Of a stretch of 64,000 bases of DNA, positions 1 through 64,000 are shown in pieces. The first letter of the stretch is position 1, and the number at the start of each line of letters is the position of its first letter. A program made the translations under genes and the position numbers. Below the pieces are notes generated by a model, which was given only the letters and a program-made list of their open reading frames with translations, did not search any database and was not told the origin of the DNA. The DNA comes from Neofusicoccum parvum (Eukaryota > Ascomycota > Dothideomycetes > Botryosphaeriales > Botryosphaeriaceae), in contig CP087208.1 of assembly GCA_020912385.1 (NCBI GenBank), positions 2,790,001-2,854,000 of the forward strand. Direction: 5' to 3'.

Positions 1-671
1 TTCGGCTGCTGCCGCTGGCTTCTCCGAAGTGTGATCTCGGAGCCCGCGGCCTGCCATTTGGTCCGTTCCGAGCCCAGAGGGATATTAATGGCCGACGAGA
101 TGTCGGGTTGCTGAATTGCATGTGCAGGACACGTCTACCGACTCGAGCTACTTCAATTCTCAACTCCCCTGAACGATCTCATGCAGACAAAGATGCTCAA
201 ACAGAGGGCATTGAATCACAAGGCGTCCATTCTACTACGAGCATAGCTTACCACATTGATTTATCGGAGCTTACGGCTGTAGAATCACGCATACACTGCG
301 AACGGCATCACGCGCAGTTTTTCATCAATCATCTGCCCAGCGTCAAACATCAACCCTGCCATGCGAATGTATATATAAGCCCAGTGGAAAGCCAGCCAGT
401 CAATCCACCCGTATCTCAACACAAAAGCGTTTTTCACATCAGTCCTGGTAAATATACATTATTCCCATCTTGTTTCCCCTTGACTCCGCCAAAGCCTCTC
501 TCCTACACCAGCATGCCCTCGTTCACTATATTTCACCGTGCTGCAGCGCCACTACTTGGAAGTGTTGGAATTCCCTTCCAACTACTCCTTCTTTCTTGCC
601 GTCTACCGCACTCCCATGTGCTCTCCGTTCCCGTCCTCTTTGGCAGCAGCACTACCTCCCGTCCACCCTTA

Positions 672-1088
672 TTACCCCCGCGATCCACGACATCTCCAGC
701 TACCCAGCCACCTCCAGAGCCTCCCCCTTCCCACCAGCAGAAACACCAACCAGCCAGCCGACACCACCGCACCCACCGCCGCCCCTGGCCTTGCAGGACT
801 CCGCCCAGCGCGCCGTCGAGACCGGGAGCAAGAAGAAGACGCAAGCCAACCGCAGGCCCAGCAGCTCGCAGCGAAGACGCCGGAGGTCGCGTCGCTGCCG
901 CCGACAGAGACGACGAACGCGTCGCGCTCGAACACGTGTTCGAACAGATCAACGGTCCGCGCGCGTCGGCTGGCGTCGGCGAGGACGCTCGTGGCCGGGT
1001 CGGCGGCCACTCGCGCGACGCTGGCGGGGCGGCTGGGTGGAGACGGCGTGGGATTGATGCCTGCGCTCGGCTGGCTCGGGGCTGCCAT
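672..1088 (-). CDS. possible small protein of unknown function
   Basis: A 138-codon frame on the minus strand starts at an ATG in a strong context (ACCATGG at 1085-1091). The protein begins MAAPSQPSAG, has a Pro/Ser/Ala-rich N-terminus, a stretch LFEHVFERDAFVVSVGG, an Arg/Ser-rich middle and a hydrophobic segment (VVSAGWLVFLLVG) near the C-terminus that could be a membrane anchor. No family is recognised. The region is GC-rich and open in several frames on both strands, so the call rests mainly on the start context. A spliced 3' end downstream is possible. Confidence 0.3.
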   Translation of the reverse strand: MAAPSQPSAGINPTPSPPSRPASVARVAADPATSVLADASRRARTVDLFEHVFERDAFVVSVGGSDATSGVFAASCWACGWLASSSCSRSRRRAGRSPARPGAAVGAVVSAGWLVFLLVGRGRLWRWLGSWRCRGSRG

Positions 1089-1585
1089 GGTGGTGGATGC
1101 CGCGGGACGCTGGTCGGAGAAGGAGGCGGGTGGCGGGGAATGTTGGTGAGTGACTCGTCGCGGCGTGTTGGGCGTGGATGAGAGTGACTGAGCTTTGTTG
1201 TCGCAGCTTTGGAGACGCTCGAGCGGGTGCGGTGTCTTCGGGCTTTCGCTGTGGGCCCTGCCGTATACGCTAGGTTGATATACATTGCTCCCCGTGTTCA
1301 CGTTCAGTGATGGAACTACGATAAACCGTTCATGAAGAACGGTGTGAGACACTGTCAGGGGAAGGAGGTTTGCGGCATGGCTTTCCAGAATGGCAGCCAG
1401 GACGGCGGGTTGGAGACCAGTAGTCGTACATTCTATTCTATCTGGGACGACAGGGGCAGATGAGCAGGGGTTTACGTGAGGAGGGAGACGAGATGGACGC
1501 AATAAGGGGACAGAAATCAGAGTAGACCTTGAATTAAAAAATGACACCACCAATCGATAACCATCGACCCTCTTCCGCATTGACT

Positions 1586-3454
1586 TCAGAACCCTCCCAC
1601 CGCAGCAGCACCCCCGTCAGGCTCAAACTCCCTCAACGCCTCCGCCACGGCTTCCATCATCGCCAAAACCTTCTCCTCCTGCAACCTCCTCCCCATAACC
1701 TGCACGCCAACCGGCGCGCCATCAAACAACTCCTTCTGATCTGCCCACCCGTCAGCCCCACCCAACCCCGAACGAGAAAAAAAAAGAAGGGGCCACTCAC
1801 ACGTCCGCCAATGCCTCCGATCCTCCTGATTCAACGGCCCATACCCCACCTCCCCCACATCCACCGCCGCGTCCGCGAACGTCACCGGCACGCACCCCGC
1901 CGCGTAGTCCAGACAGCTCGCGACCGCCGTGTACGCAAAGTGGTGAAAGAACCCCTCCTCGACCGCCGCGCTCGGCGCGACCGGCAGCACGACGCCGTCG
2001 ACGGCGCGCCCGCCGACTGTCGTCTTCTCCCAGTGCTCGTGGTACGCCTGGCGCAGCCCGTCGCGCGCCGCGCACAGCGCCCAGAAGTCCGCCGCGTCCG
2101 ACGACGTCGACGACGGGTGGCTGCCGTACCAGCCGCGCAGCTGGTGCACCGGCGGCTCGCCGCTCGCGTCCAGCGCTGCGCGCACCGTCGCGCCGGCTGT
2201 GGAGCCGAAGAGCTGGAAGAGCGTGGTTGCGGCCGCGCCGTGCGGGGGCGGGGTCCAGTCGATGACCTGCGGGGGCCTGCGTTAGCGGAGGTTGCGTTGG
2301 GATGGGGAGGGGTGGGGACCTCGTAGCCGCGCTGGCGCAGCGCGGCGGCGACCATGCGGAGGGCGCGGAGCACGGGCGGGTGCGGCCGCACGTCGCCGTC
2401 GGAGAGCATGAGGGCGAAGACGAGCTTGCCGTCGCGGGCGCCGGGGCGGCACTTGCGCGCGCGGGTGGCCTGGTAGGCGGGCTCGTTCCAGGGGAGGTCG
2501 AGGGCTTCGAATTCGTCGCGCCAGCAGTGCTCGTTGATGATCCACTTGGTGGCGGAGGTCAGGACGTCGAGCGAGGTTGCCATGGGGCCGATGACACTCT
2601 GCGCCACGGGCAGGCCGGGGAGGCTCGTTGCCATGCCGCTGGCTGGGAGTCGGCCGCAGGAAGGACGCAGGCCGTAGAGGTTGTTGAAGGCGCAAGGAAT
2701 GCGGACGCTGCCTGCGATGTCAGATCCCCAGCCGAGTGGGCTGCCCCTGAGAGCGAGCAAGGCGCCTTCGCCGCCGGACGCGCCGCCGGCAGACAGTCGC
2801 CTGTTGTAAGGGTTGCAGGTCGAGCCGATAATGTTGTTGCTTGTCTCACCCATTAGCAGGCTCATGGGCACGTTTGTCTTGACGAAGAGCACTGCCCCAG
2901 CAGCGCGAAGCTTGCGAACAAGAGTGCCTTCATCCTGCGCGGTAGCGATGTGGTCAAGCCAGCTGACGTAGCCGCAGGCGCTGGCAATGCCGGCGATATT
3001 GAAGCGGTCTTTGAGGCTGACAGGCAGACCGTGCAGGGGGCCGACTGTTTGCCCGGTCGTCTGGAAGTGGTGATCCAGCTCCGCCGCCCTTTGAAAGGCG
3101 CTATCGAAGAAGACTTCGGACAGGCAATTTGTCTGTAACGCGTGACGTCAGTAGATGGTCGCGAGAGACGGGGAGAGGTCGACGAACCAGCTGGTGCGCG
3201 AGTGCTGCACGATGACAGAAGGCACGTGTCACCTCTGTAGCGGACAAATCACCGGATCTGAGCCTTTCAATGATGGTGTCTGCGGAAGCGTCGGTGATGT
3301 TAAGCTCGGCCGGGTCGAGGTGTTGTCGAATAAAGCCGGTGACGTCAGCGAGGCGGGAGCTGGGCGGCGTCTGGGATGGCAGCAGGCGCCATTGAACGGG
3401 GAACGCGTCCAGCAGAGATTTGCGTTTCGCGGTTGCGAGGTCCTGCCAAGTCAT
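1586..3454 (-). CDS. amidase signature family (acetamidase/AmdS-type) hydrolase
   Basis: Four exons, 3454-3188, 3132-2320, 2266-1801 and 1740-1586, give 566 aa, close to the usual length of fungal acetamidases (about 545). The introns (3133-3187, 2267-2319, 1741-1800) are GT-AG with CTGAC/CTAAC branch sites, and the frame closes exactly. The start MTWQDLATAKRK matches the usual N-terminus of the family. The Ser-cisSer-Lys triad is visible: Lys130 in SLKDRFN, cis-Ser208 in GGASGGEG and nucleophile Ser231 in GSDIAGSVR. The family cleaves carboxamides to acid plus ammonia, usually for nitrogen scavenging in the cytosol; the exact substrate cannot be read. It diverges from the arrestin-like gene across about 290 bp, so the two may share a control region. 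The intron at 2267-2319 has an unusual GTCCCC donor. Confidence 0.9.
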
Positions 3455-3744
3455 GGTCAATGGAAGGCGTGATGGACCTAGCGACGGCGAGATTTTGTGG
3501 CCCCCCGCATCTGTAGCGCTCCCGAGCCAGCCGTTGTGATCCACGCCGGACCAGGGTGTTCGGCCGCCTCGGGAGCAGCTGCCATACCCAGTTAGGTACG
3601 CCCAGTATTTCATCTCGCAGAGCCTCTGGCCATCGCCCTGAACACCAACCCCCGGAGAAAAAACGCACGGCAAAAGTAGCAGCAATGCCTGCCAGCTTTC
3701 TCTGTGCGACGAACCGCCTGGTCACTCGCAGTCGAAAACCCTCG

Positions 3745-5065
3745 ATGACCATCAATGTCTACCCCGAAGACGGTTGCGGCAGGCACACGAGAGTCGTCAG
3801 AGCGGCCGGAGATGTCATCGAAGGCGTGGTCGAGGTGACAGCGCCAGCGGATTTGATTGTGAGGTTGACGATGTCATTTTGCGGTGCCGCAAGAGTGTGG
3901 GTTGGTGCAGCTGACTTGGGAGTGGGTCACGGCCAGAAGCCGGTGGAGAAGATTGAGCATATTGTGAGCGAGATGGCCAAAGACCTCACGGGACGCGTGC
4001 TAACTTTGGCAGTTCTTGAAGGAGTCTCTGGCTACAGAAGTAGATGACGCGATGGTCGAGACCAGTGGAGATACTGCCTGGGTGGTCCAGCGGCATCCCT
4101 TCTCCTTCACCGTCCCGCACAATTTGATTTCTCCTTGCGACGATGTCGACCCAAACTACCTCCGCCTCCCGCCGTCAGCGAAACTGGGTTTCCGCCACAT
4201 CGATTGGACTGCCGGTAAAAAGTACATGCAGCCTCTCATAATGTACACGTTGGAGGCCAGTCTCACTGCGGTACCCTCGGACTCGGCCCTCAGAATCTGC
4301 AGATACCATGGCGAGAAAGAAATCGAAATCCAACCCTGTCGAGAAGCGTCGCCGCCATTGGATGTTGCTGATTATCCAGGAGACTTCCAGCTCTGTGCCA
4401 AGTCGTGTCTGAGGACTCGAACGCTGAAAGGCGGGATAGGAGCACTGTATCTCTCTGCGACAGAACCCGCAGCGTTAGCTGTAAACACCAAATCTCCGAG
4501 AGCCACAACGGTAGCAACAGCCCGATTGCACTATCTCCCGGGTGCGGCAGCAAGACAGTCAGGCTGGCCATACGAGTGGAGTTGCGAAGTCAGCACCACC
4601 ATCCGGTCAACAACCTTCTACTCGACGCGCAAAACAACCAAGATGCAAACACTGTGTGAAGCCTCGCAGTTTCCCTGTGGGGCTGTTCGCATAGACGACC
4701 TAGACAGCGAAACTCGTATCTTGAGCCCTTTGGCATGGAGACAGAATCATCTGGCATCGAATGGCGGTGTGCGTTTGGAAGAGCGCAACTTGCCCTGGGT
4801 GACGACGCTTTCCATACCCGTCAGTGCGTCGAAGTGTCTATTGCCCACATTTGCCACCGAGTTTGCCTCCAGAAGATACGCATTGGTCTTGCGCGTTCGG
4901 ATGCGGGGCATTCGACATCGGGTTCTGGATGTCGAGGTTCCGCTCCAAGTCATCAGGGAGCCGCCCAAGCAGGATAGTATGGTGGGGGACATGGCGGATG
5001 AATTGAGCATGGACCAGTCCTTTGAGAGCGAAATGAAGCCGCCGCAGTATCGGCAGTATGAATGA
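3745..5065 (+). CDS. arrestin-like (alpha-arrestin/ART) trafficking adaptor with PPxY tail
   Basis: Two exons, 3745-3963 and 4013-5065, give 423 aa. The 49-nt intron has a GTGAGC donor and a GCTAAC branch site. Family landmarks are the N-terminal strand pair ending in GDVIEGVVEVTAP, the HPFSFTVPHNL strand at the centre of the arrestin fold, and LRLPPSAKLG after it. The last nine residues contain PPQY, a PPxY motif of the kind that binds WW domains of Rsp5/NEDD4 ubiquitin ligases. By family, such proteins direct ubiquitination and endocytosis of plasma-membrane permeases. An in-frame ATG at 3685 would add 20 residues; 3745 is preferred because the arrestin fold begins there. The stop lies 21 bp from the stop of the convergent Zn2Cys6 gene. 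Confidence 0.8.
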
Positions 5066-5086
5066 CATAGTCAATGATGATATCCT

Positions 5087-6067
5087 TCAGTGCCCGATAG
5101 AAGGGTCGTAGAACAGCTTCGTGTCCGACTTCAGTGATGCTGACGGAGTGGACGGCCAATCCATCAGCTCTTCCCACGAATCGAGCAGCGTTCCTTGAAA
5201 GATGTTGTCCGATGGCGGTTGGACACCAGTTGTCTGCGGCCACTGTGCCATGGAGAATCCAATTTCCATGTGCGGGTTGTCAAACGATTGCAGTAACGCC
5301 GGGGCGATATCCGGGTTATGCTGCTCTAGTGCCTGTCGGCTGTTTGGAGAAAACGTCAGGATTGAATCCTGATGCTGATATTGGGCTGTAGACTCGTCAA
5401 ATAGGTCCGCGGCGGGTCCCGAAGGGCCATGTGCTGGCGTCGTCGCGTGATGTATCTCTGGCAGCCGCAATGGCTCAGAACTGCTGCCATTCGGAGCTCC
5501 GCTGTCCACATTCAGGCCATCCGTGGTGTGTGCTTGCTCGCATACTCTCTTGCGCTTCCGCTGTGGCTCTAGCTGTGCCCCTGGCTGCGGCCCTGAGCAT
5601 TGCCCGAGATATGCTCTTCTCTGCCGATCCAACGACGAGACGTGGTCTTCAGCGCCCTGAATATCTGAGGAACTGTATCCGTACGCCTTCAAAGCGTCCC
5701 GTATGTCTTCCATCTCTCGATCGTTCAACGGCTGCTCGCATCGTGCTTGCAGTCGGCTGAGGGCGCGGACGAGGCGGGCTTGCTGGGTCTCGAGGGAGTT
5801 GATGTATTCGCGGGTGGCGGCGGCAGCGTCGGTCGCTGGCTTCTTGGAGGCAAGGCATATGACGCTATCCTGCATGCACCGCAGGCAGGGCAGCGATCCG
5901 TCGCACTGCGGTGGTTAGGCCTGGAAAGACGCTGAGCCGGTGGTGTGACGTACCTTGATTTTCTTCATCCTGCATCGGTCGCACGCGACCTTGACCCGCG
6001 CGCGAGGCTCAGCAGCCCCGTGGGCCTGCGCATCCCCCGCGCGGGCCTTGGGCATGATCATGAACAT
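5087..6067 (-). CDS. short Zn2Cys6 transcription regulator
   Basis: Two exons, 6067-5954 and 5905-5087, give 310 aa. The intron (5906-5953) splits the zinc cluster after MKKIK. The spliced cluster fits C-x2-C-x6-C-x5-C-x2-C-x6-C (ACDRC...KCDGSLPCLRC...C). A short heptad-like region follows (REYINSLETQQARLVRALSRLQ), the usual place for a dimerisation coil, then a Gln/Ser/Pro-rich tail. The large middle homology domain of most Zn2Cys6 activators is absent, so this is a short form. In-frame ATG codons at 6067, 6061 and 6055 are alternative starts; MPKARAG (6055) is also plausible. It is a nuclear DNA-binding regulator of unknown target, tail-to-tail with the arrestin-like gene. Confidence 0.85.
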
Positions 6068-7070
6068 CGTGAAGGCGGCTTGAGATGCAGTGACACGAGT
6101 GGATCGAAGGTTGTTTGGGTGCGGGTGCCATCCGCGTCATTGCGGAGAACTGCAAGGTGTGGGGCCACGCCTCCCACCCCTGGCGTGGCGGCTCCGAGTA
6201 CGAAGTACGAAAACCTGCATCTCACCACGTTCGAGAACTCGTTCTATTTCAAACCCCATTAACGACATACACCTTGCATAAGAGTAAGCCGAGGGCTTGC
6301 CAATGCAGGACAACCCTTGACAGTCGTGCCCATCTTGGAACGTTACTGAATTGAATCCGTCCGTTGTCTTTTCGCCATACCTTTCCGCCATTACCCCACG
6401 CTCGGCCCGTTCCGGCACTGAAGCGAGGCTATTCCATTGTCGATCCCATGACGATGATAGGGTTTTAGCTCTTTCGAACGTGGCGTTGGATAGGTTGAAT
6501 ATTCGGCGCAGAAGTTGCATGGCAACACACGGCGAGGGAAGTGTCGATGCAGCTGGACGAGGAAGATCTATCTGGGGGTCATTTCCAAAGAAGCTGGGTC
6601 AAGCGCGGGTATGGTGGCTGGTCACAGCGCAGATAGAAGTGTGCAACAAGATGCCCTATATGAGTTTGCAGGTCGCGTGGTGTGGCTAATGGCTGGCGGA
6701 CAGCCGTGCTCTGGACTCAGATAACGTCGTCATTGCCCCGGTGACTGTGGTCTCCAGGATCCCCGGCACAGTTCATGTTAATAAGAAACCAGACACGGTG
6801 GGTGGTCTCGTGAGCGGGGCGCGCTGGCGTTCAGCCAGACAGTACTGCGAAGAAAGCGCGTGTGTCGTAGTCAAAACATCGAGATCAGTGCATCGCGACG
6901 CGGCTGCCGCGCTCAACAGTGGTTCGTGAGAGCAGCTCATCAAATCAACAAGCGCCCGTAACTCGAAGCCCAGGCTCCCACATATCGCGATTTCGCACGA
7001 GAGACTCATCAGTGAAGGACTTCAAGGAGTAGTGTTAGTATCACTGATGTCATTGCTAACAAAGATCTTC
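6068..7070. other. intergenic, no gene seen
   Basis: Only short frames on both strands, none with recognisable domains or paired splice signals. It separates the Zn2Cys6 gene from the 3' flank of U2-like locus A. Confidence 0.5.
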
Positions 7071-7080
7071 TTCCTCAAGT

Positions 7081-7097
7081 GCTCAGGCACGCTGAGC
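7081..7097 (-). ncRNA. 3' flank hairpin of U2-like locus A
   Basis: Perfect hairpin GCTCAG-CGTGC-CTGAGC, 36 nt past the mature 3' end. A hairpin at the same offset but with different paired bases occurs at loci B and C. In budding and fission yeasts U2 3' ends are trimmed after RNase III cleaves such a downstream hairpin, so a processing signal is the likely role. Confidence 0.5.
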
Positions 7098-7132
7098 AGC
7101 TCAACGAAAAGAGTGTTGTGACCACCAAAGGA

Positions 7133-7322
7133 GGTTCGCGTCAGGACCAGATAGTGCAATAGGAACGACACCGTGGTACTCTGGAATACCAAGCAAGCTT
7201 AGCAACCAGAGACCAGATTCCAAAAACTGGGTTAATCAGTGATGTGCACGTAGCACGCGTCTAGAGATTAAACTAAACATACGACCACTGCATCTTGATC
7301 TTAGCCAAATGGCAAGAGAGCT
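7133..7322 (-). ncRNA. U2-like snRNA, variant A
   Basis: About 190 nt, the usual U2 length. Landmarks in order on the minus strand: stem I loop GCC-ATTT-GGC, the invariant stretch CTAAGATCAAG, a branch-recognition region reading GCAGTGG instead of GTAGTAT, stem-loop IIa with TTTAATCT in its loop, a IIb-type hairpin GTGC-TACGT-GCAC, ATTAACCCAGTTTTTGGA around the Sm site, a stem III closed by CTCTGG/CCAGAG, and the stem IV loop TATTGCACTATC. Compared with variants B and C, stem III bases differ but pairing is kept. The branch region is the most altered of the three (GTCGTATG follows GCAGTG), so this may be a specialised or decaying copy. Confidence 0.75.
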
Positions 7323-7360
7323 GAAGAAGAAAAGAGGAGTTGGTGCTGGGGGGAAGAGGG

Positions 7361-7371
7361 GTTTATATAAG
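7361..7371 (-). promoter_or_regulatory. TATA box of U2-like locus A
   Basis: TTATATAA lies about 42 nt upstream of the RNA start, the same spacing as in loci B and C. A conserved CTTCTTCAGCTCTC block spans the start site in all three. Confidence 0.6.
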
Positions 7372-7737
7372 TGGCGGAGACGGAGCGGCTGCTGGTCGGC
7401 AGATGCTGCACGAGCCAGGAGGTGGCACATGTGAGCCGTTGTGAATGATGGAATCAGGTGAATTTCCCTTTTGGTAGGCCCGGCACGCTGAAGTAACTGT
7501 TACTACTCCTCCTCGCTTAAGACGATGACAAAGCTTGATGAGTAAGAAGCGCCATGCCCTCGATTTGGCCGGCAGTGACCCTCCGTTGAGAGCGCGGGTC
7601 GCAAATCCGCAGTGGAGCGCGCCAAAAGCGCAAAGCGGCACGATGCGTGAGCTTCTGCTTTCTGTTCCCTTTATTTGCCCAACGCGCCCATAGTGTCGAG
7701 ATATCAGGGTATCTCAGCTAGAGTCCCGGGGGGATGC

Positions 7738-7953
7738 TGTCAACCACATTGGCCCGTAATCACGTGTTTTGTTTGCTTTTGCTTATACACGCGTTCTTTC
7801 TTTACTTTTTGCCGCACCATACACTTACCCCTACACACCTCATTTACCCCGTTTATCCGTATTTCCGTAAATCCGATTATTACACGTATATAGCAGGCCT
7901 CAGTAGCAACAATGAGAAAACCAGCGGTGTATTCTTTCTCGCGCCGTTCGACA
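7738..7953 (+). mobile_element. solo LTR, family 1, copy 1
   Basis: 216 bp beginning TGTCAACCACATTGGCCCG and ending CGCCGTTCGACA (TG...CA ends with short inverted termini TGTC/GACA). It contains CACGTG and TATATAG. It is flanked by a perfect 5-bp target duplication GATGC (7733-7737 and 7954-7958). No internal retrotransposon sequence is adjacent, hence a solo LTR. Same family as 12432-12639 and 41914-42129. Confidence 0.85.
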
Positions 7954-9060
7954 GATGCTATGCGCAAAGTCTGACTATGGACGCTGCGGACTAACCATGC
8001 GAGCTACGCAAGCTACCACTCGTCTACGAGCGTCCAATCTGGGTCTCACAGCATCCTGAGGCGATGCCGTCCTCAACATCCCACCTTAGTACACAAAGAG
8101 ATTCTGCGCAGCCTCCCAGCGAGAAAAGCTACGAGGAACACGATGGTCACGTTTTCAAGTTGGGAAGACCAGGGTTCCATCAGATTTTTCGACCTCCCAG
8201 GTCTCTTCGCATCGTATGGTACTCCATCGGGAGCTTCTACGCAGTTGAGCGGAGGAATTCTCATGTCAGTCATCCCCAAGAGAATGCCGACATTCGACTA
8301 TTCTGAACAATGCAGTCCGGACCGGCTCAGGTGGAGGCTGACGTACATGCTCAGTGAAGAAGTGGTTTGAGCAACAAGGGAACACTACCTTAGAAAAAAG
8401 ATCTGACAGAATATTTCACTCCCAACACTGCAGCATGATAGCAGCCCAAAATACCTGCTGGCTTCTGTGATCGAGTTCGGGATTCGACGCTGAGTTTCAT
8501 GAGTAGACGCAAGACGGAGGACCCAGACCTCACAATGACGGTAGGTAAAGCATGGAGAAGAAATAAAAGGCTCCTGGCCAACACGCTGAGTAGCAGAGGT
8601 GAGACAGACGGGACCCATGTGAAGTGAGGGCAATGGCACGGAAAACAAGCTAGTTCCAGCAACCGGATTTCTTGTTCAAATGGTGAGATCATGAAATTGT
8701 GATTTATTCAAATTTCAGCTCCATCACTTCCCTGCGCTTCTCTTTCAGATCTCTCTCTGACTTTGATCGGAGTCGATACATCCATGGCGCTGTGGAAAGT
8801 CGTATTCCGACACTTGTGGCGAAAAACGAAGCCGGAAGTGCTCTTCATCTTCTGGAAGATGGATTCCCTCCCCAGCGTGGTAAGGCCGAAGCCACAAGGT
8901 AAGATCGATATTACCAATGCCAATCAGGAGAAAACTTCCAAAGTGGTCGGGTGGGTAGCAGCGAAGAGCTTGAATTCTCCGTTCTCGATGAGCTTGCCCG
9001 CAGTAAAGAAATTGACGCAGTAGTCGACGACGTAGCATCGCTGTAGAGTGGGTAAGAAAG
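7954..9060. other. gene-poor tract
   Basis: Short frames only. A stretch at 8143-8370 (+) and one at 8720-8902 (+) read somewhat protein-like but have no start context, partner exon or family. Confidence 0.4.
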
Positions 9061-9078
9061 TGACTCGACTAGTCGGCC

Positions 9079-9981
9079 TTAGAAACATACGAAGGATATG
9101 GCGGACGCTAGGACTTTTGTTTCAAGCGGCTTGCCAAGGGCCGGGCAAGGTTGCAGTGGCTGTGGGGGAAGCTTCCCTCCGACACACCAGAGATCGAAGT
9201 GCTCGTACAGGAAGATGAGTGCCTCAACCAGATCGGTGCGCAAGTCTGCAAGGCCCGTTGCGTCGTCAAGGTTGGCGGCGATGTTGTAGAGAGCCATCAT
9301 GACCAGCTCCTTACTGTTGACAAGATGTAGATCTCTGCAAGGCGCAAGTCCTGAAACTGGTCTATAGGAAAGCTCTCGCCATGCTTAAAACAACCGTTCA
9401 TGTGGTCACTCTTGGTAGAGAATCTCTTACTTCTCACAGTCAGCATATGCCATACAAGTAGTAGCGAAGAGACTTACCGTAGTCGTCGGGTTCGGGATGT
9501 TACGAAGCATCACCGTGGTCCTGACATCCTGGCCACGCTTGATCCTGTCCACATCGATAGCGTTATTTTGATCGGTGCCGACCAAAGAACGAGCGACATG
9601 GGCCGCTGTATCCACGAGGGCGATGCAGCTAGACTGGACTGCCGGTCTGAATGTCAGATAGAGTGACACGACCCATTGTTGAGCTGCAGGGGGCGGCGTC
9701 CTGGATCGAGACCAGAAGATAATCTGCAGGCAGGTATGGAAGAACCATTGCAGAAGATTTGGCTCCCTGTGAGAGAGACGGGACCGTAGTTGGTGCCCAT
9801 CAAGCCGCACGATGAGCTTGTGCAAGGCTTTCTCGTTGTGTGAAGTAGGAATGTACGGTAAATCCGCCGTCGAGAAGTTGGTTCCCTGGATCAAGAAATA
9901 GTGTGAATGCCTGTGAGATGCTGTAGGATCATTTCGTTGCTCGGATACGCTTACCACATTGACGAAATCTCTCTGTGCCAA
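9079..9981 (-). pseudogene. decayed gene with the start of a Mei2-type RRM
   Basis: On the minus strand a frame from 9981 ends in DVRTTVMLRNIPN (about 9490-9530), the hallmark opening of the C-terminal RNA-recognition motif of Mei2-like meiotic RNA-binding proteins. It is followed by a GTAAGT donor. The rest of that RRM (YDFMYLRIDF-type strand) is not found downstream. A second open stretch (9300-9079), with MMALYNIAANLDDATGLADL, is unrelated to the RRM as far as I can see. A broken or chimeric relic is likely. Another RRM remnant, from the opposite end of the same domain, lies at 45.8-46.0 kb. Confidence 0.45.
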
Positions 9982-9999
9982 TGCAGGCCAGAGGATGGC

Positions 10000-11280
10000 C
10001 CCATCAGCTAAAGATGATGATGAAGAAGTGAAATTGAGTGTGAGGCGAAGATCGGCTTTTATATGTGCCCTTGTGTGAATGACCAGCCACGTTAAGCGAC
10101 AATCCGGATTTACCTATTAACCGGGGAGTGCCGTTTGATACTTCCTTGCTATGAAAGCTTGGTTCAAGAGATTCTGTATCGGCTCGACTTGCCACGGCTC
10201 AGCGGCCCAAGTTCAACACATCTCAAAGCGTCACTATCACACTAGCCCTGTCCCAAAGCGCTGGAGGAGCGGATCCAGATACTCGTGCTTACTCTAGGAC
10301 TAGATCAGGACATCAGTCCTCTCACCAACGCTGCACCATGCTTTCCTTATGTCGTAATATCAAATCTATCCGAATGCGCCACGCTCTTGTGATGATACCC
10401 ATCCCGCCCATAGACACTCAGGCGCGCGTGTGTGTGCCTGTGGAGCTGCTCATCATCAACAAGCATGTTGGCCGACACGAACGTACTGATAACGCCCGGT
10501 GAGGAAAGTCTCAATGGTCCACATCCGGCCAGAGAGGATTCCAACGGCATGCGTCCCAGAAAGTTAGCCGTACTGCCTCTGCTCATAGAGTCAGGGATTC
10601 CACCGCTCAGGATATCGTCCATACCATAACGTTCTCCCATGCCACAGGGAGTGAGACTTGCAGCCGTTCGCCGTAGTATGACTCTGGTGTTCTAATTGTG
10701 CGAAGCCATAAACAAAGAAATGCCAACTACAGGGATGATTGATTCTATACAGGGTCATCACATGCACTTGTTCTTTGTGCTTCGACAGAATTATTCTAAA
10801 TGCAATTTTTAGAGTCAAAAGAAGGGTCTTTTATCGCACAACATCCGCACGCTTTTCCCAGGCTAGTAAATATTTGGATAACTTCAAAACAAAGAAGAAA
10901 ATCTCTCGAAAATGTAGCGGAGAAACTTTAACACTTCAGTGGTTGCTGTGTTCTATGCATCCGTTGATCACAGCAATGCCGTGTTCTCGTCATTTAACTC
11001 GTTGAAAAACGCATTAGAGACGAGCTTTTCAATCTGTTCAATCTAAGGGTTTCATGAAGTCAGAGAGAAATACGAAAAAGAAGAACGCAACCCGTGAAGA
11101 TAAACTCGAAAAGACGAGGAGCAGTTTGCTGCTCCGCTGTTTGAGTTCCATGTATCAGACCGCCGTATGTCAACGCACCTGAGTCCAACACTGCAACAAC
11201 CACCCTCCAACCGCCTCCCACCAACCTCAACCCCCAGCAAAACAAAACGCAAAAGAACAACGAGCTCCGCGGAGCCGTAC
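10000..11280. other. intergenic, no gene seen
   Basis: AT-richer stretch with only short frames; no domain, RNA gene or repeat recognised apart from the tRNA flank at the right end. Confidence 0.45.
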
Positions 11281-11289
11281 TGATCAGGC

Positions 11290-11373
11290 TGCCCACACCC
11301 GGAATCGAACCAGGGATCTTCGCATTACCGTTTTTGTTACGAGTGCGACGCTGTACCACTAAGCCATGCGGGC
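11290..11373 (-). tRNA. tRNA-Thr(CGT) with a 12-nt intron
   Basis: Acceptor stem GCCCGCA/TGTGGGC with discriminator A, D stem GCT/AGC, anticodon stem TCGCA/TGCGA, T arm CCTGG-TTCGATT-CCGGG. The anticodon loop CTCGTAA carries anticodon CGT, and 12 extra nucleotides after it form the normal tRNA-endonuclease intron position. This gene is ordinary and is a useful contrast to the two interrupted tRNAs at 37 kb. Its 3' half and flank are repeated in inverted orientation at 11495-11569. Confidence 0.85.
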
Positions 11374-11494
11374 GATTGACAGGTCAGGTGATGGGCAATA
11401 GTCGCTATAGTAGCAGCGCTATTTTCCATGGAAAATGCTTCGAAAATGATGGATTTCGTGATACGGTTGAGTTTTCTGCATCGCATCCCGCAAG

Positions 11495-11569
11495 AAAAAC
11501 AGTAATGCGAAGATCCCTGGTTCGATTCCAGGTGTGGGCAGCCTGATCAGTACTGCTCCGTGGAGCGGC
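11495..11569 (+). pseudogene. tRNA-Thr 3'-half copy (inverted duplicate)
   Basis: About 75 bp match the 3' half of the tRNA-Thr gene plus some 30 bp of its downstream flank (TGCGAAGATCCCTGG through GCCTGATCAGTAC), in the opposite orientation and about 160 bp away. The intron region and T stem differ by transitions (CGG to CAG, CCGGG to CCAGG). There is no D arm or acceptor 5' strand and position 33 is not T, so it is not a second gene. Confidence 0.75.
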
Positions 11570-12431
11570 GGCGCAAGCGCCGCAGCTACGCCAGCGCAGG
11601 GGCTAGGGAGGGACCGCGATCAAGGGGAGAAGGGAGATGTGATGAAGCCGGGTAGGGCCGAGGAACGGGCAGCTCTGTTTGCTGTAGGGTGTGTTTTGTA
11701 TTTTGCTGATTGAAGCGGGTACGGCGGCAAGAACTTTTGCTTGTTCCCCGGCGGTTCTGCGCCGAAGTCTGCCAGGCGCCAGTTCGTCATACGCTCCACA
11801 CCTCAGGAAGGGGGCTTTCGGTCGAGGAAGCGCTTGTAATACGGAGATGGGAACATTTTCGGTGTCTCCGAGATGCTACTTGATAGCTTGCGTGCCTTGG
11901 AACTCCAGCGAGCATGACTTGCTCTGGGTTGCTTCCGTGGTCGGGTATCGCCGGGTAGGTCCCACACTGCTGCTGCCTCTCTAGCTAGTGGAGATTCGCA
12001 GTGAGAGGCCTGGCAGATGCATAGCTCTGCTTGGAAAATGCGGGATGGTTGGGAGGTTGCAGCGATTGGAAACGCGGCGACGTTGTTGTGGTGGTTGTCG
12101 TCATCGACCGTGAGCAGGAATGAGCAACAGTAGTTTCTGGAGGGGATTGTGACTCCGTCAACGTGGAAAGGGTGTAGGTTGTGTAGTGGGGACGAAAATG
12201 CGGAAACGAGGGGGTTGGCGAAATGAAAAGTGCAGAAATGAGAAGATTTGAGAGGCAATTGTATAGACCAGCAGCAAGATATGAAGTGTGCGGCATTGCT
12301 TGATTCGTGCCGGGCGTGTCGCAGAATGGAACAGTTTCTCAACATGTGGGCGAGCTTGTTGTAGCCCGATGAATTTGTACACGGCGGATCGCAAGCCTCG
12401 CTTGAGTCTTTTCCCGCATATGCTGGCATGC
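11570..12431. other. gene-poor tract
   Basis: No supported gene. A long minus-strand frame across 11803-12453 lacks domains and runs into LTR copy 2. Confidence 0.4.
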
Positions 12432-12639
12432 TGTCAACCACATTGGCCCGCAATCACGTGTCTCGTATTCCTCTTCTGATCACTACACCACCATCACTCC
12501 ACCCCGTACGCGTCAATTCTTAGTACCTAGCACAGCCTCTTTTGCTTACGCGCCCCCTTTGCGATCAGATATTTATGTAGCACTCGATAGCATTAATCAA
12601 AGAGGACAGCGGTGTCATTCTTTCTCGCGCCGTTCGACA
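12432..12639 (+). mobile_element. solo LTR, family 1, copy 2
   Basis: 208 bp from TGTCAACCACATTGG to CGCCGTTCGACA with a perfect 5-bp target duplication CATGC (12427-12431 and 12640-12644). The interior is more diverged from copies 1 and 3 than the ends are. Confidence 0.85.
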
Positions 12640-13223
12640 CATGCCTTCAGAGAAGACTATCGCGTACCTATCTCCGCGGCGTGCGAGAAAGCTGGTTTGG
12701 CAAATCTCTGGCAAAACTTATTTTCAACGACATCTGTTTACGGTCAGCACGGTGAAGACGGGGGTTGTGCGAGCTCATCAGCGGTGGGAATATTTCTGAG
12801 CTGGTACTCTATGTATCTGTTGAATATTGAGGAGGCCTTATTGCTGCAATCCGCGTAATCCATCTACTGTGCTTTTTGAAGGATCATTCCCGACTCCCAG
12901 AAAACTTTCATGCCCTCCTAAAGTCTAGCAATGTCCATTGTTCCGTAACCGTTCATGATGGTTAGGAGTCTCGTTCCATACCTGGAATAGTCCGCCGTCT
13001 GAATCATACCTTAGCGATATTGCAGTCCTCCATAATTCCATGTGCATGCGTTCGTTCAATACGGCTGTGTAACCATGTCGACGCGTGTCGTGTCGGTGCT
13101 CTACGTCAGTGGCCTGAGTTTCAATGTGAATGGCTCAGGAGTCTCCGCTCTCGGTCTCTTGGCAGGACCAGAGGTATCCTTCCCAGCCTACACAGGCACA
13201 CGTCAGCACCGGCTTCATCCATA

Positions 13224-13907
13224 TCAACCCATTCGACCGACGCGGCATACCTTCCTCATCGCCTTCCGCTTCTTTATCTTCTCCCTTAGCCTCCTCCACG
13301 ACTTCTTCGCCTTTTCCGCCCACTTCCGCCTTAATTTTCTCATAATCTTCCTTCTCAAATGTATCTCCCACGTCCCATCCCACATCCGCATCCGCCTCGC
13401 AAGCTTCCTCCGCCTCGCTCTCTCCCTCTCCTTCAACTTCTTCCTCTCCCTCCTCTCCTCCGCCTCCCCATCCCTCCAAACCCCCACCCCCATCCCCTCC
13501 AACACTCTCCTCCACTCCCTCACCCTCGCCCCCTCCCACCCCACCTCCCCACTCCCATTCACCGCCCTCAACACCCTCCCCCACTCCTTCCGCACCTTCC
13601 CCTCCCCCATCACCCACACCGGCCTCTTCTCCGCCAGCACTCCATCCCTCCTCCTCCCCCACTCCCTCCTCGCCCCCGGCACCGCGTGGTAGAACTTCAC
13701 GCACACCAGCCGCAGCTCGTGGAACGCGAGCATCCCGAACAGCGGCGTGGCGAGGTGTCGCCGGATGGACGCGTCGTCGACGACGTATCTGAACACGTGC
13801 TGCAGGAGCTCGAGCGGCAGCCGGAGGATGGGGCAGGCCGTGGCGGCGTGGTTGTGCGCGTTGCGGACGAGGGCGCGGCGGGCGCGGCGGGAGCCGGAGG
13901 AGGGCAT
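13224..13907 (-). CDS. F-box-like protein with extremely basic tail
   Basis: A single 227-aa frame starting MPSSGSRRARRAL. Residues about 27-70 (ILRLPLELLQHVFRYV... then LFGMLAFHELRLVCVKFYHA) match the F-box pattern of a Leu-Pro start followed by two helices, and a conserved LRLVCKxFY-type end. F-box proteins link substrates to SCF ubiquitin ligases through Skp1. The C-terminal 90 residues are almost all Lys/Arg with Glu and Trp (for example KKLKERERARRRKLARR), which could form a long charged helix or nucleic-acid-binding tail. The opposite strand is pyrimidine-rich and open by composition only. Confidence 0.6.
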   Translation of the reverse strand: MPSSGSRRARRALVRNAHNHAATACPILRLPLELLQHVFRYVVDDASIRRHLATPLFGMLAFHELRLVCVKFYHAVPGARREWGRRRDGVLAEKRPVWVMGEGKVRKEWGRVLRAVNGSGEVGWEGARVREWRRVLEGMGVGVWRDGEAEERRERKKLKERERARRRKLARRMRMWDGTWEIHLRRKIMRKLRRKWAEKAKKSWRRLREKIKKRKAMRKVCRVGRMG

Positions 13908-15950
13908 TGTGGGGGTGCTCTATGGCTGTTTTGGGGGTTGTTTGGGGCTGCTACGCGACGGGCGGACGGACGGACGGACGGCGTGTGGTAGCGGTGCGCT
14001 GTGAAGCGGGTTGCGGTGTGTGGTGGGTGAAGCTGGTTGGGCTGCGCTTGTGGGATGCGATCGCGGGGTGTAGAGACGGAGGCTGTTGGCGATTCTGAGA
14101 TGTTTTGGTTCAGGTGAGGTGGAGCGCTGCCGCAGGCGTTTTGTTCTGGTGTCGCGCGCGAGCACTTGCGCGCGGCGGGCTGCTTTGCGTCACTGGCCGA
14201 GAGCCGGGACGAGCGGCCAGCATGTCCGAGCCGCGCCGCGGTAATCAAAGGTCACCAGCGCGCGGAGGGTTACTAGCTCAGCTTCCTCCAGCCCATGCGC
14301 GCGCGAAGATCCAGCCATTCGTGCGTTACTGGACGAAGTCACCAAGATATCAAACACCACCGCGCAGCGCGAGTATCTGTAGCGCCGTTGACAGCTCTCT
14401 GTGAGACGTACTAAGGTCGTGTCTTCTAGATAGTCGCAATATCGTCTTCTAATTCCGCTCACAGAGAAGCTTTCCACGTCACCAAAGCAGAAAACAGCCC
14501 ACTATGAGTCTAGTAAACTTCAACATAGAAGCACTCTTCCTCTTCCTTACCTCACGAAGTTCCAAGCCATTCGAAAGTAAATTATGACTTAGAGAACAAG
14601 TATGTACAAGAGAGGATAACTCTTCGCGAACGCTCTCGTTAGTCTGAAGAGACTTAAAGTCTCCTATCCCATCAAGGTTGCAAGCCAGTCCAACATCTCG
14701 TCCACGCTGTGCCACCTGGTCCCCATGTCCAGGCTCGGGAGCTCGCCACCACGTTGTCTCTGGGGATGACAGAGAATTTCCCTCGCCTTCAATCATACAG
14801 AGTGCCAAACTATAACAATATCATTAACCGTTCATCCACAGACGCTCGAGCGCGCCTGCCGGCCACCCCGAAGACAAAACCTCGGACCGCCCCGAGGGCG
14901 AGGCCCCAGAGAAACCACATACCCCACCACCACCGATATCCATTCTCCGCACAGCCGAATCCAAAGCCACCATTCTGCGGCGAAGAAAGCTGCTTCTCCC
15001 AAGTGGCCCCAGAATGATGGCTCAGCGTTCGTGGCGCTGCCCAAGGACGGACCGCAACTACCCCAAACCCCAGACCCTCCCCTACTCCCGGGCCCTGCCG
15101 CCCGCCGCAGGGCCCAGTCACTAACATATTCTTGCACCGGTAGAAATGGGTTACCCTTGGGACGTCCATCCCCAGGGCACGCCGTCCGCGGCCAGGGTCG
15201 GCAGGTTGGACTGGCGCGGCAGGTCGCACCAGCCCAGCTTGGGCGGCTGTCGCCATGGCCGACAATCGGGATGGCGATTGAACCAGTGGTCTGCGGCTGT
15301 CGGTCCCTGGGTCGAGGCGTGCGAGGCTGGAGGGCCTTGGATGCGGCCCACGGCGAAACGTCCACAGCAGCTGGCGCACCGCATTGCCGCGGCGATGGCG
15401 ATGGTGGACATCGCCAAAGCCAAGAGGATGTCCGCAATGGGGTTCGTGGTCCGAGGACATCCGCCTGGACCATGGATATGGGACTTCTTGGTATGCCCCG
15501 AAACGGCCTCGTTTGGCTGAGGTTGCTGCTGGGCCGGGTAGCCAGCCATCGACTGGAATATTCGTGGATGTCTGGGGTCGGTTTGGGGCGGCTGCGCCCA
15601 GGCCGACTTACGACCGCGCTTCTTTGGGGTGGCCATGGCCAAGTCGCAGCCGCCAATGGGGCCATGACCACCCCGAGCCAAATCTTCCCTTCCTGCTGGT
15701 GGACTTCCCGAAAGGGCCCGTGGATTGGCCCACTAAAGAGGGTGGGCAACCTCTGCTCAACCCGAAAAGTACCGTTTCCAAATGCCGTCGCCCCACAAGG
15801 CCGAAGGCAGAGCCTCAGCCTCTTGCAGATACCTCCAGACCGGGTAGTTGACGACGTTGGAGGACAGATGCTCGGTCATGGCGCATGGTGTCGCGTGCGC
15901 CAATGGCATGCCGTCGAGAACGGCTCCCTCTGCACGCACAAGTCCAAGGG
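13908..15950. other. GC-rich tract with overlapping frames, no gene assigned
   Basis: Long frames exist on both strands between 14.8 and 16.0 kb, but none has a family, codon signal or splice pairing that I can defend. A minus-strand piece near 15.64-15.2 kb has PKKRGRK and a hydrophobic run (ADILLALAMSTIAIAAAM). Confidence 0.35.
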
Positions 15951-15953
15951 GTC

Positions 15954-16008
15954 GGCGTTTGGCTTGAGCCCATGGCAGGCTCCCGGCTATGGGCTCAAGC
16001 CAAACGCC
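15954..16008. repeat. perfect 20-bp inverted repeat (hairpin)
   Basis: Arms GGCGTTTGGCTTGAGCCCAT (15954-15973) and its exact complement (15989-16008) surround a 15-nt spacer. A second perfect hairpin, CTGTGCCG/CGGCACAG, follows at 16037-16058. Confidence 0.8.
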
Positions 16009-16197
16009 AGGTGACTAGAACGTTCGTACGATGCGTCTGTGCCGCGGAGTCGGCACAGCAGCCAGCAAGCCACATGACTTACCCCGAGTATGTTGTGGCA
16101 GCGATGACGCTTCCTCGGAGGCGCCGCCAAAAGGCGAGACTGGAGACAATTGCTCCAGGCTCTCGCAAAGGCGAAAATGAAACTTGGTCCAATAGCT

Positions 16198-16760
16198 TCA
16201 AACATCCACAGACTGCGGATGCGCAACTCTTTGCCTTGGAAGAGTTGTTGAAGGAGCTGCTAGTCGGCTTATGACGTTGGAATCTCTGGCCTTCTTGATC
16301 ACCTTGGTGATGCGCTGGGAGATGGCGCCCCGAAGATGAGCGCGGGGGCGCCACCGGCAGAGATAAACACAAGCGCCGGAATTGCTGCGAAGACACAGGG
16401 CCCGACGGCGAGAGCGGAAGCCCTGCAGCGCGGCGAGGGTCTCCGCGACCATAACCGTGGAGCTGTGTTCTGGGCTGGGGTGCTGCAGGCCGAAGTTCGC
16501 GAGCTCACCGAGGAGAGGGACGATGCTGCAGCACCCCAGCCACAGGATTTACAGGCGGGAAGTGGCAGCCCTTGTGGCGGGCGTCGAAGACGGCGAGGCG
16601 TGCGACGTGGATGGGCCCGGGGGGCTTGGTGAAACTTGGGACGATAGCTTCAAGCATCCGCTGGCTGCGGATGGGCCCGGCGGCCAGGCCGGTGTCAAAG
16701 GCCAGAAAAACGCGGAGATGGAGCTTTTGGTGGCCCTGCTGGTGTGGTAATGTGAGTCAG
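16198..16760 (-). pseudogene. frame-broken hydrophobic protein relic
   Basis: Read on the minus strand, adjacent pieces in two frames join into one plausible membrane-protein text: VMVAETLAALQGFR in one frame, then ALAVGPCVFAAIPALVFISA in another, then AISQRITKVIKKARDS back in the first. At least two frame changes without splice signals suggest a pseudogene. Segments near 16180-16215 and 16630-16665 resemble each other (AGCTTCAA.CATCC), pointing to an internal duplication. Family unknown. Confidence 0.35.
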
Positions 16761-17099
16761 CAGCGTCAATCAGCCAGAGTGGTCTTGGACGGGCTACCGG
16801 CTGCGATGTGTCCATAGGATGGGCGAAGCGTAGGCGTCGCCGGCGTCTAGCACGGGCGACGGGAGGTAGAACGAGGACATCTTCCAGCTCCAAAGGAGCC
16901 GAGGCGTGAAGCTGATGCTTGGTGACATGGAGTGGGGAGGAGGTGTGTGATGTTGAAGAGGAGCGGTGGCGGGTAGGGCTCACTTGAGTGGGCCATAGCG
17001 GGGCTGCCTGCGCTGCTCCTGCGCCCCGCCATCTTTCTTGCTTCCATGCACTATCATGGAAGGACCGCCTTCCCCCACAACTTGCATTGGTGCAATTGC

Positions 17100-18540
17100 A
17101 TTCACGCACAGCTTCTCCGTCGGCTTTCTGATGCCTCCAGATAACTCCACAAAGTTTGACCCGTTAGCTGAACCACGAACGACACCCCGGCCAAGGAGAT
17201 GGAGAAATAGGACCGTCCCACGCTCGGGGAGCTTGGGGACAGTTCCCTCTTGCGAGCAAGTTTGACCGCGGGCTTCAAATCACCTCAGAACCCTTCATGC
17301 GCACCACATTGGCCGTAGCGCTATCCCTTTCATGGCGCTGTCGGCCATGACAGGTATGTACTGTACAAGCAATGTTCACCGCGAGGTACGCCGGGTTATT
17401 GCGGCGTGCGGGGGTTCTGATTGGCTAGGCATCGCCAATGAACAACACCTCGAGGACAAAGAGGACAGAAGCGGACAGGCGGCAAGAACAGCGAATATAT
17501 CAAGACATACAAAGCCATGTTTCGAAGCCTGAGAAAGGTGTCGCAACGGCAGAGCGCGGACCATGATGGTGACGGAGCAGTAACCCCACAGGCTGATTCT
17601 TTCCAATTGAGCCGGCAGACACAACTCTTCGATAGTATTGGAGGCATTGCTGAGATAGATCTCGGACGGTATACTACATCTGAGATGCATCGGGCCGAGT
17701 TGCGGAGCCCAAGGTCGAGATGCGCATCCAGGCGCCATCTGCGGAAAGCTTGTGTGCGGTAGCTGTCCGCGGCCTGCGTCGAGAGACGTCAAACGGCTGT
17801 TGGATCTGCCAGCTCAGGCGGAACATATAGACCTTCTCTTTTTCAGTGCGAATGTCGGTCTATAATCGCAGTGTTTGCGGGAATTCGACGCCGTGGCCGG
17901 CCAGGACGCGCTGACAATCGCCGAATGTCAGATTCTTGGGCACAAAATGGCCCGGCATGAGCAATAGAAGCAGATAGCTGCTCAAAATATGTTTTAGCGC
18001 TCACCTCAGAGGGACAAATGATAGTGTTCAGTATTGGTGGTTTTGCGAAGGCAAGTCACAGGTGAGCCGCTGGCTTCTGCTCTGGAGGGTGAGAGGGCGC
18101 CAAGGCAATATTGTGTCGCTTTTCTGGGACCCATGGGGATCAGGGATATGGAGGAAGCTCAAATAGTGAAGCTTGAAAGCGCGCTTGCGACCGGACGCGC
18201 CGCGTTGAGAGAGGGCGCGTCTGTCTTCAGTGCCACTCATCGGCTGCTGGGAGACACACCTCGATTCATGTCCCACGTAGCGCAGTCTACGCTGGCACGG
18301 TTGAAAGGAGTGTACGGAGCAGGCGATCATCTCCGGATCTTTGACCCAAAGATCTGGTGTGCGCGGAGCCAGTGTCGGGCGTTGCGCATCGCGCGTCGAA
18401 GCGCGACGCCCAACACCATGACGCCAGATTCACCAGACGCAATAACAACAAGATCACGAAGTCACGTAGCATGATGGCATCAGCAATAGCAGAGAAGCAC
18501 TCCTCAGCTTAGTAGAAGGAGGGGTTTATAGCAAATCTCT
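17100..18540. other. gene-poor tract
   Basis: Short frames only; no domain or RNA gene recognised. Confidence 0.4.
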
Positions 18541-18550
18541 TCCCCAGACA

Positions 18551-18565
18551 CCGGCTCATGACCAG
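18551..18565 (-). ncRNA. 3' flank hairpin of U2-like locus B
   Basis: CTGG-TCATGAG-CCGG hairpin 39 nt past the mature 3' end, at the same position as hairpins at loci A and C. Confidence 0.4.
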
Positions 18566-18603
18566 TAGAGTGACGAAAAGAAAGATAAGCTTGAAGTCAA
18601 GCG

Positions 18604-18796
18604 TGTTCGAGTCAGGACCAAGTAGTGCAATAGGAACGACACTGTGGCCGCTGGTATGAGCGAGCTCAGTGACCACCAGCGCTATTTCCAAAAATTGGGT
18701 TAATCAGTAGTGTGCCCGTAGACACGTCCTAGAGATTAAACTAAGAAGAACCGTCACTGCATCTTGATCTAAGCCAAAAAAGGCAAAGAGAGAGCT
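18604..18796 (-). ncRNA. U2-like snRNA, variant B
   Basis: About 193 nt. It has stem I GCC-TTTTTT-GGC, GGCTTAGATCAAG, branch region GCAGTGACGGTTC (normal U2: GTAGTATCTGTTC), IIa CTTAG-TTTAATCT-CTAGG, IIb GTGTC-TACG-GGCAC, an exact Sm-type site AATTTTTGG, stem III CGCTGG/CCAGCG enclosing TGAG-CTCG-CTCA, and the stem IV loop TATTGCACTAC. The IIb stem has a compensatory A-U to G-C exchange relative to variant C. Confidence 0.75.
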
Positions 18797-18835
18797 GAAG
18801 AGGAAAAAGAAACCGGAGGATGTGGGGGAGGGGGG

Positions 18836-18845
18836 TTTATATATG
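18836..18845 (-). promoter_or_regulatory. TATA box of U2-like locus B
   Basis: Sequence TATATAAA on the minus strand, about 42 nt upstream of the RNA start, as at loci A and C. Confidence 0.6.
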
Positions 18846-19414
18846 TGGAGGCGAAGAGTCGAGCAGCAGTAAGCGAGCTTACCTCAGCTGCTTATCACCG
18901 CGGGCAGCCGACCTCATGGGGAAGGAGCTGGGGTTTCTCCTGACGTGTTGCAAGGATCTTTACCATTTCTGGGAGTTGTTGTCACATCTTTCGACAATCT
19001 AGGGCTGCCCGACCAGGCTTCGATAGGAAGTGATGGGAAATACAAGACTACGGACAGGAGCAAGACAAGTAGCCACGCCTATCGTGACTTCGGCCTGCCC
19101 ACACTGGTCTCTTATTGCCTTTGATTTGCTGTCTTGATCACGGTAGAGTATCAAAGCCCAGCGGCAGGCCCAGCGAAGACAATGAGTCTCCGCGGAAATG
19201 GGTGCTGAAAGGAATCCACCAACTGGTACACCATGCACGACGCGACAGATGGCAACTATAGATCTGCTCATGCCGATGGAAAGGTCTCGAATGTCCGGTG
19301 AATGTAGCTTCTCGGATGGCACAGTGGGCTGGAATACTGGCTAAAAACCATGCGACGAATAGCAACGCATGCTTTCAAGGAGTTGGAGTCAAATGGAACA
19401 GCCAGGAGAGACGT

Positions 19415-20580
19415 ATGAGCAACGCTTGCAATACCAAGATGGTCCTGTATGCCGCGAGACCAGATTCAAGCTCTATAGATTCTGCGAAAGAAGGCACCAC
19501 CGATGGTGGCCTCACCGGCCCCACTTCAACGAATAAACCCACTTTCGCCCTCATCGAGTCCAGAAGTGTCACTAACCAGGTCCCCAGCATCGAAAAGTCT
19601 GAAGAGAAGGTTGATATTCGTACTCTCAACCACATTCGAGCCCTTCTACATGCATTGCACTACGGATATCGAATCGTCGGGTTAGACGTGGAGACGTATA
19701 TGAACCGGTCACCTCACGTTGTTGAGAAGGCCCGAGACGAGCACGTTGATGTTAAGACTGAGCTCGGCATCACGGTATCCGACCCGTTCTCAATACCGAA
19801 GTCGCAAAGTCTAGATACAGCGGCACTCATCCTTCGCCTCAAGGCCCGTCATATCCGCGTTCAACAGTACGCACATATATGCAATAAGTACAAGCCGCAC
19901 TACCCAGTCGGCAAGATTGGGTGTGAGGAGCATTTTCAATTCGGTGAGACTGAGTACGCGACCTTCATCAAAACCGGGATGATGCTGCAATAGATACTGT
20001 GCCAACCGAGGGAACGCAAGGAAATAAGCAAGGGTTAACGCCCAAGTATCATTTTATTGCATGACGCAAAGAACGACGGCAAGTCGCTGAAGCGCTTCGG
20101 GATAAACTTCTCCTCGCGAGCGTGGTAGGATGAGATTATACGGCTTCTTGGTGAGTGCCGTTGGGTGCCCGTCTTGGTTCATGGTCTCAGTGTCTCTCGA
20201 CGACTACTCTACGGATGATAGCACGTCGATCGTCGCCACCACGACGGGAATCTGATCAGCTTAAGGGACCTGATGGCCGACCACGGCATCCGCAATGATC
20301 ATCCGCAAAATAGCGGGAACGATGGCTTTCGTACTTTGACCCGGCTCAGGCTGTTGAGGAGGCTCGGAAGCGCAGCTTTGGGGTGCACCAGTTCTCTTTC
20401 GCCCAGCTCAAGGGTGTCAGAAGGGTTTCAGAGTGTTCTGTAATAGCTGTCGCTCTGGTAGCTATCTGAGCGAGGACTACCGTGAAAGTGTGAAGTGCGA
20501 TCGATGCGGGCAGAGGTGGCATTTGACTTAGATGTGTTTGCGCTCACCCGTCAAGGAGTGCAAGTTGGATGGCGGGTGAC
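19415..20580 (+). pseudogene. GFD2/YDR514C-like RNase-H-fold exonuclease, frame-broken
   Basis: The first part (19415-19993) is open and contains VGLDVE (DxE, motif I of a DEDD exonuclease), then ARHIRVQQYAHICNKY and FQFGETEY, both typical of the fungal GFD2/YDR514C-like domain. The domain continues past the stop only with frame changes: KQGLTPKYHFIA (about 20028-20062), HDAKNDGKSLKRFGINF (about 20060-20112, motif II) and HPQNSGNDGFRTLTRL (about 20300-20345, motif III GND). A C-terminal zinc ribbon follows (CNSC...KCDRCGQRWH, 20430-20525). No GT-AG pairs explain the breaks, so it is most likely a pseudogene. The intact family is thought to act on nucleic acid ends; function is poorly known. 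Confidence 0.6.
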
Positions 20581-20589
20581 AGCCTGCCT

Positions 20590-21130
20590 GCAGGATTGAT
20601 CGGTTCTGGAGTTCGTGCGAATAGTGCCGTTAGCAAATTACCAGGGAAAAGGATAGAAATGAATCTTAACGAAGATGGGATCCGCCATCAACCCTGGATG
20701 GGACGGAGTTAACAGGGAGGATGGAAGGGATAACTGGCGTAACAGGAATCATTTAATTTGATGTGGACACTCGGTGGTTGAGTCCGACTTGGAGTGTTTG
20801 TATACTTCGCCGTAGTTGTAGAGCCGAAGTCAAAGCTGAAGATTGTGGTCATGGGTAGCATGTGGCACAACCATTAGAGCACCAAATCCTTGATGCTCTG
20901 GCCACTGCAAACTTTGAACGTTTTCCGTGAATGAGTATGCTCGCTTCTGAACTAAGGTGCCGCCAGTACCAAACTTTTCCCCACATGGCGCAGACCTGGA
21001 CCGTCGTTCGCCCCTCGCCATCCGAGCTCCGACGCACGATACCAACAACCCGCTGCGCCGCATCCCCATCAACCGGGAAACTCCATATGCATCAGCGCAT
21101 GCACGCGTCCGCCAAGGACTTGGCTCTCAA
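20590..21130. other. intergenic between relic and transporter promoter
   Basis: No gene seen. Confidence 0.45.
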
Positions 21131-21139
21131 CCGCGCCCC

Positions 21140-21226
21140 CGGAAAACGGTAAACCCGCCAAGCCGGAAAAAGCAGCTACCCCATGGGGTTCGGAAAAAGC
21201 CAAGACTTTCTCTACCCCGTGGGGTT
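21140..21226 (+). promoter_or_regulatory. CGGAAAA motif array upstream of the MFS gene
   Basis: Three CGGAAAA copies at 21140-21146, 21164-21170 and 21191-21197. The last two extend to CGGAAAAAGC, each followed by CTACCCC(A/G)TGGGGTT (21175-21190 and 21212-21226), so a composite element is tandemly duplicated. The CGG triplet is the usual half site of Zn2Cys6 factors. Confidence 0.55.
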
Positions 21227-21451
21227 GGGCGGGCCCAAGTGTTTTCTTGGGAGCTTGGGATAAGCGAGGGAGGCGTTCAGTCTTGATAAAACACGCGCTT
21301 GACAAGGGAGCTGCCAGCCGCACGCCCATCCCTCATCACCCTCGTCATCAGCCCACTGCCACCTCCTCTCTGGGCCTGAGAAACCTCTTCTTTATTTATC
21401 TCAGGTGCTCCCGCTAGTTGAGCTTGGTCGAAGCTGTCTTTCTCCTTCACC

Positions 21452-23191
21452 ATGGCTGCCAGACACTCGACCGACGAGAAGATGGCACAGATGGAGCGCA
21501 TCGAGCATGTCGAGACGACGGACGCGGATCTTGTGAAGCCGAAGATGGAGCTCGTCGATGAGTTTGGTGCGCACGCAAAGACGGATCCAAAGGAGATTGC
21601 GCTCGTCAAGAAGCTCGATTGGTACATGCTGGTGAGTTGTTGAGATTCGTGTTTTCTTCTCCTTCGGACGTCTGCTGACCGCCATTCCAGCCAATTTTGT
21701 GGCTCATGTACTTCATGAATTTCCTCGACAGGAATGCCATGATCAACGGAAAGCTGAACGGTCTATCTAAGGACCTGGGTCTGCATGGAACACAATACAA
21801 TACTTGCGTTTCGATTTTGTTCGTTGGGTAAGAAACACCAAGCCAGCTCCATGATTCAGAAACTTACTGGGAGCTTCATAGTTACCTGGCCGGCCAAATT
21901 CCCTCAAACATGATATTGAACCGAGTCAGACCATCTTTGTTCATGGCTGGTAAGTATGCCACGTCCTTCTACATTGACATCTTTCTGATTGCCGGTGCAG
22001 GCTTTTCGATGGCGTGGTCTATTATCAGCTTGCTCACGTACCTCACCCATGACTACAAGACGATGTTGGTCTGCCGCTTCTTCCTGGGAATCACAGAAGC
22101 TCCGGTGAGTCCTTAATTACGCACCTCAACGGCCCCTCTGCGAATGCTGATCTTGCCCATCAGTTCTACCCTGGCGCTCTCTACATGCTCAGCATGTTCT
22201 ACACACGCAAGGAAATGGCGACGCGCATGTCCATCTTTTACACCGGAAATATGCTGGCTAGCGCCTTCTCCGGACTGATCGCTGCTGGTATTTTCGCCGG
22301 CATGGACGGCAAGAACGGGCTCGCGGGGTGGCAATGGTACGTCCCTATCTTACCTCCACGCCGACATGCCCAGCACTAACGCATCCCAGGCTCTTCATCA
22401 TCCAAGGCGCAATATCCATCGGCGTGTCCATCCTCGCCTTCTTCTTCCTCCCCGACTCCCCCCTCAAGACGCGCTGGCTGGACCCCACCGAGCGCCAGCT
22501 CGCCCACAACCGCATCGCCATCGACACCACCGACCGACAAGAATCCGGCACGTCGGTCTGGAAGGGCCTGCGCGAAGCCGCCACCGACTGGCGCACGTGG
22601 GTGTTCTGCCTGATGGACAACCTGCACCTGTCGGCCAACGGGTTCAAGAACTTCCTGCCGACGGTGGTCAAGACGCTCGGCTTCGACACGACCATCACGC
22701 TCGTGCTCACGTGCCCGCCCTACATCGTGGCCGGCATCATCTCGATCATGGTGTCGTACAGCTCCGGCCGCTTCAACGAGCGCACGTGGCACACGACCGT
22801 GTCCAAGACGGTGGCCATCGCCGGCTTCGCCATGTCGGTGGCCAGCCTGAACATCGCCGTGCGCTACGTCGGCATCATGCTGTTCGTCGGCGCCACCTAC
22901 GGCGTCAACAACATCATCCTGTCGTGGACGGCGAGCGTGCTGGGCCAGACCGACGAGAAGAAGGCGGTCGCGATTGCCATGTGCAACACCTTCGGCAACC
23001 TGGCGTCGGTGTACACGCCGTATCTGTGGCCGGATTCGGATGCGCCGCGGTTTTTGGCGGCGATGCTGGCCAGTATCGGGTTCTCGTTGGGCGTGATTGT
23101 CTGTGCGTGGGTGATGAGGATTACGCTGCAGAGGCAGAATAAGAAGATGAGGGAGCGGGATCCGACGGTGACGAACTTCTATGTGTACTGA
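21452..23191 (+). CDS. MFS transporter, anion:cation symporter (allantoate/nicotinate permease-like)
   Basis: Six exons: 21452-21631, 21691-21827, 21882-21949, 22001-22104, 22164-22336 and 22390-23191, joined in frame to 487 aa. The introns are 51-59 nt and GT-AG. Features of the fungal ACS (Dal5/Tna1) family: cytosolic acidic N-terminus, MYFMNFLDRNAMINGKLNGL at helix 1, FFLGITEAPFYPGAL after helix 4, GWQWLFIIQGAISIG at helix 6, a basic central loop, and GATYGVNNIILSW and MCNTFGNLASVYTPYLWP in the second half. About 12 membrane helices are expected in the plasma membrane. The family imports organic anions such as allantoate, nicotinate or pantothenate; the substrate here is open. It heads the five-gene block that shares the CGGAAAA motif. 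Confidence 0.9.
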
Positions 23192-23608
23192 GGTGTGGGA
23201 GACGGGACTGATGGGGAGTCTGGCTTTTGCATGGCTGGTTACTTTGCGGAGAAGTGGTAGAGGGTGGAATGACGGTCACTGAGACTTTGATGCATCATGA
23301 ATGTCACGCAGTATTGTTCCAGAACTTCGCACTCTGGGAAGTGAAGCGGCCCTTTGTCCAGCCCTGAAGCAATGCAGCAGCGGCGGAACATCGCAGGACT
23401 CGTACTACCTCGCACAGCGGCAGAGATGGCGTGAGACGGTGAAGCATATTACCCGGTCCATGCATTCGCTAGCTTATACCCGTTTGGGATGGCTGAATCC
23501 TTAGTCACGGGTTGGCGTTATCGCTTGGGACGTCAGACTTCACACCGACACCTCATCTTACTTCCATCGTGGCCTCCATGGCCTCGTTCGCAAGCAGTCT
23601 ACCGCTAT
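23192..23608. other. intergenic between convergent genes
   Basis: 3' flanks of the MFS and aldolase genes; no gene seen. Confidence 0.5.
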
Positions 23609-24709
23609 CTACTTGATCCTCGTTTCGATCTCAGCCATCGCGCCCGTCGCAACGCCCCACTTCTCCCACTCGCCCTCGGCAATCTTCCCACGCAGCGGCA
23701 GTCTGCCGCCCTCCAGATTGCCCATGCCCAACACGCGGTATATCCCCTCGCGGATGCCCAGGATCCCGTTCTTCCCAATGAATTCCTCCGCCGCAGAGAC
23801 TCTGAACTGCAGGTCCTGCACCTCCTTGAGCGTCGCATCCTCGACCGGGCGCTTCGCCGCAAGCTCAAACAAGTGCGCCACCGTCTTCGGGTAGATGGCA
23901 GCGAGGCCGTCGATGACGCCGGCCGCGCCAAACAGCACGATGGGGCCCAGCTGCTGGCCGAAGCCGGAGTAGACGCGGAAGGTCTTCGAGTCGATCTGGG
24001 GGTGCAGCGACATCTGCACATGGTGCGAGACGTTGCCGTGGGACCTGTGCCGCCGCCATCAGCGCCGCGCCGGGGAGAAAGAAAGAACAGAGAAGAGACG
24101 GAGCCCTTACATCTTGCAGCCCACGATATTCGGATGCGCCGCCAGGCGCACGTACGTCTCGGGCGCAACGATCAGGTTGTTCGTCACGCCGGGGTAGTTG
24201 TATCTGCGCCCCACAAATCAGCCGCCCGCCCATGCACCCACGCCGGCCTCTCCCCCCACTCACATCAGGATCGGGATGGGGCTCCGGTCCGCGACCGCGG
24301 TGTACCACTCGACCAGGTTGTCCTGGCTGGCGGCGGCGCCGAAGTAGCCCGGCGCGAGCACCAGCCCCCACTGCGAGCCGGCCTTGGCGCTGTCGTCCAG
24401 CCACTCCAGCACCTCGTCGACGCTGTTCGTCAGCACGCCCGCCATGATGGGGTAGTCCGGGAAGCCGGCCGCGGTCAGCCCGTCGCGCACCCCGCGCAGG
24501 AAGTCGTGGCGCTCCGTGCGCGACAGGTGGATGGCCTCGCCGGTGCTGCCCAGCAGGACGAGCCCGCGGATGCCGGACCGCGCGAGGTGCACCGAGTGCG
24601 CCACCTGCGTCTCCACGTCGACGGCGGGCTGCAGCGTGGCGCCGCTGGCCGGCTTGAAGAAGGTGGGGACGGGCACGAAGACGCCGTCGGGAGGGACGCG
24701 GGGAGCCAT
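23609..24709 (-). CDS. DHDPS/N-acetylneuraminate-lyase family class I aldolase
   Basis: Three exons, 24709-24264, 24203-24111 and 24044-23609, give 324 aa, the usual family length. The introns have GTGAGT and GTAAGG donors and CTGAT branch sites. The TIM-barrel signature is clear: LVLLGSTGEAIHLS near the N-terminus, YNYPG with the proton-relay Tyr150, and NIVGCKM with Lys179 in the place of the Schiff-base lysine. Such enzymes split or make 2-oxo acids with pyruvate as one partner. Fungal members include 2-keto-3-deoxy-L-galactonate aldolase (GaaC/Lga1) and 4-hydroxy-2-oxoglutarate-type aldolases, and the sequence alone does not decide. It diverges from the aldo-keto reductase over 399 bp holding two CGGAAAA sites. 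Confidence 0.88.
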
Positions 24710-24910
24710 GATTGCGGGAAGAGCTTGGAGTTGGGGGGAAGAGTTGGAGGGACGCGGGATGGCGAGTGCCCAGGACCGCCGGGGCTTTTAAAGAGGCTAA
24801 TTATGGCATCGCGTGGGGGGCTCTCGAGACCGCCGTCCACTTTTCTTCGCGTCAACAACGACGCGAAGCGCGGGGAGAATTGGGCCATCAGCTGCGGGCG
24901 CTGGTGCTGT

Positions 24911-24954
24911 CGGAAAACTGCCCCGCACCCCGTCCGCTCCGACGTCGGAAAAGC
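24911..24954 (+). promoter_or_regulatory. CGGAAAA pair in the aldolase/AKR bidirectional promoter
   Basis: TCGGAAAAC at 24910-24918 and TCGGAAAAGC at 24945-24954, between the divergent start codons at 24709 and 25109. Confidence 0.5.
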
Positions 24955-25108
24955 GGGGTAGAGCGCGTCGTCACTGGCGCTGCGCGTTGCAACATTGCCC
25001 CGAATGCTTCAGACGCCGCGCTTCAATTGGCGTTTAAAGCAGCTATTCTCGCCCGGCCTGCTGCGTTCTGCCCGAATCTTGCGATCTGCACACTCCCCAC
25101 CCCCAAAC

Positions 25109-26156
25109 ATGTCCTCCAACCGCTCCCTCAAGCTCAACTCGGGCTACTCCATCCCCGTTGTGGGCCTGGGCACCTGGCAGTCAGGCCCCAACGAGGTCTC
25201 CAACGCAGTCGCCGCGGCGCTCAAGCTGGGCTACCGGCACATCGACGCGGCGGCCGTCTACGACAACGAGGGCGAGGTGGGCGAGGGCATCCGGCAGTCC
25301 GGCGTCGACCGCAAGGACATCTTCATCACCAGCAAGCTGTGGAACACGCACCACAAGCCCGAGGACGTCGAGGAGGCGCTGGACGCCACGCTCAAGGACC
25401 TCGGCACCGAGTACCTCGACCTCTACCTCGTACGCCGCGCCGCCCTCCCACCCCCTACCCGGCCGCTGACAACAACCGCAGATCCACTGGCCCGTCGCCT
25501 TCACCAAGGCCGACAGCATCAAGCAGCACTTCCCCATCAACCCCGCCACCGAAGCCGTGCACGTCATCGACGTCCCCACCGCCGACACCTGGCGCGCGCT
25601 CGAAGCGCTCGTCGCCAAGGGCAAGATTCGCAGCATCGGCGTCAGCAACTTCACGCGGGCGGCGATCGAGGAGCTGCTCAAGACGGCCAAGATCCCGCCC
25701 GCCGTCAACCAGATCGAGGCGCACCCGTACCTGCAGCAGCCCGAGCTGCTGGCGTGGCAGCAGGCGCAGGGCATCGTCACCGCCGCCTACTCGCCGCTCG
25801 GCAACAACATCTACAACCTGCCGCGCGCCGTCGACGACCCCGTCGTCATCGAGATCGCAAAGGGGCTCGGCAGGGAGCCGGCGCAGGTGCTGGTGCAGTG
25901 GGCGGTCCAGCGCGGCACCGTCGTGCTGCCGAAGAGCGTCACGCCCAAGCGGATCGAGGCCAACTTTCAGGATTTCGAGCTGCCGAAGGAGGCGTTTGAT
26001 AAGATCACGGCGCTGGATCGGAAGCATAGGTATAACTTCCCGATCAGGTTGGGGGTGAACATCTTTGGGGAGCATGACGAGGCGACGTTGAAGAAGGGAG
26101 TGGCGGATTGGGTGGCTGCGCAGAGGAAGTTGAAGGAGCAGGCAGCGGCGGCGTGA
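25109..26156 (+). CDS. aldo-keto reductase (glycerol dehydrogenase/xylose reductase-like)
   Basis: Two exons, 25109-25429 and 25482-26156, give 331 aa. The 52-nt intron has a GTACGC donor and a CTGAC branch site. The catalytic tetrad is complete: Asp46 and Tyr51 in [10 protein letters not shown], Lys76 in ITSKLW and His109 in IHWP. The C-terminal [15 protein letters not shown] is the usual 2'-phosphate-binding segment, so NADPH is the expected cofactor. The enzyme reduces aldehydes or ketones in the cytosol. In this setting it could reduce the aldehyde released by the NRPS-like reductase; closest in look to fungal L-glyceraldehyde/glycerol reductases (GaaD/Gcy1 type). Confidence 0.9.
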
Positions 26157-26592
26157 GGGGGGGCTGTAAATGGGTATTTGCGTGGAATAGATGGGATAGA
26201 GAATTGAAATTTAATGCTACACCGTTTTTAATTGAATTACAAGAGCCATGGTCTTAGGTGGGTCAACCACTCGGTGTCAACTTCCTCCATGTGAGCAAAT
26301 ACGCGGAGATCCATGGACTTTCCTGGATTTACCTGGGTAATGCGATGGATGAGATTTATTTTTGCGCTCACAATGCCTCTTTCTACAGAGGTGATGATAG
26401 ACTTAGCATCACTGCACAAGCTCAGCCCAAGCTGGACTGCCGCGCACAAGTCCAAGAGCACCAAGCTCCCTCGTTTCCTGACTCCAAGCTTCCAGCCACT
26501 CCGGCAAACCCCGGACCACCGTGCACGCTCGCTCCCATCTCCCACGGCTCGCACGCGAGTTCGGGCTATCCGTACCGAGCAGGATCCTGGGC

Positions 26593-26699
26593 CGGAAAAA
26601 GTGTGCGGGGTAGGACCGGGGTAGCTCGCGCTGACTAACCTCGGAAAAGAGCTACTAAAGACCCATCCTTTCCCGGCCGCCCTGCTGCGTCCTTTTCCG
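26593..26699 (+). promoter_or_regulatory. CGGAAAA sites upstream of the cluster regulator
   Basis: CGGAAAA at 26593-26599 and 26642-26648, and its complement TTTTCCG at 26693-26699. They lie 90-200 bp before the ATG at 26789, compatible with self-regulation by the encoded factor. Confidence 0.5.
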
Positions 26700-26788
26700 G
26701 GCTTCTTGCGTCTTGCTGCGACAGTCGACCCACTGTAGCACCCTGACTGCTGACCGTTGCAGCGCCGAGGAGCTGTCCCACAGCGCAG

Positions 26789-29433
26789 ATGGGCGATCAG
26801 CATTCCCCGGCTGGGATCGGCATCCAGGCCGACGACCGCAGATCCGACACCCGGCCCACCCTGTCGTCGTCCGCCGAGCCGCAGCAGCAGCACCAGCACC
26901 ACAGCCGGGCAGACAGCGGCGAGCCCGCGGGCAGGCCGGCCAAGCGCCGCAAGGAGAGCCACGTCCGCAGCCGAGTCAGCCGGGCCTGCGACCGGTGCAA
27001 GTCGTGAGTAACCACCCGCGTCCCCTGCCTTCCCGCGCCGCACACACACACTCGTCTGACGCAAACCGCCAATCCTGCCGGGCGGCGCCCCCGTAGACGC
27101 AAGACGCGATGCTCGGGCAAGTACCCGTGCACCCTCTGCTCGCAGCTGGGCCTGGAGTGCCAGTACGAGGCGGCCTACACGCGCGGCCGGCTGCCGTCCA
27201 TCGAGGTCGAGACGGACGACCGCGTGCTCCAGATGGCCGCGACGCGGCGCCACAGCACGCCGGCAACGACGACGACGACGACGGCCGCTGCGAGGAATCC
27301 CGGCGGCGGCGGTGTTGAGGACGCAGGTGCCCTGCCCATCCCCAGCCCCATCAGCATCGAGCACCACCAGCTGCCCGACGTGCCGGCCGCGCAGGCGCCG
27401 CTGCGCCTCTCGCACGGCGCCAACTCGACGGCCCAGTCGTCGCGCAACTCGCCCGAGCCGTCGCAGAACGACCAGCAGGGCCACTACGTGGGGCCGGCGT
27501 CCGGCGCGTCGTTCCTGCTGCGCATCCAGCGGAAGCTGGTGCACCAGCAGTCGCTGTCGTCCGAGTCGTCCATCTTCACGTTCGGCGACCTGCCGCTGCC
27601 GGACTTCGACCCGTCGTTTTTCATCCTGCCGCCGCAGGCCGATGCCGAGGCGTTGCTGGCGAGGTATTTTGACTTTGCGTCCGCGACCCATCGCTTCTTG
27701 CATCGGCCGACGGTGGAGGGCTGGCTGCGGGAGCTGTACGAGACTAATGGGTCAATGCGGCAGAAGGCGACGGCGAGGAGCCGGATGGCCCTGCTGTTCA
27801 TGGTGTTTGCGCAGGCGGGGAACTATCACAAACCGGGGATGACCAGCCGGGAACATTCGAGGTGGGTGTCTCGTCTCTCCACATGTCGTGATGCATGTTC
27901 TGATGCTAGAGACAGTGCGAGATTCTTTTCGGCGGCGGAGCACCAGCTGTCGGCGGAGAAGGGGGAGATCCGTCTCACGAGTGTGCAGGCGCGGCTGGCT
28001 CAGTGCTTCTGGCTGTTGGGTCAGTCGCGCATCAACCATTGCTGGAGTCTGTTCGGGACCACTGCGCATCTCGTTCTTGCTCTTGGTATGCACAGAAAGA
28101 GGCGGATAGATTCCAGTCACAGCGTTGACTACATTGATCTTGAATGTAGGAAGCGGACGTTCTGGTGTGCTTACAACCTCGACACATATCTGAGTGCTGC
28201 GCTGGGGAGACCGCGGACTTTTCATGACGAGGATCTTGACCAGGTATTTATATGCCAGTTCCTACTGACTAATAGTACATGCAGCTAAATCATGCACTTT
28301 AGGAAATTCCGACGTGTGTGAATGACTCGGACCTGCATTGCCGACAGATGCATCCGTCGTCTATCAAGTCACAGTCCTTAATGTCGGCATGTATTGCACA
28401 CTTGAAGTATGTTTTGCTCTCCATGGGTCAAATTTCTTGCTGACGACAGCCAGACTGTCAAAAATACTGGCCAACATACTTCGAGATCTATACGGCATCA
28501 AGCCTCCTTCCTCTGATGATCGCTATAGACTCGCTGCCAAATACAACGAGGAACTCAACGATTGGCGAGCGGCTCTCGCTTACCACCTGGACACGGATGG
28601 TGTTGATCCGTCTCTCTTTCTCCCAATTTTTCTGCGGCAGAGGAATGTTTTGAATCTTGCATTCTGGCATGCTCAAATACTCGTTCACCGTCCCTTCCTT
28701 CTCTCCAACTTTGCCGGCTTGACCAACTACAGCATCAACCGTAGCCGGCTTTCTGGGAATAACAAGCTAGCATACCACGTTCAGCGCTGCCTCGATGCAG
28801 CAACCAACATTGTCCGCGTGGTTGACGAGCTCACCAACTCCGGTCAGATATTCAGCACCTACTGGGTGAGCCATCCCTTTCCCTCATAGAGGAATTTCTG
28901 CTGAGTGTCATTAGTTTACTCACTACTTCGCATTCTGCGCTGTGGTTGTCCTGTACGTCTATGTAATTCAACAACGCCACTCCCCTCCGGAAGCCTACCT
29001 CCATCACTTCCGCGCCGCCGTCAAATGCCAGGACCAGATCTCCGACATCGCAACAAAGGGCTCCCTGGCCGAGCGGTACGGCGTTGTGCTGCAAGAATTG
29101 CGCTTAGAGCTGCTGAGGCACAATGAATACCTGGCAGGACAGGGGCACGCTGCTCTATCCTTGCTCACGAGTGATCTTGTGTTCCCGGTGGCCGGTTCGC
29201 AAGATCATCATGCTCCACTAAGCGCAGGTATCCCCGGGTCAGATCATCTCGGCCAGATGGGCCATGATGCATTTGCAGAGGCCAGCCCGAGCAGCTCGAT
29301 TGCACAGCTTACCGGATGGGGGCAGTTCGACTCTTTGGTTACCGGCGGAATTGGGAGCCTCGAGACTCTCCTTGCCGATAGCGCTGCAGGTTGGGACCTT
29401 GACTTGGGTGGAAACTTGGGCACTATGGCGTAA
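26789..29433 (+). CDS. Zn2Cys6 transcription activator with fungal middle homology domain
   Basis: Six exons: 26789-27003, 27097-27861, 27910-28243, 28303-28406, 28454-28865 and 28915-29433, in frame to 782 aa. The zinc cluster (residues about 67-95) is split by intron 1: CDRCKS joined to RKTRCSGKYPCTLCSQLGLEC. A Pro/Ser/Gln linker with a Thr run from ACG repeats follows. The middle homology domain begins near LLARYFDFASATHRFLHRPTVEGWL and includes ALGMHRKR and ECRKRTFWCAYNLDTYLSAALGRPRTFHDEDLDQ. These are nuclear activators of nearby pathway genes. Its location between the AKR and NRPS-like genes makes it the likely cluster regulator. Intron 3 (27862-27909) is 48 nt without a stop, so unspliced mRNA would stay in frame. 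Confidence 0.88.
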
Positions 29434-29676
29434 TCCTCTGGTTTGCGGCACGGTTTTGCTTTGATTTTGATAGCGCTGGGTGTTCTAAGGATGTTTGTGT
29501 AGATACCACTCGGTTTCGAGACTGCCCTTTTCGGGGCTCGAGTATCGTATGTCAACAACAACGATGGTTCCGACCACTTCAGATAGCAAATTCACGCCAG
29601 TGATCAACATTCATGCGATGTTGCTCCCCGAAAACAGCTATGGCGGATATTCTCCGCCAGAGCGGGCGTTTACCCT

Positions 29677-29715
29677 TTTTCCGGGCGTTTTCCGCCACAT
29701 CCGACTGTCGGAAAA
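29677..29715 (+). promoter_or_regulatory. CGGAAAA triplet upstream of the NRPS-like gene
   Basis: TTTTCCG at 29677-29683 and 29688-29694, then CGGAAAA at 29709-29715, about 205-240 bp before the ATG. Confidence 0.5.
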
Positions 29716-29918
29716 GCCATCCGATTCCGCACGTTTCCCCGCGTCTTCTTTACAACTCCCAGGCCTGACAACCTTCTTCAATGCCAAGTATCGCGGTTGC
29801 CTGGATTCGCAGACGTAGACCTTTTGTGCAGTGCTCTTATACTCTCTCTTGATACCACTGCATTCAGGCCATACGCACCACCATTCCCTTGACAACCCCA
29901 CGACCAACTTGATCAAAC

Positions 29919-32900
29919 ATGTTGGTCTCCGCTACTTCCACACCGTCCGGCCTGGATGCGCCAAACGCATCCAAGGTGTCGCAGCCAGAGCAAATCAACA
30001 GCATAAACGACCTCCTCATCCACAAAGCAGAGACAATACCAAAGACGCCCTTAATTGCCTACCCCGCATCCGATCATGGCAGCGGTGATCTAGTGGACTA
30101 CACGGCGAAGGACCTGGACAACTTTGTGGACGAGGCCGCCAAGGAGTACACTCGTCTGGGGCTCCTACCAAAGGTCAGCATACACGAAACCCCAAAGCAG
30201 CACACACTAACAGCGCTCAGGAACGCCGCAGCAACAAAAGCGAAGTCGTCGCCCTCCTCGGCCCCTCCAACCTCGACTACGTCATCACCCTCCTCGCGCT
30301 CTCGCGCATGGGCTTCGCCGTGCTCTTCCTGTCGACCCGCCTCCCGACCGAAGCCTACGTCTCTCTGCTGCAGAAGACGTCCTGCAGCGCCATCGTCGCG
30401 GCGCCGCGCTTCGCCAGCACGGTCGCGGCGATCCAAGCCACCGACTTCCTGATCACGTCGTTCCCGCAGGTGGGGCAGGAGGCGTACGGGCGGCGGGCGT
30501 CGGGGCCGCGGTTCGCGCGGCAGACCACGCTGGTGGACGAGGAGCGGTGCGTGGCGTTCATCGTGCACTCGTCGGGCAGCACGGGGCTGCCGAAGCCCAT
30601 CTTCCAGACGCACCGGGCGTGCCTGTCCAACTACGCGCTGGGCTCGGGCATGCGCGCGTTCGTGACGCTGCCGCTGTTCCACAACCACGGCCTCGCCACC
30701 ACCTTCCGCGGCGTCGTGTCGGGCATGCGCACCGTGCTGTACAACGCAAACCTGCCGCTGACGAATGCGAACTTGGTGGAGGCGCTGCGCGCCGCGGAGC
30801 CCGAGAGCTTCCACTGCGTGCCGTACGCGCTGAAGGTGCTGGCGGAGACGGAGGAGGGGGTTGAGGCGCTGCGGAGGTGCAGGCTTGTGCTGTTCGGCGG
30901 GAGCAGCTGTCCGGATGATCTGGGCGATCTGCTGGTCGGGAGGGGCGTGTATCTGGTCGGGCACTACGGCGCGTGAGTGATGATCCCCGGACAGTCTCGT
31001 TCAGGGGGTTTGGACACTGATCTTGAATGTGTAGCACCGAGATGGGCCAGCTGATGACCTCGTTCCGCGACCCCGAGGACAAGGCCTGGAACTACGTCAG
31101 GCCGCTGCCCAAGGTCAAGCCGTTCCTGCGCTTCGTCGAGAGCGCCCCGGGCATCTTCGAGTGCGTCGTGCTGGACGGCCTGCCCAGCAAGGTCATCTCG
31201 AACAGCGACGACCCGCCCAACTCGTTCCACACCAGAGACACGTTTGTCAAGCACCCCAGCATCCCGGACGCGTGGAAGTACCTGGGCCGTCTGGACGACC
31301 GCGTCACGCTGGTCAACGGCGAGAAGGTGCTGCCCATCCCGTATGAGCACCAGGTGCGCCAGAGCGAGCTGGTGCAGGATTGCCTCGTGTTTGGCGTTGA
31401 TCGCGCGTTTCCGGGGCTGCTGATTGTGCCGAGCGAGAAGGCGGAGGGACTGGGGAAGGAGGAGTTGGTGGAGAAGCTGATGCCGGCAATCAAGACGGCG
31501 AATTCGAGGGCGGAGAAATTTGGCCAGATTTCGCGCGAGATGATTGAGGTGTTGGACGTCGGGACAGACTACCCGCGGACGGACAAAGGGACGATGATTC
31601 GTGCGGCGTGCTACATGAAGTTCGCGGATATCATCGATGCCGTGTACGTGCGCTTCGAGTCTGGCGACGGCAAGCAGAAGAGGAAGCTGGATCTCGAGGG
31701 GCTGCAGTCGTATCTCACAGACCTCTTCACCAACCGCGTCGGCGTCGAGGGCCTGAGCTTGGAGACGGACTTCTTCGATGCTGGCACAGACAGCTTGCAA
31801 GCCATCGCCGCCCGCGGCCACATGCAGCGTGAGCTCGACCTGAGCGGCGCCGTCCTGGGCCAGAACGTTGTCTTCGAGCACCCATCCATCTCACAGCTCG
31901 CAGCGCACCTCGACGCCCTCGCAAACGGCTCCGCTGTCCAGCAAAAGTCCGAAATCGAGCTCATGCAAGAGCTTGTCGCGCAGTACTCCGACTTCCCGGC
32001 CTTCACGCCCGACACCGCCATCCCGTCCAGCGACACCGTCCTCCTCACCGGCGCCACCGGCTCCCTGGGAGCGCATATCCTCGCCCAGCTCCTCCCCCTC
32101 CCGCACATCACCCGTATCTACTGCCTCGTCCGCGCGCCCGACGCCGCCGCCGCGCACGCCCGCGTCCTCGCCAGCCTCTCCACCCGGCGCCTCTCGCCGC
32201 CACACCTCGCCACCAAGCTCCTCGCCCTGCCCTCAGACCTCAGCGACCCGCACCTCGGCCTCGACGAGCCCACCTACGCCCTCATCCGCTCGACCCTCAC
32301 CTCCGCCATCCACGCCGCCTGGGCCGTCAACTTCAACCTCGGCGTCTCCTCCTTCGCCGCCCACCACATCCGCGGCACGCACCACCTGCTCCGCCTGTGC
32401 GCCGCCGTGCCGTTCGCCCGCCCCGCCCGCTTCGCCTTCGTCTCCTCCATCTCCGCCGGCGCCGGCACGCCCATCCCGGCGTCGGGCGCCGCCGCCGTCG
32501 TGCCCGAGTCCCTCGTCGCCGACCCGGCCCACGCCCAGCCCATGGGCTACGCCCGCAGCAAGTGGGTCGCCGAGCACGTGGTGGCCGCCGCGCGCGCCCG
32601 CGCCGCCGTCGAGGCCCGCGTCCTGCGCACCGGCCAGATCGTCGGCGATACCGCGCACGGCGTGTGGAACGCGACTGAGGCTATCCCGTTGATGATTCGG
32701 GCTGCGGTTGGCGTGGGGGCGCTGCCGGCGTTGGACGAGCGGCCGGCGTGGTTGCCGGTGGATCGCTGCGCGGAGGCGGTGGTGGAGCTGAGTGCGGTGG
32801 GGAAGGCGTGGGTGGAGGGCCCGGTGGGTGGGGATGAGGGGGTGGTGTATCATGTGCAGAATTCGAGGACGTTTGCGTGGACGGAGGACTTGTTGCCGGC

Positions 32901-33174
32901 GCTGAGGGAGGCGGGGTTGCGGTTTGAGGTTGTGGGGCAGAGGGAGTGGGTGAGGCGGTTGAGGGAGGGTGAGCAGGATCCGAGGAAGAATCCGACGGTG
33001 AAGTTGGTGGATTTCTTTGCTGAGAAGTATGATAATGATAGGCCGGGGAGGAAGGGGTTGGTGTTTGCGACGGAGAAGACGGGGGAGAGGAGTGCGGTTA
33101 TCAAGGAGGGTGTGGATGTGATTGAGACGGGAGTGGTGAGGAAGTGTGTCGAGGAGTGGGTTAAGGATTGGTAG
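29919..33174 (+). CDS. NRPS-like carboxylic acid reductase (A-T-R)
   Basis: Three exons, 29919-30173, 30221-30972 and 31035-33174, give 1048 aa, typical of single-module adenylation-thiolation-reductase enzymes. Adenylation domain: residues about 25-500 with core A3 SSGSTGLPKP near residue 200 and HYGATEMG near 335, spanning the second intron. Thiolation domain: phosphopantetheine serine in GTDSLQA near residue 588. Thioester reductase: TGATGSLGAH near 674 for NADPH binding and YARSKWVAEH near 840 with the catalytic Tyr and Lys. There is no condensation domain. The enzyme should activate one carboxylic acid, tether it and release an aldehyde (or alcohol). The acid is unknown; aryl or amino acids are usual in the family. 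Confidence 0.92.
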
Positions 33175-33496
33175 AGGATATGGGTTGGTCGTGGGTACAT
33201 ACATATTGGAGGCTTTCTCACTAGGGCGTTTGGGGAGATAGGCATATCGTACAGAATTCCATTTCATGTCTTCATCGAGGGTGCACTCCAGCTATCTATC
33301 CTCCTTGCCCGAGCTTCTTACTGTGCTGGAATCTTTTAGACTGTCGAATGACAGTATAGAGCAGTACAAAAGCGCAAGCATGTGAAAAAGCAATGCTCTC
33401 GCCATAGCCAAGGCGGCCGATCATCTTCGTCATGAGCCCAAACGCCGAAACCACGCTGAAAACCCTCCATCCAAGCAAACCACATCCACCCCACCT

Positions 33497-34003
33497 CTAC
33501 TCCTCAACCGACCACCCCGACACCTCCCCATGGCTTTTTCGATGCTCCGCCAAATCCCCCGCCACCTCCTTCTCCGCCGCCCGCCTCTCGCGCGCAAACA
33601 CCATGAACCCCGGCGCGTTGACCTCGCCCGTCACGATATCAGGCAGCTCGTCTCCTTCCTCCTCCTGCCCCTCCTGCTCCTGCTGCTCCTCCCGCTCCCC
33701 CACCATCTCCTCCGCTCCCCCACCCTCTCCCTCCCGCCCTCCCTGCTCATGCGCCGGCAGAAAAAACACCCCAAACGGCCCCAGCGCCGCCAGCTCAACC
33801 GGCACGTACAGGTCGCCCGGGCCGCTGTCGTCGGGCTCGCTGGCGGCAGCGGCAGCTGCGCGCGGTGAGGCGGAGCAGCGGCGGCGGTGGTGGCGGCGCT
33901 TGCGCGGGTTGCGGTTCGGACGGCGCGGTGGGGCGGTGGTTGGTGGGCCGGAGGGCTGGCTGGGGGAGGGGTGCTTGGTGGATGGTCGGGGTCGGGGAGG
34001 CAT
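33497..34003 (-). CDS. low-complexity hypothetical protein
   Basis: 168 aa from MPPRPRPSTKHPS. A Pro-rich N-terminus is followed by a basic block (RRPNRNPRKRRHHRRRC), an ordered-looking middle (GDLYVPVELAALGPFGVFFLP), an acidic Glu/Gln run and a closing segment PDIVTGEVNAPGFMVFARERR. No family is recognised. The frame is also open further upstream (to 34327), so the start is uncertain. It lies convergent to the NRPS-like gene. Confidence 0.5.
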   Translation of the reverse strand: MPPRPRPSTKHPSPSQPSGPPTTAPPRRPNRNPRKRRHHRRRCSASPRAAAAAASEPDDSGPGDLYVPVELAALGPFGVFFLPAHEQGGREGEGGGAEEMVGEREEQQEQEGQEEEGDELPDIVTGEVNAPGFMVFARERRAAEKEVAGDLAEHRKSHGEVSGWSVEE

Positions 34004-34320
34004 GGTGGCGGCGGTGGCGGGTGTCTGGGAGGGTGGGAGTAGTGGTGGTTGCGCTGAGGTGACTGCTGTGGGTGTTGGGGTGGCTGTCGTTGTGCGGTTT
34101 TTCGGAGGTTGTGGGAGAGGCGGTGGCGGGCGCGGTGTCGTCAGAGGAGGTGATGTTGCGGGCCCTTTGTATGGATTGGAGTTTATGCTGACAGGTAACC
34201 TGCCTGCTGCTGTAATTTTGTGTGTTGTTTGTGTTGTTCGGATGGGTGTGAAGTGCGGTCTTGCCAGGTTGCTGTCCCGTGAGCCTGGAAACGCTTGTTG
34301 CGGAAGGCGCGATCCCGGGC

Positions 34321-34785
34321 CTAGCACTTTGACGATGAGGCTGCCGCGAATCGATGAAGTGGGCTATCTTCCTTGTCCGTGTTAGAGGGAGTCTCACTAT
34401 CCGGTGTGGCAGGAGGATTGCTACTGGGCCCTATGATGTCTGGCCCGGCAGTTCCGGTGATGGTTGGTTCTGGAGTGTGGACGGCGTGACGCAGGGTGGG
34501 TGAGAGGAGCGCCTCTTTGATTCTGGAATACTCGTTCGCTGATATGGGAGAACCGAGCACGATTCGCCTCTTCGGCGGAATGGTCGATTGCTCTGTTGCG
34601 GAAGTGACTTTCCTCTTCTTAGGGAGAATAGAAGAATGGCGTGCTTCTGGCTTTGGTGCTGACTTCAATTTCTTGTGCGGAGGAGATGCCTGATAAGAGG
34701 CCTTGAGCTCTGGGTCAGGGTTCGAGGCGTTCCTTTCCTGGTAGGCCTGGGCGATTTGGGAGAGGCGTTCAGATCTGCGAGGCAT
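34321..34785 (-). CDS. hypothetical nuclear protein
   Basis: 154 aa from MPRRSERLSQIAQAYQERN. It contains a textbook nuclear-localisation signal (LPKKRKV) and a second basic patch (PPKRRIV). The C-terminal half is Ser/Thr/Pro-rich. Family unknown. The frame is open upstream of the chosen start, which was picked for its initiation-like N-terminus. Confidence 0.5.
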   Translation of the reverse strand: MPRRSERLSQIAQAYQERNASNPDPELKASYQASPPHKKLKSAPKPEARHSSILPKKRKVTSATEQSTIPPKRRIVLGSPISANEYSRIKEALLSPTLRHAVHTPEPTITGTAGPDIIGPSSNPPATPDSETPSNTDKEDSPLHRFAAASSSKC

Positions 34786-35426
34786 TTCGACTAAGCTGGA
34801 CGCGACTGTGAGGGGAGCGGCGTGGAGATGTTGCCTGCCTGGCTTCGGACCAATCAGCTGGAGATGAATGCTCAAGATTGATGGGACAAGCCAAAGGCAA
34901 GCACAGGTAGTATCGGTGAGGTCGACTTTGTGGAATCGCAGTGATGTAGTGGGATCGTTGGCAAGGAAAACAGCCAAATATAAATGCTGAAGGATCGACT
35001 TCTCGTTCGCGGCGTGCATTCGCTTTTCTTAACACATCAGAGCACCGTTGAACTCTTGACCAGCACATAGGCATGTGGTAACGTTCCCCATGTTGATCTA
35101 CCTCAAATATGCGGCTGCTAATAAATGCCTTCTCTTAACACAGAACTACTGAGTATCAACCCGCAACTTGACTAAAGTACTTTCAAAGCCATTCGCAGCC
35201 AATGCAACATTTTCTAGCAAAATTGCGATGTGGAAGCGGAATTCCGCCAGAGAAATTATCAATATTGCCGATGATTTCTACATAAGCTTCGATGTATGCT
35301 CCCTAAGTGATGCCAATGCTTGAAGAAATATAGGTATTGAATCGGGGTAAGAGAGAAGCCACCCGGTCTCCTACTTCAGTGTTAGCATGATCCGTTCACG
35401 TAGAGAATAAAACATGCCTGAGATGT

Positions 35427-35954
35427 TCACGCGTCATCTGAAGAGAGCCATGGCCCTTCCTCGTTTCCCTCGTCAATTTCCATATCGTCGATCTCCTCGT
35501 GCTCAAGGACGTCGTCCAGCAGCTCAGGGTCTCTCGGAGAAGCCAACCTCCTGACCCTCTTTACGGTACGGCTCGCGCAGAGGCGGAGATCCGTAGGAGC
35601 ACGGTAGGTCTGCATTAATGTGACATCTTCTCCCTCCTCCGAAGAAGATGATGCCCCTCTCTTGTGGCTGGGTTCATCGCGAGCGCTGAAGAAGATTGGC
35701 TTGATTCCAGTCTTGTCGGGGAAAATAGGATCGCGTCCGTTCTTTCTCGGTGCAGGAGGTGGAGACACTGAACTTCCAGCCTCGTTGGCGTGTGGCGAGG
35801 GCGTCCGGACTTGGCGAGGCGGCGTTGCGGCATGGTGGGGGCGCCTTTCGCTGATACGCGCCACGAGAGCCGCGAGCTTGAGCCAGCGGGGAATGATGAA
35901 TGTTTTCTGGAGACTGATCGCGGCGGAGCAAGAGTCGGAGCGTGTGTGGGTCAT
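35427..35954 (-). CDS. hypothetical protein with acidic C-terminus
   Basis: 175 aa from MTHTRSDSCSAAISLQKTF. A helical-looking segment (FIIPRWLKLAALVARISERR) is followed by Pro/Ser-rich sequence, a Ser/Glu run (SSSSEEGED) and an acidic tail (HEEIDDMEIDEGNEEG). No family recognised. Composition resembles the two preceding small genes and fits a disordered nuclear protein. Confidence 0.5.
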   Translation of the reverse strand: MTHTRSDSCSAAISLQKTFIIPRWLKLAALVARISERRPHHAATPPRQVRTPSPHANEAGSSVSPPPAPRKNGRDPIFPDKTGIKPIFFSARDEPSHKRGASSSSEEGEDVTLMQTYRAPTDLRLCASRTVKRVRRLASPRDPELLDDVLEHEEIDDMEIDEGNEEGPWLSSDDA

Positions 35955-35999
35955 CTTGTTGTATGTCGAAGGCGGACGCGGAGGTAGGTTCGGGGAGAT

Positions 36000-36935
36000 G
36001 ATGTGGAACAGGAAGGATGGCAGTGCGCGGAAGGATGTGTAGTGTTCATGAACGCGGAATGTTGACGTTGCACTTCCGACGACCCAGGAGACATTGAAAA
36101 ACTGCGCTACAGCTCGCTCAGAGTTCGTCAACTGCTGCTCATGTGGCAATTACCGTATACGACCAATAGCAACACTGGTCAAGTATTTACATGAAAGACG
36201 CAGAATAAATGGTATGAAGCCGACCTGAACTTCGCTGTATATCCCGTAGAAGCCTCTTCAAATTCACACGCTCACCATGATCCTCTGCATGCCGGTTGCA
36301 ATTATATCGTTGTCGTTGTCAAGCAAGCTTGCAGAACAAGGGCATCAGCCCAACAGTCTTCCTGGTGATCATGATCAATCAAGAGCTTGATGTTGGGTAA
36401 CGTTAGATGATCAGCTGAAACATTCTCCCAATCAATGGGTCAAACGACCTATCCAGTGCGCATAAAAAATCGTCACCGGAGTATTAAATCAACTTTCTGT
36501 GCAGGACAAAACAAAACTTTGGAGGAGCCCATACGATATGCAGTTTGGGACCGAATGATCGAAGCAGCGTACGGTGAAACCGCAATCCGAAATCGGTAAC
36601 CCCGCATTTACAAGAGGCGTGAGTCGAAGCGGACGCATTTTACATTTTCGGGCTGCAAGTTCAAACTTCCACTGCACTACAAATGTCTCACATGTTTTTA
36701 ATCATTATGTGGGGCTTGTCCCAAGATGTAGGAGGTCAGATTTAAGTTTCACCAATCAACATAGCAAGCCGCTCGCTGCTTCCCCCTGCTACAACAAGCT
36801 CACCGCAGCTCGCTAAGCAGAGATGCACGCACTCACTATTCTCTACTATGATCAAGGATAAACTCAGATTCGGCTTCCCGCCGGAAATCTACGCGTCTTA
36901 AGCACAATTCTCAATTTGGAAATTCATCAACAACA
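36000..36935. other. intergenic, AT-richer, no gene seen
   Basis: No coding or RNA signal recognised before the tRNA-Ser gene. Confidence 0.45.
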
Positions 36936-36940
36936 ACAAA

Positions 36941-37073
36941 GGCGTTGTGGCGGAGTGTGAGTACATTCATTCAACACCTGCACAACATCGATACTGATAA
37001 TCTACCAGGGTTAACGCGACAGACTAGAAATCTGTTTCCTTCGGGAGCGCAGGTTCGAATCCTGCCGACGTCG
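36941..37073 (+). tRNA. tRNA-Ser(AGA) interrupted in the D loop
   Basis: Exon parts 36941-36956 and 37009-37073. Acceptor GGCGTTG/CGACGTC (two G-U pairs) with discriminator G, D stem GCG/CGC, anticodon arm ACAGA-CTAGAAA-TCTGT (anticodon AGA), a long variable arm TTCCTTCGGGAG as in serine tRNAs, and T arm GCAGG-TTCGAAT-CCTGC. A 52-nt insert sits inside the D loop. Removing it leaves GAGTGGTTAA, the standard serine D loop. The D-stem pair differs from the usual GCC/GGC in a compensated way, which argues for a working tRNA. The insert splits the Pol III A box; the B box is intact. Confidence 0.85.
36957..37008 (+). other. GT-AG (spliceosome-type) intron inside tRNA-Ser
   Basis: 52 nt, donor GTGAGT, branch-like TACTGAT (36993-36999), acceptor TACCAG. 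Length and signals match the mRNA introns of this window. It is not at the 37/38 position used by tRNA endonuclease. Confidence 0.75.
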
Positions 37074-37075
37074 AG

Positions 37076-37082
37076 TTCTTTT
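37076..37082 (+). terminator. Pol III T-run after tRNA-Ser
   Basis: TTCTTTT starts 3 nt after the discriminator base. Confidence 0.6.
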
Positions 37083-37499
37083 GCCTCCGTCGTAGAGGCA
37101 ATCTCTTTTGCTGTTTGGGCGTGATGGTGGTCTTTGAAACGGGTGGATGTGGAGCTTCAGGGGCCGGACCTACAAGCACGCAGGGGCTGCTCTGTGCTCC
37201 AACACTAAACCAGGAAGTGCAACTTGAGCCGTGTTCCGAAGCAGTGCAGTCCAATCTTCAGTAAAGCTGCCGAACTGTTGATAGTCGGGGCTCCGTTTTC
37301 TTTTTTCGGGGTTGCTCGTAGAACGGAGGTGTGCCGGCGTTCGTCTCGGCTCGGAAATTTTTCTCGCTTCACCCATCCCGAGGCCCACTTCCCGCGCTCC
37401 ACGCCGGCACACAACACTTCCATCTCGCGCGCTTCAGACCGCAATTGCACGGAGAACAAGACCGCAATGTGCCAGCTCTCACTCTTCATCAACCAATCA

Positions 37500-37666
37500 G
37501 CAGCTTTAGCTCACTTGGGAGAGCGCCAGGTAAGCCTCAACACCATCAGCTGCCGATCTCAGCATTCACTAACAATTCATCAGACTGAAGTCCACTTCGG
37601 CCCAACGCCTGCCACAGCCATCTGTGCGGTATCTGGAGGTACTGTGTTCGATCCACAGAAGCTGCA
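37500..37666 (+). tRNA. tRNA-Phe(GAA) with two introns
   Basis: Exon parts 37500-37529, 37584-37590 and 37631-37666. All stems pair perfectly after removal of both inserts: acceptor GCAGCTT/AAGCTGC, D GCTC/GAGC, anticodon CCAGA/TCTGG with loop CTGAAGA (GAA), T CTGTG/CACAG with loop TTCGATC, discriminator A. The A box (TAGCTCACTTGGG) and B box are complete. The 40-nt insert 37591-37630 is a normal tRNA intron after position 37 and contains TTC, able to pair with the anticodon. The 54-nt insert 37530-37583 is a separate GT-AG intron within the anticodon stem. Confidence 0.88.
37530..37583 (+). other. GT-AG (spliceosome-type) intron inside tRNA-Phe anticodon stem
   Basis: 54 nt between nucleotides 30 and 31 of the tRNA. 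Donor GTAAGC, perfect fungal branch site CACTAAC (37567-37573), acceptor ATCAG ten nucleotides later. Confidence 0.8.
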
Positions 37667-37719
37667 AGGAACTCGAGGTCCTTACCAGTCTCAGACTGGT
37701 CAAAGCCATTCTTTTTGCT

Positions 37720-38190
37720 ATTGGGCTCAAGCTGTTCTTTTTGGTACGTGTGACGACCATGCTGACTGGTGGCGGCGGGGTGGAGTAATGGATGGAGACA
37801 GTAGAGGTGCATCTCAGGGGCGTGCGGAGTAGCTTGAGCATTGTTTTGCGAGTGTGCACTTATCGTAGCGTGTGTATATGTGCGCAGTGTGTCCAGGCCG
37901 GCATGCCAGAGCTACGTCGATTGACAATGACATAGAACAAACGCAAGCACATGCATCTCTGTCGTGTCAACTGGGTATTTTCATGAGAGCTTTAGTTTGT
38001 CTGGTATCATCAAACCCAGCTCTCCACGACGTTGATGATGACACCTGACGGGTCAGCATGCTGCAGGCAAAATACCACCTCGTGGGTCCAATCAATTCTG
38101 GCTGATTTATTCCATATGAACTTATCTTACTATATAAATGATACGGGTGCCCAACCAGAACGACACGAGAAACAAAAGCACTTAGGCCAG
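37720..38190. other. intergenic
   Basis: No gene; contains a TATATAA element near 38132 upstream of the next small gene. Confidence 0.4.
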
Positions 38191-38197
38191 CGCCAAT

Positions 38198-38643
38198 ATG
38201 ATGCCTTTCAACAACGCACGCACGTTGGGAACGTGTCTAGACCTTTTGCGACAGGAGATAATCTGTTTGTGAAATCATTTCTGTGAATAATCTTAAGCAA
38301 TGCTAACGAGGTGGTAGCGGTTGCGTGGCGACTCCATCGTGTTCACTGTTCAGAGCGACCGCACAATGGTATCGACGTCTATGTCAACGGAGAAGTCACC
38401 GGAGAAGGGAAGAACCGGAAAATTCAATATGTCGCGAATCTCGTCATTTTTCCAGATAATGCGCAATCAAATGTCCTGGAAACAAGCGTTATGAAAGAGA
38501 GCTGCGGTGATGCTCTGTTAGACCTGCGGCAAAGGCTGAAAAACGGAGCCTTACCTGACAACTACTTCATAGTCGTCGACGACAACGATGAGATTTCGTA
38601 TGTGTTGGAAGGCATCAACGGATGTCAAAACATAGGAGCATGA
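38198..38643 (+). CDS. small protein of unknown function
   Basis: Proposed exons 38198-38264 and 38318-38643 give 130 aa. The second exon reads convincingly as protein (IDVYVNGEVTGEG, YVANLVIFPDN, DNYFIVVDDNDEISYVL), suggesting a small beta-rich fold. The 53-nt intron has a weak GTTTGT donor but a good GCTAAC branch site, and the join keeps frame. TATATAA lies about 65 bp before the ATG. No family recognised. Confidence 0.45.
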
Positions 38644-38947
38644 AACGTGTCATAATCTCATGCGGATGAGTGCATGGCTTGCCCATGAGATGTCACAGAA
38701 TACCAAAGAGAAACCAATTTGGAAAAGGTGGAAGATGTTTGAAATCGCACTCAGCGTGCGGTAAGCGAGCAACCTTGAATTCCAGCTGCAGCTTTTATGC
38801 CGTGCTACTAATCAGACCCTTCCTGTGATCCTCACCTGCTGAGTCAAGTTTCCTTGCTGCCGTAAGTAACTGTGCCCTGAGTATCAGCGCAGGCCTGCTC
38901 AAGCTGAAGTGAAGATATCTTGCTGTCCTGTACTTGGAAAAGGTCGC

Positions 38948-39136
38948 TCAGACTTCAATGCCGAAGGAGTGGAACGCGCGGCGAATGGCCTGGCGACGAG
39001 CGCGCCTGTGTTCCATCCTGTGCGTGGCGCCAGCATGCTGCCACTCACGCTGCCACTCCTCGAGTGACATGGCTAGGACGACTAGCAGCATGATGCAGAT
39101 CGCGAAGAAGATGACGGCATGCAGCCAGTTGAACAT
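38948..39136 (-). CDS. 62-aa single-pass membrane protein
   Basis: MFNWLHAVIFFAICIMLLVVLAM forms one membrane helix. A Trp/Arg-rich basic tail follows (EEWQREWQHAG... RRARRQAIRRAF). Small proteins of this build are common in fungi; function unknown. Orientation would place the basic tail in the cytosol. Confidence 0.45.
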   Translation of the reverse strand: MFNWLHAVIFFAICIMLLVVLAMSLEEWQREWQHAGATHRMEHRRARRQAIRRAFHSFGIEV

Positions 39137-39812
39137 GATGTAGCGGACGGTAAGGCTGTTTGACCGTGATTGAGATCGTGATTGGGTTTGTTGATGTGTG
39201 CGCTGTTTGGGGCTGGTTTAGAAGATGTTTGGAGGATGCAGAAGAGAGGCGGACGTCTCGGGTGCTGTGGGTGGTCGAAATGTTCTATGAGGACGTCGCA
39301 AATTTTGTTGAATCCAGATACTCTACATTGTGTATCAATGGATGGGTGTGAATGTTCAAGTGTCATTGTTCATGGACGGATTCTGCAGCGCCGCACCGCC
39401 TTCTCTCCATACCACATCCGCCACGCTCTCACCTCGCCCGCCATTGCCGCATCCAGCGACTCTCGGAAGATCTGCGAAAAGTTCCGCAACGACATGGTAT
39501 CCCTATCCGCCGATGACAGCCCGCTTCACCATCGTAATCTCTTCCGCGTCCCCTACCATGGACACCCGCTCACGCGCACCAGCGTCTTCGCCACAACCGG
39601 CGGATCCAGAATCTCTGGTACTGGAGCTCATCTCGTTCTACCACCGCCCTCGCCCGCGCTAGGCGCCGAAGCCTGTCTGTTCCGATCCTTCTGCGCCCTC
39701 GACCGCCGCCTCACGCAACGTTCTGCCTCTCCGCCGTCGCGCGCACCAAACAACCTACAAACGTCCCAAACCTTCCGCCGCCGCCCGATGGCAGTGAGCC
39801 TGGCGCTTGGAT

Positions 39813-39815
<3 letters not shown>

Positions 39816-39847
<32 letters not shown>
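39816..39847 (+). repeat. (AC)n microsatellite
   Basis: A run of about 15 CA repeats. It creates His/Thr and Val/Cys runs in overlapping frames, which are not evidence of coding. Confidence 0.9.
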
Positions 39848-39849
<2 letters not shown>

Positions 39850-40113
39850 CTTGGCCAAGGCCAATCTCAGACAACGAGGATCGCCAACGCTCTCGAGCGC
39901 AGCGTCTCCACACTTTGCACCACTGGGTATGTACGACTCGAGAGCCATCTGCGGATGACCTACGTGTCCGAACGAAGCTAACCAGAGCCCTGCCAACAAT
40001 GCTCAGGAGGAGCCAGCTATCTGGATGCTCAACATCCATGCCTCTGCACCCGGATCCTCGCCGTCCAGGGTTGCTGAACCCTTTGGACGCTTGAACCCTC
40101 AACAGAGTTTGAA

Positions 40114-40588
40114 TGAGCATCGATTTCCACGACGGCGGTCTATGTACACACGGTGGACAGGCGCAACATGAGCACCTGGCTCTGCCTCAAGGGCAACACG
40201 GCGTTCTTCTTCGACGGGACCAGTCTCGAAGAAGCGGCGGTGAGTTCTTACCTTGATCTGCAGTGCACAATCAGTCTCTGACATGGATCTAGATGTACTT
40301 GCGTGACGCCCGCCGCTTGTACGACCAAGTGAGCGCTCGGTCGGAAAAGAACATCGTCTGAATGATCAGATATCCGAAGCCATTGCCGAGATTGCTCGGT
40401 CACGCATGCGCATCTCGCGGTGGTTGGACACGGAGACAACCGACGTGTGCAGGGACAGGGATACGGCGGAGCTTGAAGGAGCTTGGGCGGAGGAGCTGGT
40501 TTACAAGATGGAGGCTGGAGGGCTCATCGGAACTCGCATGGCGCCAGACGCGTTCTTTCAGGAGGGAAAGAAGGCTTGGAAAACTTGA
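40114..40588 (+). CDS. 3' part of a multi-exon gene, function unknown
   Basis: Three exons join in frame: about 40114-40239, 40293-40328 (36 nt) and 40370-40588. The introns have GTGAGT and GTGAGC donors. The protein reads ISTTAVYVHTVDRRN, then TAFFFDGTSLEEAAMYLRDA, SEAIAEIARSRMRISRWLDTE and a helical Glu-rich end to KKAWKT. Heptad-like spacing suggests helices. The 5' end is unresolved: a stop lies just before 40114 and a 3' splice site at AATGAG (40107-40112) would lead to more exons upstream, perhaps in 39.3-39.7 kb. Minimal alternative start: the Met of RRNMSTW near 40169. Confidence 0.5.
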
Positions 40589-40954
40589 TTCAAGGTAGCG
40601 TTTCAAGTCGCGACGGCTTCCATTGCCGAAGTCTTAGCCGTGTGATCCCCACAAGAGACATCTTGCCAGGCGCTAGCTCCCATGAAGGCGCAGCAACCTG
40701 TCACGATGCCATTATTGAGCATGTGCGAATAAGACGCTGAGCCCTGGGCAGGTTCACATAACAAATTACCGAGGAGATGCTCAATTAGGAACCTACATCA
40801 ATTCCGGTAACCAAGTTTGCACTATCTCCGGAGCTTCTTTCCAAGCAAGTTGTTTCAGATGCTGGATATCAATTCTGACACAACACCCCTTTAACTCCTT
40901 GCCTCTGCCGACGACATTTGATTTGGATGTATAAGACCCTCTGCATGGCACAAT

Positions 40955-41629
40955 CATGGAGGCTCTACAAGCATACTATGGAGGTTTTTGGGGTAAAGAT
41001 TCATTAGCTTGGCTGCGAAAAACACAGTGGACAGTGAGGAATATGCAACGCCTGTTCCAGAAAGCCGAGAGCTCGGGAGATGCGCGTCAACAGAGCAACA
41101 CACGCTTAGAGCAAGCCGATCCTTAACCTAAGGTAGCAGAGGAAGCTTTCCTGAAGAAAGTCCGAAAGATTGTCAACGAAGAATTCGTGTCATCAAAGAG
41201 GCGAGAACGCGAGGCGAGAGCAAGCTTTCAACAGACGACGCCCTAGCGTACAGCGCCCGACGAAACACGACCAAGGAGCGCACGTACGGCGAACAGCGAC
41301 AGACCGAACAAGGGACTTCTGACAAGGGACGCAGATGGCGAGCTCGATGCTTCAGACTCAGAGAGCGAAACCGATGGTCGACGGGGCCGTAAGAAAAGGA
41401 AAAAACATCGGGACACGAGTTTCTCAAACGACACAGAGTCATCAGCAGCAAGGAAACAGAGGACAAAGAGGAATACTGGCCGTAGGCGCCTCAATCCACC
41501 AACAATCAATCATCATACACTCATCACGGACCACGGATATCGTGATCTTATTGCCCATCAGTAAAGAGCATGGCTGGATTGAGGAATACTTCGCTGTTCA
41601 TCTTCTATAAGTCACAGCCGTCAGTAACT
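40955..41629 (+). mobile_element. retroelement internal relic (tentative)
   Basis: Starts with an open stretch (EALQAYYGGFWGKDSLAWLRK) and continues as a Lys/Arg-rich frame-broken region up to the LTR at 41630. The position against an LTR suggests the remnant of a retrotransposon body, but no protease, RT or integrase motif is seen. Confidence 0.3.
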
Positions 41630-42139
41630 TGTTACGGCACAGCCTTTGAAGACGCAGAAAGGTGAGGGGCTCACGAAGGAACCCCGCAAGAAAAAGCATC
41701 CCCACGTGATTAGTGCACGTGATGATCTGCCCAAGACCCACATGTCGCCCTCACGAGCCGGGCGACATACAGCAACCGTCGCCCAGTGTAGCCCGGCTAC
41801 ATGGAGCAACACCAGATTGTCATAGCTTTCCTACAGTATATAAGCACACTCACTTAGCTAGATACTTGACCCTTCGTAGTCAACTTCGATAATCAATCTA
41901 CACCATTGATTAGTGTCGAACGGCGCGAGAAAGTAAGACACCGCTGGTTTTCTTATTGTTGCTACAGAGTCTTGCTATATAGGTGTAATGATCGGATTTA
42001 CGGAAATACGCATAACTAGGGTGAATGACTTGTGCAGGGGTAGGTGTATGGTGTAGTAACAAGGCAAGTAGTAAAACGCATGTGGAACAAGGAGGTAAAA
42101 CACGTGATTGCGGGCCAATGTGGTTGACAATTAGTAACA
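41630..42139 (+). mobile_element. LTR, family 2, split by a nested solo LTR
   Basis: Begins TGTTACGGCACAG (41630) and ends GTAACA (42134-42139), with CACGTGATTA and TATATAAGC inside, as expected of an LTR promoter. The family 1 LTR at 41914-42129 sits within it. Without the insert the LTR is about 290 bp. No target duplication is evident for family 2, so its partner LTR may be lost. Confidence 0.6.
41914..42129 (-). mobile_element. solo LTR, family 1, copy 3 (nested)
   Basis: 216 bp, same ends as copies 1 and 2 but inverted, with perfect 5-bp target duplication ATTAG (41909-41913 and 42130-42134). High similarity to copy 1 across the whole length. Confidence 0.88.
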
Positions 42140-43330
42140 CGGCCTTCGCACGCAGTGCTCAGATACGTGTATTCATCACTTCGTTCTCTCTCCCCTCTCT
42201 TGTACCCACTCAAGGTAAACCCCAACACGGCTTACCACCCTCTTTGGTGTTTGGATCCTTAGAGGTAGAGGCCCGCCGTTACATAACTGCGTAAAGAGAA
42301 AATAAGAGACAGATTTAAAGGACTAAGTTCTATTCATTTCTATTCTACAAAGCGTCGGCCCGAGCAATGGTAGGACTTGAAGCGGACACGGCCATCTTGA
42401 TACCCTGCTTCCCAACCCTCAATGCCTACTTCTCCTTGCGATTCATTCAATCAGTGTGAAAATCCATCCAATAGATGAACCAATACCGCTTCGACAATCA
42501 TGCTCTAGCCCTGTCATGCTTTTCAACGGTGGTAGCCAGACATCCGGGAACACGACCCCCTCGTTGATATTTTCCATCTTCGGGGTTCCGGTTGCATCCA
42601 CCAGCTCGAAACTTAATAGACCACTCTTAAGAGCGAGTGTAGCATCACGCGGTCCTGCCAGAGTGACATGAAAGCGCGCTTGTATCGGACTGGAGCGCGC
42701 TCACCCCACTGGGCTCTCAGCCAGATATTCGGATCCGAGATGCTCACTCACAGCCCGTGGTGACATGGCGACGCAGCCTGCCCAGAGGAAGTGGCTGGTG
42801 TTGCTTAGGTTCCTCGCAAAAGGCCGTTAGAGTAGGCTTCCTGTACATACACGCGTAGTATAGCTGTGTTGCCACTCGAAACGGCTAGTATGCGAGGCTC
42901 ATGACCGCGAGATCGGCAAGGCGTTCTGCAAACTGATGTTCTTTCCTTGCAGGAGGCGCAGAAAGTGGTACGGGACTTTGCTGCGATATCATCCATCCCA
43001 TGCGGTACGTCGAGAAAGAAAGTATTGAAAAATTGATGGAGATAGTCAAATGAGTGGATTCTTGGCGAAGAGGTGAGGGAGGTGGGGGAGGCCCCCTCCT
43101 TAACCGTCTCGCGATAAAGTTAAATACACGTGATACCAACGTGACCAAAATTCAACAGAAAGACACGCTGTTTGAACCCCCTGGAGGACAGACCCAGTCG
43201 CACGAGGATTCAGCTGTGCCAGGCCGCCAGTGACCAGCGACGTGATGTTCAAGGCACCAAACGAAAACAAAGGACGGCCAGAAAAGGCCGAAGTCGGAAC
43301 TGGGAAGCTTGCTTTCGCCGTTGATAAAGG
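42140..43330. other. intergenic, no gene seen
   Basis: Only short frames. Confidence 0.4.
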
Positions 43331-43345
43331 AGGAGATCAAAGGCA

Positions 43346-46010
43346 GTGGTATTTGAGACGCCACACCCGCCCAAGTCGTTGAGGTGGGGGCAGGTGTGCC
43401 GAGTCTGTTCATGGTGTTGCTGTAGAATGCAGCGGACAACAACCCAGGAACGGTCGAAAAGGGCCAAAGGTAAGACTCAGAATCTTGTTTTCGCCGTCAT
43501 CAAGGCTATGGACCATTTCGAAGCTTCTGTAAATGGACACGGCAGAAGTGTCCAACCGCAGTCCGTCGGCTTGCCACGGTTGTTCCAGACCAGAGAATGT
43601 GTGCATGGTGTTCATCCAGAAACCAAACTCTGGTGCTGCTGCCGTTGCTGCTGCCGTTGCTGCTGCGAGGAGTTGGTGCACTGGCTGTCGGTATCTGTGG
43701 TGGGCACGAAAGAGACCTTGTCAGCGGTATTGTTGAAGGAGGGGGACAAGAAGTTACTCACCAGGAGGTTTAGTGTCAACATCCAGAGGGAGGCCAAACA
43801 ATCTGACCCTACCAGAGCGGGAGGGCGGAATAACGCTTTTGTTGGCCATGGTTGAGTATTACAGGACTGCAATCTTGCGACCATGCTTGCGCAAGATGAG
43901 GATGGACATAGGACAGACCATGGAAGCACCAAACTGCTGAAGCGAGACGCAGAGAGACGCACGCGCGTCTTCTGCGCCTTGGTGGAGCCGAAGTCAGCGC
44001 GTCGACCGAGCCCCCAATACCCTTGACCTTCTTCACTTGGTGTCAGCCACGCAGCATGCCCAACCCCCAATTGCACTCAAACTCGCAGTTCTGGTGCTGG
44101 CGCTCCCATGTCCATTGTGGCGTGGAGAGTAGTGTTGCGCCTCGCCACCTCAAAACGCGTCCTTCAGCTTGGCGGAGCGCGGAACGGAATCCAACAGCTT
44201 GCACATCGGGTTGTGGCAGTCTTAGAACCAGGAAGTGGCGGTCCAGTAGCGAGTGTTCGTCGGAGTCTGGATGAAGGTCTCGAGGTGCCCGGTGACCACG
44301 TAGTTGTCCGGGTTCAGGAGCTTGTCGATGCTGTCCTCGGCCGCACCAAGGACCGGCACAGTGGAACCACCTGGCAACCCGGAGGCCACCATATCGGGCG
44401 ACTCGGTGGTAAGCTCAACAGTTACTGGACTTGTTGTTACAGCTAATCTGACCCATGTCGCTGGGGTCACTATTGTCTAAGTCTCATGAATGTCTGAACC
44501 TCGTCGGTCTCGGCACTAGCAACCTTCTTGCGCTTCTTCGGCGTCGGGATGAAGCTCCGACAGCGGAATTGCCAGAGACAAGAGCAAAACCCCCCAAAAT
44601 GTTGTTGAACATGACTTTGAAGCACTCCTTCGACTTCGATCCAGACTGCGTAGCGGCGGCGGCGCAGTCGATCTGGGGCGGTTCGGCTTGCTCGCCATTG
44701 ATGGGCGCCTTTTCTGAGATCTCACGTTCGGCAAATATTATGCACCATTCCGGCTCGTTCATAGAGTACCACGACCAGATTTTCCCGCTATCCGATAGCG
44801 CCAGAACATGCAACAACTGCCTGAACAACACCAATATCAGCCGAATTCTCAGCTGGACCTTCGGGGAAGCTGCCAAGTCCCTTGGGCATAGCCCTTTTGT
44901 GGTTCGATTCAATATAAAAAGAAGTGGTGGTTTCTGTCGGGCACTTCAGATGCGCAGATTCTGCGCGTGAGCGCTTGACCATGGTTGCGGTTGAGAGAGG
45001 ATTGCTTTGAATCTCACCCAACGATCACACTGCGCCGTTCCGCGGGACCCTGTGAATAGCCCGGCGCAGTGCGACCGTTGGGTAAGATTAATGGTGTTTC
45101 GGAAGACGACCGAAGACACACCACCTGGTAGGCGTAGGGTTGGATTGTGGAACCAGGAGGATAAGCGGTCATCCACCGCGGCTAGCAATCGTGTGCGCCG
45201 GCCGCGGTGGGCTGGGGTTGCGACTGGCTGGGCCCAGACGTAGCATTGGTGGGCCCAGCGGCAGTCCTCCGCTCTACCATCATCCTTAGGACGGCCAAGC
45301 CGTCCTTGCGGGCGTTGTCGTCTCCCAGACCAGACAGCTCGCAGGTGTCATTCCAGGCATTGTCGCGGCTTGTCTGGGCTGGATGAGCCGGTGCTGCCGG
45401 TGCACGGCCAGAGGGCACCGCTGGTACGGGGCGATATCGTCAAGATCCCACATGGGGCGTCGAGTGTCCTCTTCGTCCAGGATATCGATGCCGGCGGCGT
45501 GGCCGGCGCCGGTGAGGTTGTCGTCAACGGCCGGAGTGAGTCACTCTGACCGAGGGCGCTGAGTGCCTGCCCTCGAGCATTGCCCTTGGGTCCTTCTCTG
45601 CAGTAGTCCAAGACCTTTAACAACAGTCAGTAAGTGTCACGGACAAAAAGGCACATCAAGTGCAACTTACCCGACGTCTCAGTGCTTCACTGGGAGTGAG
45701 GCAGCTTTGCGTACTCATCTTTTTTCTTGGGCTCTGACAGAAGCTCCACTGCTCTGGGTAGGGGTACACGTCCTGCCAGGTGTAAAACAACTACTTCAGT
45801 CAGCAATATTCACGTTGAGGCAGAGGGAGCTACTGTTCACTTACCCTGGGACGGCACCGAGGCGCCTCCAGCATCACCGAGGAGTTGCGGAACTTCTCGG
45901 TCAGTGACTCTACACCCTGGACCGTCGCATAACACATGGCCGTCTTCTTGTTCGGGCTGAGATGGCCCAGCCAGCCCTCCTTGACTCTTACAATTGTCAT
46001 CGGTGCAGAA
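43346..46010 (-). pseudogene. decayed multi-exon gene(s) with Mei2-type RRM end
   Basis: Minus-strand coding traces with real introns. The frame near 46010-45845 contains KKTAMCYATVQGVESL followed by EKFRNSSVMLEAPRCRPR, the C-terminal end of a Mei2-type RRM. A GTAAGTG donor, a CTGAC branch and a GGCAG acceptor lead to DVYPYPEQWSFCQSPRKKM (about 45775-45670). A second intron leads to VLDYCREGPKGNARG (from 45620). After that the best text jumps frame (DDNLTGAGHAAGIDILDEED, then WNDTCELSGLGDDNARKDG), so the gene looks broken. Further downstream, 44470-44222 reads LLNPDNYVVTGHLETFIQTP and may be another exon or gene. The first half of the RRM is missing upstream. Confidence 0.45.
45012..45089. 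repeat. imperfect 27-bp inverted repeat
   Basis: ATCTCACCCAACGATCACAC at the left and its complement at the right, extending to ...TGCGCCG, differ by three transitions around a spacer of about 22 nt. It could be a small MITE-like hairpin or an RNA stem. Confidence 0.6.
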
Positions 46011-46609
46011 AGACCTGACCTACTTGATGGGTTGTCAGTGGCGAGGGGGCTGCCAGATCTTTTGAGGTGTAGGACTAGACGTACGACGAAAGTCTCGCCA
46101 GGAGGCGGTCTGTCAGTTTTGGCCGATGTGGCCGTCGATCGGTTGTCGCTCCGAAAAAGTTCAAATGAAAACAGGAGTGAGGGCAAGGGTTGTGAAGGAA
46201 AGAAAGAAGAGTGAAGAAGTGGGCAGGAGGAGGAGGCTTTCTATGTTGAACGAATCTTGCTATGACCAACGCTAAACCCATTCGAGGTCCAGTGAGTGAA
46301 AGTCTGCCACATTTCAGCTAGCGTGAACGGCTTTCCCCGCCTGCTGCCTAGTTTCTGTTGGTGATGGCGGCGGAGTATTTGCGGAGGCAGGCGGGAGCAG
46401 CGGGCGCCAACTTGGAGGCTACTGTCCCCCAAGCGGAGCTGCGGCGATTGCTTGAGATGGCGAAAGCCGCAGCGGGACTTGAAATGACGTCCGACAGGAC
46501 AGCGCTCTTTGCAGTGGCCCAGATCTGACCCACGGCGGAGCAGCTGGGCTACTTTCAAATTTTGGTGCCGCAGTGTGCGCGCCCTTTCGGCTGCACTTTT
46601 ATCCACGCG

Positions 46610-49459
46610 CGGGCGCTCTTGTCTCCGTAGGTATTGAGTTCACTCAGTGGGTGCCAGAATAACCGGGAATTTGGTCATCACCTGCGGGTCAAGCGCACTG
46701 TGCCGGGCGCTCGCACGCGGGATCCCCTGACAACGGAACAAATTAGAATTACCTCCGCAACTCAACTCTATCATGACTCCCATCACATTCCAAATTAGAT
46801 TCAATATCCGGGATCGCTCCGTCAAGGCTCCAGGTGGGTGAGCTTCAGCTCATTTGGTGGCCAAGGCAGCGGCGGGCGCGGCGGGAGCAACATGGTCAAC
46901 CCCAATTCTGTAGTTACCGCTTCACACTATCATTTCATCAATATCCACACCATAAGGCTTCGGAGAATGTTTGCTAACTACGAGTCACTTGAGAGCTGGG
47001 ATATGGTTGGAACTCGGTTCATGTAGAGTCGCCAACATGGCATCGCAGTCCACCGTCGCCTATCAAACAGACAGCTTTTCCCAGTCTTCCAAGACCCATC
47101 ATTGGTGTAGAAAGCCATTTGCCAGCCCATTTCTTAGTTCACTGCCTGCAGGTTGCTCTTCAGACCCCGTTGGAATCTATCGGGATGCAAAAATGGGTGT
47201 CCTCGATCAGCGAACGAGCGTCGAGAATAAAGCTATAGGCGACATGGCTATCTCTGAACGCGATTCTACCCAGAAGGTCTAGATAAACCTTCTCAGGCTC
47301 ATGATCCGCTGCGGCAGCAGTTTGTGGGCAGAGAGAGCATCTCGTTTGGAGTTTTGAGCTCCTCCACGTAGAATGAAGCGGGACGAATGGGCGCAGTTGC
47401 CCCTGCACCATCTCCAGCTGCCTGAGTATTAAGCATGGTATCCATCGCAGAAAGAACTCAAGCGGAATCCAGGCGCTATCTTTGAGGAGTGTAGGAGGAT
47501 ACCTGAGCGGTTTCTGGTGTAGGAACAGTGGCAGATAACGGGGAATACAGGGAAAGCCGCGGCAGGGAGTCACGAAGCAGCGTGTTCTGGCCCACCACAG
47601 TAGCATTTACGACCTGTGCAAGGCAAGATTCTGGGTCACATCCCCTCACTACCTCACCATGAGTTCAAACGCATTGAATTGCGGATATGTAGAGCGAGCA
47701 TAGACCAGCCATGCCACAGACAACGAGATCGAAGCACAGCCAGCCGTCGTTCGCCCGCGTTGATCTCGCCCTCGTATCAGCAGCCCAGCTCTGCGTCTGC
47801 ACTGTAATCTGCGTGGGCTACACTATGCTTCGTCCTCACTTCGAGCTGTGAAATCGTCAGTATGCGCTCCCACAAGCCGGTCTCCCGACACCAGGAAAAC
47901 CTTCCACCGGCGCGCCGCTGGCCCTCTCTCCGAAGTCATCCTGTCCCACTTGGCCAGCCAAGACGTACTAACACTCCGTGGACGTAAAGCCTGCAGGCAG
48001 CGAGCAATATATGAAGATAGGGACCTCTGCGCCTGACGTGTTGGCGCGCAGGGTGACAGAGTGTTGCTGATCCGGGAGACCTCGCGCCTCACCTTGGCGT
48101 CTTCTTTGACTGTTCTCCGAATCTGCCGATTGAGACACTTGATGCCTACGCTCGGAGCGAGCTTCAATGTAGTTATTCCGAACATCGCGGCCTGGTCATT
48201 CAGACTCGGGCAGGTCGCGCGGAAGTGGTCGGGCGTCCTGGAGCGCATGCAGCGCCTGGCGCCATCCGTCCAGTCGCCGCGCTGATCCTTGTCGCAGCGG
48301 ATGCGCCTGGTGGCTTGCTGTGCTCTGAAGGTCTCGGTCAGAAAGTGATCTCTTGTGGGCGCATGGCGGCCACTCGTTAGCGTGCAGCTGATCAGTTACG
48401 ATGGTGCTCTGGTCGCGCTTCGGAGGTGGCTGGCCTGCCTTTTTGCCATTGGTAGCAGTGCGGCTGAGTCACCTCAGCGTGAGAATTGGAGGAGTAGCTT
48501 TGCGTTCCTGGTCTGAGTTTCTGCTTGCGGTCTGGTAGGGCGTGTAGATGGGCCTTGGGGGGTGAAGTTGCGACGCGTCAGGGCTTTTTCCCGCCGACAC
48601 TGCTCAGCGACGAGGGGTTGGTGAGCCAGTCTGTGCACGGCGATCTGACTCAATCTCTCTGGTGCGCTCGTGTTGCTTGCTCTGGCTAATGGACCTGTCA
48701 TCATCAGCGCAATGAGATATAGTGAGACGTTCGCGTCTGCGACAAGCATCAGCGAGAGAACTGGCGCCTAGCGGCGAATATGTTGATGTGATGGCAGGGC
48801 CAGTGGCGCACGGTGTGAAGCAGATTCGAAAGATCCAGGAGCATGCGTCGCGTTGCGGGTGCGCGGGCGCGGCCCTCGGGAGCTGGGTGACCGCGTCGCG
48901 GGAAGCCTTCGGCGAGAGACGCAGCAGGTCAAGCTGTGAAGGCATCGGAGGGAAGCAGAGTGCTGAGTGCCTTCAAGCGGCCGCGTCACTCAAGCGAACC
49001 ACTCAGTGATCTGCGACAGCGGAAAGAGCTTGCTTGCATAGGCGGTGGTGATACGACGTCAGCGGTTGAGCGAGGCGGAAATGGACTCCGGGGGGCGAGT
49101 GGCAACGGGGCGGGAGACCGATCCGAGGTTCACCGTGTCAATGACAAAAGCATCATCGGCCGCAGGCTGGCTGATATCATGAAGGACACGCTGGTCGAAG
49201 AAGATCTGGATAGGCAGAAAGGTAGCTCAGCGCGGCGAGTTGGCCGAGCGAGAGGGACACCGCAACAAGCGGTCGTGCCAGCGCCAGCAGGCGAACACCG
49301 GGCGCAGCATCGTCGCTATGACAGGAGCACCCACTAAGGTAAGGCGAAGCGCGGATGAGCTCGTCCGCAGGGGAGAGCAAGATCAACACCAAGCCAGCAG
49401 AATGAGTGCAACACCAGGATTTGGGTGACGATAGGCGCAAGCCACTGCGCAAGTGAAGC
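46610..49459. other. gene-poor tract
   Basis: Several 60-150-codon frames on both strands, none with a domain. The minus frame 48248-47823 (DHFRATCPSLNDQAAMFG) has a gag-like look but no zinc knuckle or other support. Confidence 0.4.
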
Positions 49460-49467
49460 TTTGTCAC

Positions 49468-50017
49468 CAGGGCTTCCAGTAATCAAGCGCTATCAATCAA
49501 TGTAATCAATTTTGCCTATCAAGTCCTGTCTTGGCAGTACTTGGCAATCTGGCGCGTTAGCAGGCCCTGGCTTAGCAAGCCGACGGGTTAACAGGGCTTG
49601 ATTGCAAGCCCTGTTGAGGTAGAATCACGTGATTATTGGTAGGCGCTTTACCTTATATAGCAGGGTCTAAGCTATATTTAATATTAGCTCAACACTCTAT
49701 TCTTCGATCGATTTATTTCTACTTAGATTTATAGCTTTATTACCCTCGCACTTCTAGTGAGGCTAGAGTCCTACTTGTAGGAGTATATTAGCTATACTAT
49801 ACCGTCTATACGTAAGAAGGTTTTCCCTTTATCAAGGTAGAAAAGTTGTAACACCATGCCAAGCATCACGACAATTCTGCCCTAAGGCCCTGACAGCATT
49901 GCCAGGATCGCTTAGTAAGCCCTGCTGCTAACAAGCCCTGTCTTGGCAAGCCGACGGGTTGACAGGGCCTGTGCCAAGACGGGCTTGAATTGATTACATT
50001 GATTACTGGAAGCCCTG
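49468..50017. mobile_element. hAT-type non-autonomous DNA transposon
   Basis: 550 bp with identical 19-bp terminal inverted repeats CAGGGCTTCCAGTAATCAA and a perfect 8-bp target duplication TTTGTCAC (49460-49467 and 50018-50025); 8-bp duplications and CAG-type termini are diagnostic of hAT elements. Subterminal regions repeat AAGCCCTG and CCGACGGGTTRACAGGG in both orientations. The left arm has an 11-bp insertion relative to the right. There is no transposase frame. Confidence 0.88.
49612..49853. other. AT-rich core of the hAT element, LTR-like ends
   Basis: About 240 bp, much richer in A+T than its surroundings, beginning TGTTGAGG and ending GTTGTAACA, with CACGTGATTA and TATATAGC inside as in the family 2 LTR. 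No flanking duplication was seen, so an embedded LTR is only a suggestion. Confidence 0.35.
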
Positions 50018-50236
50018 TTTGTCACGAGGAGGCATGCGAGCATCAACACCAATGCTTGCTCCCGCGACGGCTGCCAACTGTAGCAACAATAAAGGTAGGT
50101 CCTGGGATCTAAGACACAATGACAGCGAAATGACACTGCAGACAAGTCGCACTTCTCTTCCTTGAGGTCCTGCGCATGGCAGGACTGACAACGAAAAAAA
50201 AGTTACAACGCCAACTGCTTTGAAGGCGAGGGGAGC

Positions 50237-50392
50237 TTAGACACCTTCCAGTGTTTTGTTATTTTCTGGGTCCAGCAAGGTTATTACTGTCGTGCGGAAT
50301 GGTTGGACGGAGTTGCACTTACCTGGCGCCCAGCCGCACGAGACTGCAACTGGACGCTTTATTCTTCTTAGTTTATTCTCTGGCAGTGCCAT
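50237..50392 (-). CDS. possible first exons of a small gene
   Basis: An ATG at 50392 (MALPENKLRRIKRPVAVSCGWAP) follows a TATA-like ATATAAA about 65 bp upstream, and a GTAAGT donor comes at the end of the first exon. Downstream exons could not be joined with confidence. The hAT insertion lies just beyond. Function unknown; may be a relic. Confidence 0.25.
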   Translation of the reverse strand: MALPENKLRRIKRPVAVSCGWAPGKCNSVQPFRTTVITLLDPENNKTLEGV

Positions 50393-50459
50393 GAGAAAAG
50401 GGATTAAGCGGATGAGGAGGAAAAGAGGAGGAGTGAACGGAGGCGCGGGGTTTTTATAT

Positions 50460-53400
50460 TCGAGCCGAGAGGGTCTGGGTGATTGTAGCAACCGACACGA
50501 GACCAATCTGGACACCAGATTTTCCGGAAATGGCTGCAGCGCACTGGTGAATGACCTCGCTTCGGTTATGTAATCGATCGGCTGTGCCTCCCGAAAGGTT
50601 TCCCTGGGCGGCGGAGAATTGCGGTGGCTGGAATCGCTGGTGTCGAGGTGAGCCAGCGCGCGGTGATGCTGCTGGAGCAGATCTTGGGCACAAACTGGGT
50701 CCTGATGGCGTTGACAGCCCATCCGCGGAGTCGGTGGATAGATCTGGATTGTCTTTTGCCCTCTTCACGAAGCAGACGAAAGAGATTGGGGGTGCAGCTC
50801 CTCAGCCCGGCACTTTGTGTCTTCAATTGCGCCATTGGACTCGCCCCGACCCGTTCAGTTGGTATGGCTTTCTTCGAAGAGCTGGAGAATCGATGCGCTG
50901 GAGTTGAACTTCCCAGCACTTGCCACGAGTACTTCGTTATTCTGGCCATGCCCACAGGGTGGTTTGCGCTATTGACCTCCCAAACATCATGAATCGCACA
51001 ATGAACAACATGGGCTCACAGATCAGAGCTGTCATCGGTGGAAAGTAGTGAGGAGACCAACTTCCATTACTATATAACACTAGAAAGACTGCGAAGAGAT
51101 GTATGCGCCATTGATTTAGACGTAGCGCTTCAACTTGTGCGCCGGTCCAAACCTGATGCACCGCATAGGCCCGCTTGGGGATGCCATATGCAGCTTTGCT
51201 CTAGCCCATGAATAGAATGTCAACAAGAATTGAGGTCTCGAGACACAAGTGCAGTTATGGGCAGAAGATTGAAGGAGAAACGAGTTAAGCAAGAATGCAA
51301 GAGGAGCTTTTGAAAGGGTTCTGCTATCCGAGGATGATTTGGCGGTAAAGAACAGTCGTCGAGGTTACGGCCGCATACATGGTTGAGAAAACGAGCAGAG
51401 CGACGAACGATATGGTGCGTTTTACCTAGCTTTTCCGGATCAAGGAATTGTTCAGCGTACTGACCAAATAAGCCTGTGGAAGGGGGGAAAGATTCCATTA
51501 GTAGACAAATGAGTAGCTTTCGAAAGATGAAGATGGAGATTTGGCTGGATGTACGGATGTTGGTAACCAGCAAGCTTTTACTTGGATGCTGCAGGCTGTT
51601 TGACATCCGGGTTACTCTCCCCCAATACACAGCTCCATTACAACACTGGCTGGCTTCCGGAGAAACCTCCCGAGTTGGACAGAGAAGCGTTTGGGGAATA
51701 TTGTGAAGTGCATATGAAATGAGCAACAGACGGGCACTAACGGGAGTGAAATATAAAGAGGATGTGGCAGAGGAAAGGCGAAAACGAGAGATAGAAGATG
51801 GAAGGGAGGATCAGAAGAGTAGGAAATGATGCTTTGTCCGGTATCTCTTAGACGGGAAGCCAATAACTTGCGCCAGCCCGTTAATCTAGATCCGTTGTTG
51901 ATCTACCCCAGTGTGCAGACTCTACAGCGACATGGATCGGCTTCCGAAGAAACGCGAGTGGTCGAAGAGTGACGTGCTTGGGAAGGAATGATTCAGAAAG
52001 CCTGGGGAAGAGTGCTTGGAGGGCGGGGAGAGACAGGGAAAGACTGTTTCATTTCAGTCTGTTGGAAATGTCCGGCAGTAACTGTACGGAGTCGATTGAA
52101 CCTCGAAACGGTCCGTTTTCTCCAACCGGTTCATTGATTGATCTTGCCCAGCAATAAGATTGCAACCAACATAGGCAGACTTCGATGAAGTACTGGTTGG
52201 AGCAATGGGAACGAGTTATTGAGGGCGGAATGAGAAATAAAATCGGCCATCAAATGTCATGATTTGTTGTTATGGCGATCATGGAGAATGAAATGTGGGA
52301 GCGCAAGCCGCTGCTGGAAAGCATGAGCAGAGTGAAGAATGAAAGGTGCGAGTGGGTGAGAAAGTGTTGAACGAGAAGGTGGCAGAAGGGAAAAATGAAA
52401 TGAGTTTGTGGATCTTTGTCAGCTCAGTTCTTTTCGGACGTGCTATACCTTGAGCAGCCTGTAGTTTATGAGCTTTTCCATAGGAATCTTGATCTTGCCC
52501 TTTGTGTAGTTTTGACTCTCTTTGATTACGCGCAGGCACAAAGTTGCTCTCCGAGGAAAACAAACCGCCAGAGCGTGCTTCGAGCGGGCAGCGAGAAAGG
52601 GTGAAGAAGACGATGAAGGGAATATGAAAGGGAAGGAAGAAAGGCTTTGATGAGATGTCGCGAAGGAAACGAACCATGCAACCACTGCGACGGCGTAAAG
52701 AGTTACTTGGTCCCTGCTTCACCACCGGACCAGGCTGCGCGGCCTAAGAGCTTCGCTGTTGATCTGCCCACGTTTTTATCAGCGCTGCTCGAGCCTCAGA
52801 GCAGTGTAGTATAGTTGTGGCGACGGTATATATCGTGTGTAGGAGTCGATGACGAGCAGAGGGGACGGGAAACTGAATGGAGAGGGGAGGGTCATGTTGG
52901 TACACCTGTTTCAGTTTGTCAGACCGAGGTTGAACAAAGGATAGAAGATCTGAAGAATGAAAGGAAGAACGAAACACAAGGATGTGACGACGCGTGACAG
53001 ATCCGAGAGAAGGACAAGGCGAAGTGAAGGAGCAGCGCGAGGGAGCCGGGGCAGTATTACTCACATCGTCCGCGCTGACGGTAGTCAGAAGAGGTGAGGC
53101 TGTGCAGTCTGGAGAATGAGGACACCAAGGTGGTGCGCCGCCAGGCTGTTGATGAGCTCAATGGCGCTGCATTCATCGGAAAGTTCTGCGGGGTGGCGGG
53201 GTTGGATGAGGAGGCGAGACACAATGGCCCGGAGGTAGGGTTGCCTCGGTAGATGAAGTGAAACTCATCGCAGCTGCACAGTCCAAGTTGATGTTAGCAA
53301 TGAGCTTCATTGGGGTTCAGGAAGAACATGACGAGGGAGAAGGCCTTCAGAGCAGTAACTGACATGGGGTCATATCACCGCAGCCAACCAGACACGAGGT

Positions 53401-56390
53401 CCCGCAGACTTCAGCCCGAGGCTTCAAAGGACGGGACCAGAGGTTCGCATCGCAATGAAACCATCCGACAACTGGAAGCTGTTGACTGAGGTTTTGATCT
53501 CCAGCTTACTTTTGTAATCATGAGGCAGGCAGGAGTGGGAAGTGAAGGTGAGGGAGCCGCCGCGCCAGAGCGCGAGGTAGATAGTGAGTACTTACTGCGA
53601 ATGCGAACAAGGGAGAGTATGGAAGCTCGCACAGGGACGGTGAGACTGGCGCGCCGTAGAGAGGAGGGAAGGTGGAGTGTTGTGGAGAAGAGTGTGCGGA
53701 AGATCTGGATGGAGCCCTTTTATGTGCGCAGCTAAGCGAGCTGATCACGGCGGCGTTCTGCTACATGGAGTTTGTTTTACCGGAAAGGGAGAATAGTGAG
53801 CGCAGGCGCGGCGCGCTGCTGGCAAAGGTGCGGGCGAAGCGCATGGAAGCTGGGCGGCCCCGCGACGGCCATGGCGCAGAGAACTCATGGCCGTGCCGCA
53901 ACAGCCCACAGATCTCACTTCGGAGCTGGAAAGCAGCATCCAGTCGCGCGTGTGCCCGGTCTTGGGCCGCGAGGCTCTCGTTCTGTTCGCGCGTCAATGG
54001 CTGTTGAGTGTTTGGCGGCGCAGCTGTCCTGCGCACTCCTGTTCATCACGTCGATGAGCCTGTCGCAACACGATTGCTCTCTTACGAGCATGAAAACATT
54101 CAGCCGTGTCTTCAGGTAAACACCTGCACTGCTGACGCAGTTCCCAATGTCAAGGCGCGTCACTGTCGAGCTGCGCCGTCTTCTCACGCCTGGTTGACCT
54201 CAGAAGCCATATGGAGGCCACAGGAGGTCATCTCGCGCGAATCGTTCCTTTAGTTCGTGCGAAAAAAAGTAGCGGAGCGTCGCTTTGCGCCAGTGTCTGC
54301 GATTCCATTCTTCAAGCAGCAGCGAGGCCCAGATCTTCCAGCGCTACACTGCGACGATCCATCTCACCGCGAGCTCACCTTGCGCGAAGAACGCGCCATG
54401 CCCTGTGTCATACCATGAGCGGCCTGAGCAAGTTTACCACCAAGATACTGAGCCCAGATGACGCAGGGCTGCAGCAAGCAAGTAGGTCCGCTGAACTTCC
54501 ACTACTTGAGTCTCTGTAAAAACGGTCTGGCACGGAAGGGTCACACCGCACATGAATGGCACATTCAAGGAGAGATGGCGAGAATGAATTGATGCTAAGT
54601 TGAATGTAGGGCATCTTAATCGCGGCAATCGATCCCTTTACCAAGGCCGAAAGGACACGCCCGTCAATCTAGCCTACCTGGAGCGCGTCGAAGCTATTCT
54701 CAGCAGGGACACTCTAGCGAGGCGGCATTTTGCTTTGATTAAATGTAGATGTTAAGTTGGAAGCGGTTGGAAGAAGAGTGGAGGCTTTATACGTAGAGCA
54801 AGTGGCTTGCGAATACGCTAAGCCAGATTTGGCAGGACGCAGCAATTCTGCGCGCGAAGCTGCGGCTACAACGCTGCAGCGACACTGAGGTGACTCTGCG
54901 CATGATGCCGCTCCAGCATGTGGAGAGCGGCTACAGTACGGCAGTGGTTACCTTGCGCAAAACTCCGCCTTGAGCCCAGACTGGACAGGCACTTGCACGA
55001 AGCGCTCGGCGAGGCACGGCTTACTTTGAAGGTGGTTTGAAGCTCATTGGTGGGTGTGGACACATCCCAAGGCATTCTCATTCATCAGACCTCGTCTACT
55101 CACTAGTTAATGCCAACAAGATCGGCGCCAGGCAGTTTATCGTCTCCCACTTCAGTGAACACGGCTGCTGACGGCCAGGCCTCTCACCCACCTGATCTCA
55201 TGGTCTCTCATGCGCCACACAAGATTTTTTGCCTCTCCCTAAGTGATCTACTGGGCCGCGATAGTACTCCAAAGCCCAGATAGCGGGAAATTGAACCGCA
55301 CATCAGCCGATAGAACTTGGACCGGTGGCAAGATAGGCTGTCATTGATCACTGTTGGCGGTTTCAATGCAAAGCAGATCCTTGATATTCCAACTCGCATG
55401 CCGTCTCCGCCAATGCAAGATTCCACTTCATCCTATTTGTCAAGTCTCTCCAATTCAGCATTAAGCAATGAAGTAATCCGCAACAGGAAGCAGCTATATC
55501 CAGGGTTCCATGCGTGGTGCATATCGAGAATCGGAGCGCCGTGAATGATATCTTCTTGGCAACAAAGCCGCGAGTGCAGAGGAAAGCAGAGCAGGAGAGT
55601 ACAGCGCAGCGCTGGAATGCCACAGACCCGAGATCAAGATTACTTAGCATGAAGTCGAAGTCTAAAGATCCAACGCCGCACACAATACTAGCAGCATGGT
55701 GAGAGAAAAACAGAAAGAATCAGAAGAAGTCTTTGATGTCCCATTCTGGAAGCTAAAAGAAGGAACGACCATGCGAGGAAGTGGCAAAGATGCGGGGAGG
55801 CAGAGGTTATGCAGGTTGTCATCACAATTGATCCAGTTTTCTGCTTCCCATATACGAGCGATTGAGCGGTAGGCATAACAGTGAAAGTTATGAAGGCAAT
55901 ACCGTCCGCCTCGCCGAACGTTCCATGAATGTGAAGCTCCAAAGAACGCCCAAACAAGATCTTGAAATACGAGTGAGTCTCAGATGAAGGTTTCCCGTTA
56001 ATTTGACATAGTTCAGTTGCTGCAAGCGACCAATATGCGTCGACACAGTACATAGTTCGACGAGACACGCAGGTCGTGGCTTGCAGCAAAACCAAGCTCC
56101 CTAGATCATGGCGTCCCAGGCGCAGCAGCACCTTCACTTCCTCCTCTCAACAAAATAGTGCGTTGGGGGGGTAGATCGGCCGCGGAGACATTCTGTGAGC
56201 GCGCAGTGGAGGCTCGCTGAAACGGGTATGGTGGGAAAGGTGCGTGGCACCAAGTCGCGCCCAACTGTCGTCCACATCCTCTTTTCCTCCACCCCACTAC
56301 CGTCGACCACTCCTTCGACCCCAGTCGCTCATCATCACAACACTCCCTCAACATCGCCTCGTGCGGGTTGAACGCCACTCCTTTGTTCGA
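50460..56390. other. long gene-poor tract
   Basis: Only short frames and isolated TATA-like elements (for example near 51755 and 52826 on the minus strand). I could not join exons or recognise any family. Possibly decayed genes or small untranslated units. Confidence 0.35.
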
Positions 56391-56394
56391 CGGC

Positions 56395-58417
56395 ATGCCG
56401 CCCTATAAGCTCAACAAGCAGGATCTTCCTAATCCACGCCTGACGCTCGACCCCGACGGCATTGCAGACAAATCCCACGGTCACTACCAGGTGCGCAAAA
56501 CCATGTCTTCACTTCAGGCCAGCCATTGCTGACTCACACCAGGCTGCGCCGGCGATGGTTTCCACCTCAGAGCCGAGCAACGCTCCGGCCACCGCGTCGA
56601 GCATCGTCAACCAACCTGCTGATCAGCAAGAGATCTCACCGAACAGACACAGTGCCTTGGGAAGCTCCCACGCTGCTAGCGCGTACACCGCGTATCTCAA
56701 CACCGCTGCGGCGCAGTGGAAGCACAACTATGAGGACCGCTCTCCGGAGCAAAAAGCCCGCGACGTCGAGCACAAGCGCCAGATTGACAAAATCGCCGTG
56801 AAGCAACGCAAGACAGCTTTTGGTGGAAATAAGATCGACTTCGGCCCTGCGAAGCCCAAGAAGACGAAGGAGAAGCCAAACACTAAGCTGTCCCAGCCAT
56901 CCAGGGCGAGCTATATCGCCGACGTGCCTGATGAGACTCTTGACGATGACCTTGGAGATCCTGAACTTTACTGGGCTATCCGTGAGAGTCTCGCTGTGGG
57001 CAACGCGGCTTGCGACGACACTCGTGCCATCTCCAGAGAATCCACCCTCCCTCAGCAGCGTGGATTCACCAACATCAACGATGGCACGCGTAGCAAGTAC
57101 TTACCTGAGCAGGAGAGCACTCAAGGCAACGACGACATGGATATTTCCATGGCCGACTCCGTGGCCTCTCTCATAGGTGACACTTCCCCAGCGGTTTGGA
57201 TCTATGACAGCAACGCGGAGCACGATCATCCCAGCCCCTTCCTTCGACCTTTCGAGAAGGACATGATCACGGTTATCGGCAGCCACAGCTCTTCCTCTGG
57301 CATCGTTGGTAATAACCCAATCACGAGCCTCAACCCCTCACTCGAGGAAACCGACAATACCGTCGATCATGCTCAGAGGACCAGCGATCGTCAAATGACG
57401 GAAGGTGTCTCCACCCCTGCTACTGCCGTCCGCTACATCACTCCTGAGTTCAAGAAGCCGCCTCCTCCGCGTGCCAGGGCCCGCCGCATCCCGTGGACCG
57501 ATCGTGAGAAGCAGGCCTGCAAGCTTGCCATGCAGTGGGCTCTCATCAAGTGCCGCCAAGTCAAGGTCGAGGAGCGCTGGGACCACATGTCCCAATATCT
57601 CGCCGAGACATTCAAGGTCCACCGCACCGGCGCCGCCATCAAGGACCAGTGGAACCGCTACCTGCGCGAGGAGTACAACATGGACGAGCGCATCCGCAAG
57701 AAGCCCGACCGCATGGTCACCTGCGCCCAGCCGTCAAAGGCTGGCGACAAGCGCAAGCTCCAGCAGCTCGAGCAGAGCCCCGACGACCGAGCCAGCCCCT
57801 CCACCAACAGCCAGAAGACGTTCCCCGCAGCGAAGGTCCTCAAATTCGGTTCCCAAGCCACGCCCAAGGCCGTCACCATGGACGCCACTCCGCAGGCCTC
57901 CACCGCCTCGACCAACGCCCAGTCCAAGAAGGCTCAGGATAAGCGCCTCTCCCTCACCACGCCATCCGCCCTCTCCCGCAGCGCCACGACCAACACCCCC
58001 GCCACGAGCACCGACACCCCCAGCCCCGACCCCCAGCGCATCCGCATCCAGCTCCTCGCCGCCGGCCAGAAGGTCATCGACACCTTCCTGACCACCACCG
58101 GCAAGCCCATCCCGTCCAACGTCCAGGACACCCTGCAGGCCCTGGTCGCCGCGTTTACGCCCAAGGTCTCTGGCCACAGCCACTTTGTCGAAGCCGAGCC
58201 GCACGCGGCCCCCGGCGGTACGCCGCTGTCGTGCGTCTCCGGCAACGGCAGTCGCGCCGGCGGGAAGGGCTCATACAAGAGCGTCGGCGGCGTTCCTGTG
58301 GACGAAGATGGGCTTCCTGTCAGCGCGCAGCGTGCTGTTGCGAAGAAGGGCGGCGTTGTTCGTGCTTCGTTGAGGGATGGCTATATCGGTAGGGGCAAGA
58401 GCTTCTTGTACGAGTAG
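56395..58417 (+). CDS. Myb/SANT-like DNA-binding protein
   Basis: Two exons, 56395-56490 and 56543-58417, give 656 aa starting MPPYKLNKQDLPNP. The 52-nt intron ends after a GCTGACTC branch site. A Myb/SANT-like domain lies at residues about 345-415: IPWTDREKQACKLAMQWAL, then ERWDHMSQYLAETFKVHRTG and AAIKDQWNRYLREEYN, that is, three helices with the spaced Trp residues. The long N-terminus has a basic patch (KPKKTKEKPNTK) and acidic stretches; the C-terminus is Ser/Thr/Pro-rich with a folded-looking end (GYIGRGKSFLYE). A nuclear DNA- or chromatin-binding role is expected. No close neighbour shares its strand. Confidence 0.85.
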
Positions 58418-58945
58418 GCGGCTGCGGCTGCGGGCTCCGTTGGGTCGTTTTGGCATCGATGTCCTGCAACTTCTATTGCGTACTTGTGCGGCTGAGTTGG
58501 TTCTACTCCTCCGATGCATGATTAGGGGAGGCTTTGTTCACGGTCAAGTTTGACAATGGCTTTCTTTGTTTGACTGGACAAAGGTTGGGCGGCTCTTCAG
58601 GTTGGGCCATGATCCTTCAGGTTACTGGAATTTAGTGGGTTCCCTCTTCTCCTCGGTCGATCTTCACTCTTTTGATCTGAACGGGGTTCATTTGATCATC
58701 TTCACTCTTCGGTTCGGCGGATTCTCAAAGGTGCTCATGGACTTCTTCGACTTTTCGGTTTTACTTTCAGGGCAAAGTTAAAGACTGGTTAGAGAAATAG
58801 ACATGACCTTCGTCCGTTATTGTTTGAATTAGTTTGTGATTCAGCTTGCTATCAGCCGCCTGTCTACGTCTCATTCCTACAGCCTCTCCGTCACGCTACA
58901 GATAACACCATGTCCTCGCAGGTTTTTTCGAATAGCCCCAAACAG
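58418..58945. other. intergenic
   Basis: 3' flanks of two convergent genes; no gene seen. Confidence 0.45.
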
Positions 58946-58950
58946 ACTCC

Positions 58951-59930
58951 TCAATCATCCACGAATCGGAACGCCCCCTCTTTGCCCACCACTTTGCAAG
59001 ATGCCGCAAGCTTCTCGCTCAATTTCCTCGACTCGTCCACCATTTCCTCACCACACTCCACCACCAACTCCACCTTCCCAAGCCTCGGCAAGATATAGCC
59101 ACGCACCGCAAGAGACTCCTCCAAAAGCGGTAGCACGTCCGCCGGCCTCCCCAACCCCCGCAGCGCACGCCGCGGGGAACTCCTCAACCGCAACACCTCC
59201 AGTCCCTGCGGCATGACGCCAGCCAGCGGCACCGTAAAGCCCGGATACCAGCTAAGCAGCACGACGACCGGAAACACCAGTAACCGCAATGCGCCCAGAC
59301 GCCGCAGATCGCAATCACGACCCCTGACGCTATTCACGCCATTAAGCACCCCACCCCAGCAACCCACATCACCCTCCAACCGCCCCAGCACGAGCAGCAT
59401 CCCTCCCAGCCCCACGCAACCTGCATCCATCTCGACGCCGAGCACGAGCACCGCAACCGCCAGCGTGCGGACGACCACCCTCCGCAGCTGCGCGCCAGAC
59501 GCACCGCTCGTCAGCCTCGACCTCGTCCCCATCCTCTGCCCCGCCGCGCAGCCCCCTTGCAGCTGCAGTGTAAACGCCTCCGCCACCATCACGCAGCCAG
59601 GACGCCAGCGATGCGGCTCGTCGGCGCCGCGACAAGCTCGGCCAGGAGGGTGAGGCTGCGCAGGGCGGGCGGGCGGCGCGGGAGCAAGGGGAAGTCGTGG
59701 ACGCACATGACGGGGTCGGCGAGGGCGCGGTGCGCGAGGGGGGCGGAGCTGCGGGAGGGTGAGGACGGGTGCGTCGGGGTTGCCGCGGTTGATGGCGGGG
59801 GGCGAGAGGGCGTGTAGTACGGATAGGGCGAGAGGTGGGGAGGAGGGGTGCGGTAGCCGGCCGATGAAGGTGTGGAGATAGCTACCGCTGGTGGTGGAGT
59901 GTTTGTCCCGGATGATGTGGGGGGTGTATC
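58951..59930 (-). CDS. F-box/LRR-type hypothetical protein, 5' part unresolved
   Basis: The C-terminal 200 residues (frame open from 59706 to 58951) have repeated Leu-rich strands: LRRLGALRLLVFPVVVLLSWYPG, PQGLEVLRLRSSPRRALRGL, YILPRLGKVELVVECG. These resemble the C-terminal repeats of fungal F-box proteins. Upstream, another frame reads plausibly (SGSYLHTFIGRLPHPSSPPLALSVLHAL, DFPLLPRRPPALRSLTLLAELV), but it ends at a stop near 59595 and joining needs a frame change or an intron I cannot place. The gene may be intact with an unseen intron or frameshifted. Confidence 0.4.
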
Positions 59931-60297
59931 AGGTCAAGATGCGTCACTTCGTCTTCTCGCGCGCTGTGCGATCACTGGAAAGCGGCCCGTAAATACAGAG
60001 AAGGGTTTTTTCAGCAGGATGCACCTACTTTGAGCCTGATTCGAGCCTGCTCCTGCAGCCCAATGCTGTCTTTGTCCATTCACGCCTCTCACGCCAGGCC
60101 TGAATGGGACAAAAGATGTCGTTCGCTGTCACTTGACCCCCAAACAGCAGCCGCGGCTGCTCATCGAGGCTAAGCGCGTGCTGATCCCTCCATCAACCCT
60201 CAGCATATCTGCTTTGCTTGCCCGAATAGGCAGACATGGGACGCTGACTTTAATCCTCGCTTGCTGATCTAAACCTCGCCAATGGGTTCGGGGCGCC

Positions 60298-60304
60298 TAT
60301 ATAG
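60298..60304 (+). promoter_or_regulatory. TATA box of U2-like locus C
   Basis: TATATAG, about 40 nt before the RNA start. Confidence 0.6.
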
Positions 60305-60343
60305 ACCCTTTCACCCGCGGCCCCAGCTCGTCCTTTCTTCTTC

Positions 60344-60532
60344 AGCTCTCTTTGCCTTTTTGGCTTAGATCAAGATGCAGTAACTGTTCTTCTTAGTTTA
60401 ATCTCTAGGATGTACCTACGGGTACCTAGTGATTAAACCAGTTTTTGGGAACTGTGCTGGTGGTCCCTGAGCATCGCTCATACTCCGGCTCACAGTGTCG
60501 CCAGTATTGCACTATCTCTGGCTGACGCAACC
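60344..60532 (+). ncRNA. U2-like snRNA, variant C
   Basis: The best-preserved copy, about 189 nt. Stem I GCC-TTTTT-GGC and TTAGATCAAG are conserved. The branch region GCAGTAACTGTTC differs from normal GTAGTATCTGTTC by two substitutions plus one inserted A upstream. IIa CTTAG-TTTAATCT-CTAGG; IIb GTACC-TACG-GGTAC; ATTAAACCAGTTTTTGGG around the Sm site; stem III ACTGTG/CACAGT enclosing CTGG/CCGG and TGAGC-ATC-GCTCA; stem IV CCAG-TATTGCACTATCT-CTGG. All elements pair, so the RNA should fold as U2. Confidence 0.82.
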
Positions 60533-60565
60533 ACCTTTGATGGCACCGCTCTTTTTCGTTGGATG

Positions 60566-60582
60566 ACTTGACATGCTCAAGT
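60566..60582 (+). ncRNA. 3' flank hairpin of U2-like locus C
   Basis: Perfect hairpin ACTTGA-CATGC-TCAAGT, 34 nt past the mature end and followed by GAGGAAGAAGAT, as at locus A. Confidence 0.5.
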
Positions 60583-60599
60583 GTCTGAGGAAGAAGATA

Positions 60600-63500
60600 T
60601 TCTCTCTGCTTTGCTGTCCATGCCTGCTTTATTCTTCCCAACGATGACGCTTCTATGCTTGGTCTGCACCATTCCTCCGCTCCTAGAGTTCTCGTTCTGG
60701 TTTAAGATGCTCACGATTCCTCGCGGATGTTGGCGCTGCTTACGTTGGTGTTTACCACAGGCTCAGACGCGTGTCGCCACGCCAGCAGCCACCGCCACAC
60801 GCCTGAATGTCTCAGTGGTTTGGACGGTTGCAGTCACCGTCGCCATCCACTGAGGCGGGGTGATCCAAGCCCAGCTATTCATACTGTCTGCCCATAGAAA
60901 ACCCACGCCAACTGCGCGCGCCCTGCAACTGCACGTCCGGGATTGCACAATGATGCATTTAGCCCACGACCCGAGACACCGTCGCCGGGAAACGACAACC
61001 GCGCAGATTCCTAACGGCACCACTCTGCGAAGGGAGGACACGCCAGGGACCCCAGACACCAACGAGCCATTGCGTTCCCGGCGGCTTCCACGCCCTCACC
61101 AGCACCCGGGCCCCCCGGCCACCCCAGTCCTTCCGGCGTCTCGACGCCACCAGCCCGCGCAGAACGACCCTCCGAAATCGCCGCCGGCAAGACCCTCCCT
61201 TTCCAAACCAATCTTCCCACCCGCACGGACCCGAGCCATGCCACGACGATCCGAGGCGTCCGATCCCGGTGGGTCCGGGCGCGCGCGCTCGATCCGTGCA
61301 GCAGGCCCGGAAGCCGCTCCGGACGCGCGATCGCGGCGACCGGGACGCGCCGAGGCCACCCGCCGTTGCGAGTTAGGCGGGCCGCTCCGCGCAGGGGGGG
61401 TGGGGAGTAGCGCGGGAGAGGGTGGCGACGACGGGTGGTCGCGGGTGGGAGGATGGGGGCGGTGCGAGGGGGTTGGAGGAGGAGGAGGAGGAGGGTTGGA
61501 TGGGGAGGCAGATGGCGGCTCTGTGGAGATGGGGTGGGGTTGGGCAGTGAGGAGACTGGTGGCGGAGATGGTGGGTGTGGTGGTGGGCGATGGGTTGGTG
61601 AGCGGGTGGATTGGCGGCCTGGGAGGTGTGGGTGTCTGTGTGGTTTGAAGATGGGGATGAGCTTTTAACAACTGTGGCATCTGGAATGAACCTTGTTTGG
61701 CTTCTCAAGGATCATTCCCGCTGAGAACCATCATCCACTTGAGCAGAATGGTTGCGCGGTAGCACGTCTGTCTACGTTCACGGTCGTCAATAGCAAGGAA
61801 GTGTGCGATGCAAGGTCGGCGTGGCGAGCTTTTAATAACCGTTTAACTCATAGTGTTGGCGGCAACAATACCCAGCCATGTTCGATAGAGTGAAACTTAA
61901 TGCGAGATAATATATCACGCAGGATTGGAAACAGTAAGGTCTCACTACAAGGTCGTTATTGCCAGCAGGCCGATGAGATTCCACTTGCTTGGCTACGGGT
62001 GTGCTGTCGTGCTCTTCTTTCATGACAACATCCCTAAAGCAATGACGCGTGGATGAAGAGATCTGCATGTTGGCTAAGATCCTTGTAATGGAGGTTTCAA
62101 GGCTGAGAATCACAGCGCACCACGTAAGCACTGTGCATGGACGCTAGGGAAGAGATTTACCAGCACGCATTCACATGTGCAAACGACGAAAAGGCGTGTT
62201 GATTACTCTTCAACGCGAAAGTCAGGCAACAATGGCTGCATGAAGACGAAGAGAGAAGCAGGTGTGGGGACGAGGTGAAGTGAAAATAGACACTGCGCTA
62301 GCGAGGATGACGCATGGGCGGTCGATGATTGGGTGGGAATAAGGGCGGCGAGGCTAAGTGCAGACGGCGCCGGCTGAGAGCCGAGCTCAGGACTCGGTTC
62401 CGGCGGGGTGCAGGCTGAGGAGGGCCGACCGGGAACGACTCCGATTCCGATCCACGGGGCACGGCGGGCAGGCCTTGAGACGGATCGCCGGCGGGCCAGA
62501 ACGGGCGACGGAGGGGGCTCCTCGTTGTGCTGTTTCGAAGTTGCATGAACGCGATCTACGCCGGGGGTCCGAGTGGCTTTCCCGTCGTCTGGCGCAGTGG
62601 GCACCTGCCTCACTGGCAGCTCATCACAGTTACACAAGACGTAAGCGAACCGGTCTGACTGCTGCTGCCCCCAACAGCACACGAGCAGAGCCGCACCGGT
62701 CAAATTTACTGCTGCCTGTCCGCCGCGCGCCCTGTCCGCCCGCGGTATTTGACCTCCCGCCTGCCCGGCCTGCGCCGTGATATTGACGCCTTCCCGCTCC
62801 CCTCTCGCGACGGCGGCCGGCCGCCTGCCCCCTCGGCTCGAGCAGGCGGGCCTCAGACGCCCGGTCGGGCTGTTTCAGCTACCACGACTCCGGCGGATCT
62901 GATGATCTTGGCTGCTTCCAGCGCGACTCTGACTCCCCGGGGCCCGCCACAGCTCAGAGACGGGGAACCGCCGGCTCCGCACCGTCGAGCCTCTGCCGCA
63001 GCGGCGACGCCAGGCAGCGACGGCCGTCCGAGCCTCCGTCGCGACCACGATGCCGCCTCGACCGGGCAGAACGCCGGGCTCGTGGGCGGCGGCAGGCTCC
63101 CGTCCGGCCGGGACGAACGGCGCATGCCGGCGGGCTGGGCCGTCGCATGTGGTAAAGTGTCACCACCATCTCGTTTCTTTTTCCAGACGGCGGAGCTAAC
63201 AATAGCCACAGCCGGCGCGGGATCTTCGGCGCTGCAACTTTCCTCCAGTGAGCGCCGCCACGCCCGACACCGCAAGTCCGCCGCTGACCGCAACTGCCGC
63301 GCAATCTGGCCCGCCAGCCGCGCTCGCGAGCAGCTGGCCGCGGCGGATGGAGTCGGATAGCGTACACCGCAAGATGAGGACATGTGGTGGTGGGGTCCGG
63401 ATGGGTGTCGTGAAGTCTGATCTCCGCAGCAATCTCGCAACGGCCGCGGCGCTTAGCGAGAAGCGGACTCCGCGTGACCGTTTCTGGCGGGATCCGGCCG

Positions 63501-64000
63501 GGCGGCGTGCGTCGCTGGTGAGGGCGCAGCACTTCATAAGCCGTGGGCCGCCCGTGGCGGGCCATCTCGCGAAAGAGACGGGTTGCGGTTACTGCCTGGG
63601 CCGCAGGCGAGCGAGCACACCCAACACCGACGGCCCATCCACGCCACGCATCCGGCTCCCGGCGCCGCACGGCAGCGGCGCGGCGGCGACGAGCTGCTCC
63701 TCCGCGGCACCACCCCACGCCGCTGGCGGGCTTGTCATCTGGTCATGGGGATCGCCAGGTTTTGCGGCCCGACCCTCGCGGCGCCACACTCGACGGCGTT
63801 CGAGAACTTCGGTCATCTGCCACGGCCAGAGTTAGCACTGAGCGAAAGAGTGGGAACCTGACTCGCCGCTGCGTTGAGGCTGTGGTGGTGCAGACTTAAA
63901 GGCAAGTGTTCCGCCATCGCCCAGCGGCCTTCCCGCCCGCCATGCCCGCCCGCACGAGCTGACCGCCGCCAGTCCAGACACGCACGCCTCCGACCACGCC
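60600..64000. other. GC-rich region without a defensible gene
   Basis: Overlapping frames on both strands at 60.8-61.7, 62.2-62.8 and 62.7-63.9 kb come from high GC. One GTAAAGT...TTTTTCCAG intron-like stretch at 63151-63186 (+) hints at a spliced transcript, but no protein family appears. Confidence 0.35.

Follow-up and report, generated by a model that had tools for sequence, protein, structure and literature searches.

GT-AG inserts with the signals of spliceosomal introns in tRNA-Phe and other tRNA genes of the fungus Neofusicoccum parvum

The standard view assigns the introns of eukaryotic nuclear tRNA genes to a protein endonuclease and a ligase. The canonical representatives occupy one fixed position, between tRNA nucleotides 37 and 38, are removed by TSEN and ligase, and have neither GT and AG ends nor a branch site. 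Bacterial and organellar tRNA genes can contain introns of group I or group II, which have a catalytic core of a few hundred nt. Splicing by the spliceosome is usually coupled to RNA polymerase II (Pol II); the U6 snRNA genes of some fungi, which belong to RNA polymerase III (Pol III), also contain spliceosomal introns.

Fungal U3 snoRNA genes carry spliceosomal introns with signals like those considered here (PMC5832005). The U3 and U6 introns of fungi and the inserts described in this work are all short GT-AG elements with a fungal branch site, hosted by a small structured non-coding RNA. Unlike in those cases, the host here is a tRNA, 17 genes and nine sites are affected, most of the genes also harbor an enzyme-spliced intron, and the insert can carry a B box. 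U6 in the same genome gave three matches over the cut-off, full length and with no large insert. In Cyanidioschyzon, nucleomorphs and archaea a tRNA gene may contain more than one intron, located away from the canonical position and in some cases disrupting the A and B boxes; in Cyanidioschyzon such disrupted tRNA genes are linked to the BHB motif (PMC3978253), and an alga is described with non-canonical introns, up to three per tRNA gene, whose mode of splicing was not known to the authors (PMC4090602). The introns of Cyanidioschyzon and archaea are BHB-tied, whereas the GT-AG inserts described below show no such pairing above shuffled sequences and have spliceosomal signals instead. Searches of open-access PMC full text turned up no description of nuclear tRNA genes with spliceosomal introns, which is not proof of absence.

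The window, that is, the whole stretch of 64 kb that was analysed (C3:2790001-2854000), contains a gene for tRNA-Phe(GAA) at positions 37500-37666 of the plus strand. Its first exon (37500-37529; tRNA positions 1-30) includes an intact A box, TAGCTCACTTGG (37507-37518), and is followed, between tRNA positions 30 and 31, by a GT-AG insert of 54 nt (37530-37583) with the donor GTAAGC (37530-37535), the branch site CACTAAC, whose CTAAC (37569-37573; inside TCACTAAC) lies 10 nt before the insert end, and the acceptor CAG (37581-37583); by sequence the insert is a U2-type spliceosomal intron. The second exon (37584-37590; positions 31-37, including the anticodon GAA) precedes an ordinary 37/38 tRNA intron of 40 nt (37591-37630), in which an internal CTTCGG can, by eye, pair with CTGAAG of exon 2. 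The third exon (37631-37666; positions 38-73) holds, by reading, an intact B box, GTTCGATCC (37646-37654), and a TTTTT located 45 nt 3' of the gene (37712-37716) is a candidate Pol III terminator. Once both introns are taken out the RNA forms a cloverleaf with all 21 stem pairs Watson-Crick. The initial annotation had proposed this anatomy, the three splice signals and full stem pairing after removal of both inserts; its coordinates are exact to the nucleotide and the signals and the pairing are all present. Its reading of two kinds of intron in one tRNA gene, one of them of spliceosome type, is well supported and proved more general, as shown below.

Conventional searches overlooked the gene. 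ARAGORN called no tRNA in the whole 64-kb window, and the tRNA-Phe gene was absent from the hits of an Rfam search of the window at the gathering score. When the locus was given to ARAGORN with the GT-AG insert left in, a wrong tRNA-Arg was reported, and with the insert removed a tRNA-Phe(GAA) with a 40-nt 37/38 intron was obtained. As the tRNA finders used here missed or misnamed genes with the insert in place, the tRNA sets of such fungi may be under-annotated.

Five tRNA-Phe genes were located in the genome, all with the same mature sequence, the same first exon and a 37/38 intron. Three of them, the window gene on contig C3 and two on the minus strands of C9 (C9:429896-430061) and C10 (C10:920926-921101), contain a GT-AG insert at the same nucleotide (54, 53, and 65 nt, respectively); the other two (C1:2386880 and C9:471350) are free of it. 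The donors are GTAAGC, GTTAGT, and GTAAGC, and CTAAC and CAG occur in all three. Pairwise, the inserts are 53–62% identical (shuffled mean 49%, maximum 57–59%) and the exons 100%; the inserts are nearly saturated with change, but donor, CTAAC, and CAG are retained. A scan of the IMG/VR collection gave seven matches to an 18-nt Phe exon-donor pattern and none to the uninterrupted Phe control, which makes that collection uninformative.

The genome-wide survey for further tRNA genes with an extra GT-AG insert, which the initial annotation had suggested, covered a single genome (44.0 Mb in 18 contigs) and drew on Rfam tRNA hits, BLAST with tRNA queries and matches to a B-box pattern, the sequences behind the hits being read. 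Forty-five of the 49 Rfam tRNA hits were run through ARAGORN; the other four, of 72–81 nt, are too short to hold an insert. The first B-box scan produced 65 matches (13 in the reversed control), of which 36 were new and all 36 were read. Further scans produced 17 matches (control 19), four of them read, and 106 (control 82), 100 of them listed and 16 read; these 20 regions contained four Gln(CTG)-like genes, none with a GT-AG insert. In total, 98 tRNA genes were located (49 Rfam hits + 5 + 3 + 1 + 9 + 27 + 4), a count that excludes degenerate fragments and includes one odd Arg(CCT) gene. Asn, Tyr, Ile(AAT), Lys(TTT), elongator Met and others are not among them, and the proportions given here are shares of located genes.

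A GT-AG insert is present in 17 of the 98 located genes, at nine sites whose tRNA position numbers were assigned from the stems: 30/31 in the three Phe genes and Glu(TTC), 25/26 in three Leu(CAG) genes, 24/25 in two initiator Met genes (iMet, on C2 and C13) and Val(CAC), 20/21 in His(GTG), 19/20 in Ala(AGC), 16/18 in Ser(AGA), 11/12 in Ser(GCT), 9/10 in Ala(TGC), and 57/58, in the T loop, in Pro(TGG) and Ala(CGC). The insert of the window tRNA-Phe gene is thus real and no lone oddity, and a single-locus accident was rejected since further interrupted Phe and other tRNA genes were found. An eighteenth candidate, the Arg(CCT) gene on C10 (C10:1506214), has GTAAGT and CACTAAC in the D loop; the junction that would restore a good tRNA ends in CG, not AG, and this gene, possibly a decaying interrupted one, was not counted among the 17. 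According to ARAGORN, 13 of the 17 interrupted genes contain a canonical 37/38 intron in addition. Elsewhere in the genome, seven tRNA-Gly(GCC) genes were seen to have diverged, unusually long 37/38 introns (62–71 nt, ARAGORN).

The Ser(AGA) gene lies in the same window and on the same strand as tRNA-Phe, its end being 426 bp upstream of the latter. The model match spans 36941-37073 and comprises exon 1 (36941-36956), which ends in the D loop, a 52-nt insert at D-loop positions 16/18 (36957-37008) with GTGAGT, CTGAT, and CAG, and exon 2 (37009-37073), which includes the B box GTTCGAATC (37053-37061). A TTTT at 37079-37082 is its candidate terminator, and a sister gene on C1 has the exact empty junction.

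The insert boundaries are fixed by sister genes of this kind. For 10 of the 17 genes an uninterrupted sister presents the exact empty junction, which was matched over 12+12 nt for one Phe, both iMet, Ser(AGA), Ala(AGC), Ala(CGC), and Glu(TTC), over 11+12 nt for Ser(GCT), the first exon of which measures 11 nt, and over 8+8 nt for the two remaining Phe genes. The sequences compared included no sister with an empty junction for Leu, Pro, Val, Ala(TGC), or His, and in these genes the boundary was taken from the cloverleaf. With the insert removed, ARAGORN recognized a full-length tRNA in 17/17 cases and the expected anticodon in 14/17, the exceptions being Ser(GCT), Ala(AGC), and Ala(TGC), which were named otherwise because the 37/38 intron was placed elsewhere; the unspliced sequences yielded the correct identity in 0/17. 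As 16 or 17 of the 17 tRNAs were still found when the boundaries were shifted by up to 4 nt, the program is too tolerant to fix them alone. With the insert taken out and G-U allowed, the acceptor stem is complete (7/7) in 16 of the 17 and the T stem (5/5) in all. The acceptor stem of Ala(TGC) contains a T.T mismatch. The anticodon stem of His(GTG), by eye, ends in a mismatch, and the downstream region of up to 60 nt examined for this gene has no T run; these two genes may be decaying.

The inserts measure 52–65 nt and share one set of signals. All 17 begin with a donor of the form GTNNGY and end with YAG, with the proviso that the candidate genes were found by tRNA similarity and an AG was required when the 17 were tabulated; a CTRAY branch site is present in 16, Ala(AGC) having TTAAC, and the distance from branch site to insert end is 10–15 nt. 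Among window segments of these lengths on both strands, 13 of 1,023,100 (1.3e-5), not purged of real introns, meet a strict version of the three signals. This frequency, together with the finding of such an insert at the identical site in two more Phe genes, led to the rejection of a chance GT-AG.

The same signals occur in mRNA introns of the window. An NRPS-like protein is encoded at 31027-33174 (97% identical to a Neofusicoccum ribis protein and 78% to one of Macrophomina phaseolina, which places the genome in or near Neofusicoccum, in the Botryosphaeriaceae), and its gene has two introns, placed by means of the N. ribis protein, that read GTCAGC..CACTAAC..CAG and GTGAGT..ACTGAT..TAG. The insert lengths lie within those of 17 heuristic mRNA-like introns (45–109 nt, median 59), a rough set in which one member is the Leu insert on C17, one runs antisense over a Phe gene on C9 and two overlap. 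When inserts from different sites were compared with one another, three cross-site pairs scored 11–12, a level that 0.07% of 3000 shuffled pairs attained; they are not taken as a sign of common origin, as 136 pairs were compared and the shared branch-site sequence contributes to the score.

The inserts are very probably U2-type spliceosomal introns residing in Pol III tRNA genes and removed by the spliceosome, with TSEN and ligase acting on the 37/38 intron, most likely later. In the pathway we propose, Pol III would transcribe the interrupted genes from their A and B boxes, the spliceosome would excise the short GT-AG intron in the nucleus and join the tRNA exons, and TSEN and ligase would then remove the 37/38 intron where there is one. 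Introns would be kept at sites where the Pol III promoter survives, which lie between A box and B box or, where the intron supplies a B box, at the B box itself. In budding yeast the tRNA endonuclease resides outside the nucleus; this location and the disturbance of the anticodon arm by the insert are the grounds on which we infer that the spliceosome would act first. The initial annotation had gone further, proposing that the anticodon stem cannot form, and the endonuclease cannot act, until the GT-AG intron is gone. Such an order is plausible, and in the fold predicted for the full Phe precursor the D and anticodon arms do deviate from the cloverleaf; its forced character stands less well, for in principle all but one of the five anticodon-stem pairs remain able to form.

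The choice of polymerase bears on the rival that fares best, in which the spliceosome does splice the inserts, but from Pol II transcripts running over the locus, the Pol III transcripts being dead ends. The general link of spliceosomal splicing to Pol II speaks for it, as does the failure of a strict A-box pattern in the interrupted Ser(AGA) and Ala(TGC) genes. That pattern is nevertheless matched in 15 of the 17 genes. The Ser(GCT) insert falls within the A box; there, exon and insert together re-form TGGCGTATGTGG, which matches the A-box pattern. A run of at least four T is found in the downstream region of up to 60 nt in 14/17 genes, plus Ala(CGC) by reading. TTTT occurs in 0/17 inserts and 1/17 mRNA-like introns; its absence from the inserts fits Pol III and proves nothing, since mRNA-like introns are free of it almost as often. 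The B box is left whole by 15 of the 17 inserts, and both inserts that split it, the 57/58 inserts of Pro and Ala(CGC), contain GTTCRANNC at offset 11 or 12, a motif seen in none of the other 15 inserts and in none of the 17 heuristic mRNA-like introns. At its background in the window (1.3e-4 per base) and with about 47 start sites, one such match has a chance of about 0.006 and two of two about 4e-5. Inserts that bring their own B box where they break the original suggest transcription by Pol III, and in view of the downstream T runs in most genes as well, Pol II read-over is unlikely as the source of any spliced RNA.

It is very unlikely that the interrupted genes are dead copies, that is, spare tRNA genes into which intron-like DNA has fallen while only the intact sisters work. 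Uninterrupted sisters are indeed available for Phe, iMet, Ser(AGA), Ser(GCT), Ala(AGC), Ala(CGC), and Glu(TTC); stem mismatches or a missing AG mark His(GTG), Ala(TGC), and the uncounted Arg(CCT); and the interrupted Pro gene is accompanied about 230 bp downstream, at about 1735-1850 of locus L103 (C16:171681 onward), by a degenerate tRNA-Pro copy with C-to-T changes such as repeat-induced point mutation would leave. The initial annotation had named intact Phe genes elsewhere, with the window locus a dead copy, as a finding that would speak against it. The insert-free Phe genes on C1 and C9 bear out half of this; the interrupted copies do not look dead, given that their exons are identical, their insert bodies diverged and their splice signals kept.

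Dead genes would lose exons and signals at an equal rate, and the signals are kept in all 17 genes. The exons, judged from the sequences, do not drift along with the inserts: the three interrupted Phe genes combine 100% identical exons with 53–62% identical inserts, the two iMet genes combine identical exons with inserts 58% identical, and the Leu inserts are 64–75% identical. Relative to the intact iMet gene on C1, the interrupted ones show paired changes in their acceptor and T stems. The acceptor stem of the interrupted Leu(CAG) gene on C16 reads GGGAAGA/TCTTCTC, against GGCGAGG/CCTCGTC in the other two, which amounts to three double compensatory changes with every pair kept and the insert retained at the same site. 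All three located Leu(CAG) genes are interrupted; the Leu BLAST query would reveal a near-identical intact copy, and having missed the diverged C16 gene it could also miss a diverged intact one.

The junctions were also compared with those of endonuclease-type introns, using as controls eight hand-picked 37/38 introns of the same genome. Of four central pairs, the inserts form 1.65 on average, shuffled sequences 1.56 and the controls 2.38; the anticodon-intron-type (A-I) pair is found in 5/17 inserts vs. 7/8 controls, and the exon helix scores 1.53 of 3 in the inserts vs. 3.0 of 3 in the controls. All four central pairs are present in 0/17 inserts and in 1/8 controls, for which reason their absence is not decisive and the contrast rests on the A-I pair and the exon helix. 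Endonuclease-type (TSEN/BHB) introns were accordingly rejected, the junction pairing being at the level of shuffles. That the tRNA splicing endonuclease cuts the inserts as atypical tRNA introns in unusual places, like those of red algae, nucleomorphs and archaea, is highly improbable: one pathway would then do all the processing, positions other than 37/38 and more than one intron per gene are described in those groups (PMC3978253 and PMC4090602) and five inserts have an A-I type pair, but the same-genome 37/38 introns score higher at their junctions, and GT, CTRAY, and AG in gene after gene would be left unexplained. Group I and group II introns, also tRNA-gene introns not removed by TSEN, differ in being self-splicing and much longer, and were rejected since 52–65 nt is too short for either.

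Quite likely, about one in six of the located tRNA genes, including two initiator and the three located Leu(CAG) genes, make their tRNA by way of the spliceosome. Pol III transcripts would then be routine spliceosome substrates, many tRNAs would need two machineries in series, and introns that break the promoter would be tolerated when they bring a B box of their own. The insert is absent from two of the five Phe genes and from sister genes in most of the other isotypes, so most interrupted genes may not be needed. Pol III transcripts would on this account be open to intron gain, a single tRNA could rely on two splicing pathways, and stress on splicing could reach translation by way of the tRNA supply. 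With nine sites, near-identical exons and empty sister genes in one genome, the set would constitute a natural experiment on intron gain, provided that the introns were gained at these sites rather than lost from the sisters.

Other features came to light in the course of the searches. A weak tRNA-model match at window position 29060 (19.4 bits) lies inside an ORF, has no tRNA features by eye and was rejected. One repeat with eight copies has a B-box-like GGGTTCAATTCCC followed by a T run; it is not a tRNA and is perhaps a mobile element with a Pol III-like end. Two window loci, 11486-11540 (+) and 11290-11373 (-), hold between them a tRNA-Thr(CGT) gene, whose 37/38 intron measures 12 nt, and a 3' half-copy of that tRNA; the half-copy is on the opposite strand, a little over 100 bp away, and has no visible 5' half. 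The window also contains three U2 snRNA-like genes, at 60342-60536 (+), 18600-18796 (-), and 7130-7324 (-), with scores of 114.5, 98.3, and 72.4 bits, respectively, the lower-scoring of which may be variants or decaying copies.
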